Positions 1 through 64,000 of a DNA stretch of 64,000 nucleotides are shown here, piece after piece; the first letter of the stretch is position 1, and every line of letters starts with the position of its first letter. The stretch spans positions 7,688,001-7,752,000 of the forward strand of contig NZ_JBCJKP010000001.1 in assembly GCF_039503195.1 (NCBI RefSeq), written 5' to 3'. Source of the stretch: Streptomyces mirabilis. Lineage in GTDB: Bacteria > Actinomycetota > Actinomycetes > Streptomycetales > Streptomycetaceae. The notes beneath the pieces are model-generated. The model saw only the letters and a list, made by a program, of their open reading frames with translations. It made no database searches and was not told the origin of the DNA. The position numbers and the translations under genes were made by a program.

Positions 1-887
1 ACGAGGCGCAGTCTCATCCCCGCCACCCCCACCCGTACCGTCTGTCCCCACACCAGTTCCACCGCGTCGCTCTCCATGCCGTCTCCGAAGGCGATGAGGC
101 GGTCGGACTCGACGGTGAGGGAGAGGTGGGCGGAGGCGGTGAGGGAGCCGGCGACGAGGGACGTGCCGGTGGCCGGCGACGGCCAGGCCTCGCGGACGAA
201 CCAGAGAAGGCGTTCCTCCGCGGGGCCGGGCAGCGGCAGCTCACCGCCCCGCTCCTGCCACACCGAGCGGAGCCACCCGCTGGCGCCCGTCCCGGTACCC
301 ACCAGGACCCCGGAGGAGGCCTGGGGCTCGACGGCACCCCCGTACTCGTCGAGCCCCAGCCGATAGCGGGCCGTCTGATGGCTCGCGGTTCCGAGGTAGA
401 TCTCGTTGAGGGCGACCAGCCGCTGCGTGTCGTCCGCGACCGCCTCGACCATGGTCAGCTCGTCGGCCCGGCCCCCGTGAGCCGAGGCGAGCAGCGCGCC
501 CGCGTCGCGCGGCCGGTGCCGCACGAGCACCCCCGGGTTCCGTCCGGGGTCGGTGTCGATCCCCACCACCGGCTGTCCGGTCAGGTACTTGGCCACGTTC
601 GCCACCAGCCCGTCCTGCCCGACCACGACCACCACGTCCTCCGGGGCGAAGAGGAAGCGGTCCAAGTCGCGCCGCTCGACCCGCGCCTGACGCCAGGTCA
701 GCGGCACGGACGCGACCACCTCCGCCAGCGCCTCCCGCGCCCGCCGGTGCCGCTCGGCCACCTCCTCGATGTCGCGCCCCCGGGAGGAGAGGAAGAACGC
801 CGCCTGCCCGTGCGTCCCGTGCCGGGCCACCAGCTCCTCGTACTCCGTGGTGCGATGGACGAGGACGACCCGGGGCGCGAGGCTCAC
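1..887 (-). CDS. NAD kinase-like protein (C-terminus cut by window edge)
   Basis: The frame opens with GTG at 887 (VSLAPRVVLVHRTTEYEELV) and runs off the left edge, so about 295 residues are visible. Residues near 70-95 read VVVVGQDGLVANVAKYL followed by VVGIDTDPGRNPGVL. This resembles the GGDGT nucleotide-binding motif and following strand of the NAD kinase/diacylglycerol kinase fold. The first Gly-Gly is replaced by Gly-Gln, so catalysis is uncertain. Later glycine-rich GVLVGTGTGASGW fits the second fold motif. Its GTG overlaps the stop of the upstream SPFH gene by 4 bases, which implies translational coupling. I infer a nucleotide-binding partner of the SPFH protein; the substrate is unknown. 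Confidence 0.6.
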   Translation of the reverse strand, partial: MSLAPRVVLVHRTTEYEELVARHGTHGQAAFFLSSRGRDIEEVAERHRRAREALAEVVASVPLTWRQARVERRDLDRFLFAPEDVVVVVGQDGLVANVAKYLTGQPVVGIDTDPGRNPGVLVRHRPRDAGALLASAHGGRADELTMVEAVADDTQRLVALNEIYLGTASHQTARYRLGLDEYGGAVEPQASSGVLVGTGTGASGWLRSVWQERGGELPLPGPAEERLLWFVREAWPSPATGTSLVAGSLTASAHLSLTVESDRLIAFGDGMESDAVELVWGQTVRVGVAGMRLRL

Positions 888-1933
888 TGCTCCGGCCCTC
901 CGACGACCCCATTGCCCAGCCGTGCGAGCAGGCCCGTCAGTACGTCCGGCGACACCGTCACACTGTCGATGCGCGGCAGGTTCTCCGCGAGCCGCGTGCC
1001 CGTCAGGGCGTGCAGCGTGGCGACGTCCACGTCTCCGTGGACCCGCAGCCAGGCGGCCTGCGCCGCGGCCCGCGCCTCGCCGACCTCCCGCGCGGCCGTG
1101 GCCTCGGCCTTGGCGAGCTGTACCACCCGGCTGCCCTCCGCCTCCGCGAGCCGCACGGTCCGCGCCGCCTCCGCCCCGGCCCGCACCGCGTCCGCCGCCG
1201 CGTGCTCCTCCGCCTCGCGCCGCGCGTTGGTGCCGCGCTGGTCGACCAACTGCTCCTCGCGCCGGGCGAGTTCGATCTGGCTGGCGAGCTCGTTCTCGGC
1301 GATCGCCCGCTCCCGTTCGACGGCGACGGCCCGGCGTTCGTACGTCGCCTTGTCCGCCTCCTGCTGGATCTGCTCGCGGGCTGGAGTGCGCAGCGCCCGC
1401 TCCACCTCGGGTTCCGGGCGCAGCGCGACGACCCGTACGGCCACCACCTCGATCCCCGTCGCGGGCAGCCGGGGTTCGGCGCCGAGCCCGCCCGCGATCC
1501 GCTCGCGTACCGACGCGACGCCGTCCACCAAGGCCGCCGCCAGCGTCGTACGGGCCAGTACGTCCAGCGCGTGCTGCTGGGCCGTCTCGGTCAGCAGCGA
1601 GCCCAGCTGTTCGAGGGGCGCGCCGCGCCAGGAGCCGGTGTCGGGGTCGATGGAGAAGTCGAGCCGCGTGGCCGCGACCCCGGGATCGACGATCCGGTAG
1701 GTGACGGTCGCCTGCACCGCGACGTCCTGGAAGTCGGACGTACGGGCGTGGAAGGTCATCGCCAACTCGCGGTCGTCGACCGGGACTTCGGAGAGCGTGG
1801 CGGTCAGGGAGCGGTACCAGAAGCCGAGTCCGGGACCGTCGTGCGCCAGCCGGCCCGACCGGTGGTGCCGGACATGGGCGGTGGGCGCTCCGCGCAGATG
1901 GCGCCAGCCGAGACGCCGGGTGATGTCGGCCAT
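884..1933 (-). CDS. SPFH/band-7 domain protein
   Basis: A 349-residue protein. Residues about 20-200 have the band-7/SPFH pattern (FHARTSDFQDVAVQATVTYRI, then VASVRERIAGGLG and TGIEVVAVRV). These are followed by a long charged Ala/Glu/Arg coiled coil at about 205-290 (EREQ and AEAARTVRLAEAEG type) and a short C-terminal tail. SPFH proteins scaffold membrane microdomains or large oligomers. No clear membrane anchor is visible, so this may be a soluble ring-forming member. ATG at 1933 has GAGGGGGT just upstream. The gene overlaps the NAD-kinase-like gene by 4 bases, so the two form an operon. The tandem TTRTCGTC operators 50-105 bases upstream probably control it. Confidence 0.75.
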   Translation of the reverse strand: MADITRRLGWRHLRGAPTAHVRHHRSGRLAHDGPGLGFWYRSLTATLSEVPVDDRELAMTFHARTSDFQDVAVQATVTYRIVDPGVAATRLDFSIDPDTGSWRGAPLEQLGSLLTETAQQHALDVLARTTLAAALVDGVASVRERIAGGLGAEPRLPATGIEVVAVRVVALRPEPEVERALRTPAREQIQQEADKATYERRAVAVERERAIAENELASQIELARREEQLVDQRGTNARREAEEHAAADAVRAGAEAARTVRLAEAEGSRVVQLAKAEATAAREVGEARAAAQAAWLRVHGDVDVATLHALTGTRLAENLPRIDSVTVSPDVLTGLLARLGNGVVGGPEQ

Positions 1934-1983
1934 GGGTACCCCCTCGCCGCCGGGCGATCCCGGCGACCCGCTGTGATGCGCTT

Positions 1984-2038
1984 TTGTCGTCGCAGTGACG
2001 ATAATGAAGAGGCCCCCTTATCGTCAAGGGGACGAAAT
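1984..2038. promoter_or_regulatory. Tandem inverted-repeat operators between SPFH gene and arcA
   Basis: Two sites of the form TTRTCGTC-N5-GACGAWAW lie at 1984-2004 and 2018-2038, 34 bp apart. In addition TGACGATAA (1996-2004) and TTATCGTCA (2018-2026) form a perfect 9-bp inverted repeat across a 13-bp gap. They sit between the divergent SPFH and arcA genes. The repeat count and symmetry are seen directly. The regulator is unknown; a NAD-metabolism regulator of the NrtR type is one speculative candidate because of the NAD-kinase-like gene. Confidence 0.5.
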
Positions 2039-2100
2039 CAACTCGCCCGTCTCCCGTCGATCCACGGGTGAACAGGCGTCCGGATGGTCAGGATGGAGGC

Positions 2101-3330
2101 ATGGGATTCCATGTCGACTCCGAGGCCGGGCGGCTGCGCCGCGTCATCCTGCACAGACCCGACCTCGAGCTCAAGAGGCTCACCCCCAGCAACAAGGACG
2201 CCCTGCTCTTCGACGACGTGCTGTGGGTGCGCCGGGCCCGGGCGGAGCACGACGGGTTCGCGGACGTGTTGCGCGACCGCGGGGTCACCGTCCATCTCTT
2301 CGGCGACCTGCTCGCCGAAGCACTGGAGATCCCGGTGGCCAGATCGCTCGTCCTGGACCGGGTCTTCGACGAGAAGGAGTACGGGCCGCTCGCCACCGAC
2401 CATCTCCGGGCGGCCTTCGAGACCCTGCCCGTCCCGGAGCTGGCGGCCGCGCTGGTCGGCGGGATGACCAAACGGGAGTTCCTGGACGCGCACCCGGAGC
2501 CGACCTCGGTGCGCTTCCATGTCATGGACCTCGACGACTTCCTCCTCGGCCCGCTCCCCAATCACCTCTTCACCCGGGACACCTCCGCCTGGATCTACGA
2601 CGGGGTGTCCATCAACGCCATGCGCTGGCCCGCGCGACAGCGGGAGACCGTGCACTTCGAGGCGATCTACCGGCACCATCCGCTCTTCCGTGACGAGCAC
2701 TTCAACCTCTGGTCGGAGGGGCAGGCGGACTACCCGTCCACCATCGAGGGCGGTGACGTGCTCGTCATCGGCAACGGCGCGGTGCTCATCGGCATGAGTG
2801 AACGGACGACGCCGCAGGCAGTCGAGATGCTCGCGCACAAGCTGTTCGCCGCCGGGTCGGCCCGTACGATCGTGGCGCTCGACATGCCCAAGCGGCGGGC
2901 CCTCATGCACCTCGACACCGTGATGACGATGGTCGACGGCGACACCTTCACCCAGTACGCGGGGCTCGGCATGCTCCGCTCGTACACCATCGAACCGGGC
3001 TCGGGGGACAAGGAGCTGAAGGTCACCGACCATCCGCCGGAGCACATGCACCGGGCGATCGCGGCGGCGCTGGGGTTGAGCGAGATCCGGGTGCTGACCG
3101 CGACGCAGGATGTGCACGCGGCGGAGCGGGAGCAGTGGGACGACGGATGCAACGTCCTCGCGGTGGAGCCTGGGGTCGTCGTCGCCTATGAGCGGAACGT
3201 GACCACCAACACGCATCTGCGGAAGCAGGGCATCGAGGTGATCGAGATTCCGGGGAGTGAGCTGGGGCGGGGGCGGGGTGGGCCTCGGTGTATGAGCTGT
3301 CCGGTGGAAAGGGCGGCGGTGGGGGTGTGA
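2101..3330 (+). CDS. arcA: Arginine deiminase
   Basis: Hydrolyses L-arginine to citrulline and ammonia in the cytoplasm. The 409-residue length is typical. Visible family motifs are the N-terminal [33 protein letters not shown], the catalytic-histidine region MHLDTVMTM and the C-terminal PRCMSCP, whose first Cys (about residue 397) is the expected nucleophile. I chose ATG 2101 because AGGA at 2090-2093 is 7 bases upstream and the product begins [15 protein letters not shown]; an in-frame GTG at 2068 lacks a ribosome site. It is followed 165 bases later by ornithine carbamoyltransferase and then a permease. No carbamate kinase is in the window. Confidence 0.93.
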
Positions 3331-3353
3331 TCTCGGGTGCGGGTGGGTGAGGG

Positions 3354-3390
3354 TTGGTCGCGCAGTTCCCCGCACCCCTGAAGGTGCGCT
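3354..3390 (+). repeat. Dispersed intergenic repeat, copy 1
   Basis: Contains GTCGCGCAGTTCCCCGC followed by CCCCTGAAGGTGCGCT. The same core occurs at 46703-46740 and 53752-53795, and in reverse at 57512-57548. Each copy lies between genes. Elements of this type are common in Streptomyces intergenic DNA; their role is unknown. Confidence 0.7.
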
Positions 3391-3415
3391 GTCCCCGGGG
3401 TCCACGAAGAGGGCC

Positions 3416-3443
3416 CGTATAGAAATGTGGAGCATCGTATAGA
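3416..3443 (+). promoter_or_regulatory. Direct repeat in argF leader
   Basis: CGTATAGA occurs at 3416-3423 and again at 3436-3443, 20 bp apart (about two helical turns), 50-80 bases ahead of the argF start. Either copy could supply a TATAGA -10 element, and the spacing suits a repressor or activator such as ArgR. I do not see a clean ARG box, so the assignment is open. Confidence 0.3.
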
Positions 3444-3495
3444 CTTCCACTCGCCCTTTTGTTCGTCCCCGTTCTCGCATCCCTGGAGCGCCCCC

Positions 3496-4530
3496 ATGGC
3501 GACAGTCCCGACCGCCCTCGCCGGACGCCACTTCCTCAAAGAGCTGGACTTCACCGAGGAGGAGTTTCGCGGTCTGATCGAGCTGGCCGCCGAGCTCAAG
3601 GCGGCCAAGAAGGCCGGGGCCGAGACGCAGCACCTGCGGGGCAGGAACATCGCGCTGATCTTCGAGAAGACCTCGACCCGTACGCGCTGCGCGTTCGAGG
3701 TCGCCGCCGCGGACCAGGGCGCGTCGACGACGTATCTGGACCCGTCCGGTTCGCAGATAGGCCACAAGGAGTCCGTGAAGGACACCGCGCGTGTGCTCGG
3801 CCGGATGTTCGACGCGATCGAGTACCGGGGTGACAGCCAGGCCTCCGTCGAGGAGCTGGCCGCGTACGCCGGAGTGCCCGTCTACAACGGTCTGACCGAT
3901 GACTGGCACCCCACCCAGATGCTCGCCGACGTGCTCACCATGACCGAGCACTGCGACAAGCCGCTCGGTGGGATCGCCTTCGCCTACCTGGGTGACGCCC
4001 GTTTCAACATGGGCAACTCCTACCTGGTCACCGGCGCGCTCCTCGGCATGGACGTCCGGATCGTCGCCCCGCAGGCCTACTGGCCCGCCGAGGAGATCGT
4101 CGCCGAGGCCCGCAAGCTCGCCGAGAGCAACGGCGGGCGCGTCACCCTCACCGAGCACCTCGGCGAGGGCGTCCACGGCGCCGACTTCGTCGCCACCGAC
4201 GTCTGGGTCTCGATGGGCGAGCCCAAGGAGGTGTGGGACGAGCGCATCGCCGCGCTGTCCCCGTACGCCGTGACCATGGACGTGCTGCGCGCCACCGGCA
4301 ACCCGGACGTGAAGTTCCTGCACTGCCTGCCGGCCTTCCACGACCTGGGCACCAAGGTCGGCCGCGAGATCCACGAGACCCACGGCCTCGACTCGCTGGA
4401 GGTCACCGACGAGGTGTTCGAGTCGGCGCACTCGGTCGTCTTCGACGAGGCCGAGAACCGGCTGCACACCATCAAGGCGATCATGGTCGCCACCCTGGGC
4501 CGACCGGGAATCCCCGAGGTCCTGGCCTGA
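3496..4530 (+). CDS. argF: Ornithine carbamoyltransferase
   Basis: Interconverts citrulline plus phosphate with ornithine plus carbamoyl phosphate. The 344-residue protein shows the carbamoyl-phosphate motif [11 protein letters not shown] near residue 60, HPTQMLAD in the middle, and the ornithine-site loop HCLPAFHD near residue 276. ATG 3496 is preceded by GGAG at 3485-3488. Its position next to arginine deiminase suggests a catabolic role (arcB-like). The same family also serves biosynthesis, and sequence alone does not separate them. The APC permease starts about 50 bases downstream and is likely co-transcribed. Confidence 0.92.
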
Positions 4531-4582
4531 CGGAGGTCCCCGCAGGCCTTATCCTGACCGGCGGTCCGGAGCCACCCCTTCC

Positions 4583-6100
4583 GTGACCACCGTGCGACCG
4601 ACCCCGTCGCACCCCGCACCACCGGAAATGAGCACCACCCGCATGTCCGCTCCACGCATCAAGTCCCCCCAGCTGCTGATGGCCGAATCAGGCGCCGACC
4701 GCGAAGGTCATGGCCTCAAGCGGACCATGGGTCTCTTCCAGCTCATCTGCTTCGGCGTCGGCGCGATCGTCGGCACCGGAATCTTCGTCGGGCTCTCCGA
4801 CTCGGTCGCACAGGCCGGACCCGCCGTGGTCGTGTCGTTCATCCTCGCGGCGATCACCTGCGTCTTCACCGCGTTCTCCTTCGCCGAGCTCGGCGGCGCG
4901 ATCCCGGTCTCCGGATCCTCGTACTCCTTCGCCTACGCGGGACTGGGCGAGGGCACGGCCTTCCTCGTCGGCTGGTGTCTGCTCCTGGAGTACGGCGTCT
5001 CCGTGTCGGCCGTGGCGGTCGGCTGGAGCCAGTACGTCAACGAACTGCTGCACAGCCTCATGGGCGTGCAGCTGCCCGCCGCGCTCTCGGCCGGCCCGTC
5101 CGACGGCGGGATCGTCAACCTTCCCGCGGTCATCGTGATCGCCCTGGCCTCGGTCCTGCTGATCCGCGGGGTGCGCGAGAGCGCCCGGGCGACCGCGGCC
5201 ATGGCCGTGCTGAAGCTCGTCGTGCTCGTCGTCTTCTGCGCGATCGGGTTCAGCGCCTTCAAGCACGGCAACCTCACGCCGTTCTCCCCGGCCGGGCTGG
5301 GAGGTATCGGCGCGGGCACCACGGCTGCCTTCTTCTCGTACATCGGCTTCGACGCGATCACCACCGCCGGCGAGGAGGCCAAGGACCCCCGCCGCAACAT
5401 CCCGATCGCCATCCTGGTCTGCATCGGTCTGGTCACGCTGCTGTACTGCGCGGTGGCCCTCGCGGCGATCGGCGCCGTCGGCGGCGACGCGGTCGCCGGG
5501 CGGCCCGCCGCGCTGTCGTACGTCGTCAACGTGGTCACCGGCTCCACGGTCGGCGCCGGGGTCGTCGCGTTCGGAGCGGTCGTCGCCATCGCCTCGGTCG
5601 TGCTCGCGGTGATGTACGGACAGACCCGCATCCTCATGTCCATGTCCCGTGACGGGCTCGTGCCGCGCGTCTTCGAGAAGATCTCGCCGAGGACCTCGAC
5701 ACCGGTCGCGGGAACCCTGATCGTCGCCATCGTCTTCGCCGTCCCGGCGGCCTTCGCCCCGCTCGACGCCGTCGTCAACCTGACGACGATCGGCACGCTC
5801 GCCACGATGGCCGCCGTCAATGTCGCGGTGATCGCGCTGCGGCGCCGGCAACCGGGTCTTGCCAGGACGTTCCGGGTGCCGCTCTACCCCGTGGTGCCGC
5901 TGCTCGGCATCGGCTTCTGTCTGTACCTGATGTACGAGACGGGCTGGACGACCTGGGTCCAGTTCGTGTGCTTCCTGGCGGCCGGCTTCCTCGTGTACGT
6001 GCTCTACGGGCGCCGCAACTCCCGGCTGGCAGTGGCTGGAGCCGCTCCCGGCGCCGAGGTCACGCCGGACGCCGCTGAGCGGGCACCACAGGCAGTCTGA
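4583..6100 (+). CDS. APC-family amino acid permease
   Basis: Integral membrane transporter of the APC superfamily, about 12 membrane segments. The family hallmark FGVGAIVGTGIFVGLS forms the broken first helix near residues 58-73, and AAFFSYIGFDAITTAGEEAKDPRRN is the usual mid-protein motif (about 255-280). The tail after residue 480 is Ala-rich and variable. GTG 4583 gives 505 residues with GGAG 11 bases upstream; ATG 4628 or 4643 would shorten the N-terminus and are equally possible. Placement after arcA and argF suggests uptake or exchange of arginine, ornithine or another cationic amino acid. The 3' end overlaps the convergent ATP-binding protein gene by 41 bases. Confidence 0.85.
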   Translation: MTTVRPTPSHPAPPEMSTTRMSAPRIKSPQLLMAESGADREGHGLKRTMGLFQLICFGVGAIVGTGIFVGLSDSVAQAGPAVVVSFILAAITCVFTAFSFAELGGAIPVSGSSYSFAYAGLGEGTAFLVGWCLLLEYGVSVSAVAVGWSQYVNELLHSLMGVQLPAALSAGPSDGGIVNLPAVIVIALASVLLIRGVRESARATAAMAVLKLVVLVVFCAIGFSAFKHGNLTPFSPAGLGGIGAGTTAAFFSYIGFDAITTAGEEAKDPRRNIPIAILVCIGLVTLLYCAVALAAIGAVGGDAVAGRPAALSYVVNVVTGSTVGAGVVAFGAVVAIASVVLAVMYGQTRILMSMSRDGLVPRVFEKISPRTSTPVAGTLIVAIVFAVPAAFAPLDAVVNLTTIGTLATMAAVNVAVIALRRRQPGLARTFRVPLYPVVPLLGIGFCLYLMYETGWTTWVQFVCFLAAGFLVYVLYGRRNSRLAVAGAAPGAEVTPDAAERAPQAV

Positions 6101-6512
6101 ACCAGACCGCCTTGCCGGAGCCGGTGGGGCGGTGGCCGCAGGACGAGCTGAGGGTGCGGATCAGGAGGAGGCCGCGCCCGTGCTCCTGCCAGGGATCGGG
6201 CTCACCGGGCGGCTCCGGGACCGTGAGGTTGCCGGGCGGCTCCGGGTCCGGGTCGTGCACCTCGACCTGACAGCCGGTCGGCATCAGCTCCACGACCAGC
6301 TCTATGGGACCGTCCCCCGCGGTGTGCTCCACGGCGTTGGCGACCAGTTCCGCGGTGAGCAGTTCCGCGGTGTCGCTGTCGGCCGCGTGCTTCAGCTCGG
6401 CCAGCGCGGTGCGGACCAGGGCGCGGGCGACCGGCACGGCCGCGGCGGTGTGCGGCAGTGCGATGCGCCAGGAGGCGGGGGCGGGAGTGTCGTGCAAGGT
6501 GGGTCCGTTCAT
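6060..6512 (-). CDS. RsbW-like ATP-binding protein (anti-sigma/regulatory kinase fold)
   Basis: A 150-residue protein made almost entirely of one HATPase_c domain of the RsbW/SpoIIAB type. The N-box is ELVANAVEHTAGDG (about residues 52-65), the G1 motif is VEVHDPDPEPP, and the G2-like lid is EHGRGLLLIRTLSSSCG. Streptomyces encodes dozens of such short kinase-fold proteins, which act as anti-sigma factors or partners of STAS proteins and PP2C phosphatases. None of those partners lies beside it, so the target is unknown. The start is ATG 6512. Confidence 0.8.
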   Translation of the reverse strand: MNGPTLHDTPAPASWRIALPHTAAAVPVARALVRTALAELKHAADSDTAELLTAELVANAVEHTAGDGPIELVVELMPTGCQVEVHDPDPEPPGNLTVPEPPGEPDPWQEHGRGLLLIRTLSSSCGHRPTGSGKAVWFRLPVVPAQRRPA

Positions 6513-6856
6513 GGAGCAGGCTGTCCTGCTTTCAACCTGAGGAATGGTACGGCGCGGCCGGACGGAGGCGTCGGGCGGGCGCTTTCCAGGACATTCGGTG
6601 GGCGCCCTCCCAGGACGTTCGGCTCGGCATCAGGACCCGTACCCAGCCCAACGCCTGCCTCCCGCGAGGTGCTCCCGCCGTTACGGGGCTATCGAGAACC
6701 CGTGACTCGGTGACGGGAAACGGTCACTTCACGACCGGGTTATTGCGTGGTCGTGACGACAGTCACAGAGTGGTGATAACTTCGTGGAGTAACGACGACC
6801 GCCGTCCGGCGCCCTGTGGCGCGGACCGCCGCCCCCGTCCGAGGAGGCCGCCCGTC
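6513..6856. other. Divergent intergenic region
   Basis: 344 bases between the RsbW-like gene and the enoyl-CoA hydratase gene. It contains no convincing coding frame. The left half is featureless apart from the short inverted repeat GCAGG/CCTGC near the RsbW-like start; the right third holds the shared catabolic promoter motif at 6753-6780. Confidence 0.6.
6753..6780 (+). promoter_or_regulatory. Shared catabolic-cluster motif, copy A
   Basis: GTGACGACAGTCA at 6753-6765, then nine bases, then GATAAC at 6775-6780. The identical 13-mer with the same nine-base gap to GATAGC occurs at 12810-12837 in the other promoter region of the cluster. TGAC/GTCA gives internal dyad symmetry, as expected for an operator; GATAAC may be a -10 element. 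PaaX, encoded between the two sites, is a plausible binder. Confidence 0.55.
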
Positions 6857-7684
6857 ATGAGTCCCTTCACCGGCTCCGCCGCCCGCACCTCCGACTGGCA
6901 GCACCTGAGGTGCGAGGTCGCCGACGGGGTCGCCACGGTCACCCTGGCCCGCCCCGAGAAACTCAACGCCCTCACCTTCGGCGCCTACGCCGACCTGCGC
7001 GATCTGCTCGCCGAGCTCTCCCGTGAGCGGTCGGTGCGGGCGCTGGTGCTGGCGGGGGAGGGGCGCGGCTTCTGCTCCGGCGGCGACGTCGACGAGATCA
7101 TCGGCGCGACCTTGTCCATGGACACCGCCCAGCTCCTCGACTTCAACCGGATGACCGGGCAGGTCGTGCGGACCGTACGGGAGTGCCCGTTCCCGGTGAT
7201 CGCGGCGGTGCACGGGGTCGCGGCGGGCGCCGGAGCCGTCCTCGCCCTGGCCGCCGACTTCCGGGTGGCCGACCCGAGCGCCCGGTTCGCCTTCCTCTTC
7301 ACCCGCGTCGGACTGTCCGGCGGCGACATGGGCGCCGCCTATCTGCTGCCCCGGGTCGTCGGGCTCGGTCACGCGACCCGGCTGCTGATGCTCGGCGAAC
7401 CGGTGCGCGCGCCCGAGGCCGAGCGGATCGGTCTGATCAGCGAGCTGGCCGACGAGGGCGACGCGGACGAGGCCGCCCAGCGACTGGCCCGCCGCCTGGC
7501 CGAGGGCCCGGCTCTCGCGTACGCCCAGACCAAGGCCCTGCTCACCGCCGAACTGGACATGCCCCTCGCCGCCTCCGTCGAGCTCGACGCCTCGACCCAG
7601 GCCCTCCTGATGACCGGCGAGGACTACGCCGAGTTCCATGCGGCGTTCACGGAGAAGCGCGCGCCGAAGTGGCGGGGGCGATAG
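6857..7684 (+). CDS. Enoyl-CoA hydratase/isomerase family protein
   Basis: A 275-residue crotonase-fold protein. It shows the CoA-binding loop LARPEKLNALT (about 32-42), the first oxyanion-hole region GEGRGFCSGGDVDE (about 70-85) and the second HGVAAGAGAVLALAADFRVA (about 120-140). The acid at the usual E144 site of crotonase is less obvious, so hydratase or ring-hydrolase activity cannot be told apart. ATG 6857 has GAGGAGG nine bases upstream. It is directly followed by the 2-aminobenzoyl-CoA monooxygenase/reductase-like gene, in which it shares an operon. I infer that it acts on the CoA-thioester ring intermediate. Confidence 0.85.
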   Translation: MSPFTGSAARTSDWQHLRCEVADGVATVTLARPEKLNALTFGAYADLRDLLAELSRERSVRALVLAGEGRGFCSGGDVDEIIGATLSMDTAQLLDFNRMTGQVVRTVRECPFPVIAAVHGVAAGAGAVLALAADFRVADPSARFAFLFTRVGLSGGDMGAAYLLPRVVGLGHATRLLMLGEPVRAPEAERIGLISELADEGDADEAAQRLARRLAEGPALAYAQTKALLTAELDMPLAASVELDASTQALLMTGEDYAEFHAAFTEKRAPKWRGR

Positions 7685-7686
7685 CC

Positions 7687-9978
7687 GTGGCGACGCGGAC
7701 GCGCGCGTCTGTGCGTGTCGCCGTCATCGGCGGCGGTCCCGGCGGGCTGTACGCCGCCGCGCTGCTCAAGCGCCTCGACCCGGGCCGTGAGGTCACCGTC
7801 TGGGAGCGCAACGCCCCCGACGACACCTTCGGCTTCGGTGTCGTGCTCTCCGACGAGACGCTCGGCGGGATCGAGCACGCCGACCCGGTGGTGTACGCGG
7901 CGCTCCAGGACGAGTTGGTGCGCTGGGACGACATCGACATCGTGCACCGAGGCGTGCGCAACACCTCCGGAGGCCACGGCTTCGCGGCACTCGGCCGGCG
8001 CCGGCTCCTGGAGATCCTGCACGAGCGCTGCCGCTCGCTCGGCGTCGAGCTGCGCTTCCGGGCCGAGGCCCCGCCGGTCGCAGAACTGATGACGGTGTAC
8101 GACCTGGTCGTCGCCGCCGACGGGGTGCACAGCCCGACCCGGGCCGCGTACGCGGAGGCGTTCGGACCGTCGGTCGAGGAGCACCGGTGCCGTTACATCT
8201 GGCTCGCCGCCGACTTCGCCTTCGACTCCTTCCGCTTCGAGATCGTGGAGACCGAGCACGGCGTGATGCAGCTGCACGGCTACCCGTACGCGGCCGATGC
8301 CTCCACCGTCATCGTCGAGATGCGCGAAGAGGTGTGGCGGGCGGCCGGTTTCGCGGACCTCGACGAACAGGGGTCCGTCGAGCTCTGCGGCAAGATCTTC
8401 ACGGACGCGCTCGGCGGGCGGCAACTGCGGTCCAACAAGTCGACGTGGACCACCTTCCGTACGGTGGTCAACGACCGCTGGTCCCACGGCAATCTGGTCC
8501 TCCTCGGCGACGCCGCGCACACCGCGCACTTCTCCATCGGCTCCGGCACCAAGCTCGCCGTCGAGGACGCGCTCGCGCTGGCCGCCTGCCTGGAGGAGCG
8601 GCCCACCCTCGACGAGGCACTCGCCGCGTACGAGGAGGAGCGGCGCCCTGTCGTCGCGTCCACCCAGCGGGCCGCGCGGGCCAGTCTGGAGTGGTTCGAG
8701 AACCTGGGGCTGTATCTCCACCAGCCCGCCCGGCAGTTCGCCTTCAACCTCCTCACGCGCAGCCGCCGCGTCACGCACGACAACCTGCGGCTGCGGGACG
8801 CGCACTTCACGGCGGCGGTCGAGCGCGAGTTCGGCTGCCCGCCCGGCACACCGCCGATGTTCACCCCGTTCCGGCTGCGCGGTCTGACCCTGCGCAACCG
8901 GGTCGTGGTCTCACCGATGGACATGTACTCGGCCGTGGACGGCGTCCCCGGCGACTTCCACCTCGTCCACCTGGGCGCACGGGCGCTCGGCGGCGCGGGC
9001 CTGGTGATGACCGAGATGGTGTGTGTCAGCGCCGAGGGCCGCATCACACCCGGCTGCGCCGGCCTCTACTCACACCGGCAGGCCGAGTCCTGGCGGCGGA
9101 TCATCCGCTTCGTGCACGCCCAGGCACCCGGCACCGCGATCGGCGTCCAGCTCGGACACTCCGGCCGCAAGGGCTCCACGAAGCTGATGTGGGAGGGCAT
9201 GGACGAACCCCTGGAGGAGGGCAACTGGCCGCTCGTGGCCGCCTCCCCGATCCCGTACGGACCGCGCAGCCAGACCCCCCGGCAGCTGTGCCGAGCCCAA
9301 CTCACCGACATCCGCGAGCAGTTCGCGGCCGCCACCTGGCGTGCCGTCCGCTGCGGCTTCGACCTCCTCGAACTGCACTGCGCCCACGGCTACCTCCTCT
9401 CCGGCTTCCTCTCACCGCTCACCAACCGGCGCACCGACGCCTACGGCGGCTCGCTGGAACGCAGACTGCGCTTCCCGCTGGAGGTCTTCGACGCCGTACG
9501 GGCCGTGTGGCCGGAGGAGCGGCCCATGACCGTCCGTATCTCCGCCACCGACTGGGCCGAGGGCGGCAACACCGGGGACGAGGGCGTGGCGATCGCCCGG
9601 GCCTTCGCGGCGCACGGCGCCGACGCGGTCGACGTGTCGACCGGGCAGGTGGTCGCCGACGAACAGCCCGAGTACGGCCGGTCGTTCCAGACCCCGTTCG
9701 CCGACCGGATCCGCCACGAGACCGGCCTCCCCGTGATCGCCGTCGGCGCGATCTCCTCCTGGGACGACGTCAACTCCCTGATCCTGGCCGGGCGTACGGA
9801 CCTGTGCGCACTCGCCCGGCCGCATCTCTACGACCCGCACTGGACGCTGCACGCGGCGGCCGAGCAGGGGTACGAGGGTCCGGGCGTCGCCTGGCCCAAG
9901 CCCTACCGCGCGGGCAGCCGCCGCCCGCAGACCGGACGCATGGACGCCCCCAAGCCCCGGCTCTCACTGGGGACCTGA
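7687..9978 (+). CDS. Bifunctional aromatic acyl-CoA monooxygenase/OYE reductase (2-aminobenzoyl-CoA monooxygenase/reductase type)
   Basis: A 763-residue fusion. Residues about 1-385 are a class A flavin monooxygenase with GGGPGGLYAA (FAD Rossmann), DLVVAADGVHSPTR and NLVLLGDAAHTAHFSIGSG (flavin ribityl motif). Residues about 395-750 are an old-yellow-enzyme TIM barrel with FTPFRLRGLTLRNRVVVSPM, HGYLLSGFLSPLTNRRTDAYG and a late ALARPHLYDP. This hybrid layout is that of 2-aminobenzoyl-CoA monooxygenase/reductase (Azoarcus evansii), which hydroxylates and then reduces the ring. Databases often label relatives salicylyl-CoA 5-hydroxylase/oxidoreductase. GTG 7687 lies two bases after the hydratase stop; GTG 7711 is an alternative start. 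Confidence 0.85.
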   Translation: MATRTRASVRVAVIGGGPGGLYAAALLKRLDPGREVTVWERNAPDDTFGFGVVLSDETLGGIEHADPVVYAALQDELVRWDDIDIVHRGVRNTSGGHGFAALGRRRLLEILHERCRSLGVELRFRAEAPPVAELMTVYDLVVAADGVHSPTRAAYAEAFGPSVEEHRCRYIWLAADFAFDSFRFEIVETEHGVMQLHGYPYAADASTVIVEMREEVWRAAGFADLDEQGSVELCGKIFTDALGGRQLRSNKSTWTTFRTVVNDRWSHGNLVLLGDAAHTAHFSIGSGTKLAVEDALALAACLEERPTLDEALAAYEEERRPVVASTQRAARASLEWFENLGLYLHQPARQFAFNLLTRSRRVTHDNLRLRDAHFTAAVEREFGCPPGTPPMFTPFRLRGLTLRNRVVVSPMDMYSAVDGVPGDFHLVHLGARALGGAGLVMTEMVCVSAEGRITPGCAGLYSHRQAESWRRIIRFVHAQAPGTAIGVQLGHSGRKGSTKLMWEGMDEPLEEGNWPLVAASPIPYGPRSQTPRQLCRAQLTDIREQFAAATWRAVRCGFDLLELHCAHGYLLSGFLSPLTNRRTDAYGGSLERRLRFPLEVFDAVRAVWPEERPMTVRISATDWAEGGNTGDEGVAIARAFAAHGADAVDVSTGQVVADEQPEYGRSFQTPFADRIRHETGLPVIAVGAISSWDDVNSLILAGRTDLCALARPHLYDPHWTLHAAAEQGYEGPGVAWPKPYRAGSRRPQTGRMDAPKPRLSLGT

Positions 9979-10007
9979 GGGCGCGGGGAGGAGCGGCCCG
10001 ACGGGAG

Positions 10008-10163
10008 AGTGCCCGCCGTCGGTGTCGAGCCGTCCACCGGGTCGACGAGGAGGAACGCACCGGTGCGGCGTACGTCCGCGTAGTGGTCGAGCGCGAGCGG
10101 CTCGGCGGTGCGCGGGGTGATGCGCCCGAGGTCGTTCACTGCGATGAGGGTGCCCTTGGCGCC
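10008..10163 (-). pseudogene. cysN: C-terminal relic of sulfate adenylyltransferase subunit 1 (cysN)
   Basis: Reverse-strand translation gives about 52 residues, GAKGTLIAVNDLGRITPRTA followed by EPLALDHYADVRRTGAFLLV and DPVDGSTPTAG. This pattern (NDLGR..RTAEPLALD.YAD.RRTGAFLLVDP..G.TL.AG) matches the C-terminal barrel of actinobacterial CysN as I know it. An in-frame stop sits directly upstream (10164-10166), and no GTPase domain is present. It is therefore a fragment, wedged between the monooxygenase/reductase gene and paaX. The final Met-Val of CysN is lost. Confidence 0.55.
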
Positions 10164-10179
10164 TCATGATGTACCGAGG

Positions 10180-11001
10180 TCACACGTCAGTGGGTTCGGT
10201 GAAGCTCGCCCCCGCGTCCCGCAGCCGCTCGTGCAGCGCCCGGAACACGGCGGCCGAGCGCGCGCCCGGCCAGTCCTCGGGCAGCAGCGCGGCAGGCAGC
10301 CCCGGGTCGGCGTACGGGAGGTGGCGCCAGGTGTCCAGGGCGAGCAGATAGTCGCGGTACGCCTCCTCGGGCGGGGTGTCCGCGCGCCGCCGCCAGTCGC
10401 GCAGCACGGTCGCGTGCTGGTCGAGGAAGGCCTCGTGCTGCTTGGCGATCGCCGCCAGGTCCCACCAGCGCGCGACCGCGTCCGCCGTCGCCGCGAAGCC
10501 CAGGTGCTCCCCGCGGAACAGCTCCACGTAAGGGTCGAGCCGCAGCCGCGCCAGGGTGTGCCGGGTCTCCTCGTAGAGCCGCGCGGGGGCGAGCCAGACG
10601 CCGGGGGCCGCCGTCCCGAAGCCGAGACCGGCGAGGCGTGAGCGCAGTACGTGCCGCTTCTGCCGCTCGGACTCCGGCACGGAGAAGACGGCGAGCACCC
10701 AGCCCTCGTCCTCGGGGGGCGCCGCCGCGTACACCCGCCGGTCGCCGTCCTCCAGCAGTTGGCGGGCGTCCGGCGACAGCGCGTACCCCGCGCCGCCCGC
10801 CGCCGTACGGGCCGGTTCGAGCAGTCCGCGGCGCTTGAGCCGGGACACCGACGAGCGTACCGAGGGCGCGTCGACGCCGACCGCGGCGAGGAGCCGGATC
10901 AACTCGGCCACCGGCACGGGGCCGGGCATGAAACGGCCGTACGCGCCGTAGAACGTGACGATGAGGGACCGGGGGGCGTGCTGCTCTGACACGTTGATCA
11001 C
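10180..11001 (-). CDS. PaaX-family transcriptional regulator
   Basis: A 273-residue protein with the PaaX layout. The N-terminal winged helix (about 10-80) includes RSLIVTFYGAYGRF, VDAPSVRSSVSRLKRRGLL and GAGYALSPDARQLLEDGDRR. The central domain contains VFSVPESERQKRHVLRSRLAGLGFG and PGVWLAPARL. The C-terminal domain has YRDYLLALDTWRHLPYADPGLPAALLPEDWPG. PaaX proteins repress aromatic-CoA catabolic genes and are relieved by an aryl-CoA ligand. The gene lies 15 bases after the CoA-ligase gene on the same strand, so the two are probably co-transcribed. GTG 11001 or GTG 10992 could be the start; neither has a strong ribosome site. I infer that it controls the surrounding cluster. Confidence 0.88.
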   Translation of the reverse strand: MINVSEQHAPRSLIVTFYGAYGRFMPGPVPVAELIRLLAAVGVDAPSVRSSVSRLKRRGLLEPARTAAGGAGYALSPDARQLLEDGDRRVYAAAPPEDEGWVLAVFSVPESERQKRHVLRSRLAGLGFGTAAPGVWLAPARLYEETRHTLARLRLDPYVELFRGEHLGFAATADAVARWWDLAAIAKQHEAFLDQHATVLRDWRRRADTPPEEAYRDYLLALDTWRHLPYADPGLPAALLPEDWPGARSAAVFRALHERLRDAGASFTEPTDV

Positions 11002-11021
11002 TCTAGTGCGCGAAGATCACT
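10996..11021. promoter_or_regulatory. GATCACT direct repeats at the paaX start
   Basis: GATCACT occurs at 10996-11002 and 11015-11021, 19 bp apart, straddling the ligase stop and paaX start. Read on the reverse strand the segment contains AGTGATCTTCGCG, which resembles the TGATTCGCG-type PaaX operator of enteric bacteria. Autoregulation of paaX is inferred only. Confidence 0.35.
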
Positions 11022-12699
11022 TGGGACCGCCGCCGGTGGACAACTCACCCTCCGGCGCGGCCGGCGACGGGCTCTCCCCGCTCGCCGGCGGAGCGTCCGC
11101 ACGCAGCCGGAAGCGTTGCAGCTTTCCGGTCGCCGTGCGCGGCAGCGAGTCCAGGAAGACGAACTCGCGAGGGCATTTGTACGGCGCCAGCTCGGACTTG
11201 AGGAAGGCGCGCAGCGCCTCGGCGTCCTTGCGTGCTCCCTCCCTGAGGACCGCGTACGCCACCACCACCTGCCCGCGCGCCTCGTCGGGCCGCCCCACGA
11301 CCGCCGTCTCGACCACGTCCGGGTGGCGCAGCAGGGCGTCCTCGACCTCGGGCCCGGCGATGTTGTACCCCGCCGAGACGATCATGTCATCGGCGCGGGC
11401 GACATACCGGAAGTAGCCGTCGGGGTCGCGCACATAGGTGTCGCCGGTGATGTTCCAGCCGCGGCGCACGTACTCCCGCTGCCGTGGGTCGGTGAGATAG
11501 CGGCAGCCCACCGGGCCGCGCACCGCGAGCAGTCCGGGCTCGCCGTCCGGCACCGGCGTCCCCTCGGGGTCGACCACCCGCGCCTGCCACCCCGGTACGG
11601 GGACGCCCGTCGTCCCGGGGCGGATGTGCTCGTCGGCCGCGGAGATGAAGATGTGCAGCAGTTCGGTGGCGCCGATGCCGTTGATGATGCGCAGTCCGGT
11701 GCGGCTGTGCCAGGCACGCCAGGTCGCGGCGGGCAGGTTCTCGCCCGCGGAGACACAGCGCCGCAGCGAGCTCGTGTCGTGCTCGTCCAGCTCCGCCAGC
11801 ATCGCCCGGTAGGCGGTCGGTGCGGTGAACAGCACCGAGACGCGGTGCTCGGTGATCGCGGGCAACAGCTGCTTGGGGCCCGCCTGTTCGAGCAGCAGGG
11901 AGCAGGCGCCGGCGCGCATCGGGAAGACGACGAGGCCGCCGAGCCCGAAGGTGAAGCCCAGCGGGGGACTGCCGGTGAAGACGTCGTCGTCGCGGGGCCG
12001 CAGCACGTGCTTCGAGAAGGTGTCCGCTATGGCCAGCACATCCCGGTGGAAGTGCACACAGCCTTTGGGGCGGCCGGTGGTGCCGGAGGTGAAGGCGATC
12101 AGCGCGACGTCGTCGGCGGCCGTGTCGACCGCCGTGAACGGCTCGTCCGGGGCGCCCGTGATGCGCAGCAGCAGGTCGTCGGGCGCGTCCCCGCCGTACG
12201 TCGTGATCCGCAGCCCCGGGATCTCCGCCTTCGCCAGGTCGTCGACCGACCGTACGTCGCACAGCGCGTGGGTGACGTGGGCGATGGCGCACATGGTGGT
12301 CAGCTCGTGCGGGCGCTGCTGGGCGAGCACCGTGACGGCGACCCCGCCCGCCTTCAGGACCGCCAGCCAGCACGCGGCGAGCCAGGGTGTGGTGGGCCCG
12401 CGCAGCAGCACCCGGTTGCCGGGCACGACGCCCAGTTCGGTGGTCAGGACGTGGGCGATCCGGTCCACCCGGGCGAGGAGGTCCCCGTACGTCCACGGAT
12501 CGCCGGACGGCGTGCGGAAGGCAGGGCGCTGCGGTGGCTTGCCGCCGAGGAGTTCGGCGGCGCAGTTCAGCCGTTCGGGGTAGTGCAGCTCGGGCAGGTC
12601 GAAGGGGAGTTCGGGCCACTGCTCCGGGGGCGGGAGGTGGTCGCGGGCGAAGGTGTCGACGTGGGCCGAGGTCGTCGGCTCCAGGGTGTCGCCGTCCAT
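11017..12699 (-). CDS. Benzoate/2-aminobenzoate-type CoA ligase (AMP-forming)
   Basis: A 560-residue ANL-superfamily enzyme. It contains the P-loop IAFTSGTTGRPKGCVHFH (about 205-222), the A5 motif NGIGATELLHIFISA (about 355-370), YFRYVARADDMIVSAGYNIAGPEVE (A8 hinge, about 440-465) and the late lysine motif LPRTATGKLQRFRLR. The GIGATELLHIFIS form is characteristic of benzoate and 2-aminobenzoate CoA ligases rather than of acetyl-CoA synthetases. It would activate the aromatic acid with ATP and CoA. The start is ATG 12699. It is divergent from the acyl-CoA dehydrogenase across the 12810 motif and is followed by paaX. Anthranilate is inferred as substrate from the neighbouring monooxygenase/reductase. 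Confidence 0.85.
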   Translation of the reverse strand: MDGDTLEPTTSAHVDTFARDHLPPPEQWPELPFDLPELHYPERLNCAAELLGGKPPQRPAFRTPSGDPWTYGDLLARVDRIAHVLTTELGVVPGNRVLLRGPTTPWLAACWLAVLKAGGVAVTVLAQQRPHELTTMCAIAHVTHALCDVRSVDDLAKAEIPGLRITTYGGDAPDDLLLRITGAPDEPFTAVDTAADDVALIAFTSGTTGRPKGCVHFHRDVLAIADTFSKHVLRPRDDDVFTGSPPLGFTFGLGGLVVFPMRAGACSLLLEQAGPKQLLPAITEHRVSVLFTAPTAYRAMLAELDEHDTSSLRRCVSAGENLPAATWRAWHSRTGLRIINGIGATELLHIFISAADEHIRPGTTGVPVPGWQARVVDPEGTPVPDGEPGLLAVRGPVGCRYLTDPRQREYVRRGWNITGDTYVRDPDGYFRYVARADDMIVSAGYNIAGPEVEDALLRHPDVVETAVVGRPDEARGQVVVAYAVLREGARKDAEALRAFLKSELAPYKCPREFVFLDSLPRTATGKLQRFRLRADAPPASGESPSPAAPEGELSTGGGPK

Positions 12700-12809
12700 G
12701 GAGGTTCGCCCCCTTGTCGTGGTGGGCTCGCAGCGCTCAGCTCGTGGCTCTCGGTGCTCAGGTCTCGGTGCTCTCGGCTCGCGTCTCGCACAAGGAGCGT
12801 ATCGTGTTG

Positions 12810-12837
12810 GTGACGACAGTCAATGTCTCGCGATAGC
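12810..12837 (+). promoter_or_regulatory. Shared catabolic-cluster motif, copy B
   Basis: GTGACGACAGTCA at 12810-12822, nine bases, then GATAGC at 12832-12837, repeating the arrangement at 6753-6780. It lies between the divergent CoA-ligase and acyl-CoA dehydrogenase genes, so one site could control both arms. Confidence 0.55.
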
Positions 12838-12876
12838 CTGGGGTCCCGCAGTCCGACGGCGGAGAGGGAACCGGCA

Positions 12877-14193
12877 ATGACCGCATTCTCGCTCGATCCG
12901 GTACAGACCGCCTGGTGTGCCGAACTGCGCGCGCTGGCCGAGGAGCGGTTGCGCCCGCTGGCGGAGAAGGGCGAGCCGGGTCACGTCAACCGCGCTCTTG
13001 TCGCCGAGTTGGGCCGGCTCGGGCTGCTCGCCCGCCTGTTCACCTCGGGCGCGCTCGATCTGTGCCTGATGCGGGAGTCCTTGGCGCACGGTTGCACCGA
13101 GGCCGAGACGGCGCTCGCCCTGCAAGGCCTCGGTGCGCATCCGGTGCACGCGTACGGCACCCGGGCACAGCGCGAGCGCTGGCTGCCCCGGGTCGCGGAC
13201 GGGAGCGCGGTGGCCGCGTTCGCGCTCAGCGAGCCGGGCGCGGGCTCGGACGCGGCGGCGCTGGCGCTCCGCGCGGACCGGGACGACGCACGGGCGCCCA
13301 CGTCCGCACCGGGGCCCGGCGAAGCCGCACCCGCGGCCCGCGGGGCCTCGTCCCCGGCCGCTGGAGTCGCGTCTGCGGTCCCCGGAACCCTGCCCGTGGC
13401 CCCCGGTTCCTCGCCCGCGGGTCCCGGGCCGTCCGTCGTCGAGGCGCAGGAGTCGCCCGTTGCCGAGCGGGACGGCTGGGGGAGCTGGCGGCTCAGTGGG
13501 GAGAAGTGCTGGATCTCCAACGCGCCCGAGGCCGACTTCTACACCGTGTTCGCGCGGACCACCCCGGGCGCCGGAGCCCGTGGCGTCACCGCCTTCCTGG
13601 TGCCCGCCGACCGGCCGGGCCTCACCGGCACCCCGCTCGACATGCTCTCCCCGCACCCCATCGGCGCCCTCGCCTTCGACGCCGTACCGGTGACGGCGGA
13701 CGACGTGCTCGGCGAGCCCGACCGCGGTTTCCGGGTCGCGATGCACACCCTCAACCTCTTCCGCCCGAGCGTGGGCGCCTTCGCGGTCGGCATGGCGGAG
13801 GCGGCCCTCGCGGCGACGCTCACCCACACGGCAGCGCGTGAGGCGTTCGGCGGCAGGCTGAAGGACCTGCAGACGGTGGCTCACCAGGTCGCCGAGATGG
13901 CGATGCGTACGGAGGCGGCCCGCCTGATGGTCTACGCGGCGGCGGCGGCGTACGACGAAGGGGCCCCGGACGTGCCCCGGCGCGCGGCGATGGCGAAGCT
14001 GCTGGCGACCGAGACGGCCCAGTACGTGGTCGACGCGGCGGTCCAACTGCACGGCGCCCGTGCCCTGCGCCGCGGCCATCTCCTCGAACACCTCTACCGG
14101 GAGGTCCGCGCGCCCCGTATCTACGAAGGCGCCAGCGAGGTCCAGCGGGCGGTCATCGCCAAGGAGCTGTACGCGTCGGTGGAGGCCTTGTGA
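12877..14193 (+). CDS. Acyl-CoA dehydrogenase family protein with a Pro/Ala/Ser-rich insertion
   Basis: A 438-residue flavoprotein. It shows AAFALSEPGAGSDAAAL (about 112-129, acyl-CoA and FAD contact), GEKCWISNAPEADFYTVFART and the C-terminal IYEGASEVQRAVIAKELY containing the Glu expected as catalytic base. Between residues about 137 and 198 there is a low-complexity Pro/Ala/Ser/Gly stretch absent from normal family members, which pass directly from the GSD segment to GEKxWISN. ATG 12877 has GGAGAGGGA upstream. RidA follows 22 bases after the stop, so the two are co-transcribed. Proposed role: dehydrogenation of the reduced ring thioester in anthranilate breakdown. Confidence 0.85.
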   Translation: MTAFSLDPVQTAWCAELRALAEERLRPLAEKGEPGHVNRALVAELGRLGLLARLFTSGALDLCLMRESLAHGCTEAETALALQGLGAHPVHAYGTRAQRERWLPRVADGSAVAAFALSEPGAGSDAAALALRADRDDARAPTSAPGPGEAAPAARGASSPAAGVASAVPGTLPVAPGSSPAGPGPSVVEAQESPVAERDGWGSWRLSGEKCWISNAPEADFYTVFARTTPGAGARGVTAFLVPADRPGLTGTPLDMLSPHPIGALAFDAVPVTADDVLGEPDRGFRVAMHTLNLFRPSVGAFAVGMAEAALAATLTHTAAREAFGGRLKDLQTVAHQVAEMAMRTEAARLMVYAAAAAYDEGAPDVPRRAAMAKLLATETAQYVVDAAVQLHGARALRRGHLLEHLYREVRAPRIYEGASEVQRAVIAKELYASVEAL

Positions 14194-14215
14194 GCGTCGA
14201 GAGCCTGGAGGTCCA

Positions 14216-14614
14216 GTGAGCACCGAGCGCGTCAACCCGCCCGAACTCTCCCCGCCCACCGGCTTCTCGCACGCCGTCGTCGCCACCGGCACCCGCGTGG
14301 TCTTCCTGGCGGGCCAGACCGCGCTGGACACGGACGGGAAGGTGGTCGGCGAGACCCTCCCGGAGCAGTTCGAGAAGGCGCTGACCAATCTGCTGACGGC
14401 GTTGCGGGCCGCGGGCGGCACCCCGGCCGACCTCGCGCGGGTCACGGTCTATGCCACCGATGTCGCGGACTACCGTGCGCGGGCCCCCGAACTCGGCCGC
14501 GTCTGGCGGCGGTTGGCGGGACGGAACTATCCGGCGATGGCCGTCGTCGGCGCCGCCCGCCTCTGGGACGAACAGGCCCTGGTCGAACTCGACGGTTTCG
14601 CGGTGCTGCCCTAG
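14216..14614 (+). CDS. RidA/YjgF-family enamine/imine deaminase
   Basis: A 132-residue protein with the complete RidA fold pattern: N-terminal GFSHAVVATGTRVVFLAGQT, central QFEKALTNLLTALRAAGGTPADL, then VTVYATDVADYRARAPEL and a C-terminal AARLWDEQALVELDGFAVL that retains the conserved Arg. RidA proteins hydrolyse enamines and imines and release ammonia. GTG 14216 has GGAGG at 14207-14211. Coupling to the acyl-CoA dehydrogenase suggests a pathway-specific deamination of the amino group carried by 2-aminobenzoyl-CoA intermediates rather than general housekeeping. Confidence 0.88.
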   Translation: MSTERVNPPELSPPTGFSHAVVATGTRVVFLAGQTALDTDGKVVGETLPEQFEKALTNLLTALRAAGGTPADLARVTVYATDVADYRARAPELGRVWRRLAGRNYPAMAVVGAARLWDEQALVELDGFAVLP

Positions 14615-14660
14615 CACCCCGCTCCCGGAACTCCCCGAACTCCCCGAACTCCCGGAGGGA

Positions 14661-14855
14661 CTAGGCGGCGACGGCCAGCCGCTCGGCGAACACCCGGTGC
14701 GGAGCGACCACGCTGCCGTCGGGGAGCAGTTCACCGCTGTCGTCGAAGACGATCGCGCCGTTGCACAGCAGGCTCCAGCCCTGCTCGGGGTGGGCCGACA
14801 CGATGTGCGGAGCCTGGGAGTCCGCGGACGGGCACAGAGTTTGGTGGGAACACAT
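14661..14855 (-). CDS. DUF5999 small protein
   Basis: A 64-residue protein beginning MCSHQTLCPSADSQAPH and containing HPEQGWSLLCNGAIVFDDSG and LLPDGSVVAPHR. This is the recognisable DUF5999 family of Streptomyces, whose function is unknown. Two N-terminal Cys and two His could bind a metal, but this is conjecture. ATG 14855 has GGAGG six bases upstream, which decides the start within a longer open frame. It stands alone, convergent with ridA. Confidence 0.85.
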   Translation of the reverse strand: MCSHQTLCPSADSQAPHIVSAHPEQGWSLLCNGAIVFDDSGELLPDGSVVAPHRVFAERLAVAA

Positions 14856-15651
<796 letters not shown>

Positions 15652-15685
15652 GCCGGCGCACGGGCGGGACGGGACGACACACGGC

Positions 15686-15728
15686 GGGCTCGCCGGAGGA
15701 CGACGCGAAGTCGTCCTCCGGCGAGCCC
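15686..15728. terminator. Bidirectional hairpin terminator
   Basis: A perfect 19-bp stem (15686-15704 with 15710-15728) with a five-base GCGAA loop sits between two convergent genes. Confidence 0.85.
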
Positions 15729-15746
15729 CACCACCTTCCGGTCGTC

Positions 15747-17276
15747 CTAGATGTCCCGGAACGTCTCGATCTGCGCTCCGATCGAGTTGAGCCGCTCGGC
15801 GAGGTCCTCGTAGCCGCGATTGATGACGTACACGTTGCGCAGCACGGACGTGCCGTCGGCCGCCATCATCGCCAGCAGCACGACCACGGCCGGGCGCAGC
15901 GCGGGCGGGCACATCATCTCAGCGGCGCGCCAGCGGGTCGGGCCCTCGACCAGCACGCGGTGCGGGTCGAGGAGTTGCAGCCGGCCGCCGAGCCGGTTGA
16001 GGTCGGTCAGGTAGATGGCCCGGTTGTCGTAGACCCAGTCGTGGATGAGGGTCTTGCCCTGGGCGGAGGCCGCGATGGCCGCGAAGAACGGCACGTTGTC
16101 GATGTTCAGGCCCGGGAACGGCATCGGGTGGATCTTGTCGATCGGCGCCTCGAGCTTGGAGGGCCGTACGGTCAGGTCCACCAGCCGCGTACGGCCGTTG
16201 TCGGCGAAGTACTCCGGCGTGCGGTCGTGGTCGAGGCCCATCTCCTCCAGTACCGCGAGCTCGATCTCCAGGAACTCGATTGGCACCCGGCGTACCGTCA
16301 GCTCCGACTCGGTGACCACCGCGGCGGCCAGCAGGCTCATCGCCTCGACCGGGTCCTCGGAGGGCGAGTAGTCCACGTCCACGTCGATGTTCGGCACGCC
16401 GTGGACGGTGAGCGTGGTCGTGCCGACGCCCTCCACCCGTACGCCGAGTGCCTCCAGGAAGAAGCACAGGTCCTGGACCATGTAGTTGGAGGATGCGTTG
16501 CGGATGACGGTCACGCCGTCGTGGCGGGCGGCGGCGAGCAGTGCGTTCTCGGTGACGGTGTCCCCGCGCTCGGTCAGCACGATGGGCCGGCCGGGGGAGA
16601 CGGCCCGGTCGACCTGGGCGTGGTAGAGCCCCTCGGTGGCGGCGATGTCGAGCCCGAACCGCCGCAGCGCGATCATGTGCGGCTCGATGGTCCTGGTGCC
16701 GAGGTCGCAACCGCCCGCGTACGGCAGCCTGAAGGTGTCCATACGGTGCAGCAGCGGGCCGAGGAACATGATGATCGACCGCGTCCGGCGGGCGGCCTCG
16801 GCGTCGATCGCCTCCATGTCCAGCTCGCTCGGGGGCACGATCTCGAGGTCGACCCCGTCGTTGATCCAGCGGGTGCGGACGCCGATCGAGCCGAGCACCT
16901 CCAGCAGGCGGTAGACCTCTTCGATCCGGGCCACCCGGCGCAGCACCGTGCGCCCCTTGTTCAGGAGCGTCGCGCACAGCAGTGCGACGCACGCGTTCTT
17001 ACTGGTCTTGACATCGATCGAGCCGGACAGACGACGTCCGCCGACCACGCGCAGATGCATCGGACCCGCGTAGCCCAGAGAGACGATTTCGCTGTCCAGG
17101 GCTTCACCGATTCGAGCGATCATCTCAAGGCTGATGTTTTGGTTGCCGCGCTCGATGCGATTGACGGCGCTCTGACTTGTGCCGAGTGCCTCGGCGAGCT
17201 GCGACTGTGTCCAGCCCCGGTGTTGCCGGGCGTCACGGATGAGCTTGCCGATGCGTACGAGGTAGTCGTCTGCCAT
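15747..17276 (-). CDS. HTH-UDP-N-acetylglucosamine 1-carboxyvinyltransferase fusion (MurA-like)
   Basis: A 509-residue fusion. Residues 1-65 form an XRE helix-turn-helix (GWTQSQLAEALGTSQSAVNR, then IERGNQNISLEMIARIGEAL). Residues about 72-505 form an EPSP-synthase/MurA fold with SKNACVALLCATLL (Lys93-Asn94 correspond to the substrate-binding KN pair), PYAGGCDLGTR (Cys190 at the PEP/fosfomycin cysteine position) and FPGLNIDNVPFFAAIAA. So the key MurA residues are kept. It probably corresponds to S. coelicolor SCO5998, a second MurA beside the main one. The DNA-binding domain suggests autoregulation or moonlighting control. ATG 17276 lacks a ribosome site, and a TATCT/AGATA dyad lies just upstream. 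Confidence 0.88.
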   Translation of the reverse strand: MADDYLVRIGKLIRDARQHRGWTQSQLAEALGTSQSAVNRIERGNQNISLEMIARIGEALDSEIVSLGYAGPMHLRVVGGRRLSGSIDVKTSKNACVALLCATLLNKGRTVLRRVARIEEVYRLLEVLGSIGVRTRWINDGVDLEIVPPSELDMEAIDAEAARRTRSIIMFLGPLLHRMDTFRLPYAGGCDLGTRTIEPHMIALRRFGLDIAATEGLYHAQVDRAVSPGRPIVLTERGDTVTENALLAAARHDGVTVIRNASSNYMVQDLCFFLEALGVRVEGVGTTTLTVHGVPNIDVDVDYSPSEDPVEAMSLLAAAVVTESELTVRRVPIEFLEIELAVLEEMGLDHDRTPEYFADNGRTRLVDLTVRPSKLEAPIDKIHPMPFPGLNIDNVPFFAAIAASAQGKTLIHDWVYDNRAIYLTDLNRLGGRLQLLDPHRVLVEGPTRWRAAEMMCPPALRPAVVVLLAMMAADGTSVLRNVYVINRGYEDLAERLNSIGAQIETFRDI

Positions 17277-17288
17277 GGCGCGACCGTA

Positions 17289-17304
17289 TATCTGATGTGA
17301 GATA
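17289..17304. promoter_or_regulatory. TATCT-N6-AGATA dyad upstream of the HTH-MurA gene
   Basis: TATCTGATGTGAGATA is an inverted repeat 13 bases before the ATG, in the core-promoter position. It is a candidate operator for the HTH domain of the fusion itself. Confidence 0.4.
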
Positions 17305-17401
17305 AAGAGAAACGGAGCGCACCCGTCCGGGTAGTGGGGAACAGCACACCGCACCCGCATGGGAGTTCGGGTGCGGCGCCGTGGCGGCACGGCGACTTCG
17401 G

Positions 17402-17599
17402 TCAGCGCTCCCGTCGACGCGTCGTGCGCCGCCAGCCGAAGGGGCCCGGCAGATCCATCGACGAGGTGCGGCGTCCGGTGCTGCTGCGGGTGTGGTGCGG
17501 CCCGTGCCGGCCGCCCGTGGTGATCGACCACGAGTGCCGGTTGATGTTCAGCCGCACCCCGGGAAGGATGCGGAAGCTCTTGCGGAACGTGAGAGGCAT
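17402..17599 (-). CDS. DUF4236 small protein
   Basis: A 65-residue basic protein starting MPLTFRKSFRILPGVRLNIN. The pattern F-RKSF-ILPGVRLN-N-SWSIT-G is diagnostic for DUF4236, a short domain of unknown function found alone or fused. The middle has the His/Gly/Arg-rich GGRHGPHHTRSSTGRRTSS, and the end is Arg-rich. An AGGGGGA ribosome site lies upstream of ATG 17599. It stands between the HTH-MurA gene and the XRE regulator and has no obvious partner. Confidence 0.8.
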   Translation of the reverse strand: MPLTFRKSFRILPGVRLNINRHSWSITTGGRHGPHHTRSSTGRRTSSMDLPGPFGWRRTTRRRER

Positions 17600-17717
17600 G
17601 AAGGGTCCCCCTTGGGGCAGTTCGCGGCATTCCTGTCGTTTCGCGCCGCCGACTGCGGCGCGTCCCGTTCCCAGTACCCCGAAGCGGGCGATGGTTGCCT
17701 GTGAACTCCCGGCGCGC

Positions 17718-18578
17718 TCAGCCTCGTTCGGCCGCCCCGCGCTCCACGAGTGTCTGGGTGCCGATGACCCCGAGGAGGGCGACCTGCTCGGCGTCCCGCG
17801 TTCCCGGCTCCGCCGTGTAGACCATGATGCGCAGGTCGCTGCCCGCGACGTTGAGTACGTCGCAGTCGAGCGTCACGGGACCCAGCTGCGGATGGTCGAT
17901 GGTCTTGCGCGAGGCCTCGTGGTGGCCCACGGCCTCGGACTCCCACAGCTCGGCGAACCGGTCGCTGTTCGCGCGCAACTCCTCGACCAGGCGCCGCAGC
18001 CGCTGGTCCGCCGGATACCGGCGCGCGGTCGCGCGCAGGTCGGCGACGACGGTGGTCTCGAACTCGCGTCGGGCCTCGGGGGTGTGGCGGACGTGGCTGC
18101 CCGGGCCCACGAGGTTGCGCCACACCGCGTTGCGCTCGTTGCCGCGCCACCCGGACGGGTCACCCATCAGGGCCGCGTACAGCGGGTTGGCCAGCAGCAG
18201 GTTCCATGCCGCGTCGAAGACCGCGACGGGCGTTCCGGTCAGCCGGTCCAGCATCCGGTGCACGCCGGGGGTGATGTGGGCGGGCACGGTGCCGCGTCCC
18301 GGCGGGACCAGTCCGGCGAGATGGAAGAGGTGTTCGCGCTCGGCGCCGGACAGTCGCAGCGCCCGGCCGAGCGCCTCGACGATCTGCTCCGAGGGGTTGC
18401 TCGCCCGGCCCTGTTCGAGACGGGTGACATAGTCGACCGAGATCCCGGCCAGCAGGGCCAGCTCCTCGCGGCGCAGTCCGGCCGCGCGTCGGTGCCCGCC
18501 GACGGGGAGCCCGGCCGCCTCGGGGGAGACCCGGTCCCGCCAGCGCCGGACCGTCCGCCCGAACTCCGTACTCGCCAT
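17718..18578 (-). CDS. XRE-family regulator with MmyB-like ligand-binding domain
   Basis: A 286-residue regulator. The N-terminal helix-turn-helix (about 8-80) reads RRAAGLRREELALLAGISVD then YVTRLEQGRASNPSEQIVEA. Residues about 105-275 have the MmyB-type sensory domain pattern (TPVAVFDAAWNLLLANPLYAAL, NAVWRNLVGPG, FAELWESEAV, VTLDCDVLNVAGSDLRIMVY). Such regulators usually control an adjacent divergent oxidoreductase through a CTGG-CCAG palindrome. Here the palindrome is present at 18602-18640, but the divergent gene is a GNAT. ATG 18578 is preceded by GTGGGGGC. Confidence 0.88.
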   Translation of the reverse strand: MASTEFGRTVRRWRDRVSPEAAGLPVGGHRRAAGLRREELALLAGISVDYVTRLEQGRASNPSEQIVEALGRALRLSGAEREHLFHLAGLVPPGRGTVPAHITPGVHRMLDRLTGTPVAVFDAAWNLLLANPLYAALMGDPSGWRGNERNAVWRNLVGPGSHVRHTPEARREFETTVVADLRATARRYPADQRLRRLVEELRANSDRFAELWESEAVGHHEASRKTIDHPQLGPVTLDCDVLNVAGSDLRIMVYTAEPGTRDAEQVALLGVIGTQTLVERGAAERG

Positions 18579-18601
18579 GCCCCCACTGTGCACCGGTCCG
18601 C

Positions 18602-18640
18602 CCGCCCGTGCCTGGTACTGGCAGTGCCAGGCACGGGCGG
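18602..18640. promoter_or_regulatory. 14-bp inverted repeat, probable operator of the XRE/MmyB regulator
   Basis: CCGCCCGTGCCTGG (18602-18615) and its exact complement (18627-18640) flank an 11-base centre TACTGGCAGTG. It starts 24 bases upstream of the regulator ATG. The inner CCTGG/CCAGG form fits operators of this family; autoregulation is inferred. Confidence 0.6.
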
Positions 18641-18739
18641 ACAGACCCATGACCGCCCGGCCCGCCCCGCCCCGAGTACGGGTTTGCTCGCCCCGAGCGC
18701 GGCGTTCCCCGCCCCGGGCGCCGTCGATAGGGTGTCGCC

Positions 18740-19276
18740 GTGCCCGCGTATCCGCCGATGCCGTCACGCCTCGAGACCGCCCGGCTGACGCTGCGGCCGT
18801 GGTCCGACTCCGATGCCGAGGGACACAGCGCGCTCTTCGCGGAACGGGGTGCGGGACCGCTCCCGGTCGAACGGAGCCGCGAGATCATCGCGGCCCAGCT
18901 CGCCGCGGCGGCGTCGACCGGCATCGCTCTGCTGCCCGTCGACCGCCGCGACACGGGCGCCTTCCTCGGCTACGTCGGCCGGGCCTCCCTCGACGAACCC
19001 GAGATCGCGTACGAGTTGTTCCGAAGCGCGCACGGGCACGGCTACGCGACCGAGGCGGCCTGCGCGGTGCTCGCCGCCGCGAGCACGACCGGGCGCGGGC
19101 GGGTCTGGGCGACCGTGCGCACCTGGGACGCCCCCTCGTTCCGCGTCCTCGAAAAGCTCGGGTTCGAGCGGGACCACGTCTCGGCCGACGACCGCGGCGA
19201 GCTGGTGTGGCTCACGCGCGCGCTGCCGCGGCGCGGCGGAGTGCCTGACGGCAGGTCGACAGCATGCCGGGCATGA
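18740..19276 (+). CDS. GNAT-family N-acetyltransferase
   Basis: A 178-residue acetyltransferase of the RimJ/RimL type. It begins with SRLETARLTLRPWSDSDAEG. The central strand-turn is GAFLGYVGRASLDEPEIAYELF, the acetyl-CoA pyrophosphate loop is SAHGHGYATEAACAVLAAA, and the late NAT helix is WDAPSFRVLEKLGFERDHV. The substrate is unknown. GTG 18740 is the only sensible start. It is divergent from the XRE/MmyB regulator, so it may be the target of that operator. Confidence 0.85.
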   Translation: MPAYPPMPSRLETARLTLRPWSDSDAEGHSALFAERGAGPLPVERSREIIAAQLAAAASTGIALLPVDRRDTGAFLGYVGRASLDEPEIAYELFRSAHGHGYATEAACAVLAAASTTGRGRVWATVRTWDAPSFRVLEKLGFERDHVSADDRGELVWLTRALPRRGGVPDGRSTACRA

Positions 19277-19301
19277 CCCGGGGGCGCCCATGTACTAGAG
19301 T

Positions 19302-19319
19302 TATCTCGACATCGAGATA
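19302..19319. promoter_or_regulatory. Palindrome TATCTCGACATCGAGATA upstream of acnA
   Basis: A perfect dyad (TATCTCGA-CA-TCGAGATA) about 145 bases upstream of the aconitase start and just after the GNAT gene. This is clearly an operator-quality site, but I cannot name its regulator. Confidence 0.6.
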
Positions 19320-19360
19320 TCTGCCGAGGTGCACCGCAGCCGCACGCAGTCATCAGGTCT

Positions 19361-22177
<2,817 letters not shown>

Positions 22178-22196
22178 GCGATCCGGTACGGCGGCC

Positions 22197-22228
22197 GGGC
22201 CGCACTCCTCTTCGGAGGGGTGCGGCCC
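22197..22228 (+). terminator. acnA hairpin terminator
   Basis: GGGCCGCACTCCTC pairs with GAGGGGTGCGGCCC (one G-T pair) around a TTCG loop, 20 bases after the acnA stop and before the convergent regulator gene. Confidence 0.85.
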
Positions 22229-22255
22229 TTCGCATGCGACGGCATGCCCGGGCGC

Positions 22256-23257
22256 CTACACCCAGCCGCGCTGCGCCGCCCGCATCCCCAGCTGGAAACG
22301 GCTCGCCGCGCCCAGCCGCTCCTGCAGATCGCTCACCCGGCGGCGCAGTGTCCGCAGGCTCACCCCCAGGTGACGGGCGACCGCCTCGTCCTTCATCCCG
22401 GCGGCCAGCAGCCGGGTCAACGTCCGCTCGTCCTCGGTGAGTTCACCGTCGGAGACCGGCTGGCCGAGCGGGGTCGCCTGCTGCCAGGCCAGCTCGAAGA
22501 GCTTCTGCAAGGCCTCGGTGACCGCCGAGTGCCACACCACGACGGCACAGTAGCCGCCGGCCACGGAGGCGGTCAGCGGCAGCAGCGCGCGGCATCCGTC
22601 GACCACCAGCAGCTTGAGCGGCACGGTCGGCAACACCCGGGCCTGCTCGCCGAGTTCGACCATACTCAGGGCGCGGGACAGGACCTTCGGATCCTCCAGG
22701 CCGGTCGCCGCGTAGATCCCCCGAGAGACGATTCCGCGGCTGAGCAGATCGGCCTGGAGATCCACCTGAGGAGCGGGCGGGGCGAGATACGGCGGTGTGT
22801 CGAAAAGGCACACCTCGTGCTCGGCGCGCGCGTACATCTCCTCCAGGCGTGCCGCGATGGCGCCCTCGCCGGAGGCCACCTCGACCAGCCGGGACGGCTC
22901 CTCGCGAAGCAGCCCCGCCTCGTACGCGGTCGCCATCTCCTCGGCGGTGGCGGCCAGCAGTTCGGACTCCGTCTCGCGCCGCCGGATCAGCGCGCGGATC
23001 GCCACCCGGGGGTCGACCGCCCGTAACCCGCCCATGGAGTCCGGTGGTTGCAACAGCCCGAGCGTGAGCAGCCGGTTGCAGGCCTCGCGGACCCGGGCCG
23101 GGGAGGCACCGGTCAGCAGCGCCCAGCCGGCCGCGCCGGCGTCGGGCTGGTTGAGGATTGCCTGGTACAGCACCTCGTCGAACGCGGAGACCCCCACCGC
23201 GGCCCAGGGGCTCGCGGCAGGGGTCTCCCTTGCCGTGTCGTATGCCGTGTTCACCAT
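22256..23257 (-). CDS. TrmB-like/LuxR-type transcriptional regulator
   Basis: A 333-residue regulator. Residues about 25-75 look like a TrmB-type winged helix (FDEVLYQAILNQPDAGAAGW, then RVREACNRLLTLGLL). The middle (about 135-255) resembles the ligand-binding part of such proteins. The C-terminus (about 270-330) is a LuxR-type helix-turn-helix with ELTEDERTLTRLLAAGMKDE and ARHLGVSLRTLRRRVSDLQE. This architecture is abundant in Streptomyces and its ligands are mostly unknown. The start is ATG 23257. The gene lies 58 bases downstream of the subtilase on the same strand; joint control is possible but unproven. Confidence 0.8.
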   Translation of the reverse strand: MVNTAYDTARETPAASPWAAVGVSAFDEVLYQAILNQPDAGAAGWALLTGASPARVREACNRLLTLGLLQPPDSMGGLRAVDPRVAIRALIRRRETESELLAATAEEMATAYEAGLLREEPSRLVEVASGEGAIAARLEEMYARAEHEVCLFDTPPYLAPPAPQVDLQADLLSRGIVSRGIYAATGLEDPKVLSRALSMVELGEQARVLPTVPLKLLVVDGCRALLPLTASVAGGYCAVVVWHSAVTEALQKLFELAWQQATPLGQPVSDGELTEDERTLTRLLAAGMKDEAVARHLGVSLRTLRRRVSDLQERLGAASRFQLGMRAAQRGWV

Positions 23258-23315
23258 GGCCCGGCACGGTAGACGATCTTTGTTAAGGCTTTCCGCAACG
23301 TTTGGCTACGGTCGT

Positions 23316-26300
23316 CTACTTCAGGCCGAACGCCCGTACGACCGTCTGGTCGACGATGTTGCCGTCCCGGTCGCCGGCCCGTACGCGCAGCGACACGAAC
23401 CGGGCGTCCTTCTTCGGGTGCTTCAGCTCCGCCTTGCCGTGCTTGACCTTCACTTCCTTCCACGAGGTGCCGTCGTCGTACGAGACCCAGGCCTTCAGGG
23501 AACTGGCGGTGACGCCGCCCGACTGGTTCCGGACGGAGAGGCCGAGCTTCGACGTGTGTCCGGCCTCAGCACTGTTGAGAAGGTTGAGCCCGGCCACGTC
23601 GTAGTCGACCGAGAGCAGCCCGAGCGCCGTCTGCTGGTCCGTGTGCGCCGAGGCGAAGGACCATTCGGTGTGGGTGGCGGTGGAGTACGCCGCCCAGTCG
23701 GCCGTGCGCTGCGTGTCGACCACGAGGCGGTACGAGGACTTCGCCGCCGGCGCGGTGAACGTACCGTAGCCGCCGAGTGCGGTGTCGCCGATCAGTTGCC
23801 CGTCCGCGTACAGCTTGCCCTTCGCGGTGTCCAGAACGTTGTCCGCGTATCCGTAGTGGCCCGGTGTGGCATCGCTCAACTCCGGTACGCGGACGGTGAG
23901 TTTGTCACCGGTGCGCTGGGAGAGGCCGGCCTGCTGAGCGGTCGCCGGGCGGACGACCTGGCCCAGCCAGTCCTCGGTGGGTTGCTTGCCCGCCTTGTCG
24001 AAGGTCCGCACGGGACCCCACTGAGGCTGGTTCGCCTTCCAGTTGGGATAGACGGCGTGCCAGATCCGATTGTCGGAGACGTTGTAGTACTCGGTGCGCT
24101 CCGTGCCGAGCCGCACGTTGGTGGTGGTCGCGATGTCGGCACTCTGCCAGGGGCGGTACCGGTACACGGCGTCCTTGCCGACATCCCCGGCCCCGGCTCC
24201 GCGGTAACGAACCGTCTGCTTCACCGTGTTGGAGCTGTTCAGGTTGTACGTCTGGTTCGCCGAGATGGCTCCCACCTGCGGGAACATCACGTTGTACACA
24301 TACGGACTGACGGGAGTGCCGGCCAGCTTCAGCTTGACCTTCTTCCCGCTCTTCAGCAGGGCGCCGAGCTTCGCGCCGTCCTCGCCGGTGGCGAGCATCA
24401 GCGGGACAGTCATGCTCTGCACGGAGCCGAGCCAGTATCCGGGCGTCTCGCGGTAGGCGAGGACGTAACCGGCCCCGGCCGCGGTCGCGTTGGCCAGCGC
24501 CTCGTCCGCCGTCGCACCGGCGCCCACCCGGACGACCGCCACCTTGCCCTTGACGTCGAGTCCCTTGAAGTCGGCCGCGGTTCCGGCGCCCGCGTCCACC
24601 GCCCGCACCGTGTGATCACCGCTGACCTTCACGGGGAGGCCGCTGTACGTCTGCGCGTAGTCGAGGGGCAGCGCGTACTTCTCCGGGCCGGTGACGCTCG
24701 CCGTCAGCTCCTTGGCGTACAGCCGGAACTTCGAGGAGAACTCGAACATGCCCTGGGTGACCTTCTCGGTGGGCGCCACATAGATGTGGTCGGTCCACCA
24801 GCCCTGGCTGTAGGTCACCCCGAAGGCAGTGCCCGGGCCTTCCCGGTGCCAGTTGGTGCTGAAGCCCTGGAACTCGGAGTCCTCCTTGGTCTTCGGCTTG
24901 ATCTCCACCGCCTTGCGGGCGTCGAGGACGACCTCGGTGTCACGGGCGACCTTGATCTCCGGATCGCCGACGACCGAGGTGTTGACCTCCAGTCCGGCCG
25001 CGTCCCGCTGCGAGATCCAGGACGCCGTGGAGTACGTACCGGCCGGCACCTTGAAGGTGTAGCCGCTGCCGATGAACCCGTAGGTGTCGGGATACGCGCC
25101 GTTCAGCTCCTGCAGCATGAAGATCGACGAAGACTTGGTCGGCTTGCCGTCACGGCCCAGCAGCGACACCTTCAGGTCGTAGGTCTTCGGCAGCTTCTCG
25201 AAGCCGATGGCCGTGGTGACGAGGATGCCGTCGGCGCTCGCGGTGATGTGGCCCGTGTACCGGCCCGTCGCCTCCTTCGCCGGGTCGACCGTGACCGCGA
25301 CGGTGGCGGTGGCCTTCGCCGGGACGGTCACCGTGTCCGCGTTCAGTGTGGCGTCGCGAAGTGACGAGGACACCTTCAACTCCACCGCTTTGTCCGTGGT
25401 GTTGGTGTACGTGATGTCCTTGTCGGCGGCCTCGGTGTCGGTCTCCTCGTACTTGCCGAAGCTCAGCGTCGGCGTCGCGAAGACGCCCTGGTTGACGGCC
25501 CGTACGGCGTCGACCCGGCCGTCGCCCTGCTCGAAGACGTCGGCGTCCGGCATGGTCTTCGCCGTGGTCGCCAGCGCCTGCTTGATCTGCTGGCCCGTCC
25601 AGTCGGGGTGGGCCTGGGCGACCAGCGCCGCGGCGCCCGCGACATGCGGGGTGGCCATCGACGTACCGCTCGCCGTCGTGTAGTAGTCGTCGACCGGCGT
25701 ACCACCAGGCATGCTGGTGCCCGCGGCGCGGGCCGCGGTGATGGCCACGCCGGGCGCGGTGATCTCCGGCTTGACCGCGTAGTCACCGGCGCGCGGACCG
25801 CGGCTGGAGAACGAGGCCAGCTTGTCGGACTTGTCCACGGCGCCCACTGTCAGCGCGGAGTCGGCGATGCCCGGGGTGCCGACGGTCTGCTCGGACGGGC
25901 CGGAGTTGCCCGCCGCGATCACGAAGAGGGTGCTGGTGGACTCGGACAGCTTGTCGACGGTCTCGCTCAGGATGTCGGAGGGGCCGGTGGCGTCACCGCC
26001 CAGCGACATCGACACGATCTTCGCGCCGGATTTGGCCGCCCACTCCATGCCCGCGATGATCCAGGAGTCCTGGCCGTGGCCGGTGGTGTCGAGCACCTTG
26101 CCCACCGCCAGTTCCGCGCCCGGCGCCACGCCCTTGTAGCGGCCGCCCGAGGCCGCGCCCGATCCGACGATGGTGGAGGCCACGTGCGTTCCGTGGCCGA
26201 ATCCGTCCTGCACCCCCTCGTCGGGCACGAAGCTCTGGGACTCCGCGATCTTGCCCGCGAGGTCGGGGTGTCCGGTGTCCACGCCGGTGTCCAGGACGGC

Positions 26301-26978
26301 GACCTTGATGCCCTTGCCGTCGTAGCCCGACTTCCACACCTCGGGTGCGCCGATCTGCGGCACGCTGACGTCGAGGGACGCCTGTACCTTGCCGTCGAGC
26401 CAGATCTTGTCGATGCCCTCGCCGAGTTGCTTGGCGGCCTTGGTGGTCGGTTCGGTGCCGAGAGCGGGGGCGATGTCGGCCCAGAAGGAGGTCGACTTCT
26501 TCGCGCTCAGCGCGGCCCCGTCGATCGCGGGCAGCTTGAGCGTCCGGCGTGCGCCGTCGGGGGTCGCGCTGCCGCTCTTGTACGTCGCGATCACCGGGGT
26601 GGTGCCGGTCTTCGCGTCCGTGTATCCCTGCTTCACCAGCTGGGTGACGTTGAACAGGGCCGGGTCGAGACGGCCCGCCTTCACCAGCGGGATCGCGTCC
26701 GCCGGCAGGACACTGACCTCGCCGTCGCGCTCGGTCGACAGGAAGGTGGCGGCCTCACGGCCCTTGCCGCGCTGGATGTCGACGGCATATTTTCCGTCCG
26801 GTCCGGCGGTGAGCGACACGGTGTCGCCGGTGATGAGGGTGACGGTCCGGGTGGTGCCCTGCGCCGTGCCCGGTGGGGTGTCGGGCGAGGGGGTCGGGGC
26901 CGCTGCCGAGGGGGCGATCGCACCCGCGAGCAGAGCGGCGGCGCCTGTCATGGCCCAGAGGGCGTGGAGTCTTCGCAT
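23316..26978 (-). CDS. Secreted subtilisin-family serine protease (S8), large
   Basis: A 1220-residue secreted protease. Residues 1-28 form a signal peptide (ALWAMTGAAALLAGAIAPSA). A propeptide follows to about residue 205. The S8 catalytic domain carries the triad Asp230 (VAVLDTGVDTGHPDL), His265 (GHGTHVASTI) and Ser440 (GTSMATPHVAGAAAL). After about residue 500 come beta-rich domains (VTVPAKATATVAVTVDPAKE) and a probable PA-like segment near 800-900. No LPXTG or membrane anchor is visible at the C-terminus (IVDQTVVRAFGLK), so it is likely released. AAGGAAAAG precedes ATG 26978. It is divergent from an orphan histidine kinase across a 603-base region. Confidence 0.92.
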   Translation of the reverse strand: MRRLHALWAMTGAAALLAGAIAPSAAAPTPSPDTPPGTAQGTTRTVTLITGDTVSLTAGPDGKYAVDIQRGKGREAATFLSTERDGEVSVLPADAIPLVKAGRLDPALFNVTQLVKQGYTDAKTGTTPVIATYKSGSATPDGARRTLKLPAIDGAALSAKKSTSFWADIAPALGTEPTTKAAKQLGEGIDKIWLDGKVQASLDVSVPQIGAPEVWKSGYDGKGIKVAVLDTGVDTGHPDLAGKIAESQSFVPDEGVQDGFGHGTHVASTIVGSGAASGGRYKGVAPGAELAVGKVLDTTGHGQDSWIIAGMEWAAKSGAKIVSMSLGGDATGPSDILSETVDKLSESTSTLFVIAAGNSGPSEQTVGTPGIADSALTVGAVDKSDKLASFSSRGPRAGDYAVKPEITAPGVAITAARAAGTSMPGGTPVDDYYTTASGTSMATPHVAGAAALVAQAHPDWTGQQIKQALATTAKTMPDADVFEQGDGRVDAVRAVNQGVFATPTLSFGKYEETDTEAADKDITYTNTTDKAVELKVSSSLRDATLNADTVTVPAKATATVAVTVDPAKEATGRYTGHITASADGILVTTAIGFEKLPKTYDLKVSLLGRDGKPTKSSSIFMLQELNGAYPDTYGFIGSGYTFKVPAGTYSTASWISQRDAAGLEVNTSVVGDPEIKVARDTEVVLDARKAVEIKPKTKEDSEFQGFSTNWHREGPGTAFGVTYSQGWWTDHIYVAPTEKVTQGMFEFSSKFRLYAKELTASVTGPEKYALPLDYAQTYSGLPVKVSGDHTVRAVDAGAGTAADFKGLDVKGKVAVVRVGAGATADEALANATAAGAGYVLAYRETPGYWLGSVQSMTVPLMLATGEDGAKLGALLKSGKKVKLKLAGTPVSPYVYNVMFPQVGAISANQTYNLNSSNTVKQTVRYRGAGAGDVGKDAVYRYRPWQSADIATTTNVRLGTERTEYYNVSDNRIWHAVYPNWKANQPQWGPVRTFDKAGKQPTEDWLGQVVRPATAQQAGLSQRTGDKLTVRVPELSDATPGHYGYADNVLDTAKGKLYADGQLIGDTALGGYGTFTAPAAKSSYRLVVDTQRTADWAAYSTATHTEWSFASAHTDQQTALGLLSVDYDVAGLNLLNSAEAGHTSKLGLSVRNQSGGVTASSLKAWVSYDDGTSWKEVKVKHGKAELKHPKKDARFVSLRVRAGDRDGNIVDQTVVRAFGLK

Positions 26979-27581
26979 CTGTGGGCTTTTCCTTCCCTTG
27001 AGAGACCTGGTGAGGTCTGGACCACTGTGCGGGCCGGGAGAGAAGAGGCTCAAGGGATTCCTGTGGCCGAGGGGTGCCAATGCCCCCTTCGGCCAGGGGG
27101 GTTGAGAACCGCCGGTTCCTCCCGGGAGGCCCTTCGCACGGCTGCGGCACAGTCGGAACACGGGGTTCTCCCAGCGAACCGGGACAGGATCGTCATATGT
27201 CTGGCACCCGGAGCGAACGTCTCCACGTCACACGCGCCCCCGGCGACCCCGCCCGTGGCGAACGCACCGGTGGCCACCGCGTCCCCGGTGAGCGTGTCCT
27301 CGGGGACGGCGGCGGCGACGGCGACGGGGCCCGCGTGCGCGGCGAGCGTGACGGCGGCGACCGCCCCCGTGTCGGACGTGACGGTGGCGGGTACCTCCGC
27401 GGGGACCGCCTCGCACAATCAGGCGAAACCGGCACATGGCATGGCGCCGGCAGACGACGAACGACTACGGATATCCAAGGAACCACGTGAGCCTGCGCCG
27501 GAAGATCGACAAAGGGCGGGCATCGACGATGCACGCCGTGTGTGGGGTGGGGTACGCGATCCGGCCGGTGGAGGACGGGAG
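26979..27581. other. 603-base divergent region without a convincing gene
   Basis: Between the subtilase and the histidine kinase. Around 27195-27420 the DNA is rich in GCG, GTG and ACG triplets, so several frames stay open, each with skewed Ala/Val/Thr or Arg/Gly composition. A 97-codon frame starting at ATG 27197 has AGGA upstream, but its Arg/Gly/Asp-rich product looks like a shadow. I see no response regulator, RNA gene or clear operator. Confidence 0.5.
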
Positions 27582-29123
27582 ATGAGCCCCCGACGGACCC
27601 GGCTCTTCGGACGCTCCCCTCGGACCGGGTGTTCGCTGCGGACGCGACTGTTCCTCTTCGTCAGCGCCACCCTCGTCGCCGTCTGCGCCGCCATGGCCCT
27701 CACCACCGTCTTCGCCCAACGCTCCTACCTGCTCGGCAACCTGGACCAGCGCGTCACCGACGCCGCCGAGCGCAGCCAGGGCGGCCTCCAGCGCCGCAGC
27801 AGCGACGCCACGGACCTGGGGTTCCTCAACGAACGGGGACAGGCCGTCGGCACCCTCGCCGCCCGGTTCGACGAGGACGGGGGCATCCTCGCCGCCGAGG
27901 TCGTCACCCACGACGGCGGCCGGAAGACCCTGACCGCCGTCCAGCGCGCCGCCCTCGACCGCATCACCACCGACGGCTCCCTGCACACCCGTACCGTCCC
28001 GGGCCTCGGCAGCTACCGGGTGACCGCTCTCGGCGGCGACGGCGTCTCCGTCCTTACCGGGCTTCCCATGGCAGACGTACAGGACATGATCGGTCGCCTG
28101 ATCGCGGTCGAGGCCGTCGTGGCCGCCGTCGGCCTCACCGTGGCGGGCTGCGTCTGCGCCGTCGTCATACGGCGCCAACTGCGCCCCCTCGGACGGGTCG
28201 CCGCCATCGCCGTCGCGGTCTCCCGCTCCCCGCTGGGCCACGGCGAGGTCACCAGACTGATCCGGGTCCCCGAACGCGACACCGACCCCGGCAGCGAGGC
28301 CGGTCAGGTCGGTGCCGCCCTCAACCGCATGATCGACCACGTCGAGTCCTCGCTCGCCGAACGTCGGCGTGGCGAGGAGGAGATGCGCCGCAGCGAGGAA
28401 CGCATGCGCCGCTTCCTCGCCGACGCCGGCCATGAACTCCGTACCCCTCTCGCCTCCATCGCCGGATACGCGGAACTGATGAACCGCGGCACCGAACGGA
28501 TCGAACCGACCCTGGCCTGGCGCCGGGTCTCCGCCGAGTCGGCCCGGATGACCGGCCTCGTCGAGGACCTGCTGCTGCTCGCCCGGCTGGACGAGGGCCG
28601 GCCGCTGCACGCGGCCGAGGTGGACCTCGCGGCACTGGTCGCCGAGGCGGTGTGGGACGCGCGAGCCGCCGGGGACACCCACAACTGGCAGCTGGCGCTG
28701 CTGGTGGACACCCCGGCCCTGGTCGTCGGCGACGAGGCACGGCTCCACCAGGTGGTGGTCAACTTGTTGGCCAACGCCCGTGTGCATACGCCTGTTGGTA
28801 CGACCGTGGTCGCCTCGGTGGAGGCCACGGACGCATCCTGCACGATCCGCGTGCGCGACGACGGCCCCGGTATCCCGCAGCATCTGCTCCCGTCCGTCTT
28901 CGAACGCTTCACCCGGGGCGACGCCTCGCGCTCCCGCGGCAACCCGACTGAGGGCGGCTCCGGCCTCGGACTCGCCATCGCTGAGGCGGTCACCGCCGCC
29001 CACGGCGGTCGCATCCGCGTGGAGAGCGCCCCAGGTCGTACGGAGTTCACGCTCGAACTGCCCCCGGCCGACAGCATCAGGACCCCGGACCCGGCGCCCA
29101 CTCCGGCGCCCGCGTCGGCCTGA
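27582..29123 (+). CDS. Membrane sensor histidine kinase (orphan)
   Basis: A 513-residue class I kinase. The first membrane helix is LFLFVSATLVAVCAAMALTT (about 25-44). An extracytoplasmic loop of about 120 residues follows, then the second helix LIAVEAVVAAVGLTVAGCVC (about 172-192). After that come HAMP, HisKA with DAGHELRTPLASIAGYAELM (phospho-acceptor His284), the N-box VVNLLANARVHTP, G1 RDDGPGI and G2 GGSGLGLAIAEA. GGAGG precedes ATG 27582. Kinases of this type normally sit directly after a response-regulator gene; none is found upstream or downstream, so its partner must be elsewhere or lost. Confidence 0.9.
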   Translation: MSPRRTRLFGRSPRTGCSLRTRLFLFVSATLVAVCAAMALTTVFAQRSYLLGNLDQRVTDAAERSQGGLQRRSSDATDLGFLNERGQAVGTLAARFDEDGGILAAEVVTHDGGRKTLTAVQRAALDRITTDGSLHTRTVPGLGSYRVTALGGDGVSVLTGLPMADVQDMIGRLIAVEAVVAAVGLTVAGCVCAVVIRRQLRPLGRVAAIAVAVSRSPLGHGEVTRLIRVPERDTDPGSEAGQVGAALNRMIDHVESSLAERRRGEEEMRRSEERMRRFLADAGHELRTPLASIAGYAELMNRGTERIEPTLAWRRVSAESARMTGLVEDLLLLARLDEGRPLHAAEVDLAALVAEAVWDARAAGDTHNWQLALLVDTPALVVGDEARLHQVVVNLLANARVHTPVGTTVVASVEATDASCTIRVRDDGPGIPQHLLPSVFERFTRGDASRSRGNPTEGGSGLGLAIAEAVTAAHGGRIRVESAPGRTEFTLELPPADSIRTPDPAPTPAPASA

Positions 29124-29195
29124 AGCCCGACCACCCTCCGCGCCGCCCCTCGGCGACCTTGTGTTGCCTGTGCGGCCTGTGCGTGAGCCATGAAG

Positions 29196-29238
29196 GTCAA
29201 CGAAATTGTTGACACTTCCTTCGGTGGCGACATACGTT
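29196..29238 (+). promoter_or_regulatory. Consensus promoter overlapped by a GTCAAC/GTTGAC operator
   Basis: TTGACA (29209-29214), 18 bases, then TACGTT (29233-29238) form a near-consensus housekeeping promoter. GTCAAC (29196-29201) and GTTGAC (29208-29213) form a perfect dyad over the -35 element, a typical repressor layout. No intact gene follows for over 1 kb. Confidence 0.55.
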
Positions 29239-29451
29239 CGCACGCGCTGGATCGGGCATCAGGTCACGGTGTGCGCCAAGCGCGGGTGACGGAACAACGG
29301 CCCGCCCCGGCGCCCGGAAGGGAGCGGTTCGTTGTCGTCGGCCAGGCCCTCCCTCCGCCGCACTTCGGGTTCACCTCGGGCTGCTCCCCCGGAGTCGTGT
29401 GCGCCCAGCCATCCGTCCCGGACGTGCCCACGACGAAGGGATCCAGCGACG

Positions 29452-29640
29452 ATGACCGAGCTCGGCAGCGGGGACACCGGGGAGCGCGCGGCAATGGAGC
29501 CGCAGTCGCAGACGGGCAGTTCGGGGCAGGGCGGCGGCGCGACCCAGGAGCACGTCCACTCCCTCATCCGCACGCCCAACGGCAACGACTACGGGAGGGA
29601 GCTTCTTCGACAGCACTGTCTGACGTCACCCCACCTCGGT
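29452..29640 (+). pseudogene. Truncated open frame behind the 29209 promoter
   Basis: ATG 29452 begins MTELGSGDTGERAAMEPQSQ, and the frame continues through HVHSLIRTPNGNDYGRELLR to about residue 60 with plausible composition. It then enters a hairpin, AT-richer DNA and the LacI-operator triplet, where the translation becomes repetitive (VKRLHVKRLHVKRLQ) and meaningless. I do not recognise the protein. It reads as the start of a gene whose remainder was deleted. It could also be a short real peptide gene. Confidence 0.35.
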
Positions 29641-29645
29641 GACGT
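29623..29645. repeat. 8-bp inverted repeat ACGTCACC/GGTGACGT
   Basis: Perfect arms at 29623-29630 and 29638-29645 around a seven-base spacer, located at the point where the 29452 frame loses coding character. It could be an operator or a weak terminator. Confidence 0.45.
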
Positions 29646-29748
29646 GACCGACTCGGGTGGTCTCTCAGTCATAGGAAAATCGGTACCTGAGTGGTTTCTC
29701 CGTCATGGCGAGGGCCGCACCCGTTGTCAGGGGATGTGGCCCTCGTGC

Positions 29749-29793
29749 GTGAAGCGCTTACATGTGAAGCGCTTACACGTGAAGCGTTTACAG
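29749..29793 (+). promoter_or_regulatory. Three tandem 15-bp LacI-type operators
   Basis: GTGAAGCGCTTACAT, GTGAAGCGCTTACAC and GTGAAGCGTTTACAG lie head to tail at 29749-29763, 29764-29778 and 29779-29793. Each holds an AAGCGCTT-like palindromic core of the LacI/GalR class. Exact tandem triplication of such operators is unusual. Confidence 0.6.
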
Positions 29794-29825
29794 AGGTGGT
29801 CGTGCGCGCTAACGTCCACATGAGG

Positions 29826-29839
29826 TGGGAGCGCTCCCA
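29826..29839. promoter_or_regulatory. CebR box (cellulose-utilisation operator)
   Basis: TGGGAGCGCTCCCA is an exact match to the 14-bp CebR operator described for Streptomyces cellulose and cello-oligosaccharide genes. A weaker relative, GGGAGTTGCTCCC, lies at 29861-29873. No intact cellulase or ceb gene follows. Confidence 0.75.
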
Positions 29840-29949
29840 TGCGGCGGACCGGAACCCGCCGGGAGTTGCTCCCGCCTCACCTCGCATTCCCGCGACATCG
29901 AGCGAAGGACCTTCCTGTGCCGGCAGGACGGGCTGACCGACACCGGTGA

Positions 29950-30057
29950 GATCAAACCGGTGAACCCGGCCTGCACGGGAGGAGCGCGACCTTCGGGTAC
30001 GTCGTCTCGGGCTCCGGCGGTGATCCCGCGACCGCGCTTCCCTGCCAGGTCGGTTGA
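29950..30057 (+). pseudogene. C-terminal remnant of a secreted carbohydrate-binding protein (CBM2-like, tentative)
   Basis: A 35-codon frame ends ATFGYVVSGSGGDPATALPC-QVG-stop (30055-30057). The pattern TFGY-V-GSG--P--LPC resembles the last strands and terminal cysteine of CBM2-type modules on Streptomyces cellulases. It is preceded in frame by a stop (29947-29949) and followed 10 bases later by a 12-bp hairpin terminator. With the CebR box upstream, this suggests a cellulase-like gene that lost nearly all its body. The family assignment rests on a short match and is uncertain. Confidence 0.4.
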
Positions 30058-30067
30058 GCGGCTCTGG

Positions 30068-30105
30068 GCGGACCGGGTGGGTGGTGTGGAACTCACCCGG
30101 TCCGC
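30068..30105 (+). terminator. Hairpin terminator after the relic
   Basis: GCGGACCGGGTG (30068-30079) pairs perfectly with CACCCGGTCCGC (30094-30105). Confidence 0.65.
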
Positions 30106-30138
30106 GAGCCCGGGCGGGCGAGGGGGGTGCTGCCCGGG

Positions 30139-30182
30139 TTGGGGGTCCCCCTGCTCGAGCGCAGCCGAGATTGTGGGGGAGC
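30139..30182 (+). repeat. Common Streptomyces intergenic repeat (GCTCGAGCG..CCGAGA type)
   Basis: Reads GGGGGTCCCCCTGCTCGAGC, then GCAGCCGAGATTGTGGGGGA. Sequences of the form TCCCCC-GCTCGAGCGAAGCCGAGA-GGGGGA recur in many Streptomyces genomes. Only this copy is seen in the window. Confidence 0.6.
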
Positions 30183-30207
30183 GTGGCTTGTGACGACCTA
30201 GGCGTGC

Positions 30208-30264
30208 GACAACGTTGTCTGATGGTCTGTACATGACTCTACCGCCTCAACCGACAACGATGTC
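30208..30264. promoter_or_regulatory. Paired GACAACGTTGTC operators of the first GH92 gene
   Basis: Perfect palindrome GACAACGTTGTC at 30208-30219, and GACAACGATGTC (one mismatch) at 30253-30264, centres 45 bp apart. The same perfect 12-mer is upstream of the second GH92 gene at 37635-37646. This is a LacI-family style operator. Confidence 0.65.
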
Positions 30265-30432
30265 AAGAGAGTTGGGGGACCACAGCGGGGCGCGTTGCGC
30301 CATAGGGGTGTGCGCCGAGCGTGCCTGTGGGGGCGCACGCGGTCTTCCGTGGTACCCGTGGCGCACGTTACTGTCCCTGCGGCTTGTGCGACCTGCGGTG
30401 CGCGACCCGTCCGAAGGAGGAGGGGCCGCGTC

Positions 30433-33400
30433 ATGCGTTTCCGTCCGTCATTCGTCCTGCTCGCCGTCGCCCTGGCGGCCGCCGGGATCACCCCCGCCGT
30501 CACCCCCGCGGCGGCCGCCACCGCCGCACCCGACCTCGTCCGGGACCCCACCACCTACGTCGACCCGCTCATCGGCACCAAGAACGGCGGCAACGTCTTC
30601 CCCGGAGCCGTCGTCCCCTTCGGCATGCTCTCCTGGAGCCCCGAGAACACCCGCGGCGACTCCACCCGGACGGCCGCGCCCGGCGGTTACCAGTACGACG
30701 CCACCCGCATCAGGGGCTTCAGCCTCACCCACATGTCCGGCACGGGCTGCGCGGGCGGCAGCGGCGACATCCCCTTCTTCCCGTACGCCGGTGAGGTCAC
30801 GTCCTCCCCGGCGAGCGACACCAAGGACGCGGTGTACGCGGCCGACTTCGCGCACACCGAGGAGACCGCCGAGCCCGGCCACTACAAGGTCGGCCTCGCC
30901 TCCGGCGTCACCGCCGACCTCACCGCGACCGCGCGCACCGGCTCGGGCCGCTTCACCTTCCCCGCCGACAAACCCGCCTCGCTCCTGGTCCGCACTGCGA
31001 ACTCCGAGGTAGGGTCCACCGATTCGACCCTGAAGATCGACCCGGCGACCCGCACGGTCTCCGGGTCCGTCACCTCCGGGAACTTCTGCGGCTACCTCGA
31101 CCCCGAAGGTCAACGCGCCTACTACACGCTCTACTTCACCGCCCGCTTCGACCGCGACTTCCAGTCGACCGGCACCTGGCAGGACGACAGGCTGAGCCCG
31201 GGGTCCACGGAGGCGAGCGGCGGCACCGGCGGCTTCGGGAACGGCGGCCGTCCCGTCGCGGGCAAGGGCGCTGGCGGCTATGTGGAGTTCGAGCCCGGCG
31301 CCGACCCCGTGAACGTCAAGGTCGGCATCTCGTACGTCAGCCAGGCGGGTGCCGCCGCCAACCTCGCGGCCGAGAACCCGCAGTCCCGCTCCTTCGCCTC
31401 GGTCCAGGACGCCGCCCATCGGGCCTGGCGCGACCAGCTCGGCGCGATCAGGGTCGGCGGCGGCAGCGACAGCGACCGCACCACCTTCTACACCGCGCTC
31501 TACCACGCCCTCCTGCACCCGAACGTCATCAGTGACGCCGACCGCAGGTACCGGGGCCCCGACGACAAGGTCCATGTCGTCGGCCGTGGCCACCGGGCCC
31601 AGTACGGCACCTTCTCCGGCTGGGACGTCTACCGCTCCCAGGTCCAGCTGCTGACCCTGCTCAGCCCGGACACCGGCTCCGACATCGCGCAGTCGTTGCT
31701 CGAACTCGCCCGGCAGAACGGCGGCGTCTGGGACCGCTGGCTGCACGGCGCGAGCGGCACCCATGTCATGAACGGCGACCCGTCCCCGACCGCGCTCGCC
31801 GGCATCCGGGCCTTCGGCGGCACCGACTTCGACCTGCGCGGCGCGCTGGACTCGCTGGTCAGGGCGGCGACCGTGCCGACCGAGGGCGACCTCTCCTCCT
31901 CGGGCAAGCCGGTCCTGTCCGTCGGACAGCGGCCGTCGCTCGACAAGTACCTCAAGCAGCACTACATGCCGTCCGTGTCCAACGCCTGGGGCGGCGCGGC
32001 CGAGACCCTCGAGATGTCCGGCGCGGACTTCGCGCTCTCCCAGCTCGCCACGGCGGCCGGGAAGAAGCAGACGGCCGCCGACTTCGCCCAGCGCTCCCAG
32101 TGGTGGCAGAACAACTTCAACATCGCGGCCGACCCGAGCGGTGGCTACGTCGCGGGCCGCAAGGCGGACGGCAGCTGGGTCACCGGCTTCACCCCGGCGA
32201 CCGGCAACGGATTCGTGGAGGGTACGGCCGCCCAGTACACCTGGATGGTGCAGCACAACCCGGCCGGGCTCTTCGCCGCGATGGGCGGCCGGGACAAGGC
32301 ACTCGACCGCCTCGACACCTTCTTCCACAACGCCGACGGCAGCTGGGCCCTCACGGGCAACGGCGGCGACAAGTCGGAGCTGGACAACGAGCCCTCGATC
32401 AACGTGCCCTACCTGTACGCCTACGCGGGCGCGCCCTGCAGGACGCAGGAGACCGTCCGCGCCGCGATGACGGGGTTGTGGTCGACCCAGCCGGGCGGCA
32501 TCCCCGGGAACGACGACCTGGGGGAGATGTCGTCCTGGTACGTCTTCTCCGCGCTCGGCATGTATCCGCAGGTCCCCTCCCGCGCCGAACTCGTCCTCGC
32601 CTCACCGCTGTTCACCCGGGTGGAGATCAACCGGCCCGGCGGCAACGACATCGAGATCCACGCGAACGGCGCCGCCGCCGACGCCCCGTACGTGCAGTCG
32701 CTGAAGGTCGACGGCCGTACCAGCGACCGCCCTTGGCTCCCCGCCTCCTTCGTCCGCGACGGCGGCACGCTCGACTACATCCTCTCCGGCACCCCGAACC
32801 GCACCTGGGGCAGTGACCCGGCGGCCGCCCCGCCGTCCTTCCGCGAGGGCGAGCAGCCGTACCAGATCGGTGTCGGGCCGACCACGGCGACGCTCGCACC
32901 CGGCGGCAGCACGAAGCTCGACATCCGTGCCCTCGCGCTGAGCGGCGGCACCGGCCCCGAGGTCCGCTTCAAGGTGGACACCCCGGCCGGCGTGACCGCG
33001 ACCCCCGCCGAGGGCACCGTGACCGACGGCGCCCAGGAGATCACCCTGTCCGCCGGTGACACCGCCCAGCAGGGCTTCTACGACGTCAAGGTCACCGTGA
33101 CGTCGGCCGCCACCTCGTACGAACAACCGGTGGCCCTGACCGTCGCGGCGCCCGGCTCCCTCCTGGCCGCCTACAACAACACCGGTGTCTCCGACGACAC
33201 CGGCGACCACGACGAGGCCGACTACGACGGCGGCGGCTGGAGCTACTCCCGTCAGGCCCTCGCCGCCGCCGGCCTGACCCCCGGCACCCAGGGCACCGTG
33301 GACGGCCTCACCTACACCTGGCCCGACTCTCCCACCGGCCGTCCCGACAACGCCTCGGCGACCGCCCAGAGCATCGAACTGGCCCACCCGGCAGACCGGT

Positions 33401-33714
33401 TGTCCTTCATCGGCAGTGCGGTCAACGGCAACCAGCAGACCCATGCGACCGTCACCTACACCGACGGCAGCACGGACTCCGTCGACCTCTCCTTCACCGA
33501 CTGGACCGTCGGCGGCGGAGGCGGCACCGTCCAGTACGGCAACGAGACCGTCGCCAGGACCGCGTACCGCAATGTCGCGGGCGCAGACAAGGACCCGGTG
33601 GCTGCGTACGTCTTCGCCACCAAGCCCTTCCAGGCCCCGTCCGGGAAGACCGTCAAGAGCGTGCGGCTGCCGGACAACGCGGATCTGCACGTGTTCACCG
33701 TCGCGGTGAGCTGA
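30433..33714 (+). CDS. Secreted GH92 alpha-1,2-mannosidase
   Basis: A 1093-residue secreted glycosidase. It has a signal peptide at 1-30 (VLLAVALAAAGITPAVTPAA). The GH92 body spans about residues 38-800: YVDPLIGTKNGGNVFPGAVV, FSLTHMSGTGCAGGSGDIPF, WDVYRSQVQLLTLLSP and GNDDLGEMSSWYVFSALGMY, with Glu698 as expected acid. GH92 enzymes are calcium-dependent, inverting alpha-mannosidases acting on N-glycans and fungal mannan. The last 150 residues (SLLAAYNNTGVSDDTGDHDE onward) form a separate NPCBM-like or jelly-roll accessory domain. GGAGG precedes ATG 30433. It is convergent with the second GH92 gene. Confidence 0.92.
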   Translation: MRFRPSFVLLAVALAAAGITPAVTPAAAATAAPDLVRDPTTYVDPLIGTKNGGNVFPGAVVPFGMLSWSPENTRGDSTRTAAPGGYQYDATRIRGFSLTHMSGTGCAGGSGDIPFFPYAGEVTSSPASDTKDAVYAADFAHTEETAEPGHYKVGLASGVTADLTATARTGSGRFTFPADKPASLLVRTANSEVGSTDSTLKIDPATRTVSGSVTSGNFCGYLDPEGQRAYYTLYFTARFDRDFQSTGTWQDDRLSPGSTEASGGTGGFGNGGRPVAGKGAGGYVEFEPGADPVNVKVGISYVSQAGAAANLAAENPQSRSFASVQDAAHRAWRDQLGAIRVGGGSDSDRTTFYTALYHALLHPNVISDADRRYRGPDDKVHVVGRGHRAQYGTFSGWDVYRSQVQLLTLLSPDTGSDIAQSLLELARQNGGVWDRWLHGASGTHVMNGDPSPTALAGIRAFGGTDFDLRGALDSLVRAATVPTEGDLSSSGKPVLSVGQRPSLDKYLKQHYMPSVSNAWGGAAETLEMSGADFALSQLATAAGKKQTAADFAQRSQWWQNNFNIAADPSGGYVAGRKADGSWVTGFTPATGNGFVEGTAAQYTWMVQHNPAGLFAAMGGRDKALDRLDTFFHNADGSWALTGNGGDKSELDNEPSINVPYLYAYAGAPCRTQETVRAAMTGLWSTQPGGIPGNDDLGEMSSWYVFSALGMYPQVPSRAELVLASPLFTRVEINRPGGNDIEIHANGAAADAPYVQSLKVDGRTSDRPWLPASFVRDGGTLDYILSGTPNRTWGSDPAAAPPSFREGEQPYQIGVGPTTATLAPGGSTKLDIRALALSGGTGPEVRFKVDTPAGVTATPAEGTVTDGAQEITLSAGDTAQQGFYDVKVTVTSAATSYEQPVALTVAAPGSLLAAYNNTGVSDDTGDHDEADYDGGGWSYSRQALAAAGLTPGTQGTVDGLTYTWPDSPTGRPDNASATAQSIELAHPADRLSFIGSAVNGNQQTHATVTYTDGSTDSVDLSFTDWTVGGGGGTVQYGNETVARTAYRNVAGADKDPVAAYVFATKPFQAPSGKTVKSVRLPDNADLHVFTVAVS

Positions 33715-33731
33715 GACCCCGGCCGCACAGC

Positions 33732-33767
33732 GGGGCGGGCGCGGAGAGTGATCTCCGCGCCCGCCCC
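33732..33767. terminator. Bidirectional terminator between the GH92 genes
   Basis: A perfect 16-bp stem (33732-33747 with 33752-33767) with a GTGA loop lies between the two convergent stops. Confidence 0.88.
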
Positions 33768-33782
33768 GCCCGTATGAGGGTG

Positions 33783-36700
33783 TCAGCCCAGCAGTTCCAC
33801 CTCCGCGAGCGTCGCCTCGCTGTCGAGGACCAGGCGGTAGTGCGCGTACGAGCCCGGATGCGCGACCGAGAACACCCGGGTCTGCTTGTCCCAGGTGAAG
33901 GACTCGCCGGAGCGCTTGTCGAGGTCGGTCCACGTGGTGCCGTCGGAGGAGCCCTGCAGGACCCAGCCCCCCGGGGCCTTGGTGTGGTCCGCGGACGAGG
34001 TCAGGGTGTACTGAACCCCCTTGGCCGCGGTGGACGTCGGCAGGTCGACCGAGGTGACCGTGGCGTCCGTCGCCGAGGTGTTGTCGAAGAGCGCGCCGTC
34101 ACCCTTGAGGACGTCCGCGCGGGGCGCGGGCACCTTGTCGTCCTGGGTGATCGAAACGGGCGCCGCGTCCTTGCCCGTGCCCCATGAGGACGGCTTGGGG
34201 CCCATGTCGAACTCCAGCACGCCACCACGGGAGATGAGCGAGTGGGGGAGCGAAGTCGACGTCCAGCGCGTGCCGTTGAACTTGACGCCCTGCACGTACA
34301 CGTTCTGCGCGCTGTTCCTCGGCGCCTTGACGACCAGGTCCTTGCCGTTCTCCAGGTGCACGGTCGCCTTGGTGAACAGCGGGGAGCCTATCGCGTATTC
34401 GCCGCTGCCCATCACCAGCGGGTAGAAGCCGAGCGAGGAGAAGAGGTACCAGGCGGACTGCTCGCCGTTGTCCTCGTCGCCGTGATAGCCCTGCCCGATC
34501 TCGCTGCCGGTGTAGAGGCGGGAGAGGACCTCGCGGATGTTCTTCTGCGTCTTCCAGGGCTGACCCGCCGCGTCGTACATGTAGTTCACGTGGTGGGCCA
34601 CCTGGTTGGAGTGCCCGTACATGCCCATCCGTACGTCACGCGCCTCGGTCATCTCATGGATGACCCCGCCGTAGGAGCCCACGAAGTCCGGCGAGGCCGT
34701 CTCGGGGGTGGCGAAGTACGCGTCGAGCTTCTGGGCCAGCCCGCTCCGGCCGCCGTACAGGTTGGCGAGGCCCCGTGAGTCCTGCGGTGCGGTGAAGGCG
34801 TACCCCCAGCCGTTCGTCTCGGTGTAGTCGTAGCCCCACACACGCGGGTCGTACTTCGAGGAGTCGAGACGCCAGTTGCCCTGCGCGTCGCGGCCCTGGA
34901 AGAACCCGGCCTTCGAGTCGAAGAGGTTCACGTAGTCCTGGGCCCGGTTGAGGAAGTACGCGGACTCCTCCTGGTAGCGCTTCTTGCCGGTCTTCTTGTA
35001 GAGGGCCTGGCCCATCTCGGCGATGCCGTAGTCGTTGACGTAGCCCTCCATCGCCCACGAGAGGCCCTCGCCGGTGGCGGTGCTGGTGTAGCCGAGGAAG
35101 GGGGACGTCGACATGCCCTTGCGGCCCACGCCGGAGGCCGGCGGGACGACGGTCGCGTTCTTCAGGGCGGCGTCGTAGGCCGCCTCCGCGTCGAAGTCCA
35201 CGCCCTTGACGTACGCGTCCGCGAACGCCACGTCCGAGGACGTGCCGGTCATCAGGTCCGCGTACCCGGGGGAGGACCAGCGCGAGGTCCAGCCGCCGTC
35301 CTTGTACTGCTGCACGAACCCGTCCACCATCTCACCCGCCTGAGAGGGTGTCAGGAATGAGTACGCCGGCCAGGTCGTCCGATAGGTGTCCCAGAAGCCG
35401 TTGTTGACGTACACCTTGCCGTCGACGATCTTCGCACCGGTGTGGGTGGGGGTGTCGGGGCCGGGCATGGCGGAGAACGGCGAGGCGTACTCGTACTTCG
35501 AACCGACCTTCTCGAAGCCGGAGTTGGGGTACAGGTAGAGCCGGTACATGCTGGAGTACAGCGTGGTCAGCTGGTCCGGCGTCGCACCCTCGACCTCGAC
35601 CTTGCCGAACAGCTTGTCCCACGTCTTGCGCGCCCGCTCCTTGACGGTCCCGAACGAGGTGCCGTCGGGGATCTCCTGGCGCAGGTTGTCCTTGGCCTGG
35701 TCGATGCTGATGAGGGAGGTCGCCAGGCGCAGGGTGACCGTGTGGTCGGCGCCGGGCTTGAACTTCAGGTATCCCTTGACGCCGGACGAGCCGCTGTCCG
35801 TCACCGGCGCGTCGAACACCCCGTAGACGAAGAGCCGGGTCGCACCCGTCGACAGCCCGGACTTCACGTCCGAGTACCCGGTGACGATCCCGTTGTCCTT
35901 GTCGAGCGTGAGGCCCGCCTGCTCGGTCACGTTGTCGAAGAGCACGCTCGCGTCCTCACCCGGATAGGTGAAGCGCAGGGCCGCGGCATGGTCGGTGGGC
36001 GCCATCTCCGCCTTGAGACCGTTCTCGAAGGTCACCCCGTAGTAGTACGGGCGCGCGGTCTCGTTCTCGTGCCGGAACGCGAGCGCGCGGGCGGTGCGGC
36101 CGGTGTCCGGAGTGCCCGAGGCGGCCGAGGGCATCACCTGGAAGGTCTGCCGGTCACCCATCCACGGGCTCGGCTCGTGGCTCGCGCTGAACGCCTCGAT
36201 GGTCGGCAGGTTGTCCGCGTTGTTCGCTCGCGCGTAGTCGTACAGCCAGCTCAGTGAGCCCGCGTTGGTCACCGGCGTCCAGAAGTTGAAGCCGTGGGGG
36301 AGGGCTGTCGCCGGGAAGTTGTTGCCGCGCGAGAAGCCCCCGCTGGAGTTGGTGCCGCGGGTGGTCAGCGCGTAGTCGGCCAGATGCGCCTTGGGCTTCT
36401 CGGGAGCCACGGTCTTCAGCGCCACGTCGTCCAGCCAGCCGCGGAACTTCGCCGGGCCCTGCGGGGAGTCGTACGCGAGGAGTATCCGGTCGACGGTCTT
36501 CCCGGCCGCGACCGAACCGATCCGCGAGGCGACGTTGTTCCACTGGTTGACGTACAGCCCCTTGGCCGCGCCCTGCCCCTGCGGCGTCAGCGCGAACCCG
36601 TGCTGGTCGACCGCGTTCAGGTCACTCAGATAGGTGCCGTCCGTGAACGCCAGGTCCACCGACACGTTCGTGGCGTCGTAGTCCCGGTCGCCGTCCGCCA

Positions 36701-37610
36701 TCGAGGGGAAGATCCGGTAGGACAGCTGGGTGTCGCGCCCGACGCCCACGTTCACGTCGAAGACCTTGTTGTACGAGTACGCCCGGCCGTCCGCCTTGTG
36801 GGTACCGGCGTAGCGCAGGGCCCGCTTGCCCGTGAAGCCCGCGCCGGCCTTCGCGGTGGGGGAGCCGCTCGGGCCCCGGTCCACCAGCGAGAGCATGTCC
36901 TTGGGCGTCGGGTCGTCGCTCTGCCCCGTGGAGAACTGGACGTCGGCGAGCTGGAGGATGTCGCCGCCGTTGTTCTTGGTGACCTCGAGCCGGAAGTGCT
37001 GGTACTCGACGGGGCTCGCGATGTCGTACGACTTCGTCTGGAACCGCTCGCCGAAGGACTCGCCGGAACGGGTGTCGAGGGTCTTCCAGTCCTTGCCGTC
37101 CGTGGAGCCCTGGAGGGTCCAGTCCTGGGGGTCGCGCTCGTCGTGGTCGTTGGCCGACGTCAGCGCGTACGTGACCACCTTGACCGGGGCGTCGAAGTCG
37201 AACTCCGCCCAGCCGGTCGGCTCGAAGGTCAGCCACTTGGTGCTCGACTCGTCGTCGACGAGGTTCTCCTTCACCTCGCCGCCGCCGGTGTTCTCGCCGC
37301 TCGCCCTGACATCCGTGACGTGGTCGGTGACATTGCCGGGGATGCCGCTGCTGTAGCCGCCGTCGACACCCGACGCGCGCTTTGCGCCGTCTGCTCCGGT
37401 GTCCACCGTGTTGAGCCAGGTCGGTGCCGGATCGCCTGATTCGAACGAGGAGGCGAACTCGCGATCGGTGGATGCCGTTTGGGCCGGAAGGGCAATCGCC
37501 GTGCCCTGCGAGGCCACTACCAGTGAAAGCGCTACCACCCCCATTATCGTTGAGGAACCCCATCTGAGCCGAGCCGGAGAACTCCGTCTGTACCGAGCTC
37601 TGTGCTGCAT
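33783..37610 (-). CDS. Secreted GH92 alpha-mannosidase with F5/8-type carbohydrate-binding domains
   Basis: A 1275-residue secreted enzyme. An N-terminal hydrophobic segment (IMGVVALSLVVASQGTAIAL, about 22-41) is the export signal. A discoidin/F5-8 C domain follows at about 75-225 (STKWLTFEPTGWAEFDF, DWTLQGSTDGKDWKTLDTRS). The GH92 body spans about 400-1130 with NNGFWDTYRTTWPAYSFLTP and GDEDNGEQSAWYLFSSLGFY containing the catalytic-acid Glu. A second F5/8 domain occupies about 1150-1275 (GGWVLQGSSDGTTWTDLDKR). AGGGAGG precedes ATG 37610. The operator GACAACGTTGTC is 25 bases upstream, so it is probably co-regulated with the first GH92 gene. Confidence 0.92.
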   Translation of the reverse strand: MQHRARYRRSSPARLRWGSSTIMGVVALSLVVASQGTAIALPAQTASTDREFASSFESGDPAPTWLNTVDTGADGAKRASGVDGGYSSGIPGNVTDHVTDVRASGENTGGGEVKENLVDDESSTKWLTFEPTGWAEFDFDAPVKVVTYALTSANDHDERDPQDWTLQGSTDGKDWKTLDTRSGESFGERFQTKSYDIASPVEYQHFRLEVTKNNGGDILQLADVQFSTGQSDDPTPKDMLSLVDRGPSGSPTAKAGAGFTGKRALRYAGTHKADGRAYSYNKVFDVNVGVGRDTQLSYRIFPSMADGDRDYDATNVSVDLAFTDGTYLSDLNAVDQHGFALTPQGQGAAKGLYVNQWNNVASRIGSVAAGKTVDRILLAYDSPQGPAKFRGWLDDVALKTVAPEKPKAHLADYALTTRGTNSSGGFSRGNNFPATALPHGFNFWTPVTNAGSLSWLYDYARANNADNLPTIEAFSASHEPSPWMGDRQTFQVMPSAASGTPDTGRTARALAFRHENETARPYYYGVTFENGLKAEMAPTDHAAALRFTYPGEDASVLFDNVTEQAGLTLDKDNGIVTGYSDVKSGLSTGATRLFVYGVFDAPVTDSGSSGVKGYLKFKPGADHTVTLRLATSLISIDQAKDNLRQEIPDGTSFGTVKERARKTWDKLFGKVEVEGATPDQLTTLYSSMYRLYLYPNSGFEKVGSKYEYASPFSAMPGPDTPTHTGAKIVDGKVYVNNGFWDTYRTTWPAYSFLTPSQAGEMVDGFVQQYKDGGWTSRWSSPGYADLMTGTSSDVAFADAYVKGVDFDAEAAYDAALKNATVVPPASGVGRKGMSTSPFLGYTSTATGEGLSWAMEGYVNDYGIAEMGQALYKKTGKKRYQEESAYFLNRAQDYVNLFDSKAGFFQGRDAQGNWRLDSSKYDPRVWGYDYTETNGWGYAFTAPQDSRGLANLYGGRSGLAQKLDAYFATPETASPDFVGSYGGVIHEMTEARDVRMGMYGHSNQVAHHVNYMYDAAGQPWKTQKNIREVLSRLYTGSEIGQGYHGDEDNGEQSAWYLFSSLGFYPLVMGSGEYAIGSPLFTKATVHLENGKDLVVKAPRNSAQNVYVQGVKFNGTRWTSTSLPHSLISRGGVLEFDMGPKPSSWGTGKDAAPVSITQDDKVPAPRADVLKGDGALFDNTSATDATVTSVDLPTSTAAKGVQYTLTSSADHTKAPGGWVLQGSSDGTTWTDLDKRSGESFTWDKQTRVFSVAHPGSYAHYRLVLDSEATLAEVELLG

Positions 37611-38093
37611 GCGCGAGCACCCTCCCTGGCCATGGACAACGTTGTCAGATTTGCTGCGCAAGGACCAGTAGGGAGTCAAGTTGTCAGTGGTGTCAAGGGT
37701 GTTGGATGTGGCGTCCGGGGCGAATATCGTGCGACGAGCTGCGCATTACTCCCATGGTGGGAGATTGGTGCCCTGTCGATCTTCCCCCGGGAAGTCGCGG
37801 ACGCCCCATATTTCCGCGAGGTCTCAACTCGGAAAAGACCCGCGGGTAAACCCGCTTTCGATCTTGCTCCGCTGACGGGAAGTGGACTATACCTGTCGGC
37901 ACCCGCCCAGCCGTTCGACGGCCGCGGGCAGGCACGTCCCGGGGGGAATCGGACGTCGGCGGCCAGTGTGACGGGCAGGGATCGCCGCGTTGACCGACTG
38001 AATCCCTCACGCACGACCCCAGCTTGACCTAACCGCGGTGCCGGGGAGGATCCGGTTCACCGCCTGAGTCCTGGAGAAGGCGAGGACTTGAGC
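37611..38093. other. Divergent control region, GH92 gene and ngcE
   Basis: 483 bases without a gene. The GACAACGTTGTC operator and a degenerate second copy lie at the GH92 side. A short CTCCCA-N3-TGGGAG dyad is at 37749-37763. The ngcE half shows no clear palindrome. The AT-rich patches near 37640-37680 and 37795-37810 could hold promoters. Confidence 0.5.
37635..37685. promoter_or_regulatory. GACAACGTTGTC operator plus degenerate copy, second GH92 gene
   Basis: A perfect palindrome at 37635-37646 and GTCAAGTTGTC (reverse GACAACTTGAC) at 37675-37685, about 40 bp apart. The pair mirrors that at 30208-30264. Confidence 0.6.
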
Positions 38094-39545
38094 ATGGGAT
38101 CCACTTCCGCCGAGAACAGCAACACCGAGGGTGTCGGCCGCCGTGACCTGATCAAGCGGTCCGCGGCGCTCGGCCTGATTTCCGTACCGACGATGAGCTT
38201 TTTGTCCGCTTGCGCGAGCAGCGACAGCGGTTCCGGTACCAAGGCCAAGGCCGGCAAGAAGACCACGAAGAACCCGCTGGGCGTCAACGAGACGGCCCCG
38301 CTCGCCGTCGTCATCTTCGACGGCGGATTCGGTACGAAGTACGCGACCGACGCCAACGCCCAGTACAAGACGGCCTACCCGAAGGCCAAGGTCAACTTCC
38401 ATGCGACCCAGAAGATCCAGTCCGAACTGCAGCCCAAGTTCAACGGCGGTACCCCGCCGGACCTGATCGACAACTCCGGCGCCCAGCAGATGGACATGGG
38501 CGTGCTCGTCGGCAAGAAGCAGCTCACCGACCTGACCCCGCTCCTCGACGCGCCGTCCATCGACGACCCGTCGAAGAAGGTCCGCGACACGCTGCGCCCC
38601 GGCATCGTGGAGATGGGCCAGTTCGACGGCGCGCCGGTCTGGATCATGTACTACGCGTACACCGTCTACGGCGTCTGGTACTCGCAGACCGCCCTCGACA
38701 AGCTCGACGCGACGTACCCCGAGACCTGGGACGCGATGCTCGCGCTGTGCGAGAAGGCGAAGAAGAAGGGCATGGCCGGCTGGACGTACGCGGGCAAGTA
38801 CCCGTACTACCTGCCGTTCTCGCTCTACCCCTTCATCGCCAAGATCGGCGGCCGGGAGGTTCTCGACAAGATCGACAACCTGGAGCCCAACGCCTGGAAG
38901 GACCCGGCCGTCAAGTCGGCGTTCGAGGCGTACTACGAGCTCTACAAGAAGGGTTACATCCTTCAGGGCACCCCGGGCATCGACCACATCCAGTCGCAGA
39001 CCGCCTGGGCCAAGGGCAAGGCACTCTTCATCCCGAACGGCTCCTGGGTGGAGAACGAGTCCGCGAACGTCATCCCGAAGGACTTCAACCTGGCCGTCAG
39101 CGGCCCGACCGGCCTGGACAGCTCCGACAAGATGCCGTTCGGCACCATCTGGGCCTCCGGTGGCGAGCCCTTCATCGTGCCGGCCAAGGCGAACAACCCC
39201 GAGGGAGGCATGGAGCAGCTGCGCATCATGCTCAGCGAGGCCTCGTCGAAGAACTTCACCAGCCAGGTGAAATCGCTGACCGCCTACAACGGCGGCACCG
39301 ACGGCATCACGCTGACCCCGGGCCTCAAGTCCGGTGTCGCGGCCCTGGAGAAGGCCGGGACCAACGTGGTCAACCCGCGGCTCCAGGACTGGTACGTGAA
39401 GCTTCAGAAGGAGCAGATCGGTGTCGCCGGTCTCGGCGAGATGATGGCAGGGCGGCTGACCCCGGCCGAGGCCATCAAGAAGATCCAGGGCTACGCGGAC
39501 GCGGCGGCCAAGGACCAGTCCATCAAGCACTACAAGCACCAGTAG
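38094..39545 (+). CDS. ngcE: ABC transporter sugar-binding lipoprotein (NgcE-like)
   Basis: A 483-residue solute-binding lipoprotein. The N-terminus GRRDLIKRSAALGLISVPTM has a twin-Arg motif and leads to the lipobox LSAC (Cys near residue 40), so it is Tat- or Sec-exported and lipid-anchored. The body is a family 1 extracellular binding protein (PKAKVNFHATQKIQSELQPK, GKALFIPNGSWVENESANVI). Gene order and sequence match NgcE, the N-acetylglucosamine/chitobiose-binding protein (S. coelicolor SCO6005). GAGGA at 38082-38086 gives ATG 38094; a TTG six bases earlier is too close. It heads the operon with two permeases and is divergent from a GH92 gene. Confidence 0.85.
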   Translation: MGSTSAENSNTEGVGRRDLIKRSAALGLISVPTMSFLSACASSDSGSGTKAKAGKKTTKNPLGVNETAPLAVVIFDGGFGTKYATDANAQYKTAYPKAKVNFHATQKIQSELQPKFNGGTPPDLIDNSGAQQMDMGVLVGKKQLTDLTPLLDAPSIDDPSKKVRDTLRPGIVEMGQFDGAPVWIMYYAYTVYGVWYSQTALDKLDATYPETWDAMLALCEKAKKKGMAGWTYAGKYPYYLPFSLYPFIAKIGGREVLDKIDNLEPNAWKDPAVKSAFEAYYELYKKGYILQGTPGIDHIQSQTAWAKGKALFIPNGSWVENESANVIPKDFNLAVSGPTGLDSSDKMPFGTIWASGGEPFIVPAKANNPEGGMEQLRIMLSEASSKNFTSQVKSLTAYNGGTDGITLTPGLKSGVAALEKAGTNVVNPRLQDWYVKLQKEQIGVAGLGEMMAGRLTPAEAIKKIQGYADAAAKDQSIKHYKHQ

Positions 39546-39604
39546 CGGCGCGTGTCCACGCGTCGCCGGCGGTGGCATCCGCGATTCGATCGGGGTCGGT
39601 AACC

Positions 39605-40528
39605 ATGCAACACGGCAAGTACCGGTTCATCGTGGGGTTCTTGGTGGCCCCCTTGGCGTTGTACGCGATCTTCGTGATCTGGCCCTTCGTCCAGGCCATC
39701 TACTACTCGTTCACGGACTGGACCGGTCTGAGCCCCGACTTCAAGATGGTCGGTTTCGCCAACTACACCAGAATGCTGCACGACGACATCTTCTGGAAGT
39801 CGTTGCAGCACAGTCTGCTGTTCGCGTTGCTGCTGCCGCTGGTGACGCTGGGCCTCGCGCTCTTCTTCGCCTTCATGCTCAATGTCGGTGGGCGGCGCCG
39901 AAAAGGCGCCGCCATCACCGGAGTGCGCGGTTCGGGTTTCTACAAAATCGCCTACTTCTTCCCGCAGGTGCTGTCGATCGCGATCGTCTCCCTGCTTTTC
40001 CAATTCGCCTACAACCCCAACGACGGCGTCATCAACGGGACGTTGAAGGCCATCGGCCTCGGCAGTGTCCAGCCGGACTGGCTGGGCGACCCGAACCTCG
40101 CCCTGTGGTGTGTGATGGCGGTGCTGCTGTGGAGCACGGTCGGGTTCTTCGTCGTGCTGTTCTCGGCGGGCATGGCGTCGATTCCGAAGGACTTCTACGA
40201 GGCCGCGCTGCTCGACGGCGCGAGCCGCGCCACCACCTTCTTCAAGATCACCCTTCCGCTGCTCTGGGACACCGTGCAGTCGGGATGGGTGTACATGGGG
40301 ATCCTGGCGCTCGGCGCCGAGGCGTTCGCCGCCGTACAGATCATGACCGTGGGTCCCGGCGGCCCCGACTACTCGACCACGGTCCTTCCGCTGTACGTGT
40401 ACCAATCGGCGTTCCGTGACGCGAACGCCGCCTACGCCACCACGATCGGTGTCGCGCTGCTCATCGTCACGCTGCTGTTCGCGGCGATCGTGATGCGAGT
40501 GGGCCGGCGCGAGCGGTTGGAGTTCTAG
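39605..40528 (+). CDS. ngcF: ABC sugar transporter permease (NgcF-like)
   Basis: A 307-residue integral membrane permease with six expected helices, the first being FIVGFLVAPLALYAIFVIWP. The cytoplasmic EAA loop reads FYEAALLDGASRATTFFKIT (about 198-217) and docks with the ATPase. It belongs to the MalF/UgpA type. It starts 59 bases after ngcE and ends one base before ngcG. No ATPase is encoded here; such Streptomyces importers usually share the MsiK ATPase. Confidence 0.88.
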   Translation: MQHGKYRFIVGFLVAPLALYAIFVIWPFVQAIYYSFTDWTGLSPDFKMVGFANYTRMLHDDIFWKSLQHSLLFALLLPLVTLGLALFFAFMLNVGGRRRKGAAITGVRGSGFYKIAYFFPQVLSIAIVSLLFQFAYNPNDGVINGTLKAIGLGSVQPDWLGDPNLALWCVMAVLLWSTVGFFVVLFSAGMASIPKDFYEAALLDGASRATTFFKITLPLLWDTVQSGWVYMGILALGAEAFAAVQIMTVGPGGPDYSTTVLPLYVYQSAFRDANAAYATTIGVALLIVTLLFAAIVMRVGRRERLEF

Positions 40529-40529
40529 C

Positions 40530-41450
40530 ATGAAGACCACTGACACCCCGCCGCCCGTGGAACCGGTCGAGGACCGTCCTCAGGTGGCAAAGGAGAAGGC
40601 GCCGCCGGAAAAGGCGAAGAGCAGTGAGGGCGGCGTCCTCAACGCCTTCTCGCACGGCATTCTCATCATCTGGGCGATCATGGTCGTACTGCCGCTGCTG
40701 TGGGCGGTGATGACGTCCTTCAAGAACGACGACTCCATTTTCAGCTCGCCCTGGTCGCTGCCGGACAAACTGCACTTCGACAACTGGTCGCGCGCGTGGT
40801 CGCAGGCCCACATGAGCGACTACTTCGGCAATACCCTCATCGTGGTGGGATTCTCGCTGGTCGGTACGCTCGTGCTCGGCTCGATGGCGGCGTACGTGCT
40901 CGCCCGATTCGAGTTCCCGGGCAACCGCTTCATCTACTTCCTCTTCGTCGGAGGAATGAGTTTCCCGATCATGCTGGCTCTGGTGCCGTTGTTCTACGTC
41001 CTGAACAACATGAGTCTGCTGAACACACTGCCGGGTCTGATCCTCGTCTACATCGCCTACTCGCTGCCGTTCACGGTCTTCTTCCTGACCTCGTTCTTCA
41101 GGACACTGCCGACCTCGATCGCCGAGGCGGCGTTCGTCGACGGTGCCTCGCACACCAGGACGTTCTTCCAGATCATGCTGCCGATGGCCAAGCCGGGGCT
41201 GATCAGCGTCGGGATCTTCAACTTCCTGGGCCAGTGGAACCAGTACATGCTCCCCACCGTGCTGAACACCGACCCCGACAAGAAGGTCCTCTCCCAGGGC
41301 CTGGTCGAGCTGGCGACCAGTCAGGGCTACAAGGGCGACTGGTCGGGCCTCTTCGCGGGCCTGGTGATGGCCATGCTCCCGGTGCTGGCCGCGTACATCA
41401 TCTTCCAGCGACAGGTGGTCCAGGGGCTGACGGCGGGGGCTCTCAAGTAG
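40530..41450 (+). CDS. ngcG: ABC sugar transporter permease (NgcG-like)
   Basis: A 306-residue partner permease of the MalG type. A charged Pro/Glu/Lys-rich N-terminal tail of about 40 residues precedes six helices (first LIIWAIMVVLPLLWAVMTSF). The EAA loop is IAEAAFVDGASHTRTFFQIM. ATG 40530 follows the ngcF stop by one base, indicating coupling. A 14-bp hairpin terminator 50 bases downstream ends the operon. Confidence 0.88.
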   Translation: MKTTDTPPPVEPVEDRPQVAKEKAPPEKAKSSEGGVLNAFSHGILIIWAIMVVLPLLWAVMTSFKNDDSIFSSPWSLPDKLHFDNWSRAWSQAHMSDYFGNTLIVVGFSLVGTLVLGSMAAYVLARFEFPGNRFIYFLFVGGMSFPIMLALVPLFYVLNNMSLLNTLPGLILVYIAYSLPFTVFFLTSFFRTLPTSIAEAAFVDGASHTRTFFQIMLPMAKPGLISVGIFNFLGQWNQYMLPTVLNTDPDKKVLSQGLVELATSQGYKGDWSGLFAGLVMAMLPVLAAYIIFQRQVVQGLTAGALK

Positions 41451-41502
41451 GCCGAGCGAGGTAACGGCCACATCCGTCGAACACCGAGAACTCTCCGGAG
41501 TA

Positions 41503-41536
41503 CGTAATCCCTTCCGAAGACGCGGAAGGGATTACG
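41503..41536 (+). terminator. ngcEFG operon terminator
   Basis: CGTAATCCCTTCCG (41503-41516) pairs perfectly with its complement at 41523-41536 around AAGACG. Confidence 0.85.
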
Positions 41537-41542
41537 CGTACT

Positions 41543-41650
41543 CGGTCCCGCACATTCAGGCACCTGCGGTTCCGCACATTCGGCCCCGACTATTCGGCCC
41601 CGACTATTTCGTCCCGACTACTCGGTCCCGCCCACTCGGTTCCGCATTCC
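41543..41650 (+). repeat. 14-bp tandem repeat array (7 degenerate units)
   Basis: Units of consensus CGGYCCCGACTATT run head to tail at 41567, 41581, 41595, 41609, 41623 and 41637. The units at 41581 and 41595 are identical. One more unit (41543-41556) is separated by 10 bases. It lies between the ngc terminator and rok7B7. Confidence 0.75.
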
Positions 41651-41953
41651 CCGGTCCCCCGAAAACGGCCCACTCGCCCGGAGGGGATGTGCGGGGGCCC
41701 ACGCCCGGCGGGGCGGCGTCGTGGTCGCGGCCTTGATCTTGTACGCCGGGACGGCGACAACTTGTAATCAGCCGGGGTGTGACCTGGGCCATAGAAGGAT
41801 CTACGGCCCAGTCTGTCCCGCACACGTGTGCTCATCCGCGCCCGATGCAGCTCAACCTCTTGACGGGAGGTAACCCAAACAGCTCAGCTTAGAGTTCACT
41901 AGTTGGACATAGGCGGGGCCTCATCGTGGCGGCCTCGTACGCGGGAGGTCGTC

Positions 41954-43153
41954 GTGGAGACTCCGGGGTCGCAGTCGTCGCTGCACCGAGCCAATCTGGA
42001 GCGCGTCGTACGTGCGGTGCGCCTTGCCGGTTCGCTCACGCAGGCGGAGATCGCGAGGACGACGGGCCTCTCCGCCGCGACCGTTTCCAATATCGTCCGA
42101 GAGCTCAAGGACGGCGGAACGGTCGAGGTCACCCCCACTTCGGCGGGTGGCCGCAGGGCCCGCAGCGTGTCCCTGAGCGGTGACGCCGGCATCGTGATCG
42201 GCGTCGACTTCGGCCATACGCATCTGCGCGTCGCGGTCGGGAACCTCGCCCACCAGGTGCTGGCCGAGGAGTCCGAGCCGCTGGACGTGGACGCGAGCGC
42301 CGCACAGGGCTTCGACCGGGCGGAAGAGCTGGTCAGCCGCCTGATCGCGGCGACCGGGGTGGACCCCTCCAAGATCGCGGGCGTGGGGCTCGGCGTGCCC
42401 GGTCCCATCGACGTGGAGTCGGGGACCCTGGGGTCCACCGCGATCCTGCCGGGCTGGACCGGCGCGAAGCCCGCCGAGGAGCTGCGCGGGCGGCTCGGCG
42501 TGCCCGTGTACGTGGACAACGACGCCAACCTGGGCGCGCTCGGCGAACTGGTCTGGGGCAGTGGGCGCGGGGTCAAGGACCTGGCGTACATCAAGGTCGC
42601 GAGCGGTGTCGGCGCCGGGCTGGTGATCGACGGCAAGATCTACCGCGGGCCCGGCGGCACGGCGGGCGAAATCGGGCATATTACTCTTGATGAATCCGGT
42701 CCCGTCTGTCGCTGTGGCAATCGGGGCTGCCTGGAGACCTTCGCGGCGGCGCGCTATGTGCTGCCGCTTCTGCAGTCCAGCCATGGCACGGACCTGACCA
42801 TGGAAGGCGTCGTCAGGCTGGCTCGGGAGGGTGATCCGGGTTGTCGTCGGGTGATCGCCGATGTCGGCCGTCACATCGGAAGCGGGGTTGCGAATCTCTG
42901 CAACCTGCTCAACCCGAGTCGGGTGGTCCTCGGCGGCGACCTCGCCGAGGCCGGCGAACTCGTTCTCGGACCCATCAGGGAGTCGGTCGGCCGGTATGCG
43001 ATCCCCAGTGCCGCACGTCAACTCTCGGTGCTGCCAGGGGCACTTGGCGGCCGTGCGGAGGTGCTCGGGGCCCTTGCTCTCGCGCTCAGCGAGATGGGCG
43101 ATTCGACCCTTTTGGACGGATCGCTGTCCGCGAGTGCCCCTGCCTTCACTTAG
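41954..43153 (+). CDS. rok7B7: ROK-family transcriptional regulator Rok7B7
   Basis: A 399-residue ROK repressor/activator. An N-terminal MarR-like helix-turn-helix occupies about 15-75 (GSLTQAEIARTTGLSAATVS, NIVRELKDGGTVEVTPTSAG). The ROK sugar-kinase fold follows (IVIGVDFGHTHLRVAVGNLA; VDNDANLGALGELVWGSG; zinc-type CRCGNRGCLETFA). The neighbouring xylFGH operon and the sequence identify it with Rok7B7 (S. coelicolor SCO6008), known to affect xylose uptake, carbon catabolite control and antibiotic production. GTG 41954 is preceded by GGGAGG. The codons around HITLDE (42676-42693) are unusually AT-rich compared with neighbours. Confidence 0.9.
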   Translation: METPGSQSSLHRANLERVVRAVRLAGSLTQAEIARTTGLSAATVSNIVRELKDGGTVEVTPTSAGGRRARSVSLSGDAGIVIGVDFGHTHLRVAVGNLAHQVLAEESEPLDVDASAAQGFDRAEELVSRLIAATGVDPSKIAGVGLGVPGPIDVESGTLGSTAILPGWTGAKPAEELRGRLGVPVYVDNDANLGALGELVWGSGRGVKDLAYIKVASGVGAGLVIDGKIYRGPGGTAGEIGHITLDESGPVCRCGNRGCLETFAAARYVLPLLQSSHGTDLTMEGVVRLAREGDPGCRRVIADVGRHIGSGVANLCNLLNPSRVVLGGDLAEAGELVLGPIRESVGRYAIPSAARQLSVLPGALGGRAEVLGALALALSEMGDSTLLDGSLSASAPAFT

Positions 43154-43187
43154 AGAACGCATGGCACCGTTGCCATCTCGTTAAGTA

Positions 43188-43200
43188 TTTACTTCTTGAC
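43188..43200 (+). promoter_or_regulatory. Rok7B7-type operator upstream of xylF
   Basis: TTTACTTCTTGAC fits at every position the Rok7B7 consensus as I recall it (TTKAMKHSTTSAV). It lies 75-87 bases upstream of xylF, and its end overlaps a TTGACG -35-like element (43196-43201). Confidence 0.6.
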
Positions 43201-43274
43201 GTCGCTCGCGTGGCCGAGTTGACTTCCAGCCACCTCGGCCGCAACGACGCGGCCTCGTCAGGGAGGTTTCAAGA

Positions 43275-44387
43275 GTGAACACGCGTATGCGTCGTGCCGC
43301 GTTTGCCGTTGCCGCTGGTGCGATGGCCGTTTCGCTGGCTGCTTGTGGCAGTGCCAAGGAGTCCGGTGGCAGCAAGAGCGACAGCTCCGGCTCCGCCAAG
43401 AAGGGCGACGCGATCAAGGTCGGCCTGCTCCTTCCCGAGAACCAGACCGCGCGTTACGAGAAGTTCGACAAGCCTCTGATCGAGAAGAAGGTCAAGGAGC
43501 TTACGAACAACAAGGGCGAGGTCGTCTACGCCAACGCCAAGCAGGACGCGAGCACGCAGAACCAGCAGGTCGACACGATGATCACCAACAAGGTGGATGT
43601 CCTCATCGTCGACGCTGTGGACTCTGCGGCCATCAAGAACTCGGTCCAGAAGGCCAAGGACGCCGGCATCCCCGTCGTCGCCTACGACCGTCTCGCCCAG
43701 GGCCCGATCAGCGGCTACACGTCGTTCGACAACACGACCGTCGGCAAGACGCAGGGTGAGGCCCTCCTCACCGCGCTCGGCTCCAAGGCCAAGTCCGGCA
43801 AGATCGTGATGATGAACGGGTCGTCCACCGACCCGAACGCCGCCCAGTTCAAGGCCGGTGCCCACTCCGTCCTCGACGGCAAGGTGAACGTCGGCAAGGA
43901 GTACGACACCAAGGACTGGAAGCCGGAGAACGCCAACGCCAACATGGAGGGCGCCATCTCCGCCCTCGGCAAGAAGAACATCGTCGGCGTCTACTCCGCC
44001 AACGACGGCATGGCCGGCGGTATCATCACGGCCCTGAAGGCCGCGGGCATCTCCGTCCCGGTCACCGGCCAGGACGCCGAGCTCGCGGGTGTGCAGCGCA
44101 TCATCGCCGGTGAGCAGTTCATGAGCGTCTACAAGCCGTACGCCCCCGAGGCCGACGCCGCCGCCGAGATGGCTGTCGCGCTCGCCCAGGGCAAGTCGCT
44201 CGACACCGTCGCCAAGGACAAGGTCGACAGCCCGACCGACAAGGCGATCCCGTCGGTCATCGTCGCGGTCGTCTCGCTGACCAAGGCCAACATCAACGAC
44301 ACCGTCATCAAGGACGGCGTCTACACGGTCAGCGACATCTGCACGAGCGCCTACAAGGCCAAGTGCGACGCGCTCGGCATCAAGTAG
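43275..44387 (+). CDS. xylF: Xylose ABC transporter binding lipoprotein
   Basis: A 370-residue lipoprotein: MRRAAFAVAAGAMAVSLAAC gives the signal peptide and lipobox (LAAC), followed by a Ser/Gly/Lys linker and a periplasmic-binding type 1 fold (IKVGLLLPENQTARYEKFDK, DVLIVDAVDSAAIKNSVQKA, VGVYSANDGMAGGIITALKA). The ligand is a pentose, inferred to be xylose from the locus. GTG 43275 has GGGAGG upstream. It is the first gene of xylFGH, and the 57-base hairpin after it suggests that xylF RNA is stabilised relative to xylGH. Confidence 0.9.
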   Translation: MNTRMRRAAFAVAAGAMAVSLAACGSAKESGGSKSDSSGSAKKGDAIKVGLLLPENQTARYEKFDKPLIEKKVKELTNNKGEVVYANAKQDASTQNQQVDTMITNKVDVLIVDAVDSAAIKNSVQKAKDAGIPVVAYDRLAQGPISGYTSFDNTTVGKTQGEALLTALGSKAKSGKIVMMNGSSTDPNAAQFKAGAHSVLDGKVNVGKEYDTKDWKPENANANMEGAISALGKKNIVGVYSANDGMAGGIITALKAAGISVPVTGQDAELAGVQRIIAGEQFMSVYKPYAPEADAAAEMAVALAQGKSLDTVAKDKVDSPTDKAIPSVIVAVVSLTKANINDTVIKDGVYTVSDICTSAYKAKCDALGIK

Positions 44388-44409
44388 TCCGAGCAACTGA
44401 AGTAGCCGC

Positions 44410-44466
44410 CGCAAGTCTCTATCCACGTACGGGAATCCGTTCTTGAATTTCCGTACGGGACTTGCG
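44410..44466 (+). ncRNA. Intercistronic hairpin between xylF and xylG
   Basis: Outer arms CGCAAGTC (44410-44417) and GACTTGCG (44459-44466) enclose a second stem CGTACGGGAA/TTTCCGTACG (one mismatch). A long stem between the binding-protein gene and the ATPase gene is typical of differential expression by attenuation or 3' stabilisation. Confidence 0.65.
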
Positions 44467-44598
44467 TCATCGAAAGCCCCTCCGGCGCCCCGCATCCATC
44501 AGCCCCGCAAAGCTAGGGCGGGGCGCCGGACGGAACACCCCCTCCACAAACTTCTGCACAACCTCCCGCCGGGTCAGGCGGCGAAGGAGATGGTTAAC

Positions 44599-45381
44599 GT
44601 GTCCGCTACGCCTGTCCTGGCGTTGCGCGGGGTCTCCAAGCGATTCGGTGCCGTCCAGGCGCTCACCGATGTAGAGCTTGAGGTCCACGCCGGCGAAGTG
44701 GTCGCCCTGGTGGGCGACAACGGCGCCGGAAAGTCCACGCTGGTGAAGACGATCGCCGGCGTGCACCCCATCGATGAAGGCGCCATCGAGTGGGACGGCA
44801 AGGCCGTCCACATCAACAAGCCGCAGGACGCCCAGGGCCTCGGTATCGCGACCGTGTACCAGGACCTGGCGCTGTGCGACAACATCGACGTCGTCGGCAA
44901 CCTCTACCTGGGCCGGGAGCTGAAGAAGCGCGGCATCCTGGACGAGGTCGAGATGGAGCGCCGCTCCCGCGAGCTGCTGGACACGCTGTCCATCCGTATC
45001 CCCAGCGTCCGCATCCCGATCGCCTCGCTCTCCGGCGGTCAGCGCCAGACCGTGGCGATCGCCCGCTCGATGCTCGGCGAGCCCAAGCTCGTCATCCTCG
45101 ACGAGCCCACCGCGGCCCTCGGTGTCGAGCAGACCGCCCAGGTGCTCGACCTCGTCGAGCGGCTGCGTGAGCGCGGTCACGCGGTCATCCTCATCAGCCA
45201 CAACATGGCGGATGTGAAGGCCGTGGCCGACAAGGTCGCCGTCCTGCGCCTCGGGCGCAACAACGGCATCTTCGAGGTCAAGTCGACCTCGCAGGAAGAG
45301 ATCATCTCCGCCATCACGGGCGCCACGGAGAACGCCGTGACCCGTCGTGCGGCGCGCAGCAATGGGGAGGCTCAGAAGTGA
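44599..45381 (+). CDS. xylG: Xylose ABC transporter ATPase (single-domain)
   Basis: A 260-residue ATPase with Walker A GDNGAGKST (about 40-48), signature LSGGQRQTVAIARSM (about 142-156), Walker B LVILDEPTAAL and the switch His in LISHNMADV. It has one nucleotide-binding domain, whereas E. coli XylG/RbsA types have two tandem domains in about 500 residues. It therefore probably acts as a homodimer. GTG 44599 is chosen because AAGGAGA lies upstream; an ATG at 44590 overlaps that site. Its stop overlaps the xylH start by 4 bases. Confidence 0.9.
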   Translation: MSATPVLALRGVSKRFGAVQALTDVELEVHAGEVVALVGDNGAGKSTLVKTIAGVHPIDEGAIEWDGKAVHINKPQDAQGLGIATVYQDLALCDNIDVVGNLYLGRELKKRGILDEVEMERRSRELLDTLSIRIPSVRIPIASLSGGQRQTVAIARSMLGEPKLVILDEPTAALGVEQTAQVLDLVERLRERGHAVILISHNMADVKAVADKVAVLRLGRNNGIFEVKSTSQEEIISAITGATENAVTRRAARSNGEAQK

Positions 45382-46670
45382 GCATCGACAAGACCTCTGA
45401 GACCCCCGAGGACCACGTCGTGGAGAACCCCGAGGCGGCCGCCGCGGCGGTCACCGCGATCGATCCCCGGCTCCTCGTGCGCGAGCAGGGCCTCGCGGGC
45501 TACGCCTCCGAGTTCAAGCGCAAGATGAAGGCCGGTGACCTGGGCTCCATCCCGGTCGTCCTCGGCCTGGTCATCATCTGGATCATCTTCCAGAGCCTGA
45601 ACTCCAACTTCCTCACCGCGGGCAACCTGTCCGACATCTCCGTCGCCATGGTCGGCACGGGCATGATCGCCGTCGGTATCGTCTTCGTGCTGCTGCTCGG
45701 TGAGATCGACCTGTCGGTCGGTTCGGTCTCCGGTGTCGCCGGCGCCGCGTTCGCGGTGCTGAACGTCACGCACGGCATGAACGAGTATCTGGCCTTCGTG
45801 CTGGCCATCCTCACCGGCACGGTCGCGGGCGCGCTCCACGGCTTCGTGTTCGCGCGCATCGGTGTGCCGGCCTTCGCCGTCACCCTGGCCGGTCTGCTGT
45901 TCTGGAACGGCTTCATGCTCCAGATCCTGGGCAGCAACGGCACCATCAACCTGGACAGCAACGGTCTCGTCGCCAAGCTGACCAGCTACTACTTCACCGA
46001 TGTCGCCGCCGCCTACGCGCTCGCCATCGGCGTCACCGCCGTGTTCTTCCTCAGCTCCTTCTACGGCAACAAGCGCCGCGAGGCCGCGGGTGTGCCGGCC
46101 CGGCCGCTGAGCGAGACGATCCTGCGCACCGCGCTGCTGGCGATCGTCGCCTTCGCCGTGGCGATCACCTACAACCAGTACAAGGGCCTTCCGCTGGCCG
46201 TGGTGATCTTCATCGCGGTCCTGCTGATCACGGACTTCGTGCTGCGCCGGACCGCGTACGGCCGGAAGATCTTCGCGCTCGGTGGCAGCGTCGAGGCCTC
46301 CCGGCGTGCCGGTATCAACGTGGAGATGGTGCGGATCTCGGTCTTCGCGATCTCCGGTACGTTCGCCGCCATCGGCGGTCTGTTCATCGCCTCGAAGATC
46401 GCCTCCGCCAACCAGGGCGCGGGCGCGGGTGACCTCCTGATGAACGCGATCGCCGCGGCGGTCATCGGTGGCACCAGCCTCTTCGGTGGTCGCGGTCGTA
46501 CGTGGAACGCGCTGCTGGGTGTGCTGGTGATCGTGTCCATCCAGTACGGTCTGGCGCTGCAGGGCATCGCGTCGCCTATCCAGTACATGATCACCGGTGG
46601 TGTGCTTCTCGCCACGGTCGTCATCGACGCCGTCACCCGCAAGACGCAGAAGACGGCCGGTCGCGCGTAG
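45378..46670 (+). CDS. xylH: Xylose ABC transporter permease
   Basis: A 430-residue membrane protein of the RbsC/XylH family (BPD_transp_2). After a 55-residue soluble N-terminus there are about ten helices, including [17 protein letters not shown]. Family motifs are [20 protein letters not shown] near residue 110-130 and [20 protein letters not shown] near the C-terminus. GTG 45378 overlaps the xylG stop (GTGA), showing coupling. It ends the xylFGH operon. Confidence 0.9.
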
Positions 46671-46702
46671 CGGTTCGCGGGGAGGCTGCGGACCGGCTCC
46701 GG

Positions 46703-46740
46703 CCGGTCGCGCAGTTCCCCGCTCCCCTGTGGGGCGCGCT
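46703..46740 (+). repeat. Dispersed intergenic repeat, copy 2
   Basis: GGTCGCGCAGTTCCCCGCTC followed by CCCTGTGGGGCGCGCT, matching copies at 3354, 53752 and (reversed) 57512. CCCC-TGT-GGGG lets it fold into a small hairpin, and it follows the xylH stop. Confidence 0.7.
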
Positions 46741-46866
46741 GCTCGCAGCCCCCTTCGAACCTGTGCCCGGCGCCAATGGCGGTGCCGGGCACAGTCATGT
46801 CCTGGCGGAACATTAGACTCGACAGGCCCGGCAAAGCTCGAACAGCTCTACTGCAAGGAGGCACGG

Positions 46867-48798
46867 GTGCCGCTGCTGACCCGCATCAGGGGACCGCGCG
46901 ATCTGGACCGGCTCAGCCTGGAGCAGCTGGACCAGCTGGCCGGCGAGATCAGGACCTTTCTCGTCGACGCGGTCTCCAAGACAGGCGGCCACCTGGGCCC
47001 CAATCTCGGTGTCGTGGAGCTCACCATCGCCCTGCACCGCGTCTTCGAGTCGCCGAAGGACAGGGTGTTGTGGGACACCGGTCACCAGTCCTACGTCCAC
47101 AAGCTGCTCACCGGCCGTCAGGACTTCTCGAAGCTGAAGATGAAGGGCGGCCTGTCCGGCTATCCCTCGCAGGCCGAGTCCGAGCACGACGTGATCGAGA
47201 ACTCGCACGCCTCCACGGTCCTCGGCTGGGCCGACGGTCTGGCGAAGGCCAACGAGGTGCTCGACAGGGACGACCACGTGGTCGCCGTCATCGGTGACGG
47301 CGCTCTCACCGGTGGCATGGCCTGGGAGGCGCTCAACAACATCGCGGACGCCAAGGACCGTCACCTGGTCATCGTCGTCAACGACAACGAGCGTTCGTAC
47401 GCCCCCACGATCGGCGGCCTCGCGAACCACCTGGCGACCCTGCGCACCACGGACGGCTACGAGCGCTTCCTCGCCCGGGGGAAGGACCTCCTGGAGCGCA
47501 CGCCGGTCGTCGGCAAGCCGCTCTACGAGACGCTGCACGGCGCGAAGAAGGGGCTCAAGGACTTCATCGCCCCGCAGGGCATGTTCGAGGATCTGGGCCT
47601 GAAGTACGTCGGCCCGATCGACGGCCACGACATCGAGGCCCTGGAGTCGGCGCTGGCCCGCGCCAAGCGCTTCGGCGGCCCGGTCATCGTGCACTGCCTC
47701 ACCGAGAAGGGCCGCGGCTACCAGCCCGCCCTGCAGGACGAGGCGGACCGCTTCCACGCCGTCGGCAAGATCCACCCCGACACGGGCCTGCCGATCGCCT
47801 CCTCCGGCGCCGACTGGACCTCCGTCTTCGGCGAGGAGATGGTCAAGCTCGGCCAGGAGCGCAAGGACGTGGTCGCCATCACGGCCGCGATGCTCCAGCC
47901 GGTCGGCCTCGACAAGTTCGCCAAGGTCTTCCCCAAACGGGTGTACGACGTCGGCATCGCGGAGCAGCACGGCGCCGTGTCCGCGGCGGGCCTGGCGACC
48001 GGCGGACTGCATCCCGTCTTCGCCGTGTACGCGACCTTCCTCAACCGTGCCTTCGACCAGGTCCTGATGGACGTGGCCCTGCACAAGTGCGGCGTGACGT
48101 TCGTGCTGGACCGCGCGGGGGTCACCGGCACCGACGGCGCCTCGCACAACGGCATGTGGGACATGTCGATCCTTCAGGTGGTGCCGGGTCTCAGGCTCGC
48201 CGCGCCGCGTGACGCCGACCAGGTCCGCGCCCAGCTGCGCGAGGCCGTCGACGTGACCGACGCGCCGACCGTGGTCCGCTTCTCCAAGGGCGCGGTCGGT
48301 CCGGCGGTGCCCGCGGTGGGCCGGATCGGCGGCATGGACGTGCTGCGTGAGCCGGGCACCGACGCGCCCGACGTGCTCCTCGTCTCCGTCGGCGCCCTCG
48401 CGCCCATGTGCCTGGAGATCGCCGGTCTCCTCGACCAGCAGGGCATCTCCACGACTGTCGTCGACCCGCGCTGGGTCAAGCCGGTCGACGAGGCCATGGC
48501 CCCGCTCGCCGAGCAGCACCGCGTGGTCGTCACCGTCGAGGACAACTCCCGGGTGGGCGGCGTCGGATCGACGATCGCGCAGGCCCTGCGCGACGCGGGT
48601 GTCGACGTCCCGCTGCGCGACTTCGGCATCCCGCCGCGCTTCCTCGACCACGCCTCGCGCGCCGAGGTCATGGCGGAGATCGGCCTGACCGCACCGGACA
48701 TCGCCCGTCAGGTCACCGGTCTCGTCTCCAAGCTCGACGGCCGCTTCCCGGGGGCCGCCGCGCAGGCGGTGGACTCGGTGGAGCCCGCCCGCGACTGA
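46867..48798 (+). CDS. dxs: 1-deoxy-D-xylulose-5-phosphate synthase
   Basis: A 643-residue TPP enzyme, the first step of the MEP isoprenoid pathway (pyruvate plus glyceraldehyde 3-phosphate to DXP). Motifs are [20 protein letters not shown], the [15 protein letters not shown] segment, the TPP/Mg motif [20 protein letters not shown] to VVNDNE, and the pyrimidine-domain [20 protein letters not shown] with the conserved Glu. AAGGAGG five bases upstream fixes GTG 46867. An 18-bp perfect terminator follows. Confidence 0.97.
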
Positions 48799-48825
48799 CG
48801 TACCACCGTCGAACGCAGGTCCATC

Positions 48826-48866
48826 GGGCCGGTTTCGCCACCCCGCACGGGTGGCGAAACCGGCCC
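48826..48866 (+). terminator. dxs hairpin terminator
   Basis: A perfect 18-bp stem (48826-48843 with 48849-48866), loop CGCAC, 28 bases after the dxs stop. Confidence 0.88.
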
Positions 48867-48951
48867 ATTTGCGTGAACTCGACCGCCTCGGGGCATGCGC
48901 GGTACACGCCCCCTCGATCATGTCGAGGACACCAAGCGTGGAGGTAGGCCA

Positions 48952-50472
48952 GTGAGCAGCACCCTCTTCAGGACTAAGAAGGTCGAACAGTCGATCTTGG
49001 ACACTGAGGAGCCGGAGCACGCACTCAAGAAGTCGCTGTCGGCTCTGGATCTCACCGTCTTCGGCGTCGGTGTCATCATCGGAACCGGCATCTTCGTCCT
49101 CACCGGCAAGGTCGCCAGGGAGAACGCGGGCCCCGCGGTCTCGCTGGCGTTCGTCGTCGCGGGTGTCGTCTGCGCCCTGGCGGCGCTGTGCTACGCGGAG
49201 TTCGCCTCCACGGTCCCGGTGGCGGGGTCCGCGTACACCTTCGCGTACGCCTCGCTCGGTGAGCTGCCCGCCTGGATCATCGGCTGGGACCTGGTGCTGG
49301 AGTTCGCGCTCGGTACGGCGGTGGTGGCCGTCGGCTGGTCGGGGTACGTGCGCTCGCTGCTGGACAACGCGGGCTGGCATCTGCCGGACTATCTCAGCGG
49401 GCGTGAGGGGTCCTCCGGGTTCGGGTTCGACATCCTCGCCGCCGCGCTGGTGCTGGTGCTCACGGCGATCCTGGTCATCGGCGTGAAGCTCTCCGCCCGC
49501 GTCACCACGGTCGTCGTCGCCATCAAGGTCACCGTCGTGATGATCGTGATCATCGCGGGCGCCTTCTTCATCGTGGGTGACAACTACAGGCCCTTCATCC
49601 CCAAGGCGCAGGCCCAGGAGGCGGGCAGCAGTCTCAAAGCCCCGCTCGTCCAGCTCATCTTCGGCTACACACCCACCAACTTCGGCGTGATGGGCATCTT
49701 CACCGCCGCCTCCGTCGTCTTCTTCGCCTTCATCGGCTTCGACGTGGTGGCGACGGCCGCGGAGGAGACCAAGAACCCGCAGCGGGACATGCCGCGCGGC
49801 ATCCTGGGCTCGCTCTTCATCTGCACCGCTCTCTATGTGGCCGTGTCGATCGTCGTCACCGGCATGCAGAGGTACGACCGGCTGTCCATCGACGCCCCGC
49901 TCGCCGACGCCTTCAAGGCGACCGGGCACCCCTGGTACGCGGGCGTCATCAGCTTCGGCGCCGCGGTCGGTCTGACCACGGTCTGCATGATCCTGCTGCT
50001 CGGCCAGACCCGGGTCTTCTTCGCGATGAGCCGCGACGGACTGCTGCCGCGGTTCTTCTCCCGGGTCCACCCCAGGTTCCGCACCCCGCACCGGCCGACC
50101 ATCCTGCTCGGTGTGATCATCGCGATCGTGGCGGGCTTCACCAGCCTCAGCGAACTGGCCGAACTGGTCAACATCGGTACGCTCTTCGCCTTCGTCGTCG
50201 TCGCGATCGGCGTCGTCATCCTCCGCCACACCCGCCCCGACCTGCACCGCTCCTTCCGCACCCCGCTGGTCCCGCTGGTCCCGATCGTCTCCGTCCTCGC
50301 CTCGCTGTGGCTGATGCTCAACCTGCCGGCCGAGACCTGGCTGCGGTTCGCGATCTGGATGGTGATCGGCTTCGTCGTCTACTTCCTGTACGGCCGCTCG
50401 CACAGCCGTCTCGCGCGGCACGAGGAGACGAGCGGGGCCGCGGTGCACCCGCCGCGCCCCGACACCCAGTGA
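48952..50472 (+). CDS. APC-family amino acid permease (cationic amino acid transporter type)
   Basis: A 506-residue permease with about 12 helices. LSALDLTVFGVGVIIGTGIF is the first broken helix, SVVFFAFIGFDVVATAAEET the mid motif, and the final helix ends FVVYFLYGRSHSRL. The N-terminus SSTLFRTKKVEQSI-DTEEP is characteristic of the CAT-like branch. It is only distantly like the permease at 4583-6100. GGAGG at 48940-48944 sets GTG 48952. It appears to be a single-gene unit. Confidence 0.88.
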   Translation: MSSTLFRTKKVEQSILDTEEPEHALKKSLSALDLTVFGVGVIIGTGIFVLTGKVARENAGPAVSLAFVVAGVVCALAALCYAEFASTVPVAGSAYTFAYASLGELPAWIIGWDLVLEFALGTAVVAVGWSGYVRSLLDNAGWHLPDYLSGREGSSGFGFDILAAALVLVLTAILVIGVKLSARVTTVVVAIKVTVVMIVIIAGAFFIVGDNYRPFIPKAQAQEAGSSLKAPLVQLIFGYTPTNFGVMGIFTAASVVFFAFIGFDVVATAAEETKNPQRDMPRGILGSLFICTALYVAVSIVVTGMQRYDRLSIDAPLADAFKATGHPWYAGVISFGAAVGLTTVCMILLLGQTRVFFAMSRDGLLPRFFSRVHPRFRTPHRPTILLGVIIAIVAGFTSLSELAELVNIGTLFAFVVVAIGVVILRHTRPDLHRSFRTPLVPLVPIVSVLASLWLMLNLPAETWLRFAIWMVIGFVVYFLYGRSHSRLARHEETSGAAVHPPRPDTQ

Positions 50473-50546
50473 TCGGCCCCCATTGATGCTCCGGCCCCGT
50501 ATGTCCCGCTTCGGTGGAGGCCGCGGGGCCGGATAGCGTGCACCGT

Positions 50547-52013
50547 ATGCTCGCCGGGCTCCTGGAATCACCACGCTCCGCAGCCGCGTCACGGATGTCG
50601 GGCCCCGGCTACTGGAGACGGCTGCTGCCCCTCCTCGGGGTGCTGGTCTGTCTCACCCGGACCCCCTCCTTCGTACGGCCGCTGTGGAACCCCGACGAGG
50701 GCTATCTCGCCGTACAGGCGCGGATACTGGCGGGCGGGGGAGAGCTCTACGAGACCGTCGTGGACCGCAAGCCGCCGCTCGTGCCGTGGTTGTACGAGGC
50801 GGCGTTCGCGGTGTTCGGTTCCGGTTCGCTGACGTCCGTGCGCGTCCTCGCGATCGTGGCCCAGCTGTCGACCGCCGTGCTGCTGGCCTCGCTGGCCCGG
50901 CGTCGCTGGGGCGATCGGGCCGGGCGCACGGCCGGGGTGCTGTACGCGCTGGTCTCCATCGGGCTCAACCCCGAGGACGCGCAGGCGGCGACCTTCGAGG
51001 TGTTCATACTGCCCTGCACGACGGCCGCGATGTGGTGCGCCGACCGGTGCCGCTGGGGCGCCGCGGGGGTCGCCGTGGCCTGCTCCTTCCTGACCAAGCA
51101 GACCGGCGGGGTGGTGATGGTGCCGGTGCTCTGGATGCTGTGGCGCCAGGAGAAGGACCCCCGAAAGGGCCTGCTGTGGCTGGGAGGTGGCGTGGCCGCC
51201 CCGGTCCTGGGTGCGGCGCTGCTCACCACCCCGGCGGGTTTCCTGTTCTGGACGGTCACCGGCTCGGGTGCCTACGTCTCCTTCAGGGGCTCCGAACTGC
51301 ACGTCCTGTCACGGGGGTTGACCAACACGGGGATCCTCGCGGCGGCCTGTGCGGGCCTGATCCCGCCGATCCTGCGGGCGCTGCGCGTGGCCCGCGCCGG
51401 CGCGGCCGAACTCTGGCTGTGGCTGGGCTCGTCGGCGGTGGCGGTCCTGGTCGGGTTCCACTTCTTCGGCCACTACTACCTGCAACTCATTCCGTCCGTG
51501 GCCCTGTTGGCGACGGCCGCGCTCCAGATCCTGCCCCGCGACCGCCTGGTGACCGCCGTCTTCGCCTCGGTCGGGTGTTGCGCGCTGTTCCTGGCCTGGG
51601 GCCTGCTCGCGCCACGCCCCGAACTCGGACACGCCCAGCGCCTCGCCGCAGCCCTGCACCACCGTACGGATCCCGGGGACCGCGTCCTCGTGTGGGGCAT
51701 ACACCCGGAGACGTACTGGCTGGCGAACCGGACCCCCGCCAGCCGCTATCTGACCGCCGGGCTCCTCACCAACTACAGCGGGGGCCGTGACGGTCCCCAG
51801 GTCGGCGAGAAGTACGCCGTCGAGGGCGCCTGGCCGGTGTTCCGCGCGGAACTGACGGCTCACCCACCGGCCCTGGTCGTCGACGACTCCCGGGGCAAGC
51901 CGTACGCCCCCGACCGGGTCAGCTCGCTGCGCCGGCTGCTGGCCGCGGGATACGAGGAGTCGGGCACGGTGGACGGGGCGGTGCTGTACGCCCGCACGGG
52001 GCCGCCGGACTGA
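50547..52013 (+). CDS. GT39/ArnT-like membrane glycosyltransferase
   Basis: A 488-residue polytopic protein (about nine helices). The N-terminal extracytoplasmic loop has FVRPLWNPDEGYLAVQARIL, with the Asp-Glu pair typical of dolichyl/polyprenyl-phosphate-mannose (GT-C fold) transferases, followed by VDRKPPLVPWLYEAAFAVFG. The C-terminal 130 residues form a soluble domain (LVWGIHPETYWLANRTPASR). The acceptor is unknown. ATG 50547 is preceded within 15 bases by GGATAGCGT, so it could be leaderless; ATG 50595 is an alternative. Confidence 0.75.
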   Translation: MLAGLLESPRSAAASRMSGPGYWRRLLPLLGVLVCLTRTPSFVRPLWNPDEGYLAVQARILAGGGELYETVVDRKPPLVPWLYEAAFAVFGSGSLTSVRVLAIVAQLSTAVLLASLARRRWGDRAGRTAGVLYALVSIGLNPEDAQAATFEVFILPCTTAAMWCADRCRWGAAGVAVACSFLTKQTGGVVMVPVLWMLWRQEKDPRKGLLWLGGGVAAPVLGAALLTTPAGFLFWTVTGSGAYVSFRGSELHVLSRGLTNTGILAAACAGLIPPILRALRVARAGAAELWLWLGSSAVAVLVGFHFFGHYYLQLIPSVALLATAALQILPRDRLVTAVFASVGCCALFLAWGLLAPRPELGHAQRLAAALHHRTDPGDRVLVWGIHPETYWLANRTPASRYLTAGLLTNYSGGRDGPQVGEKYAVEGAWPVFRAELTAHPPALVVDDSRGKPYAPDRVSSLRRLLAAGYEESGTVDGAVLYARTGPPD

Positions 52014-52090
52014 CGCCGGGGCCACGCCGCTCACCCGGGCTCGCCCCGCCCGCCCGCCGACCCGTCCCGGCCCAGCGGTCGCGCGCCGGC

Positions 52091-52465
52091 TCAGGAGGGC
52101 CCCCGTACCGTCCGGGGTCCCGCCACCTCCGCGCCCGCCTCGCTCACCCTGCGCCGCAGTTCACGGTCCGCCGTGACGACCAGGACGGGGCGGTCACCGG
52201 CCTCGGTCACCGCCTCGACGATGCGGTCGTCGCCGCTGCCGGGTGCCTCCACGACCCGTACGCCGGGGACGGACTCCACCCCCTTGGCCGCGCCCTCCAC
52301 CACGAGGACCAGCTCCACCGGACCCTCGTGTCCGGGCAGTCCGTCCCGGGCGAGCCGGTCCCGCAGCCGCTCCGCGGCACCCCGGCGGTCGCGCCACCAG
52401 CCGTCGGGGACGGAGCCGACGACGTTGGCGGCGTCGATGATCACGAGCAGAGGCTGGTCGGTCAT
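52091..52465 (-). CDS. NYN/PIN-like small protein (often annotated NTP pyrophosphohydrolase)
   Basis: A 124-residue protein with a PIN/NYN-like nuclease pattern. The first strand has an acidic end (LLVIIDAANVVGSVPDGWW), the middle acidic motif is EAPGSGDDRIVEAV, and the third is VLVVTADRELRRRVSEAGAE. The Asp residues at these three points would bind metal. The common database label pyrophosphohydrolase is not supported by a visible MazG or Nudix motif. ATG 52465. It is a lone gene convergent with the glycosyltransferase. Confidence 0.7.
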   Translation of the reverse strand: MTDQPLLVIIDAANVVGSVPDGWWRDRRGAAERLRDRLARDGLPGHEGPVELVLVVEGAAKGVESVPGVRVVEAPGSGDDRIVEAVTEAGDRPVLVVTADRELRRRVSEAGAEVAGPRTVRGPS

Positions 52466-52588
52466 CCGACCAGCGTCGCACGGCAGGTCACGTCATGCGG
52501 ACCAGATCCGGGCGCGCAGCCTCGGGGCAGAGCGAAGGGGCGCGGGCCGCACCTGCCTGTACTACCGGGAGGCCGGCACCCAGGCGAT

Positions 52589-52630
52589 GACGAGAGGGCC
52601 CCGGATCAAGACGAGAGGGCCCCGGATTAA
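52589..52630 (+). repeat. 21-bp tandem duplication in the promoter of the 52640 gene
   Basis: The 21 bases at 52589-52609 and 52610-52630 differ at one position (GGATCAA against GGATTAA). The second copy ends nine bases before the GTG start and creates GGATTAAAGT, a possible -10. Confidence 0.85.
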
Positions 52631-52639
52631 AGTGAACCG

Positions 52640-53656
52640 GTGAACGGCGAATGGCTCAGACGCGGTCGCGACGGCAGGCTCAGTGCGTACCTGCTGTCGG
52701 GCACCGCCGTCCACTGCCGGGCGGAGCGCGGCCCCGGCGGCCCCTGGGACCCACCGCGCACCATCGGCGGCGAGCAGCGCCTGCACCCCGTCCTCGCCGT
52801 CGGCCAGGGCGCCGACGGCTACACCCACCTCGTCTCCTGGCGCCCCACCGTGCCCGGCGAGTCCGGGCTCATGCACACCACGCACTTCCGGCCGCGGCTC
52901 GCCGCGCTCGACTGGCATGCGATCGGGCACCCCGACAGGACGGGTGACCGCACCGGTACGCCGGCCGTCGCGGTCGACGCGCAGGGGCGTGCGCACGTCT
53001 TCGTGCGCAACAAGGGCGGCGGGGTCAGCATGGTCGCCCAGAAGGAGAAGGGCGGCTGGGATCCGTGGCGCGACCTCAAGGGCAGCGACGTACGGGAGGA
53101 TCTGGCGGCCGTGACGGGGGAGTCCGGGCTCGTCGAGCTGTACGCGGCCGTGCCGGACGGGGTCGCCCACTGGCGCCAGGAGGAGCCGGGCAAGCAGCCG
53201 GTGCTCCAGGAGTCCCTGGAGACATCCGTACGCCCCGGAACTCTCCGCGTCCTCGCCACCTCCCCCTCCTCCACCACCCTCTTCTTCACCGACGAGGCGG
53301 GTGACGTGTGCGCGTGGCGCCCGGGCACCAAGCCTGTCGCCGTGCTCGCGTCGGCCGGTCCCGGACCCGTCTCGGCGATCCGGTGTGAACTCGACGGCTA
53401 CGACTGCACGTTGCTCGCGCAGCGGTCGGCGAGCGGGCGGATCGTCTTCGCCGCGTATCCCACCGAGCAGGAGGCGGCGGGGGCGTGGTGGACCGAGTCG
53501 GGTCCTGGGCTTCCCGTCGGGGCCGAGGTGTCTTTGGCGGAGGACGAGGAGGGGCGTGTGGTCGCGGCGACGGTCGCCCCCGGCCGTGAGGAGCTCCTCC
53601 TCACCCGGCGCAAGGATGAACCGGGCTTGGCGTTGGAGGCGTGGCGCCCGGTGTAA
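52640..53656 (+). CDS. Beta-propeller-like protein of unknown function
   Basis: A 338-residue protein without signal peptide or helices. Repeated units near every 45-55 residues alternate polar strands with Trp (LRRGRDGRLSAYLLSG, TPAVAVDAQGRAHVFVRNKG, DPWRDLKGSDVREDLAAVTG, VSAIRCELDGYDCTLLAQRS). This pattern suggests a PLL/tectonin-type propeller as seen in sugar-binding proteins. No catalytic motif is evident. GTG 52640 lacks a ribosome site and directly follows a tandem 21-bp repeat, so the transcript may be leaderless. I infer a cytoplasmic or peripheral binding role only. Confidence 0.65.
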   Translation: MNGEWLRRGRDGRLSAYLLSGTAVHCRAERGPGGPWDPPRTIGGEQRLHPVLAVGQGADGYTHLVSWRPTVPGESGLMHTTHFRPRLAALDWHAIGHPDRTGDRTGTPAVAVDAQGRAHVFVRNKGGGVSMVAQKEKGGWDPWRDLKGSDVREDLAAVTGESGLVELYAAVPDGVAHWRQEEPGKQPVLQESLETSVRPGTLRVLATSPSSTTLFFTDEAGDVCAWRPGTKPVAVLASAGPGPVSAIRCELDGYDCTLLAQRSASGRIVFAAYPTEQEAAGAWWTESGPGLPVGAEVSLAEDEEGRVVAATVAPGREELLLTRRKDEPGLALEAWRPV

Positions 53657-53696
53657 CAGCCGTTTCCCGCCCCCGCCGCCCTTACCCGTCCCATCC

Positions 53697-53715
53697 CTGG
53701 GGGCTCCGCCCCCAG
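53697..53715 (+). terminator. Short hairpin after the propeller-like gene
   Basis: CTGGGGGC-TCC-GCCCCCAG, a perfect 8-bp stem 40 bases after the stop. Confidence 0.7.
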
Positions 53716-53751
53716 CCTCCCGGCCGACTCTCCGTCTGCGGCCCGGCGGTG

Positions 53752-53795
53752 GCTGGTCGCGCAGTTCCCCGCGCCCCTTGAGCGCGCTGGCGCGC
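53752..53795 (+). repeat. Dispersed intergenic repeat, copy 3
   Basis: GCTGGTCGCGCAGTTCCCCG followed by CGCCCCTTGAGCGCGCT and a GCGCGC inverted tail; same family as 3354 and 46703. Confidence 0.7.
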
Positions 53796-53835
53796 ACTCT
53801 CAGCCCGTCCGGCGTTCGAGGACGAGGGAAACGAC

Positions 53836-53872
53836 GGGTGCCCCGTACGCCACGTCGGCATACAGGGCACCC
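53836..53872 (-). terminator. Probable fadBA terminator
   Basis: GGGTGCCC (53836-53843) pairs with GGGCACCC (53865-53872) around a 21-base loop, 20 bases beyond the fadB stop. Confidence 0.5.
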
Positions 53873-53891
53873 GGGAGACGGAGCGGAGCGG

Positions 53892-56018
53892 CTACGCGGG
53901 GACGGAAGCCACCCCGGCCTCGAGGAACCGCTTGCCGGTCACTCGCTCGGAGACGCCCTCACGGTCCAGGTACGGAGTGATCCCGCCCAGGTGGAAGGGC
54001 CAGCCGGCACCGGTGATCAGGCAGAGGTCGATGTCCTGGGCCTCGGCGACGACACCCTCGTCGAGCATCAGACCGATCTCCTGGGCGACCGCGTCCAGGA
54101 CACGGGCACGCACCTGCTCCTCCGTGAGGACCGCGTCGCCCTGCTTCAGGAGCGCCGCGACCTCGGGGTCCAGCTCCGGCTTCCCGGAGTCGTACACGTA
54201 GAAGCCGCGCTTGCCCGCCTTGACGACGGCCGCGAGGTTCGGCGAGACCGTGAAGCGGTCCGGGAAGGCCCGGTTGAGGGTCTCCGAGACGTGCAGGCCG
54301 ATGGCCGGACCGACCAGCTCAAGGAGCACCAGCGGAGACATCGGCAGACCCAGCGGCTCGACCGCCTTCTCCGCGACCTCGACCGGCGTGCCCTCGTCGA
54401 TGACGTTCTGGATCTCGCCCATGAAGCGGGTGAGGATGCGGTTGACGACGAACGCCGGGGCGTCCTTCACCAGTACCGCGGTCTTCTTCAGCTTCTTGGC
54501 GACGGCGAAGGCCGTGGCCAGCGAGGCGTCGTCCGTCCGCTCGCCGCGCACGATCTCGAGGAGCGGCAGGATCGCGACCGGGTTGAAGAAGTGGAAGCCC
54601 ACGACCCGCTCGGGGTTCTTCAGCTTCGACGCCATCTCCGTCACCGAGAGGGAGGAGGTGTTGGTGGCGAGGATCGCGTGCGCCGGGGCGACCGCCTCGA
54701 CCTCCGCGAACACCTGCTGCTTGACGCCGATCTCCTCGAAGACGGCCTCGATGATGAAGTCGGCGTCGGAGAATCCCTCGGCCTTGTCCAGGACACCGGT
54801 CACCAGCGCCTTGAGGCGGTTGGCCTTGTCCTGGTTGACGCGGGACTTCGCCAGCAGCTTGTCGATCTCGGCGTGGACGTAGCCCACACCCTTGTCGACG
54901 CGCTCCTGGTCGATGTCCGTGAGGACGACCGGTACTTCGAGGCGGCGCAGGAAGAGCAGGGCGAGCTGCGAGGCCATCAGGCCCGCGCCCACGACGCCCA
55001 CCTTGGTGATCGGACGGGCCAGGTTCTTGTCCGGCGCGCCCGCGGGGCGCTTGCCGCGCTTCTGGACCAGGTTGAAGGCGTAGATGCCGGAACGCAGTTC
55101 GCCGCCCATGATCAGGTCGGCGAGGGCGATGTCCTCGGCGTCGTAGCCCTTCTGCAGGTCGCCGTCCTTGGCCGCCTCGATGATGTCGAGGGCGCGGTAC
55201 GCGGCCGGAGCCGCCCCGTGCACCTTGCCGTCGGCGATGAACCGGCCCTTGGCGACGGCCTGGTCCCAGGCCTCGCCGCGGTCGATCTCGGGACGCTCGA
55301 CCGCGATGTCGCCCTTGAGGACGGACGCGGTCCAGATCAGCGACTGCTCGAGGAAGTCGGCGCCTTCGAAGAGGGCGTCGGCGATGCCGAGGTCGAAGAC
55401 CTGCTTGCCCTTGAGCTGCTTGTTCTGGTTGAGCGAGTTCTCGATGATGACCGAGACGGCCTTGTCGGCGCCGATCAGGTTCGGCAGCAGCGTGCAGCCG
55501 CCCCAGCCCGGGACCAGACCGAGGAAGACCTCGGGGAGGGAGAAGGCCGCGATGGCCTTCGACACCGTGCGGTACTGGCAGTGCAGACCGACCTCGACAC
55601 CGCCCCCCATCGCCGCGCCGTTGTAGTACGCGAAGGTCGGGACGGCCAGCGCCGCGAGACGCTTGAAGACCTCGTGGCCGCCCTTGCCGATGGCGAGCGC
55701 GTCGTCGTGGTGCTTGAGGAGCTCGACGCCCTTCAGGTCCGCGCCGACCGCGAAGATGAACGGCTTGCCGGTGACGCCGACACCGACGATCTCGCCGGCC
55801 GCGGCCTCCTTCTCGACCTGGTCGATCGCGGCGCTCAGGTTCGCCAGCGAGGCCGGGCCGAAGGTGGTCGGCTTGGTGTGGTCGAAACCGTTGTCAAGGG
55901 TGATGAGCGCGAAACGCCCGGCACCGAACGGCAGGTCGAGGTGGCGTACGTGCGCGGACGTCACGACCTCGTCGGGGAACAGCTCGGCCGCACCCTTCAG
56001 GAGTTCAGCGGTGCTCAC
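53892..56018 (-). CDS. fadB: Fatty-acid oxidation multifunctional protein (enoyl-CoA hydratase/3-hydroxyacyl-CoA dehydrogenase)
   Basis: A 708-residue beta-oxidation enzyme. The N-terminal crotonase domain (about 1-270) has KPFIFAVGADLKGVELL and AYYNGAAMGGGVEVGLHCQY. The C-terminal domain (about 315-700) has the NAD Rossmann loop KVGVVGAGLMASQLALLFLR, ATNTSSLSVTEMA, RVVGFHFFNPVAILPLLEIV with the catalytic His, and GFYVYDSGKP. GTG 56018 overlaps the fadA stop by four bases, so fadA-fadB are coupled with fadA first. It matches S. coelicolor SCO6026. Confidence 0.93.
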   Translation of the reverse strand: MSTAELLKGAAELFPDEVVTSAHVRHLDLPFGAGRFALITLDNGFDHTKPTTFGPASLANLSAAIDQVEKEAAAGEIVGVGVTGKPFIFAVGADLKGVELLKHHDDALAIGKGGHEVFKRLAALAVPTFAYYNGAAMGGGVEVGLHCQYRTVSKAIAAFSLPEVFLGLVPGWGGCTLLPNLIGADKAVSVIIENSLNQNKQLKGKQVFDLGIADALFEGADFLEQSLIWTASVLKGDIAVERPEIDRGEAWDQAVAKGRFIADGKVHGAAPAAYRALDIIEAAKDGDLQKGYDAEDIALADLIMGGELRSGIYAFNLVQKRGKRPAGAPDKNLARPITKVGVVGAGLMASQLALLFLRRLEVPVVLTDIDQERVDKGVGYVHAEIDKLLAKSRVNQDKANRLKALVTGVLDKAEGFSDADFIIEAVFEEIGVKQQVFAEVEAVAPAHAILATNTSSLSVTEMASKLKNPERVVGFHFFNPVAILPLLEIVRGERTDDASLATAFAVAKKLKKTAVLVKDAPAFVVNRILTRFMGEIQNVIDEGTPVEVAEKAVEPLGLPMSPLVLLELVGPAIGLHVSETLNRAFPDRFTVSPNLAAVVKAGKRGFYVYDSGKPELDPEVAALLKQGDAVLTEEQVRARVLDAVAQEIGLMLDEGVVAEAQDIDLCLITGAGWPFHLGGITPYLDREGVSERVTGKRFLEAGVASVPA

Positions 56019-57241
56019 TTGTTGCCTCCGGCGTCCTTGTGGTGCGGGTTCTCCCAGATCACCGTGGCGCCCATGCCGAAGCCGACGCACATGGTGGTGA
56101 GGCCGTAACGGACCTCCGGCTGCTCCTCGAACTGGCGGGCCAGCTGCGTCATCAGACGTACGCCGGAGGAGGCGAGCGGGTGACCGAAGGCGATGGCGCC
56201 GCCGTACTGGTTCACGCGCGCGTCGTCGTCCGCGATGCCGTAGTGCTCGAGGAACGCCAGCACCTGGACGGCGAAGGCCTCGTTGACCTCGAAGAGGTTG
56301 ATGTCCTCGATGGACAGACCCGCCTTGGCGAGGGCCTTCTCCGTCGCCGGGATCGGGCCGTAGCCCATGACCTCCGGCTCGACGCCCGCGAAGGCGTACG
56401 AGACGAGCCGCATCTTCACCGGCAGGTTGTGCTCGCGGGCGAAGTCCTCGCTCGCGATGATCGAGGCGGTGGCACCGTCGTTCAGACCGGCCGCGTTGCC
56501 GGCGGTGACCCGGCCGTGCACGCGGAACGGCGTCTTGAGCCCGGCCAGGTTCTCCAGCGTGGTGCCCGGGCGCATCGGCTCGTCGGCGGTGACCAGGCCC
56601 CAGCCGGTCTCACCGACCTCCGCGTTGGTGTTGCGCACCGAGATCGGCACCAGGTCCTGCTGGATCTTGCCGTTGGCGTACGCCTTGGCGGCCTTCTCCT
56701 GCGAGCGCACGGCGTACTCGTCGGCGCGCTGCTTGGTGATCTGCGGGTAGCGGTCGTGCAGGTTCTCGGCGGTCATGCCCATGAACAGGGCGGACTCGTC
56801 GACCAGCTTCTCGCTGACGAACCGCGGGTTCGGGTCCACGCCCTCGCCCATCGGGTGGCGGCCCATGTGCTCGACACCACCGGCGATGACGGCGTCGTAG
56901 GCACCGAAGGCGATGGAGCCCGCGGTGGTGGTGACGGCGGTCAGCGCGCCCGCGCACATACGGTCGATGGAGTAGCCGGGGACCGACTGCGGCAGCCCGG
57001 CGAGGATGCCCGCGGTCCGCCCCAGGGTCAGACCCTGGTCACCGATCTGCGTGGTCGCGGCGATGGCGACCTCGTCGATCTTCTTCGGGTCGAGGCCCGG
57101 GTTGCGACGCAGCAGCTCCCGGATGGCCTTCACGACGAGGTCGTCGGCGCGGGTCTCGTGGTAGATGCCCTTCGGGCCCGCCTTGCCGAACGGGGTGCGG
57201 ACGCCGTCGACGAAGACGACGTCCCTGACGGTACGAGGCAC
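56015..57241 (-). CDS. fadA: Acetyl-CoA acyltransferase (3-ketoacyl-CoA thiolase)
   Basis: A 408-residue thiolase. The nucleophile is in SIDRMCAGALTAVTTTAGSI (Cys near residue 94). NAAGLNDGATASIIASE and NEAFAVQ form the active-site loops, and NQYGGAIAFGHPLASSG plus TTMCVGFGMGATVI carry the catalytic His and second Cys. GTG 57241 has GGAGGAG upstream. It is the first gene of the fadAB operon and is preceded by two palindromes at 57292-57330. Confidence 0.95.
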   Translation of the reverse strand: MPRTVRDVVFVDGVRTPFGKAGPKGIYHETRADDLVVKAIRELLRRNPGLDPKKIDEVAIAATTQIGDQGLTLGRTAGILAGLPQSVPGYSIDRMCAGALTAVTTTAGSIAFGAYDAVIAGGVEHMGRHPMGEGVDPNPRFVSEKLVDESALFMGMTAENLHDRYPQITKQRADEYAVRSQEKAAKAYANGKIQQDLVPISVRNTNAEVGETGWGLVTADEPMRPGTTLENLAGLKTPFRVHGRVTAGNAAGLNDGATASIIASEDFAREHNLPVKMRLVSYAFAGVEPEVMGYGPIPATEKALAKAGLSIEDINLFEVNEAFAVQVLAFLEHYGIADDDARVNQYGGAIAFGHPLASSGVRLMTQLARQFEEQPEVRYGLTTMCVGFGMGATVIWENPHHKDAGGNK

Positions 57242-57291
57242 GATGGCTCTCCTCCAGATGCGGGATGGCACTGCTGCGCGTCGCACGCGAC

Positions 57292-57330
57292 TGAGCGCGC
57301 GCTCACCCCGTCATGCTACTTGCGAGTAAC
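57292..57330. promoter_or_regulatory. Two palindromic operator candidates upstream of fadA
   Basis: TGAGCGCGCGCTCA (57292-57305) is a perfect 14-bp palindrome. GCTACTTGCGAGTAAC (57315-57330) contains the dyad TACT-N4-AGTA. They lie 50-90 bases upstream of fadA, where a TetR-type fatty-acid regulator would act. Confidence 0.5.
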
Positions 57331-57511
57331 CACCCTGCCCAGTCCCGACGACGGGAGCGGCGAACGTCACATCCGTCGATCGTCTCCGCTCGGGCACGGA
57401 CATCGTCTCGATCTCCACTCCGGTCTCTGTAGGCCATCCGAGGATCTTGGCGTGATCTCGACGTCGCTCTTTCGCTTCAAGGGCCCCTTCGGAGCGCACG
57501 GGAGACGAAAC

Positions 57512-57548
57512 CGCGCCCCGAAAGGGGTGCGGGGAACTGCGCGAGCAA
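57512..57548 (-). repeat. Dispersed intergenic repeat, copy 4 (inverted)
   Basis: On the reverse strand: GCTCGCGCAGTTCCCCGCAC followed by CCCTTTCGGGGCGCG; the same family as copies at 3354, 46703 and 53752. CCCC-GAAA-GGGG on the forward strand forms a tetraloop hairpin. Confidence 0.7.
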
Positions 57549-57564
57549 CCCGAAACGGCACGCG

Positions 57565-57607
57565 GTCGCCGTACGTCAGAACCACGTACGGCACCACGTA
57601 CGGCGAC
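57565..57607 (-). terminator. Hairpin at the 3' end of the RNase D-like gene
   Basis: GTCGCCGTACGT (57565-57576) pairs perfectly with ACGTACGGCGAC (57596-57607); an extra ACGTACGGC in the loop (57584-57592) offers an alternative pairing. It begins at the stop codon. Confidence 0.65.
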
Positions 57608-58884
57608 TAGGCACCCTTGACGGCCAGCGCATCCACCAGGACCGGTGTGACCAGCTCCACCTGCCACGCACGAGCCCCGTACCCGGCGAGCGCGGCCGAA
57701 ACCGACTCGGCGTCGGCACCGGCCGGCGGCTCCCAGCACACCCGCCGGACCGTGTCCGGAGTGATCAGGTTCTCCTGCGGCATGTTGAGCTCCTCGGCCA
57801 GCGCCGACACGGCGGCCCGCGCCGCGGAGAGCCGGGCTGCGGCGGCCGGGTCCTTGTCGGCCCAGGCGCGCGGCGGCGGAGGCCCGGTGACGGGCTGCCC
57901 GGGCTGCGGCAGCTCGGCGTCCGGCACTGCCTTCGCGCGGTCCACGGCGGCCTGCCACTGCTCCAGCTGGCGCCGCCCCATCCGGTGCCCGAACCCGTTC
58001 AGCGCGGCAAGCGCGTGCACGTTGGCCGGAAGGGCGAGCGCGGCCTCCACGATGGCCCCGTCCCCCAGCACCTTGCCCGGCGAGATGTCCCGGCGCTGGG
58101 CGATCCGGTCCCGGGCCTCCCACAGCTCCCGCACGACCGCCATCTGCCGACGGCGGCGCACCTTGTGCATCCCGGACGTGCGGCGCCAGGGGTCCTTGCG
58201 CGGCGGCGCGGGCTCGGCCTGCGCGATCGCGTCGAACTCCTGTCGGGCCCAGTCCAGCTTGCCCTGCCGGTCGAGCTCCTTCTCCAGGGCGTCGCGCAGA
58301 TCGACGAGCAGTTCCACGTCGAGCGCGGCGTAGCGCAGCCACGGCTCCGGGAGCGGGCGCGTGGACCAGTCGACCGCGGAGTGCCCCTTCTCCAGTACGA
58401 AGCCGAGCACGCTCTCGACCATCGCGCCCAGGCCCACTCGGGGGAACCCGGCCAGGCGTCCGGCCAGCTCGGTGTCGAAGAGCCGCGTCGGCACCATGCC
58501 TATCTCCCGCAGACACGGCAGGTCCTGGGTTGCGGCGTGCAGCACCCACTCGACGCCGGAGATGGCCTCGCCGAGCCCGGAGAGGTCGGGACAGGCGACG
58601 GGGTCGATCAGCGCGGTGCCGGCGCCCTCGCGGCGCAGCTGCACCAGATAGGCGCGCTGGCCGTATCGGTACCCGGACGCGCGTTCGGCGTCCACGGCCA
58701 CGGGGCCGGAGCCGGCGGCGAAGGCCGCGATCACCTCGGCGAGCGAGGTCTCGTCGGCGACGACGGGCGGAATGCCCTCTCGGGGCTCAAGCAAAGGGAT
58801 CGGCGCCGATTCGACGTCGTCCGGAGGGCCGCCTCCGGTGGTTCGCAGTGAGCTGTCTTCTGCGGTCTCTTGGGCGTCGGTCAC
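57607..58884 (-). CDS. RNase D-like 3'-5' exonuclease with HRDC domain
   Basis: A 425-residue nuclease. The DEDD exonuclease domain (about 45-215) shows VAVDAERASGYRYGQRAYLV (D and E), WVLHAATQDLPCLREIG (D) and WLRYAALDVELLVDLRDALE (Tyr and final D, DEDDy type). An HRDC domain follows (about 245-325, MAVVRELWEARDRIAQRRDI). A Pro-rich linker then leads to an actinobacterial C-terminal domain. The likely role is 3' processing of structured RNA such as tRNA precursors. GTG 58884 has a weak ribosome site. Confidence 0.88.
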   Translation of the reverse strand: MTDAQETAEDSSLRTTGGGPPDDVESAPIPLLEPREGIPPVVADETSLAEVIAAFAAGSGPVAVDAERASGYRYGQRAYLVQLRREGAGTALIDPVACPDLSGLGEAISGVEWVLHAATQDLPCLREIGMVPTRLFDTELAGRLAGFPRVGLGAMVESVLGFVLEKGHSAVDWSTRPLPEPWLRYAALDVELLVDLRDALEKELDRQGKLDWARQEFDAIAQAEPAPPRKDPWRRTSGMHKVRRRRQMAVVRELWEARDRIAQRRDISPGKVLGDGAIVEAALALPANVHALAALNGFGHRMGRRQLEQWQAAVDRAKAVPDAELPQPGQPVTGPPPPRAWADKDPAAAARLSAARAAVSALAEELNMPQENLITPDTVRRVCWEPPAGADAESVSAALAGYGARAWQVELVTPVLVDALAVKGA

Positions 58885-58908
58885 CTGTCAAGGGTATCTG
58901 TGTATGGA

Positions 58909-58946
58909 CTGCGCCCGCCGACGGAACGTTCCGTCGGCGGGCGCAG
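58909..58946 (-). terminator. whiI terminator (perfect palindrome)
   Basis: A 38-bp perfect palindrome centred at AACGTT (58925-58930), between the whiI stop and the RNase D-like start. Confidence 0.85.
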
Positions 58947-59006
58947 GAGGGTCGTAAACCAGTCAGGTCGGTGAAAGTTCCGGTCCGGTGGGGGTGTGCC
59001 CCTGTT

Positions 59007-59669
59007 TCAGTGGATGATCCCCGTCCGCAGGGCGACCGCCACCATCCCGGCGCGGTCGCCCGTGCCGAGCTTGCGGGCGATGCGGGCGAGGTGGCTCTTG
59101 ACGGTCAGCGCGGACAGGCCCATGGAGACGCCGATGGCCTTGTTCGACTGGCCCTCGGCGACGAGCCGGAGCACCTCGACCTCTCGGCCGGAGAGCTCGC
59201 GGTAGCCGCCCGGGTGGCTCGGGGCACCCGGGGGGCGGCGGTGCATACGGGCGGCGGCCGAGCCGATGGGCGCGACACCGGGGCGGGTGGGGAGCCCGAC
59301 GTTCGTACGGGTGCCGGTGACGACATAGCCCTTGACGCCGCCCGCGAGGGCGTTGCGCACGGCGCCGATGTCGTCGGCGGCGGAGAGGGCGAGGCCGTTG
59401 GGCCAGCCCGCGGCTCGGGTCTCGGACAGCAGGGTGAGCCCGCTGCCGTCGGGCAGGTGGACGTCGGCGACACAGATGTCGCGCGGGTTGCCGATTCGGG
59501 GACGGGCCTCCGCGACGGACGACGCCTCGATGACGTCGCGCACTCCGAGCGCCCAGAGGTGGCGGGTGACGGTGGATCGGACCCGTGGGTCGGCCACGAC
59601 CACCATGGCGGTCGGCTTGTTCGGGCGGTAGGCGACCAGGCTTGCGGGCTGCTCGAGGAGAACGGACAC
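59007..59669 (-). CDS. whiI: Atypical response regulator WhiI (sporulation)
   Basis: A 220-residue regulator. The receiver domain (about 20-125) is atypical: the acidic pocket has one Asp (MVVVADPRV, Asp27) and the conserved Lys is replaced by Thr (GYVVTGT, Thr118), although Asp69 remains (ICVADVHLPDGSG). The C-terminal LuxR/NarL helix-turn-helix is ELSGREVEVLRLVAEGQSNK then AIGVSMGLSALTVKSHLARI. This matches WhiI, which partners BldM and is needed for late aerial-hypha development; it is not expected to be phosphorylated. AGGAGG precedes GTG 59669. A sigma-WhiG-type promoter lies about 80 bases upstream. Confidence 0.93.
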   Translation of the reverse strand: MSVLLEQPASLVAYRPNKPTAMVVVADPRVRSTVTRHLWALGVRDVIEASSVAEARPRIGNPRDICVADVHLPDGSGLTLLSETRAAGWPNGLALSAADDIGAVRNALAGGVKGYVVTGTRTNVGLPTRPGVAPIGSAAARMHRRPPGAPSHPGGYRELSGREVEVLRLVAEGQSNKAIGVSMGLSALTVKSHLARIARKLGTGDRAGMVAVALRTGIIH

Positions 59670-60005
59670 CAGGCCTCCTGGGGGTGCGGGACGGGGACCG
59701 GCTGTGGGGATGAAGCCGGGGCGAACCGTGTTTTCAAGGTCACAGACGTCTTCGGCATCAAACCCGTCCGCCTTTAGAGAATGATCACGATTTGGTGAGT
59801 AACAATCCGTGCAATTCGGACACGCGATCGATCATCCGAAGATCGAACCGAGTCGTTCCATGTCACGACACGGCTGAAAGTGGCCGTATCGACAAAACCT
59901 CGGCAAGGAACTCGGCAAAGGGCGCGGCGTTCCGCGAGGTCGAAAAGGGCGCCCGTTCGACATGACACGGGCGCCCCGGAAGACGGAGAAGCGAAAGACG
60001 GGCGT
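59670..60005. other. whiI upstream region
   Basis: 336 bases before the DUF3000 gene on the same strand. It contains the sigma-WhiG-like promoter (59749-59776) and an AT-richer segment to about 59880. No coding frame is convincing. Confidence 0.6.
59749..59776 (-). promoter_or_regulatory. Sigma-WhiG-type promoter of whiI
   Basis: On the reverse strand TAAA (59776-59773), 16 bases, then GCCGAAGA (59756-59749), against the WhiG/sigma-28 consensus TAAA-N15/16-GCCGATAA. whiI is an established WhiG target in Streptomyces, which supports the reading. Confidence 0.65.
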
Positions 60006-60674
60006 TCAGCGGGACTGCGGACCCCGGCGCTGCGGAAGGGTCACCACCGAGCCGTCGCCCGGCCCCGCCGGGGGCAGGCCCGCGATCTGACAGAGCAGAT
60101 CGCACCAGGCGGCGAGGTGCGCGGCCGTGTCCGGTACGCCGCCCAGGCCCTCGCGGGGCGTCCAGGAGGCCCGGATCTCGATCTGGGACGCGGCGGGGCG
60201 CTCGGACAGCCCCCCGAAGTAGTGCGAGCTCGCCCGGGTGACGGTGCCGCTCGGTTCGCCGTACGACAGACCGCGGGCCTGCAACGCGCCGGTCAGCCAC
60301 GACCAGGAGACGTCGGGGAGCAGTGGGTCGGCCGCCATCTCCGGCTCCAGCTCCGCGCGGACCAGCGTCACCAGCCGGAAGGAGCCCTGCCAGGCGTCGT
60401 GCCCCGCCGGGTCGTGCAGCAGAATGAGCCGGCCGTCCGCCAGGTCCTCGTCGTCCGCGACGACCGCGGCCTCCAGCGCGTACGCGTAGGGGGCCAGGCG
60501 CTGTGGTGGGCGCGTCGGGTCGATCTCGATCTCGGGCCGCAACCGCGCGGCCCTCAGTGCGTCGACGGCAGCCCGGAAGGGCGGCGGAGCCGTCTCCCTC
60601 GCATCCTGGTCCCCCTCCTTGGCATCGTCCATTTCGCCAGCGCCGTCCGACAGTCGTCCCTGAGCCGCAGCCAT
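60006..60674 (-). CDS. DUF3000 domain protein
   Basis: A 222-residue protein with [20 protein letters not shown] near residue 35-55, [40 protein letters not shown] and [20 protein letters not shown]. This is the DUF3000 family, conserved next to hemE and the RNase D-like gene in actinobacteria; its function is unknown. ATG 60674 has no ribosome site but is preceded by TTAATCT at -10 distance, so it may be leaderless. It is divergent from hemE. Confidence 0.85.
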
Positions 60675-60836
60675 GCGGGGAAGATTAAGGGGAACGGAGC
60701 CCGCGCGCAGGGAGAGACACCCGTGCGCGGGACCACTGTCCGGATCGTGCCGCACGAAAGCGCAGGCGGGAGCGGACCGCTCCGGGCGCCGGAGCCCGGC
60801 ACTCGCGGGCCGGCGGGGCGTGCGAGACTTTCCGTC

Positions 60837-61907
60837 GTGAGTGCCAATGACCGCCCCGCCGCGGGCCAGCCGCCGACAGCCACGTACGAGTCCGCCTTCC
60901 TCAAGGCGTGCAGGCGCGAGCCCGTGCCGCACACGCCCGTGTGGTTCATGCGGCAGGCCGGTCGCTCGCTGCCCGAGTACCTCAAGGTGCGCGAGGGCAT
61001 TCCCATGCTGGAGTCCTGCATGCGGCCGGAGCTGGTCGCCGAGATCACCCTCCAGCCGGTGCGCCGGCACAACGTGGACGCGGCGATCTACTTCAGCGAC
61101 ATCGTCGTCCCGCTGAAGGCCATCGGCATCGACCTCGACATCAAGCCGGGCGTCGGCCCGGTCGTCGAGAACCCGATCCGCACCCGCGCCGACCTGGCCC
61201 AGCTGCGCGACCTGACCCCCGAGGACGTCTGGTACGTCACCGAGGCGATCAAGCTCCTGACGGCCGAGCTCGGCGAGACCCCGCTCATCGGTTTCGCGGG
61301 CGCGCCTTTCACTCTCGCGAGTTACCTCGTGGAGGGCGGTCCGTCCAAGAACCACGAGCACACCAAGGCGCTCATGTACGGCGACCCGCAGCTGTGGGCC
61401 GACCTGCTCGACCGTCTCGCCGAGATCACCTCCGCCTTCCTGAAGGTGCAGATCGAGGCGGGCGCCAGCGCCGTCCAGCTCTTCGACTCCTGGGTCGGCG
61501 CCCTGGCACCCGCCGACTACCGGCGCTCGGTGATGCCCGCGTCCACCAAGGTCTTCGAGTCCGTGGCCGGGTACGGCGTGCCGCGCATCCACTTCGGCGT
61601 CGGCACCGGCGAACTGCTCGGCCTCATGGGCGAGGCGGGCGCGGACGTCGTCGGCGTCGACTGGCGCGTCCCGCTCGACGAGGCCGCCCGCCGCGTCGGC
61701 CCCGGCAAGGCGCTCCAGGGCAACCTCGACCCCGCCGTCCTCTTCTCCACCACCGAGGCCGTGGAGGCCAAGACCCGCGAGGTGCTGGACGCCGCCGCCG
61801 GTCTCGAGGGTCACGTCTTCAACCTCGGCCACGGCGTTCCGCCGAGCACCGACCCGGACGCGCTGACCCGTCTCGTGGAGCACGTCCACCAGCAGACCGC
61901 GCGCTGA
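60837..61907 (+). CDS. hemE: Uroporphyrinogen decarboxylase
   Basis: A 356-residue haem-pathway enzyme converting uroporphyrinogen III to coproporphyrinogen III in the cytoplasm. Motifs are [20 protein letters not shown] (Arg-rich active-site loop), [20 protein letters not shown] with the catalytic Asp, [26 protein letters not shown] and [12 protein letters not shown] 60837 starts [10 protein letters not shown]; no ribosome site is evident, so the message may be leaderless. Confidence 0.96.
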
Positions 61908-61961
61908 CCTTCTACGGGGGACGCCCTACGGGGGACGCCGCGCGCCTCGACGCCGCCAGCC

Positions 61962-62780
61962 TCACCAGCCGTGCCGCGCCTGTCTGCCGAACAGCAGGCT
62001 GCGCGGTTCCGGCGGTGGCGGGGTGCCCGGGCGCAGCGGCCAGGCCAGCAGCATCCCCACGAGGAAGCCGACCACGTGGGCCTCGTACGCCACGGTTCCG
62101 GCGGTGGAGACGCCGCCGCCGGACGAGTACACCGCCTGCAACGCGAACCAGAAGCCCAGCACCAGCCACGCGGGCAGTCGCAGCGGCAGGAAGACCAGGA
62201 ACGGGACGAGCACCCAGACCCTGGCCCTCGGATAGAGCACCAGATAGGCGCCGAGGACTCCGGCGATCGCTCCGGAGGCGCCGATCAGCGGGTCGGTCGA
62301 GTCGGTGTTGAGGTACGCGAAGCCGTACGCCGCCGCGTAACCGCACGCCACGTAGAACACCGCGAACCGCACATGTCCGAGGCGGTCCTCGATGTTGTTG
62401 CCGAAGATCAGCAGGAAGAGCATGTTGCCGAGCAGATGCAGCCAGCTGCCGTGCAGGAACATCGCGGTGAGGACCGAGAGCGGCGGCGACTTGTCGTACG
62501 TCGGCGGCCCCACCAGACACCCGGGGCCCCCTGCCCCGACGCCGACGTCGCCGGTCGGGACCAGGCGGGGCAGTTGGTGGTGGAGCAACTCCTGCGGCAC
62601 CGCGGCGTAGTGCTCCAGGAACGCGTGCAGATGGCACAGCTGGGAGAGCCCGCTGTCACCCGCCACCGATCCCGCGAGGCCGGGCGTGTAGAGGAACACC
62701 AGAACATTGGCGGCGATCAGCGCATACGTCACATAGGGCGTGCGGCGCACCGGGTTCACGTCATGGACGGGGATGACCAC
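61962..62780 (-). CDS. Rhomboid-family intramembrane serine protease
   Basis: A 272-residue membrane protein with six or seven helices. The catalytic pair is visible: Ser169 in IGASGAIAGVLGAYL and His235 in YEAHVVGFLVGMLLAW. FLHGSWLHLLGNMLFLLIFG is the family HxxxN region. An unusual 55-residue loop with His/Pro/Gly (about 45-98, HHQLPRLVPTGDVGVGAGGP) precedes the core. GTG 62780 is the start; the ribosome site is weak. Substrates are unknown. Confidence 0.9.
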   Translation of the reverse strand: MVIPVHDVNPVRRTPYVTYALIAANVLVFLYTPGLAGSVAGDSGLSQLCHLHAFLEHYAAVPQELLHHQLPRLVPTGDVGVGAGGPGCLVGPPTYDKSPPLSVLTAMFLHGSWLHLLGNMLFLLIFGNNIEDRLGHVRFAVFYVACGYAAAYGFAYLNTDSTDPLIGASGAIAGVLGAYLVLYPRARVWVLVPFLVFLPLRLPAWLVLGFWFALQAVYSSGGGVSTAGTVAYEAHVVGFLVGMLLAWPLRPGTPPPPEPRSLLFGRQARHGW

Positions 62781-62904
62781 GAGGAACTAGTGCCCGGGAT
62801 ACGCCGGGTGAATCCGTGAACGGCCCCGCCCCCGCATCCGTATGTCTCCTCAACCGCCCGCGCCGCGACGAAGACGCGACGCGAGAGACGTGAGGACACA
62901 GGCG

Positions 62905-63240
62905 ATGAACGACCGAGTTACTCCTCCGATGCATGCCCTGCCCGACGGCGAGGCGGAAATCGCCCTGGTGCTGCACCTCCCCTGGGAGGACGTCGCCGCG
63001 CTCGGCCAGGAGGCCGGACGGCTCGCGGCGCGCATGCAACGGCCGGTGACCCTCGACGAGGCCGTCAGCCACCGACTGCGCTCCGCGCGGTCGGCCGCCC
63101 ACGCCAAGCCGCCCACCACGCAGCCCGCGGCCGTCACCGCGTCGGCGTCGGTGTCCTCGCTTCCGGCGCGGCCGCCGGCCGAGCAGGCGCGGCAGGCGAT
63201 AGACCGGATCAACGGGAACGCGGGACACGAGTCTGCGTAG
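62905..63240 (+). CDS. Small hypothetical protein
   Basis: A 111-residue protein starting MNDRVTPPMHALPDGEAEIA. The first 65 residues are compact and acidic with LVLHLPWEDVAALGQEAGRL and RPVTLDEAVSHRLRSARSAA. The rest is Ala/Pro/Ser/Thr-rich and probably disordered. I do not recognise a family. GAGGAC at 62892-62897 precedes ATG 62905. Confidence 0.65.
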   Translation: MNDRVTPPMHALPDGEAEIALVLHLPWEDVAALGQEAGRLAARMQRPVTLDEAVSHRLRSARSAAHAKPPTTQPAAVTASASVSSLPARPPAEQARQAIDRINGNAGHESA

Positions 63241-63307
63241 ACGCGTAGCGGTTGAGTGTTGACTGCGGACGCTCTGTGGCTGGTCGCGCCCACGCGGCGG
63301 AGCCGCA

Positions 63308-63357
63308 TATGTCTCACAGCCCCGCGTATGTCACAGCCCCGCGCCCGTTCGGGGCGC
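63308..63357. repeat. Direct repeat and hairpin after the reductase gene
   Basis: TATGTCTCACAGCCCCGCG (63308-63326) is followed by TATGTCACAGCCCCGCG (63327-63343), and GCGCCC (63341-63346) pairs with GGGCGC (63352-63357), six bases before the convergent gene's stop. The hairpin may terminate the reductase gene. Confidence 0.5.
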
Positions 63358-63362
63358 TCCAC

Positions 63363-64000
63363 TTACGCGGCGTTTTCGCGTACCGCCGTCACCGCCTTGC
63401 GTGCCGCGACCAGGATGGGGTCCCACACGGGTGAGAACGGGGGTGCGTAGCCCAGGTCCAGGGATGTCATCTGTTCCACCGTCATGCCCGCGGTCAGCGC
63501 CACCGCGGCGATGTCGACCCGCTTCGCCGCGCCTTCGCCGCCGACGATCTGCACGCCGAGCAGCCGCCCCGTGCGGCGCTCGGCGAGCATCTTCACCGTC
63601 ATGAGGTCCGCGTCCGGGTAGTAGCCCGCGCGGCTGGTCGACTCGATGGTGACGGCCTCGAACCGCAGGCCCGCCCGGTGCGCGTCCTTCTCGCGCAGCC
63701 CGGTGCGGGCGATCTCCAGATCGCAGACCTTGCTCACGGCCGTACCGACGACACCGGGGAAGGTCGCGTACCCGCCGCCCACATTGGAGCCGATGACCTG
63801 CCCGTGCTTGTTGGCGTGCGTGCCCAGCGCGATGTGCCGTTCGCGTCCCGAGATCAGGTCGAGCACCTCGACGCAGTCGCCGCCGGCCCAGATGTTCTCG
63901 TGTCCCCGCACCCGCATCGCCAGGTCGGTGAGCAGCCCGCCGTGCTCGCCCAGGGGGAGTCCCGCGGCCCGTGCGAGCGTGGTCTCGGGGCGTACGCCGA
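63363..64000 (-). CDS. FAD-dependent pyridine nucleotide-disulfide oxidoreductase (C-terminal part)
   Basis: About 212 C-terminal residues are in the window; the N-terminus lies beyond the right edge. HENIWAGGDCVEVLDLISGR is the second FAD-binding GD motif, HIALGTHANKHGQVIGSNVG follows, and from about TAVSKVCDLEIARTGLREKD onward is the dimerisation domain (TRAGYYPDADLMTVKMLAER type). This layout fits the NADH oxidase/CoA-disulfide reductase family. The active-site cysteine would be in the missing part, so the exact activity is undetermined. Confidence 0.85.
   Translation of the reverse strand, partial: GVRPETTLARAAGLPLGEHGGLLTDLAMRVRGHENIWAGGDCVEVLDLISGRERHIALGTHANKHGQVIGSNVGGGYATFPGVVGTAVSKVCDLEIARTGLREKDAHRAGLRFEAVTIESTSRAGYYPDADLMTVKMLAERRTGRLLGVQIVGGEGAAKRVDIAAVALTAGMTVEQMTSLDLGYAPPFSPVWDPILVAARKAVTAVRENAA

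Follow-up and report, generated by a model that had tools for sequence, protein, structure and literature searches.

A methionine-type Rid protein as candidate deaminase in a probable anthranilate catabolic cluster of Streptomyces mirabilis

A gene cluster of Streptomyces mirabilis combining an aryl-CoA ligase, a hybrid monooxygenase/reductase (ACMR), and a Rid-family protein raises the question of which aromatic acid it degrades and what a Rid protein would do there. The window, i.e., the whole stretch of 64,000 nt that was analyzed, comprises forward-strand positions 7,688,001 to 7,752,000 of NZ_JBCJKP010000001.1 (assembly GCF_039503195.1), and the cluster spans positions 6753..14614 within it (Table 1). 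All six proteins named in an earlier note on this DNA (ligase, hybrid, hydratase, dehydrogenase, Rid, and PaaX) were present. They are arranged in three units, ECH-ACMR and ACAD-Rid on the plus strand and ligase-PaaX on the minus strand, and because the same gene set was found again in dozens of genomes, the grouping is not a product of chance. Rid, called co-transcribed in that note, starts 22 bases 3′ of the ACAD gene; it is not behind the ACMR gene and belongs to a unit separate from it. For ACAD, the predicted start at ATG 12877 is more likely than that at 12823, and the nearest solved structure to ECH is 3g64.

Table 1. Features of the cluster, in positions of the window
Feature	Position	Strand	Remarks
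Operator-like 13-mer GTGACGACAGTCA, first copy	6753..6765	+	Arms TGAC/GTCA; 91 bases 5′ of the ECH start codon
Enoyl-CoA hydratase/isomerase (crotonase) family protein, ECH	6857..7684	+	NF006107, 398 bits (cutoff, 330)
ACMR, FAD monooxygenase and OYE reductase hybrid	7687..9978	+	NF006101, 1235 bits (cutoff, 1078); FAD_binding_3 and Oxidored_FMN
PaaX-family regulator	10180..11001	-	PF07848, PF20803, PF08223
AMP-forming aryl-CoA ligase	11017..12699	-	TIGR02262, 338 bits, below cutoff of 375
Operator-like 13-mer GTGACGACAGTCA, second exact copy	12810..12822	+	Inside the divergent ligase/ACAD-Rid promoter region
Acyl-CoA dehydrogenase, ACAD	12877..14193 (ORF as listed from 12823)	+	GGAGAGG ribosome site at ATG 12877
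Rid-family protein, Met-type	14216..14614	+	PF01042, 65.7 bits

The window's Rid protein has the Rid fold and matches PF01042. RidA (2-iminobutanoate/2-iminopropanoate deaminase) has a catalytic Arg, whereas Met108 takes its place here (PAM, not PAR), with Glu124 kept and Phe at the Tyr position; in a HMMER alignment to 2dyy, the Met108 column is Arg (reference position, Arg105 in TdcF). For a protein that lacks this essential residue and falls below the cutoff of NCBI's RidA-type model TIGR00004 (42.6 bits; cutoff, 106.25), the RidA label of the earlier note is not supported, and it is no archetypal RidA. Of 69 Rid proteins near ACMR, from several phyla, 65 have Met at this position, and none of 20 weaker Rid relatives examined out of 29 listed has it; 6 of 30 strong-group actinobacterial Rids carry Ile, Val, or Thr in place of Met, and Glu124 is invariant in A3. 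The Arg is replaced by Trp in Rid4 and Rid7 and the position is variable in Rid5 and Rid6; Met108 was compared with the two Trp types, Rid4 and Rid7, and matches neither. 2-Aminomuconate deaminase (PDB 6izh), the substrate of which is a free acid and not a CoA thioester, is remote in sequence from the window's Rid (E value, 1e-5 with profile A2). There is precedent for a Rid protein that carries out a set step in catabolism, and 2-aminomuconate deaminase is described as one (PMC4433059, PMC6449761).

The domain fusion in ACMR was confirmed, with PF01494 at residues 9 to 327 and PF00724 at residues 391 to 724. H564, H567, and Y569 are all present, leaving intact the HxxHxY motif that we take, from residue roles in OYE enzymes, to be the reductase active site. 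Tyr569 is kept in 86 of 90 aligned ACMR rows (the window counted twice) and lost in four gentisate-type rows only. Five columns are lost throughout these rows, all of them within the OYE domain, but as this distribution is weak alone (P = 0.044), the argument from loss of reductase residues rests on replication in 40 further regions from the window's genus (12 gentisate-type and 28 others). There, the gentisate-type copies were without Rid and without Tyr569 (12/12), and the remaining copies all kept Tyr569 (28/28), with a Met-type Rid within the fetched stretch (∼7 kb per side) for 24, at 7 to 10 kb for 3, and at 1.76 Mb for 1. Altogether, all 16 ACMR copies adjoining a clear gentisate dioxygenase gene had lost Tyr569 and had no Rid in the examined stretch. 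Found in loci with Tyr569 and absent from gentisate loci, Rid thus tracks ACMR with an intact, dearomatizing reductase. These salicylyl-CoA/gentisate sets (L097, L099, L102, L116, and 12 more) resemble the window in their hybrid enzyme (56 to 60% identical) and mostly in having a ligase and PaaX, but differ from it in their gentisate dioxygenase, in mostly having FAH, nitrilase-like, and Amdase genes, and in the missing Rid and OYE Tyr. Two loci fall outside this clean two-type picture. L268, the other ACMR copy in the genome of L102, has His for Tyr569, and its 19.5 kb contain no Rid and no gentisate dioxygenase. In L129, Tyr569 is present, but a gentisate-dioxygenase-like match, weak and partial (33% over 168 residues), lies at the far contig end, where the contig stops, so that the presence of Rid cannot be judged.

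Among 296 genomes of Actinomycetota, every one of the 36 with ACMR carried a Rid of the Met-type group, located on the ACMR contig within 6.7 kb in 25 of them. Five more genomes had this Rid without full ACMR, three of these with ACMR pieces. For the weaker Rid relatives, there was no such association with ACMR (4/25 genomes with ACMR too; Fisher P = 0.36). Two apparent absences of Rid reflected loci cut at the fetched edge (L063 and L087); in L051, Rid lies 9.7 kb off in the same record, and in the L132 genome, it lies about 12 kb off, provided C1 is the same contig. For G383 and G348, where only a gentisate-type copy was seen at first, tblastn identified the anthranilate set adjoining their Rid. 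The remaining exception is L053, an anthranilate-type locus with full flanks and no Met-type Rid on its 2.8-Mb replicon. It is from this co-occurrence that the catabolic role proposed for Rid in the earlier note draws support. A literature search thin on subscription papers gave no paper that connects ACMR to RidA or to any Rid deaminase, which does not prove that none exists.

The 13-mer GTGACGACAGTCA has two exact copies in the window. With ≤1 mismatch, 42 of 56 streptomycete loci have it upstream of ECH, and 41 of the 51 with an ACAD match have it upstream of ACAD. A looser search (≤2 mismatches) gave 4 matches in the window against 2.34 expected, too weak to count, and the evidence is therefore limited to the exact pair and to how well it is conserved. 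Through this putative common 13-bp operator, the promoters of Rid and ACMR are linked, and the PaaX-family protein is probably the repressor of both. MeqR2 of Arthrobacter sp. strain Rue61a is a PaaX-type repressor that responds to anthraniloyl-CoA and has the operator TGACGNNCGTCA.

Among known anthranilate systems, plasmid pAL1 of strain Rue61a (NC_009453) shares with the window an AMP ligase, an ACMR (61% identical), PaaX regulators, and a Rid with an identical PAM motif; where the window has crotonase-family and ACAD genes, pAL1 has FAH-family, cupin, and TesB-like ones. Clusters for aerobic 2-aminobenzoyl-CoA metabolism in Azoarcus evansii, reportedly described by Schuehle et al. in 2001, are said to hold a ligase, ACMR, and β-oxidation genes, as in the window, and, unlike it, a MarR-like regulator and an ABC transport protein. 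The abstract of that work reportedly lists among the A. evansii genes a "putative translation inhibitor," a former name for the Rid family.

From the observed gene content, residue signature, co-occurrence, gentisate-type residue changes, and operator pairs, we infer the enzymatic steps in S. mirabilis, the Rid step above all, and the role of the regulator; on balance, an inducible anthranilate catabolic cluster in which the Met-type Rid deaminates the ACMR product and PaaX controls both promoters is the likely reading. The ligase would convert anthranilate to 2-aminobenzoyl-CoA, and ACMR, with its dearomatizing reductase, would turn this into a product that is already an enamine. Hydrolysis by the Met-type Rid would then release ammonia from the enamine and yield 2,5-dioxocyclohexane-1-carboxyl-CoA, a β-keto thioester that the crotonase-family protein and ACAD would ring-open and oxidize. 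PaaX would act on both promoters via the common operator. The RidA Arg, a grip for the free carboxylate of 2-aminoacrylate-type substrates, would be dispensable because the substrate carboxyl is here a CoA thioester, with a mostly hydrophobic residue, usually Met, standing in for it; in support of this, the Arg of RidA is described as binding the substrate carboxylate (PMC4960622). The earlier note had dehydrogenation make the enamine or imine first; this order found no support, since the ACMR product would already be an enamine and Rid is also present in clusters without ACAD (some of these stretches are short, L114 and L122 above all), so that Rid most likely hydrolyzes the ACMR product itself and not a later dehydrogenation product. 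Rid is the common partner of two lower pathways (ECH and ACAD, or FAH, cupin, and thioesterase) and should thus act on their last common intermediate. In anthranilate-grown strain Rue61a, a C7H8O4-CoA unique to that growth was reported, possibly cyclohexanedione-carboxyl-CoA according to its authors (PMC3534580), which is the deaminated product expected from the Rid step. The same report describes deamination of the ACMR product in acid (PMC3534580), and the enzyme may therefore not be strictly needed.

That Met-type Rids are a separate Rid subfamily deaminating an enamine CoA thioester has slightly better than even chances in our estimation. Counting against such a hydrolase, an Arg-to-Ala variant of Arabidopsis RidA did not complement a ridA mutant (PMC4960622), and the Arg-less Rid4 to Rid7 proteins are described as thought not to hydrolyze imines (PMC4433059). 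It is rather unlikely that Rid is a protector instead, with the ACMR product losing ammonia alone or on another enzyme and Rid clearing just a reactive side product or acting as a partner in the manner of a chaperone. The near-obligate co-occurrence (36/36), the residue signature of the ACMR-linked Rids, and the operator in common with the ACMR promoter all exceed what general cleanup explains, even if damage preemption is a known Rid role, the Arg-less Rids are presented as lacking demonstrated hydrolase activity (PMC4433059), and the ACMR product is described as acid-labile (PMC3534580). Still less probable is that Rid has the ACMR product, or the keto form of it, as its ligand but catalyzes a different reaction, e.g., tautomerization or hydrolytic opening of the β-keto thioester ring; a YjgF-like domain is also reported in chorismatase XanB2 (PMC6449761), the ring-opening enzyme is unassigned, and Glu124 is invariant, but the candidate ring-opening genes vary between the crotonase and FAH families, suggesting that these, and not Rid, open the ring.

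The anthranilate pathway proposed in the earlier note is supported by the intact reductase site, the presence of Rid, and the lack of a gentisate dioxygenase match among ORFs of window positions 1 to 26000, as well as by tryptophan dioxygenase and kynureninase matches that adjoin each other in the S. mirabilis genome. On pAL1, the ligase homolog next to ACMR has proven anthranilate-CoA ligase activity (PMC3534580); the window's ligase is 56% identical to it and is probably a 2-aminobenzoate-CoA ligase. As the latter falls below the cutoff of TIGR02262, the benzoate-CoA ligase family, its substrate is not readable from sequence. Alignment columns were no guide either: none separated gentisate-type from Rid-type ligases across phyla, and in many of the 29 columns that differ within streptomycetes (14 gentisate-type versus 49 ECH-type rows), 14 pAL1-type rows carry the gentisate-type residue, so that these columns reflect descent and not substrate. 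Against NF006101, four anthranilate-type proteins scored 1235, 1229, 1316, and 1380 bits and one gentisate-type protein scored 1037 bits. A cluster for salicylate (or benzoate), with the hybrid as the salicylyl-CoA 5-hydroxylase for which NF006101 is named and whose cutoff the window's enzyme exceeds, is highly improbable, given that the complete copies with a gentisate dioxygenase neighbor, which are the type expected for salicylate, reach only 1031 to 1132 bits and have lost the Tyr569 kept in the window's enzyme, that gentisate dioxygenase was not found near the latter (same ORFs), and that strain Rue61a, of the anthranilate type, is reported to use none of salicylate, gentisate, and benzoate for growth (PMC3534580).

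We propose that annotations be split accordingly: OYE Tyr with Rid marks the anthranilate type, and loss of the Tyr, usually with a gentisate dioxygenase, marks the other. In a 2026 paper, BlastKOALA served to assign two Massilia strains an sdgC route for salicylate (PMC13215587); another Massilia (L118) has an anthranilate-type ACMR with Rid, and calls of this kind thus merit checking. Tryptophan breakdown via anthraniloyl-CoA monooxygenase/reductase was left out by the GapMind authors for lack of knowledge, as stated in PMC9007349, and Niehaus et al. describe the functions of the Arg-less Rid4 to Rid7 subfamilies as completely unknown (PMC4433059). The Met-type Rid joins the two questions, the step after ACMR and the function of Arg-less Rids, and one purified protein could test both. 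If the proposed role is true, the Arg of RidA would be a carboxylate grip and no part of the chemistry as such, an arginine-less Rid would be given a testable function, and, in bacteria of several phyla, the third step that the anthraniloyl-CoA pathway is missing would be named.

The hybrid flavin monooxygenase/reductase of the window (ACMR, 2-aminobenzoyl-CoA monooxygenase/reductase) has 763 residues, and the Rid protein of the same cluster has 132. The ACMR gene is two bases from that of the enoyl-CoA hydratase/crotonase-family (ECH) protein, the ligase and PaaX genes run opposite to this pair, and the Rid gene, preceded by a GGAGG site, lies 22 bases 3′ of the acyl-CoA dehydrogenase (ACAD) gene. 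In the 11.1-Mb genome, the hybrid was the sole match above the family cut-off, and the cluster Rid was one of eight Rid matches. Adjoining matches to tryptophan 2,3-dioxygenase and kynureninase provide a source of anthranilate in this genome. The N-terminal and middle domains of the ACAD are linked by a 78-residue Ala/Pro/Ser-rich stretch; in 10 other pattern-matching homologues this stretch spans 14 to 15 residues (7/10) or 22 to 30 (the remainder). Immediately upstream of the cluster, ORFs resembling arginine deiminase, ornithine carbamoyltransferase, and amino-acid permease genes were recognized by eye.

Positions and gene content of the features described
Feature	Position	Genes or content	Distribution
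Window cluster	window 6857-14614	crotonase-family protein, FAD monooxygenase/OYE hybrid, PaaX regulator, AMP-dependent aryl-CoA ligase, acyl-CoA dehydrogenase, Rid	
ACAD ORF	window 12823-14193	long interdomain stretch	
Upstream ORFs	window 2068-6100		
Tryptophan dioxygenase/kynureninase pair	C1:5642202-5644200		window's genome
Ligase-thioesterase frame	L116:7726-9966	aryl-CoA ligase + 4HBT thioesterase domain	gentisate-type cluster
L268	G300:C11:34000-53500	ACMR copy, ligase, PaaX	
L267	G388:C1:4518000-4534000	distant Met-type Rid	
Layout 1		ECH-ACMR / PaaX-ligase / ACAD-Rid	streptomycetes
Layout 2		FAH-cupin-TesB-ligase-ACMR + Rid, usually + PaaX	other Actinomycetota, a few streptomycetes
Layout 3		ACMR-SDR-MarR-ECH-ACAD-ligase-Rid	Pseudomonadota; single Chloroflexota and Gemmatimonadota loci

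The gene set was compared across 89 ACMR loci (the best 80 of 593 confirmed on genome contigs, 8 from plasmids, and the window), which are not independent cases because approximately 30 are close streptomycete relatives. A Rid gene was present in 68 of the 89; among the 62 flanked by 6 kb or more on each side, 54 had one. Four of the eight Rid-less, well-flanked loci (L097, L099, L102, and L116) were of the gentisate type, in which the ACMR-like copy lies beside a gentisate dioxygenase gene. Of the other four, L087 has a piece of Rid at the fetched edge, and L051 and L132 have a Rid just outside the stretch, the latter provided that its locus lies on contig C1. The fourth, L053, on plasmid p1 of Streptomyces sp. 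BHT-5-2, is a true exception on its replicon: it is an anthranilate-type cluster with ECH, ACMR, PaaX, ligase, and ACAD, and its 2.8-Mb record held no Met-type Rid (Met, Met108 in the window, replacing the catalytic Arg of RidA). Three layouts repeat, with variations. Tryptophan dioxygenase lies within the ACMR locus in Ruegeria (L049) and Aquamicrobium (L132), which points to tryptophan as the origin of the anthranilate. Within the window's genus, 135 of the 150 genomes sampled encode a hybrid enzyme of one type or the other.

Co-occurrence was counted in 296 Actinomycetota genomes, drawn irrespective of Rid, with ACMR called at E values up to 1e−200 and a Rid profile trained on linked Rids. 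ACMR was found in 36 genomes, every one of which was among the 41 with the strong Rid type (Fisher P = 2.8e−41, a guide only, as related genomes are not independent events). In 25 of the 36, the two genes lay on one contig, separated by 1.6 to 6.6 kb, and in the other 11 they were on different contigs; three of the five Rid-only genomes hold ACMR pieces.

The gentisate-type copies serve as a natural control. The four Rid-less loci of this type carry genes for a gentisate 1,2-dioxygenase (best match among solved chains, 3bu7, at 520 bits), an FAH-family hydrolase, and nitrilase-like and Amdase-family proteins, a salicylyl-CoA-to-gentisate layout like that of the Streptomyces sdg genes; L116 also encodes a fused ligase and thioesterase in one 746-residue open frame. 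The reductase residue Tyr569 was replaced (H, H, F, and Q) in exactly these four rows and kept in 86 of 90 (window counted twice), including L129, which has a weak dioxygenase-like match. For replication, 40 regions of the window's genus were used, comprising 28 of the high-scoring copies and 12 low-scoring ones (all 11 complete copies and one partial; three other partial copies were left out). Gentisate dioxygenase was found with 12/12 low-scoring copies, Tyr569 in 0/12, and Rid in the surrounding stretch in 0/12. All 28 high-scoring copies kept H564, H567, and Y569, and their Met-type Rid was in the stretch for 24, 7 to 10 kb away for three, and 1.76 Mb away for one. Thus, Rid accompanies the enzyme with a retained reductase, and both types coexist in several genomes. 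Around the distant Rid (L267), none of the searched-for cluster genes was found. L268, with Tyr569 lost and neither Rid nor gentisate dioxygenase within 19.5 kb, is perhaps a third kind of ACMR copy. We infer that the gentisate type uses salicylate; alternatively, it may lead through 5-hydroxyanthranilate to gentisate.

The known product of ACMR already has the enamine form, in conjugation with the thioester. ECH and ACAD were both unseen in 17 of the 68 Rid-bearing loci, 13 of which have an FAH-type lower pathway, and tblastn with six ECH/ACAD queries (E value, 1e−5; no coverage filter) found none in the 17. Together, these observations make the shared intermediate the simplest position for Rid, where it would convert C7H9NO3-CoA and water to C7H8O4-CoA and ammonia. 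Passages of the study of Arthrobacter sp. strain Rue61a describe a C7H8O4 CoA ester only in anthranilate-grown cells, suggested by its authors to be cyclohexanedione-carboxyl-CoA, and cite the amino product of ACMR as unstable and deaminating in acid (PMC3534580); the step may therefore be partly spontaneous. The active-site region of the window's crotonase-family protein aligns with that of 1,2-epoxyphenylacetyl-CoA isomerase. True hydratases have two active-site Glu residues, and both are absent from the window's protein by our reading of the alignment; it could possibly catalyze a retro-Claisen ring opening.

A candidate operator is shared within the cluster. GTGACGACAGTCA has exactly two exact copies in the window, upstream of ECH and in the ligase/ACAD region. 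Allowing up to one mismatch, it preceded ECH in 42 of 56 streptomycete loci and ACAD in 41 of the 51 with an ACAD match, with six hits elsewhere in the 56 loci (1.03 Mb); four shuffled versions gave zero hits in the same search. A related palindrome, TGACGNNCGTCA, presumably the MeqR2 operator, lies between Rid and FAH in loci of the type on pAL1, the anthranilate plasmid of Rue61a (exact in L047 and L048; one mismatch in L046). According to passages of the Rue61a study, PaaX-like proteins of pAL1 participate in regulating quinaldine breakdown (PMC3534580). Other Actinomycetota loci have candidate TGACGNNCGTCA-like sites at various positions.

Family NF006101, named salicylyl-CoA 5-hydroxylase (cut-off, 1078 bits), scored 1229 to 1380 for four anthranilate-type enzymes, 1037 (below the cut-off) for one gentisate-type enzyme, and up to 1132 (above it) for other gentisate-type copies. 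The name therefore spans both types and is a bad fit for the higher-scoring group.

The gene cluster and the ACMR chemistry are already known, and a Rid homologue co-located with ACMR was reportedly recorded under another name in 2001. As far as the literature searched shows, the new elements are the shared candidate operator, the residue signature of ACMR-linked Rids, their near-obligate pairing with the dearomatizing ACMR, and the loss of both Rid and the reductase Tyr in the gentisate type.
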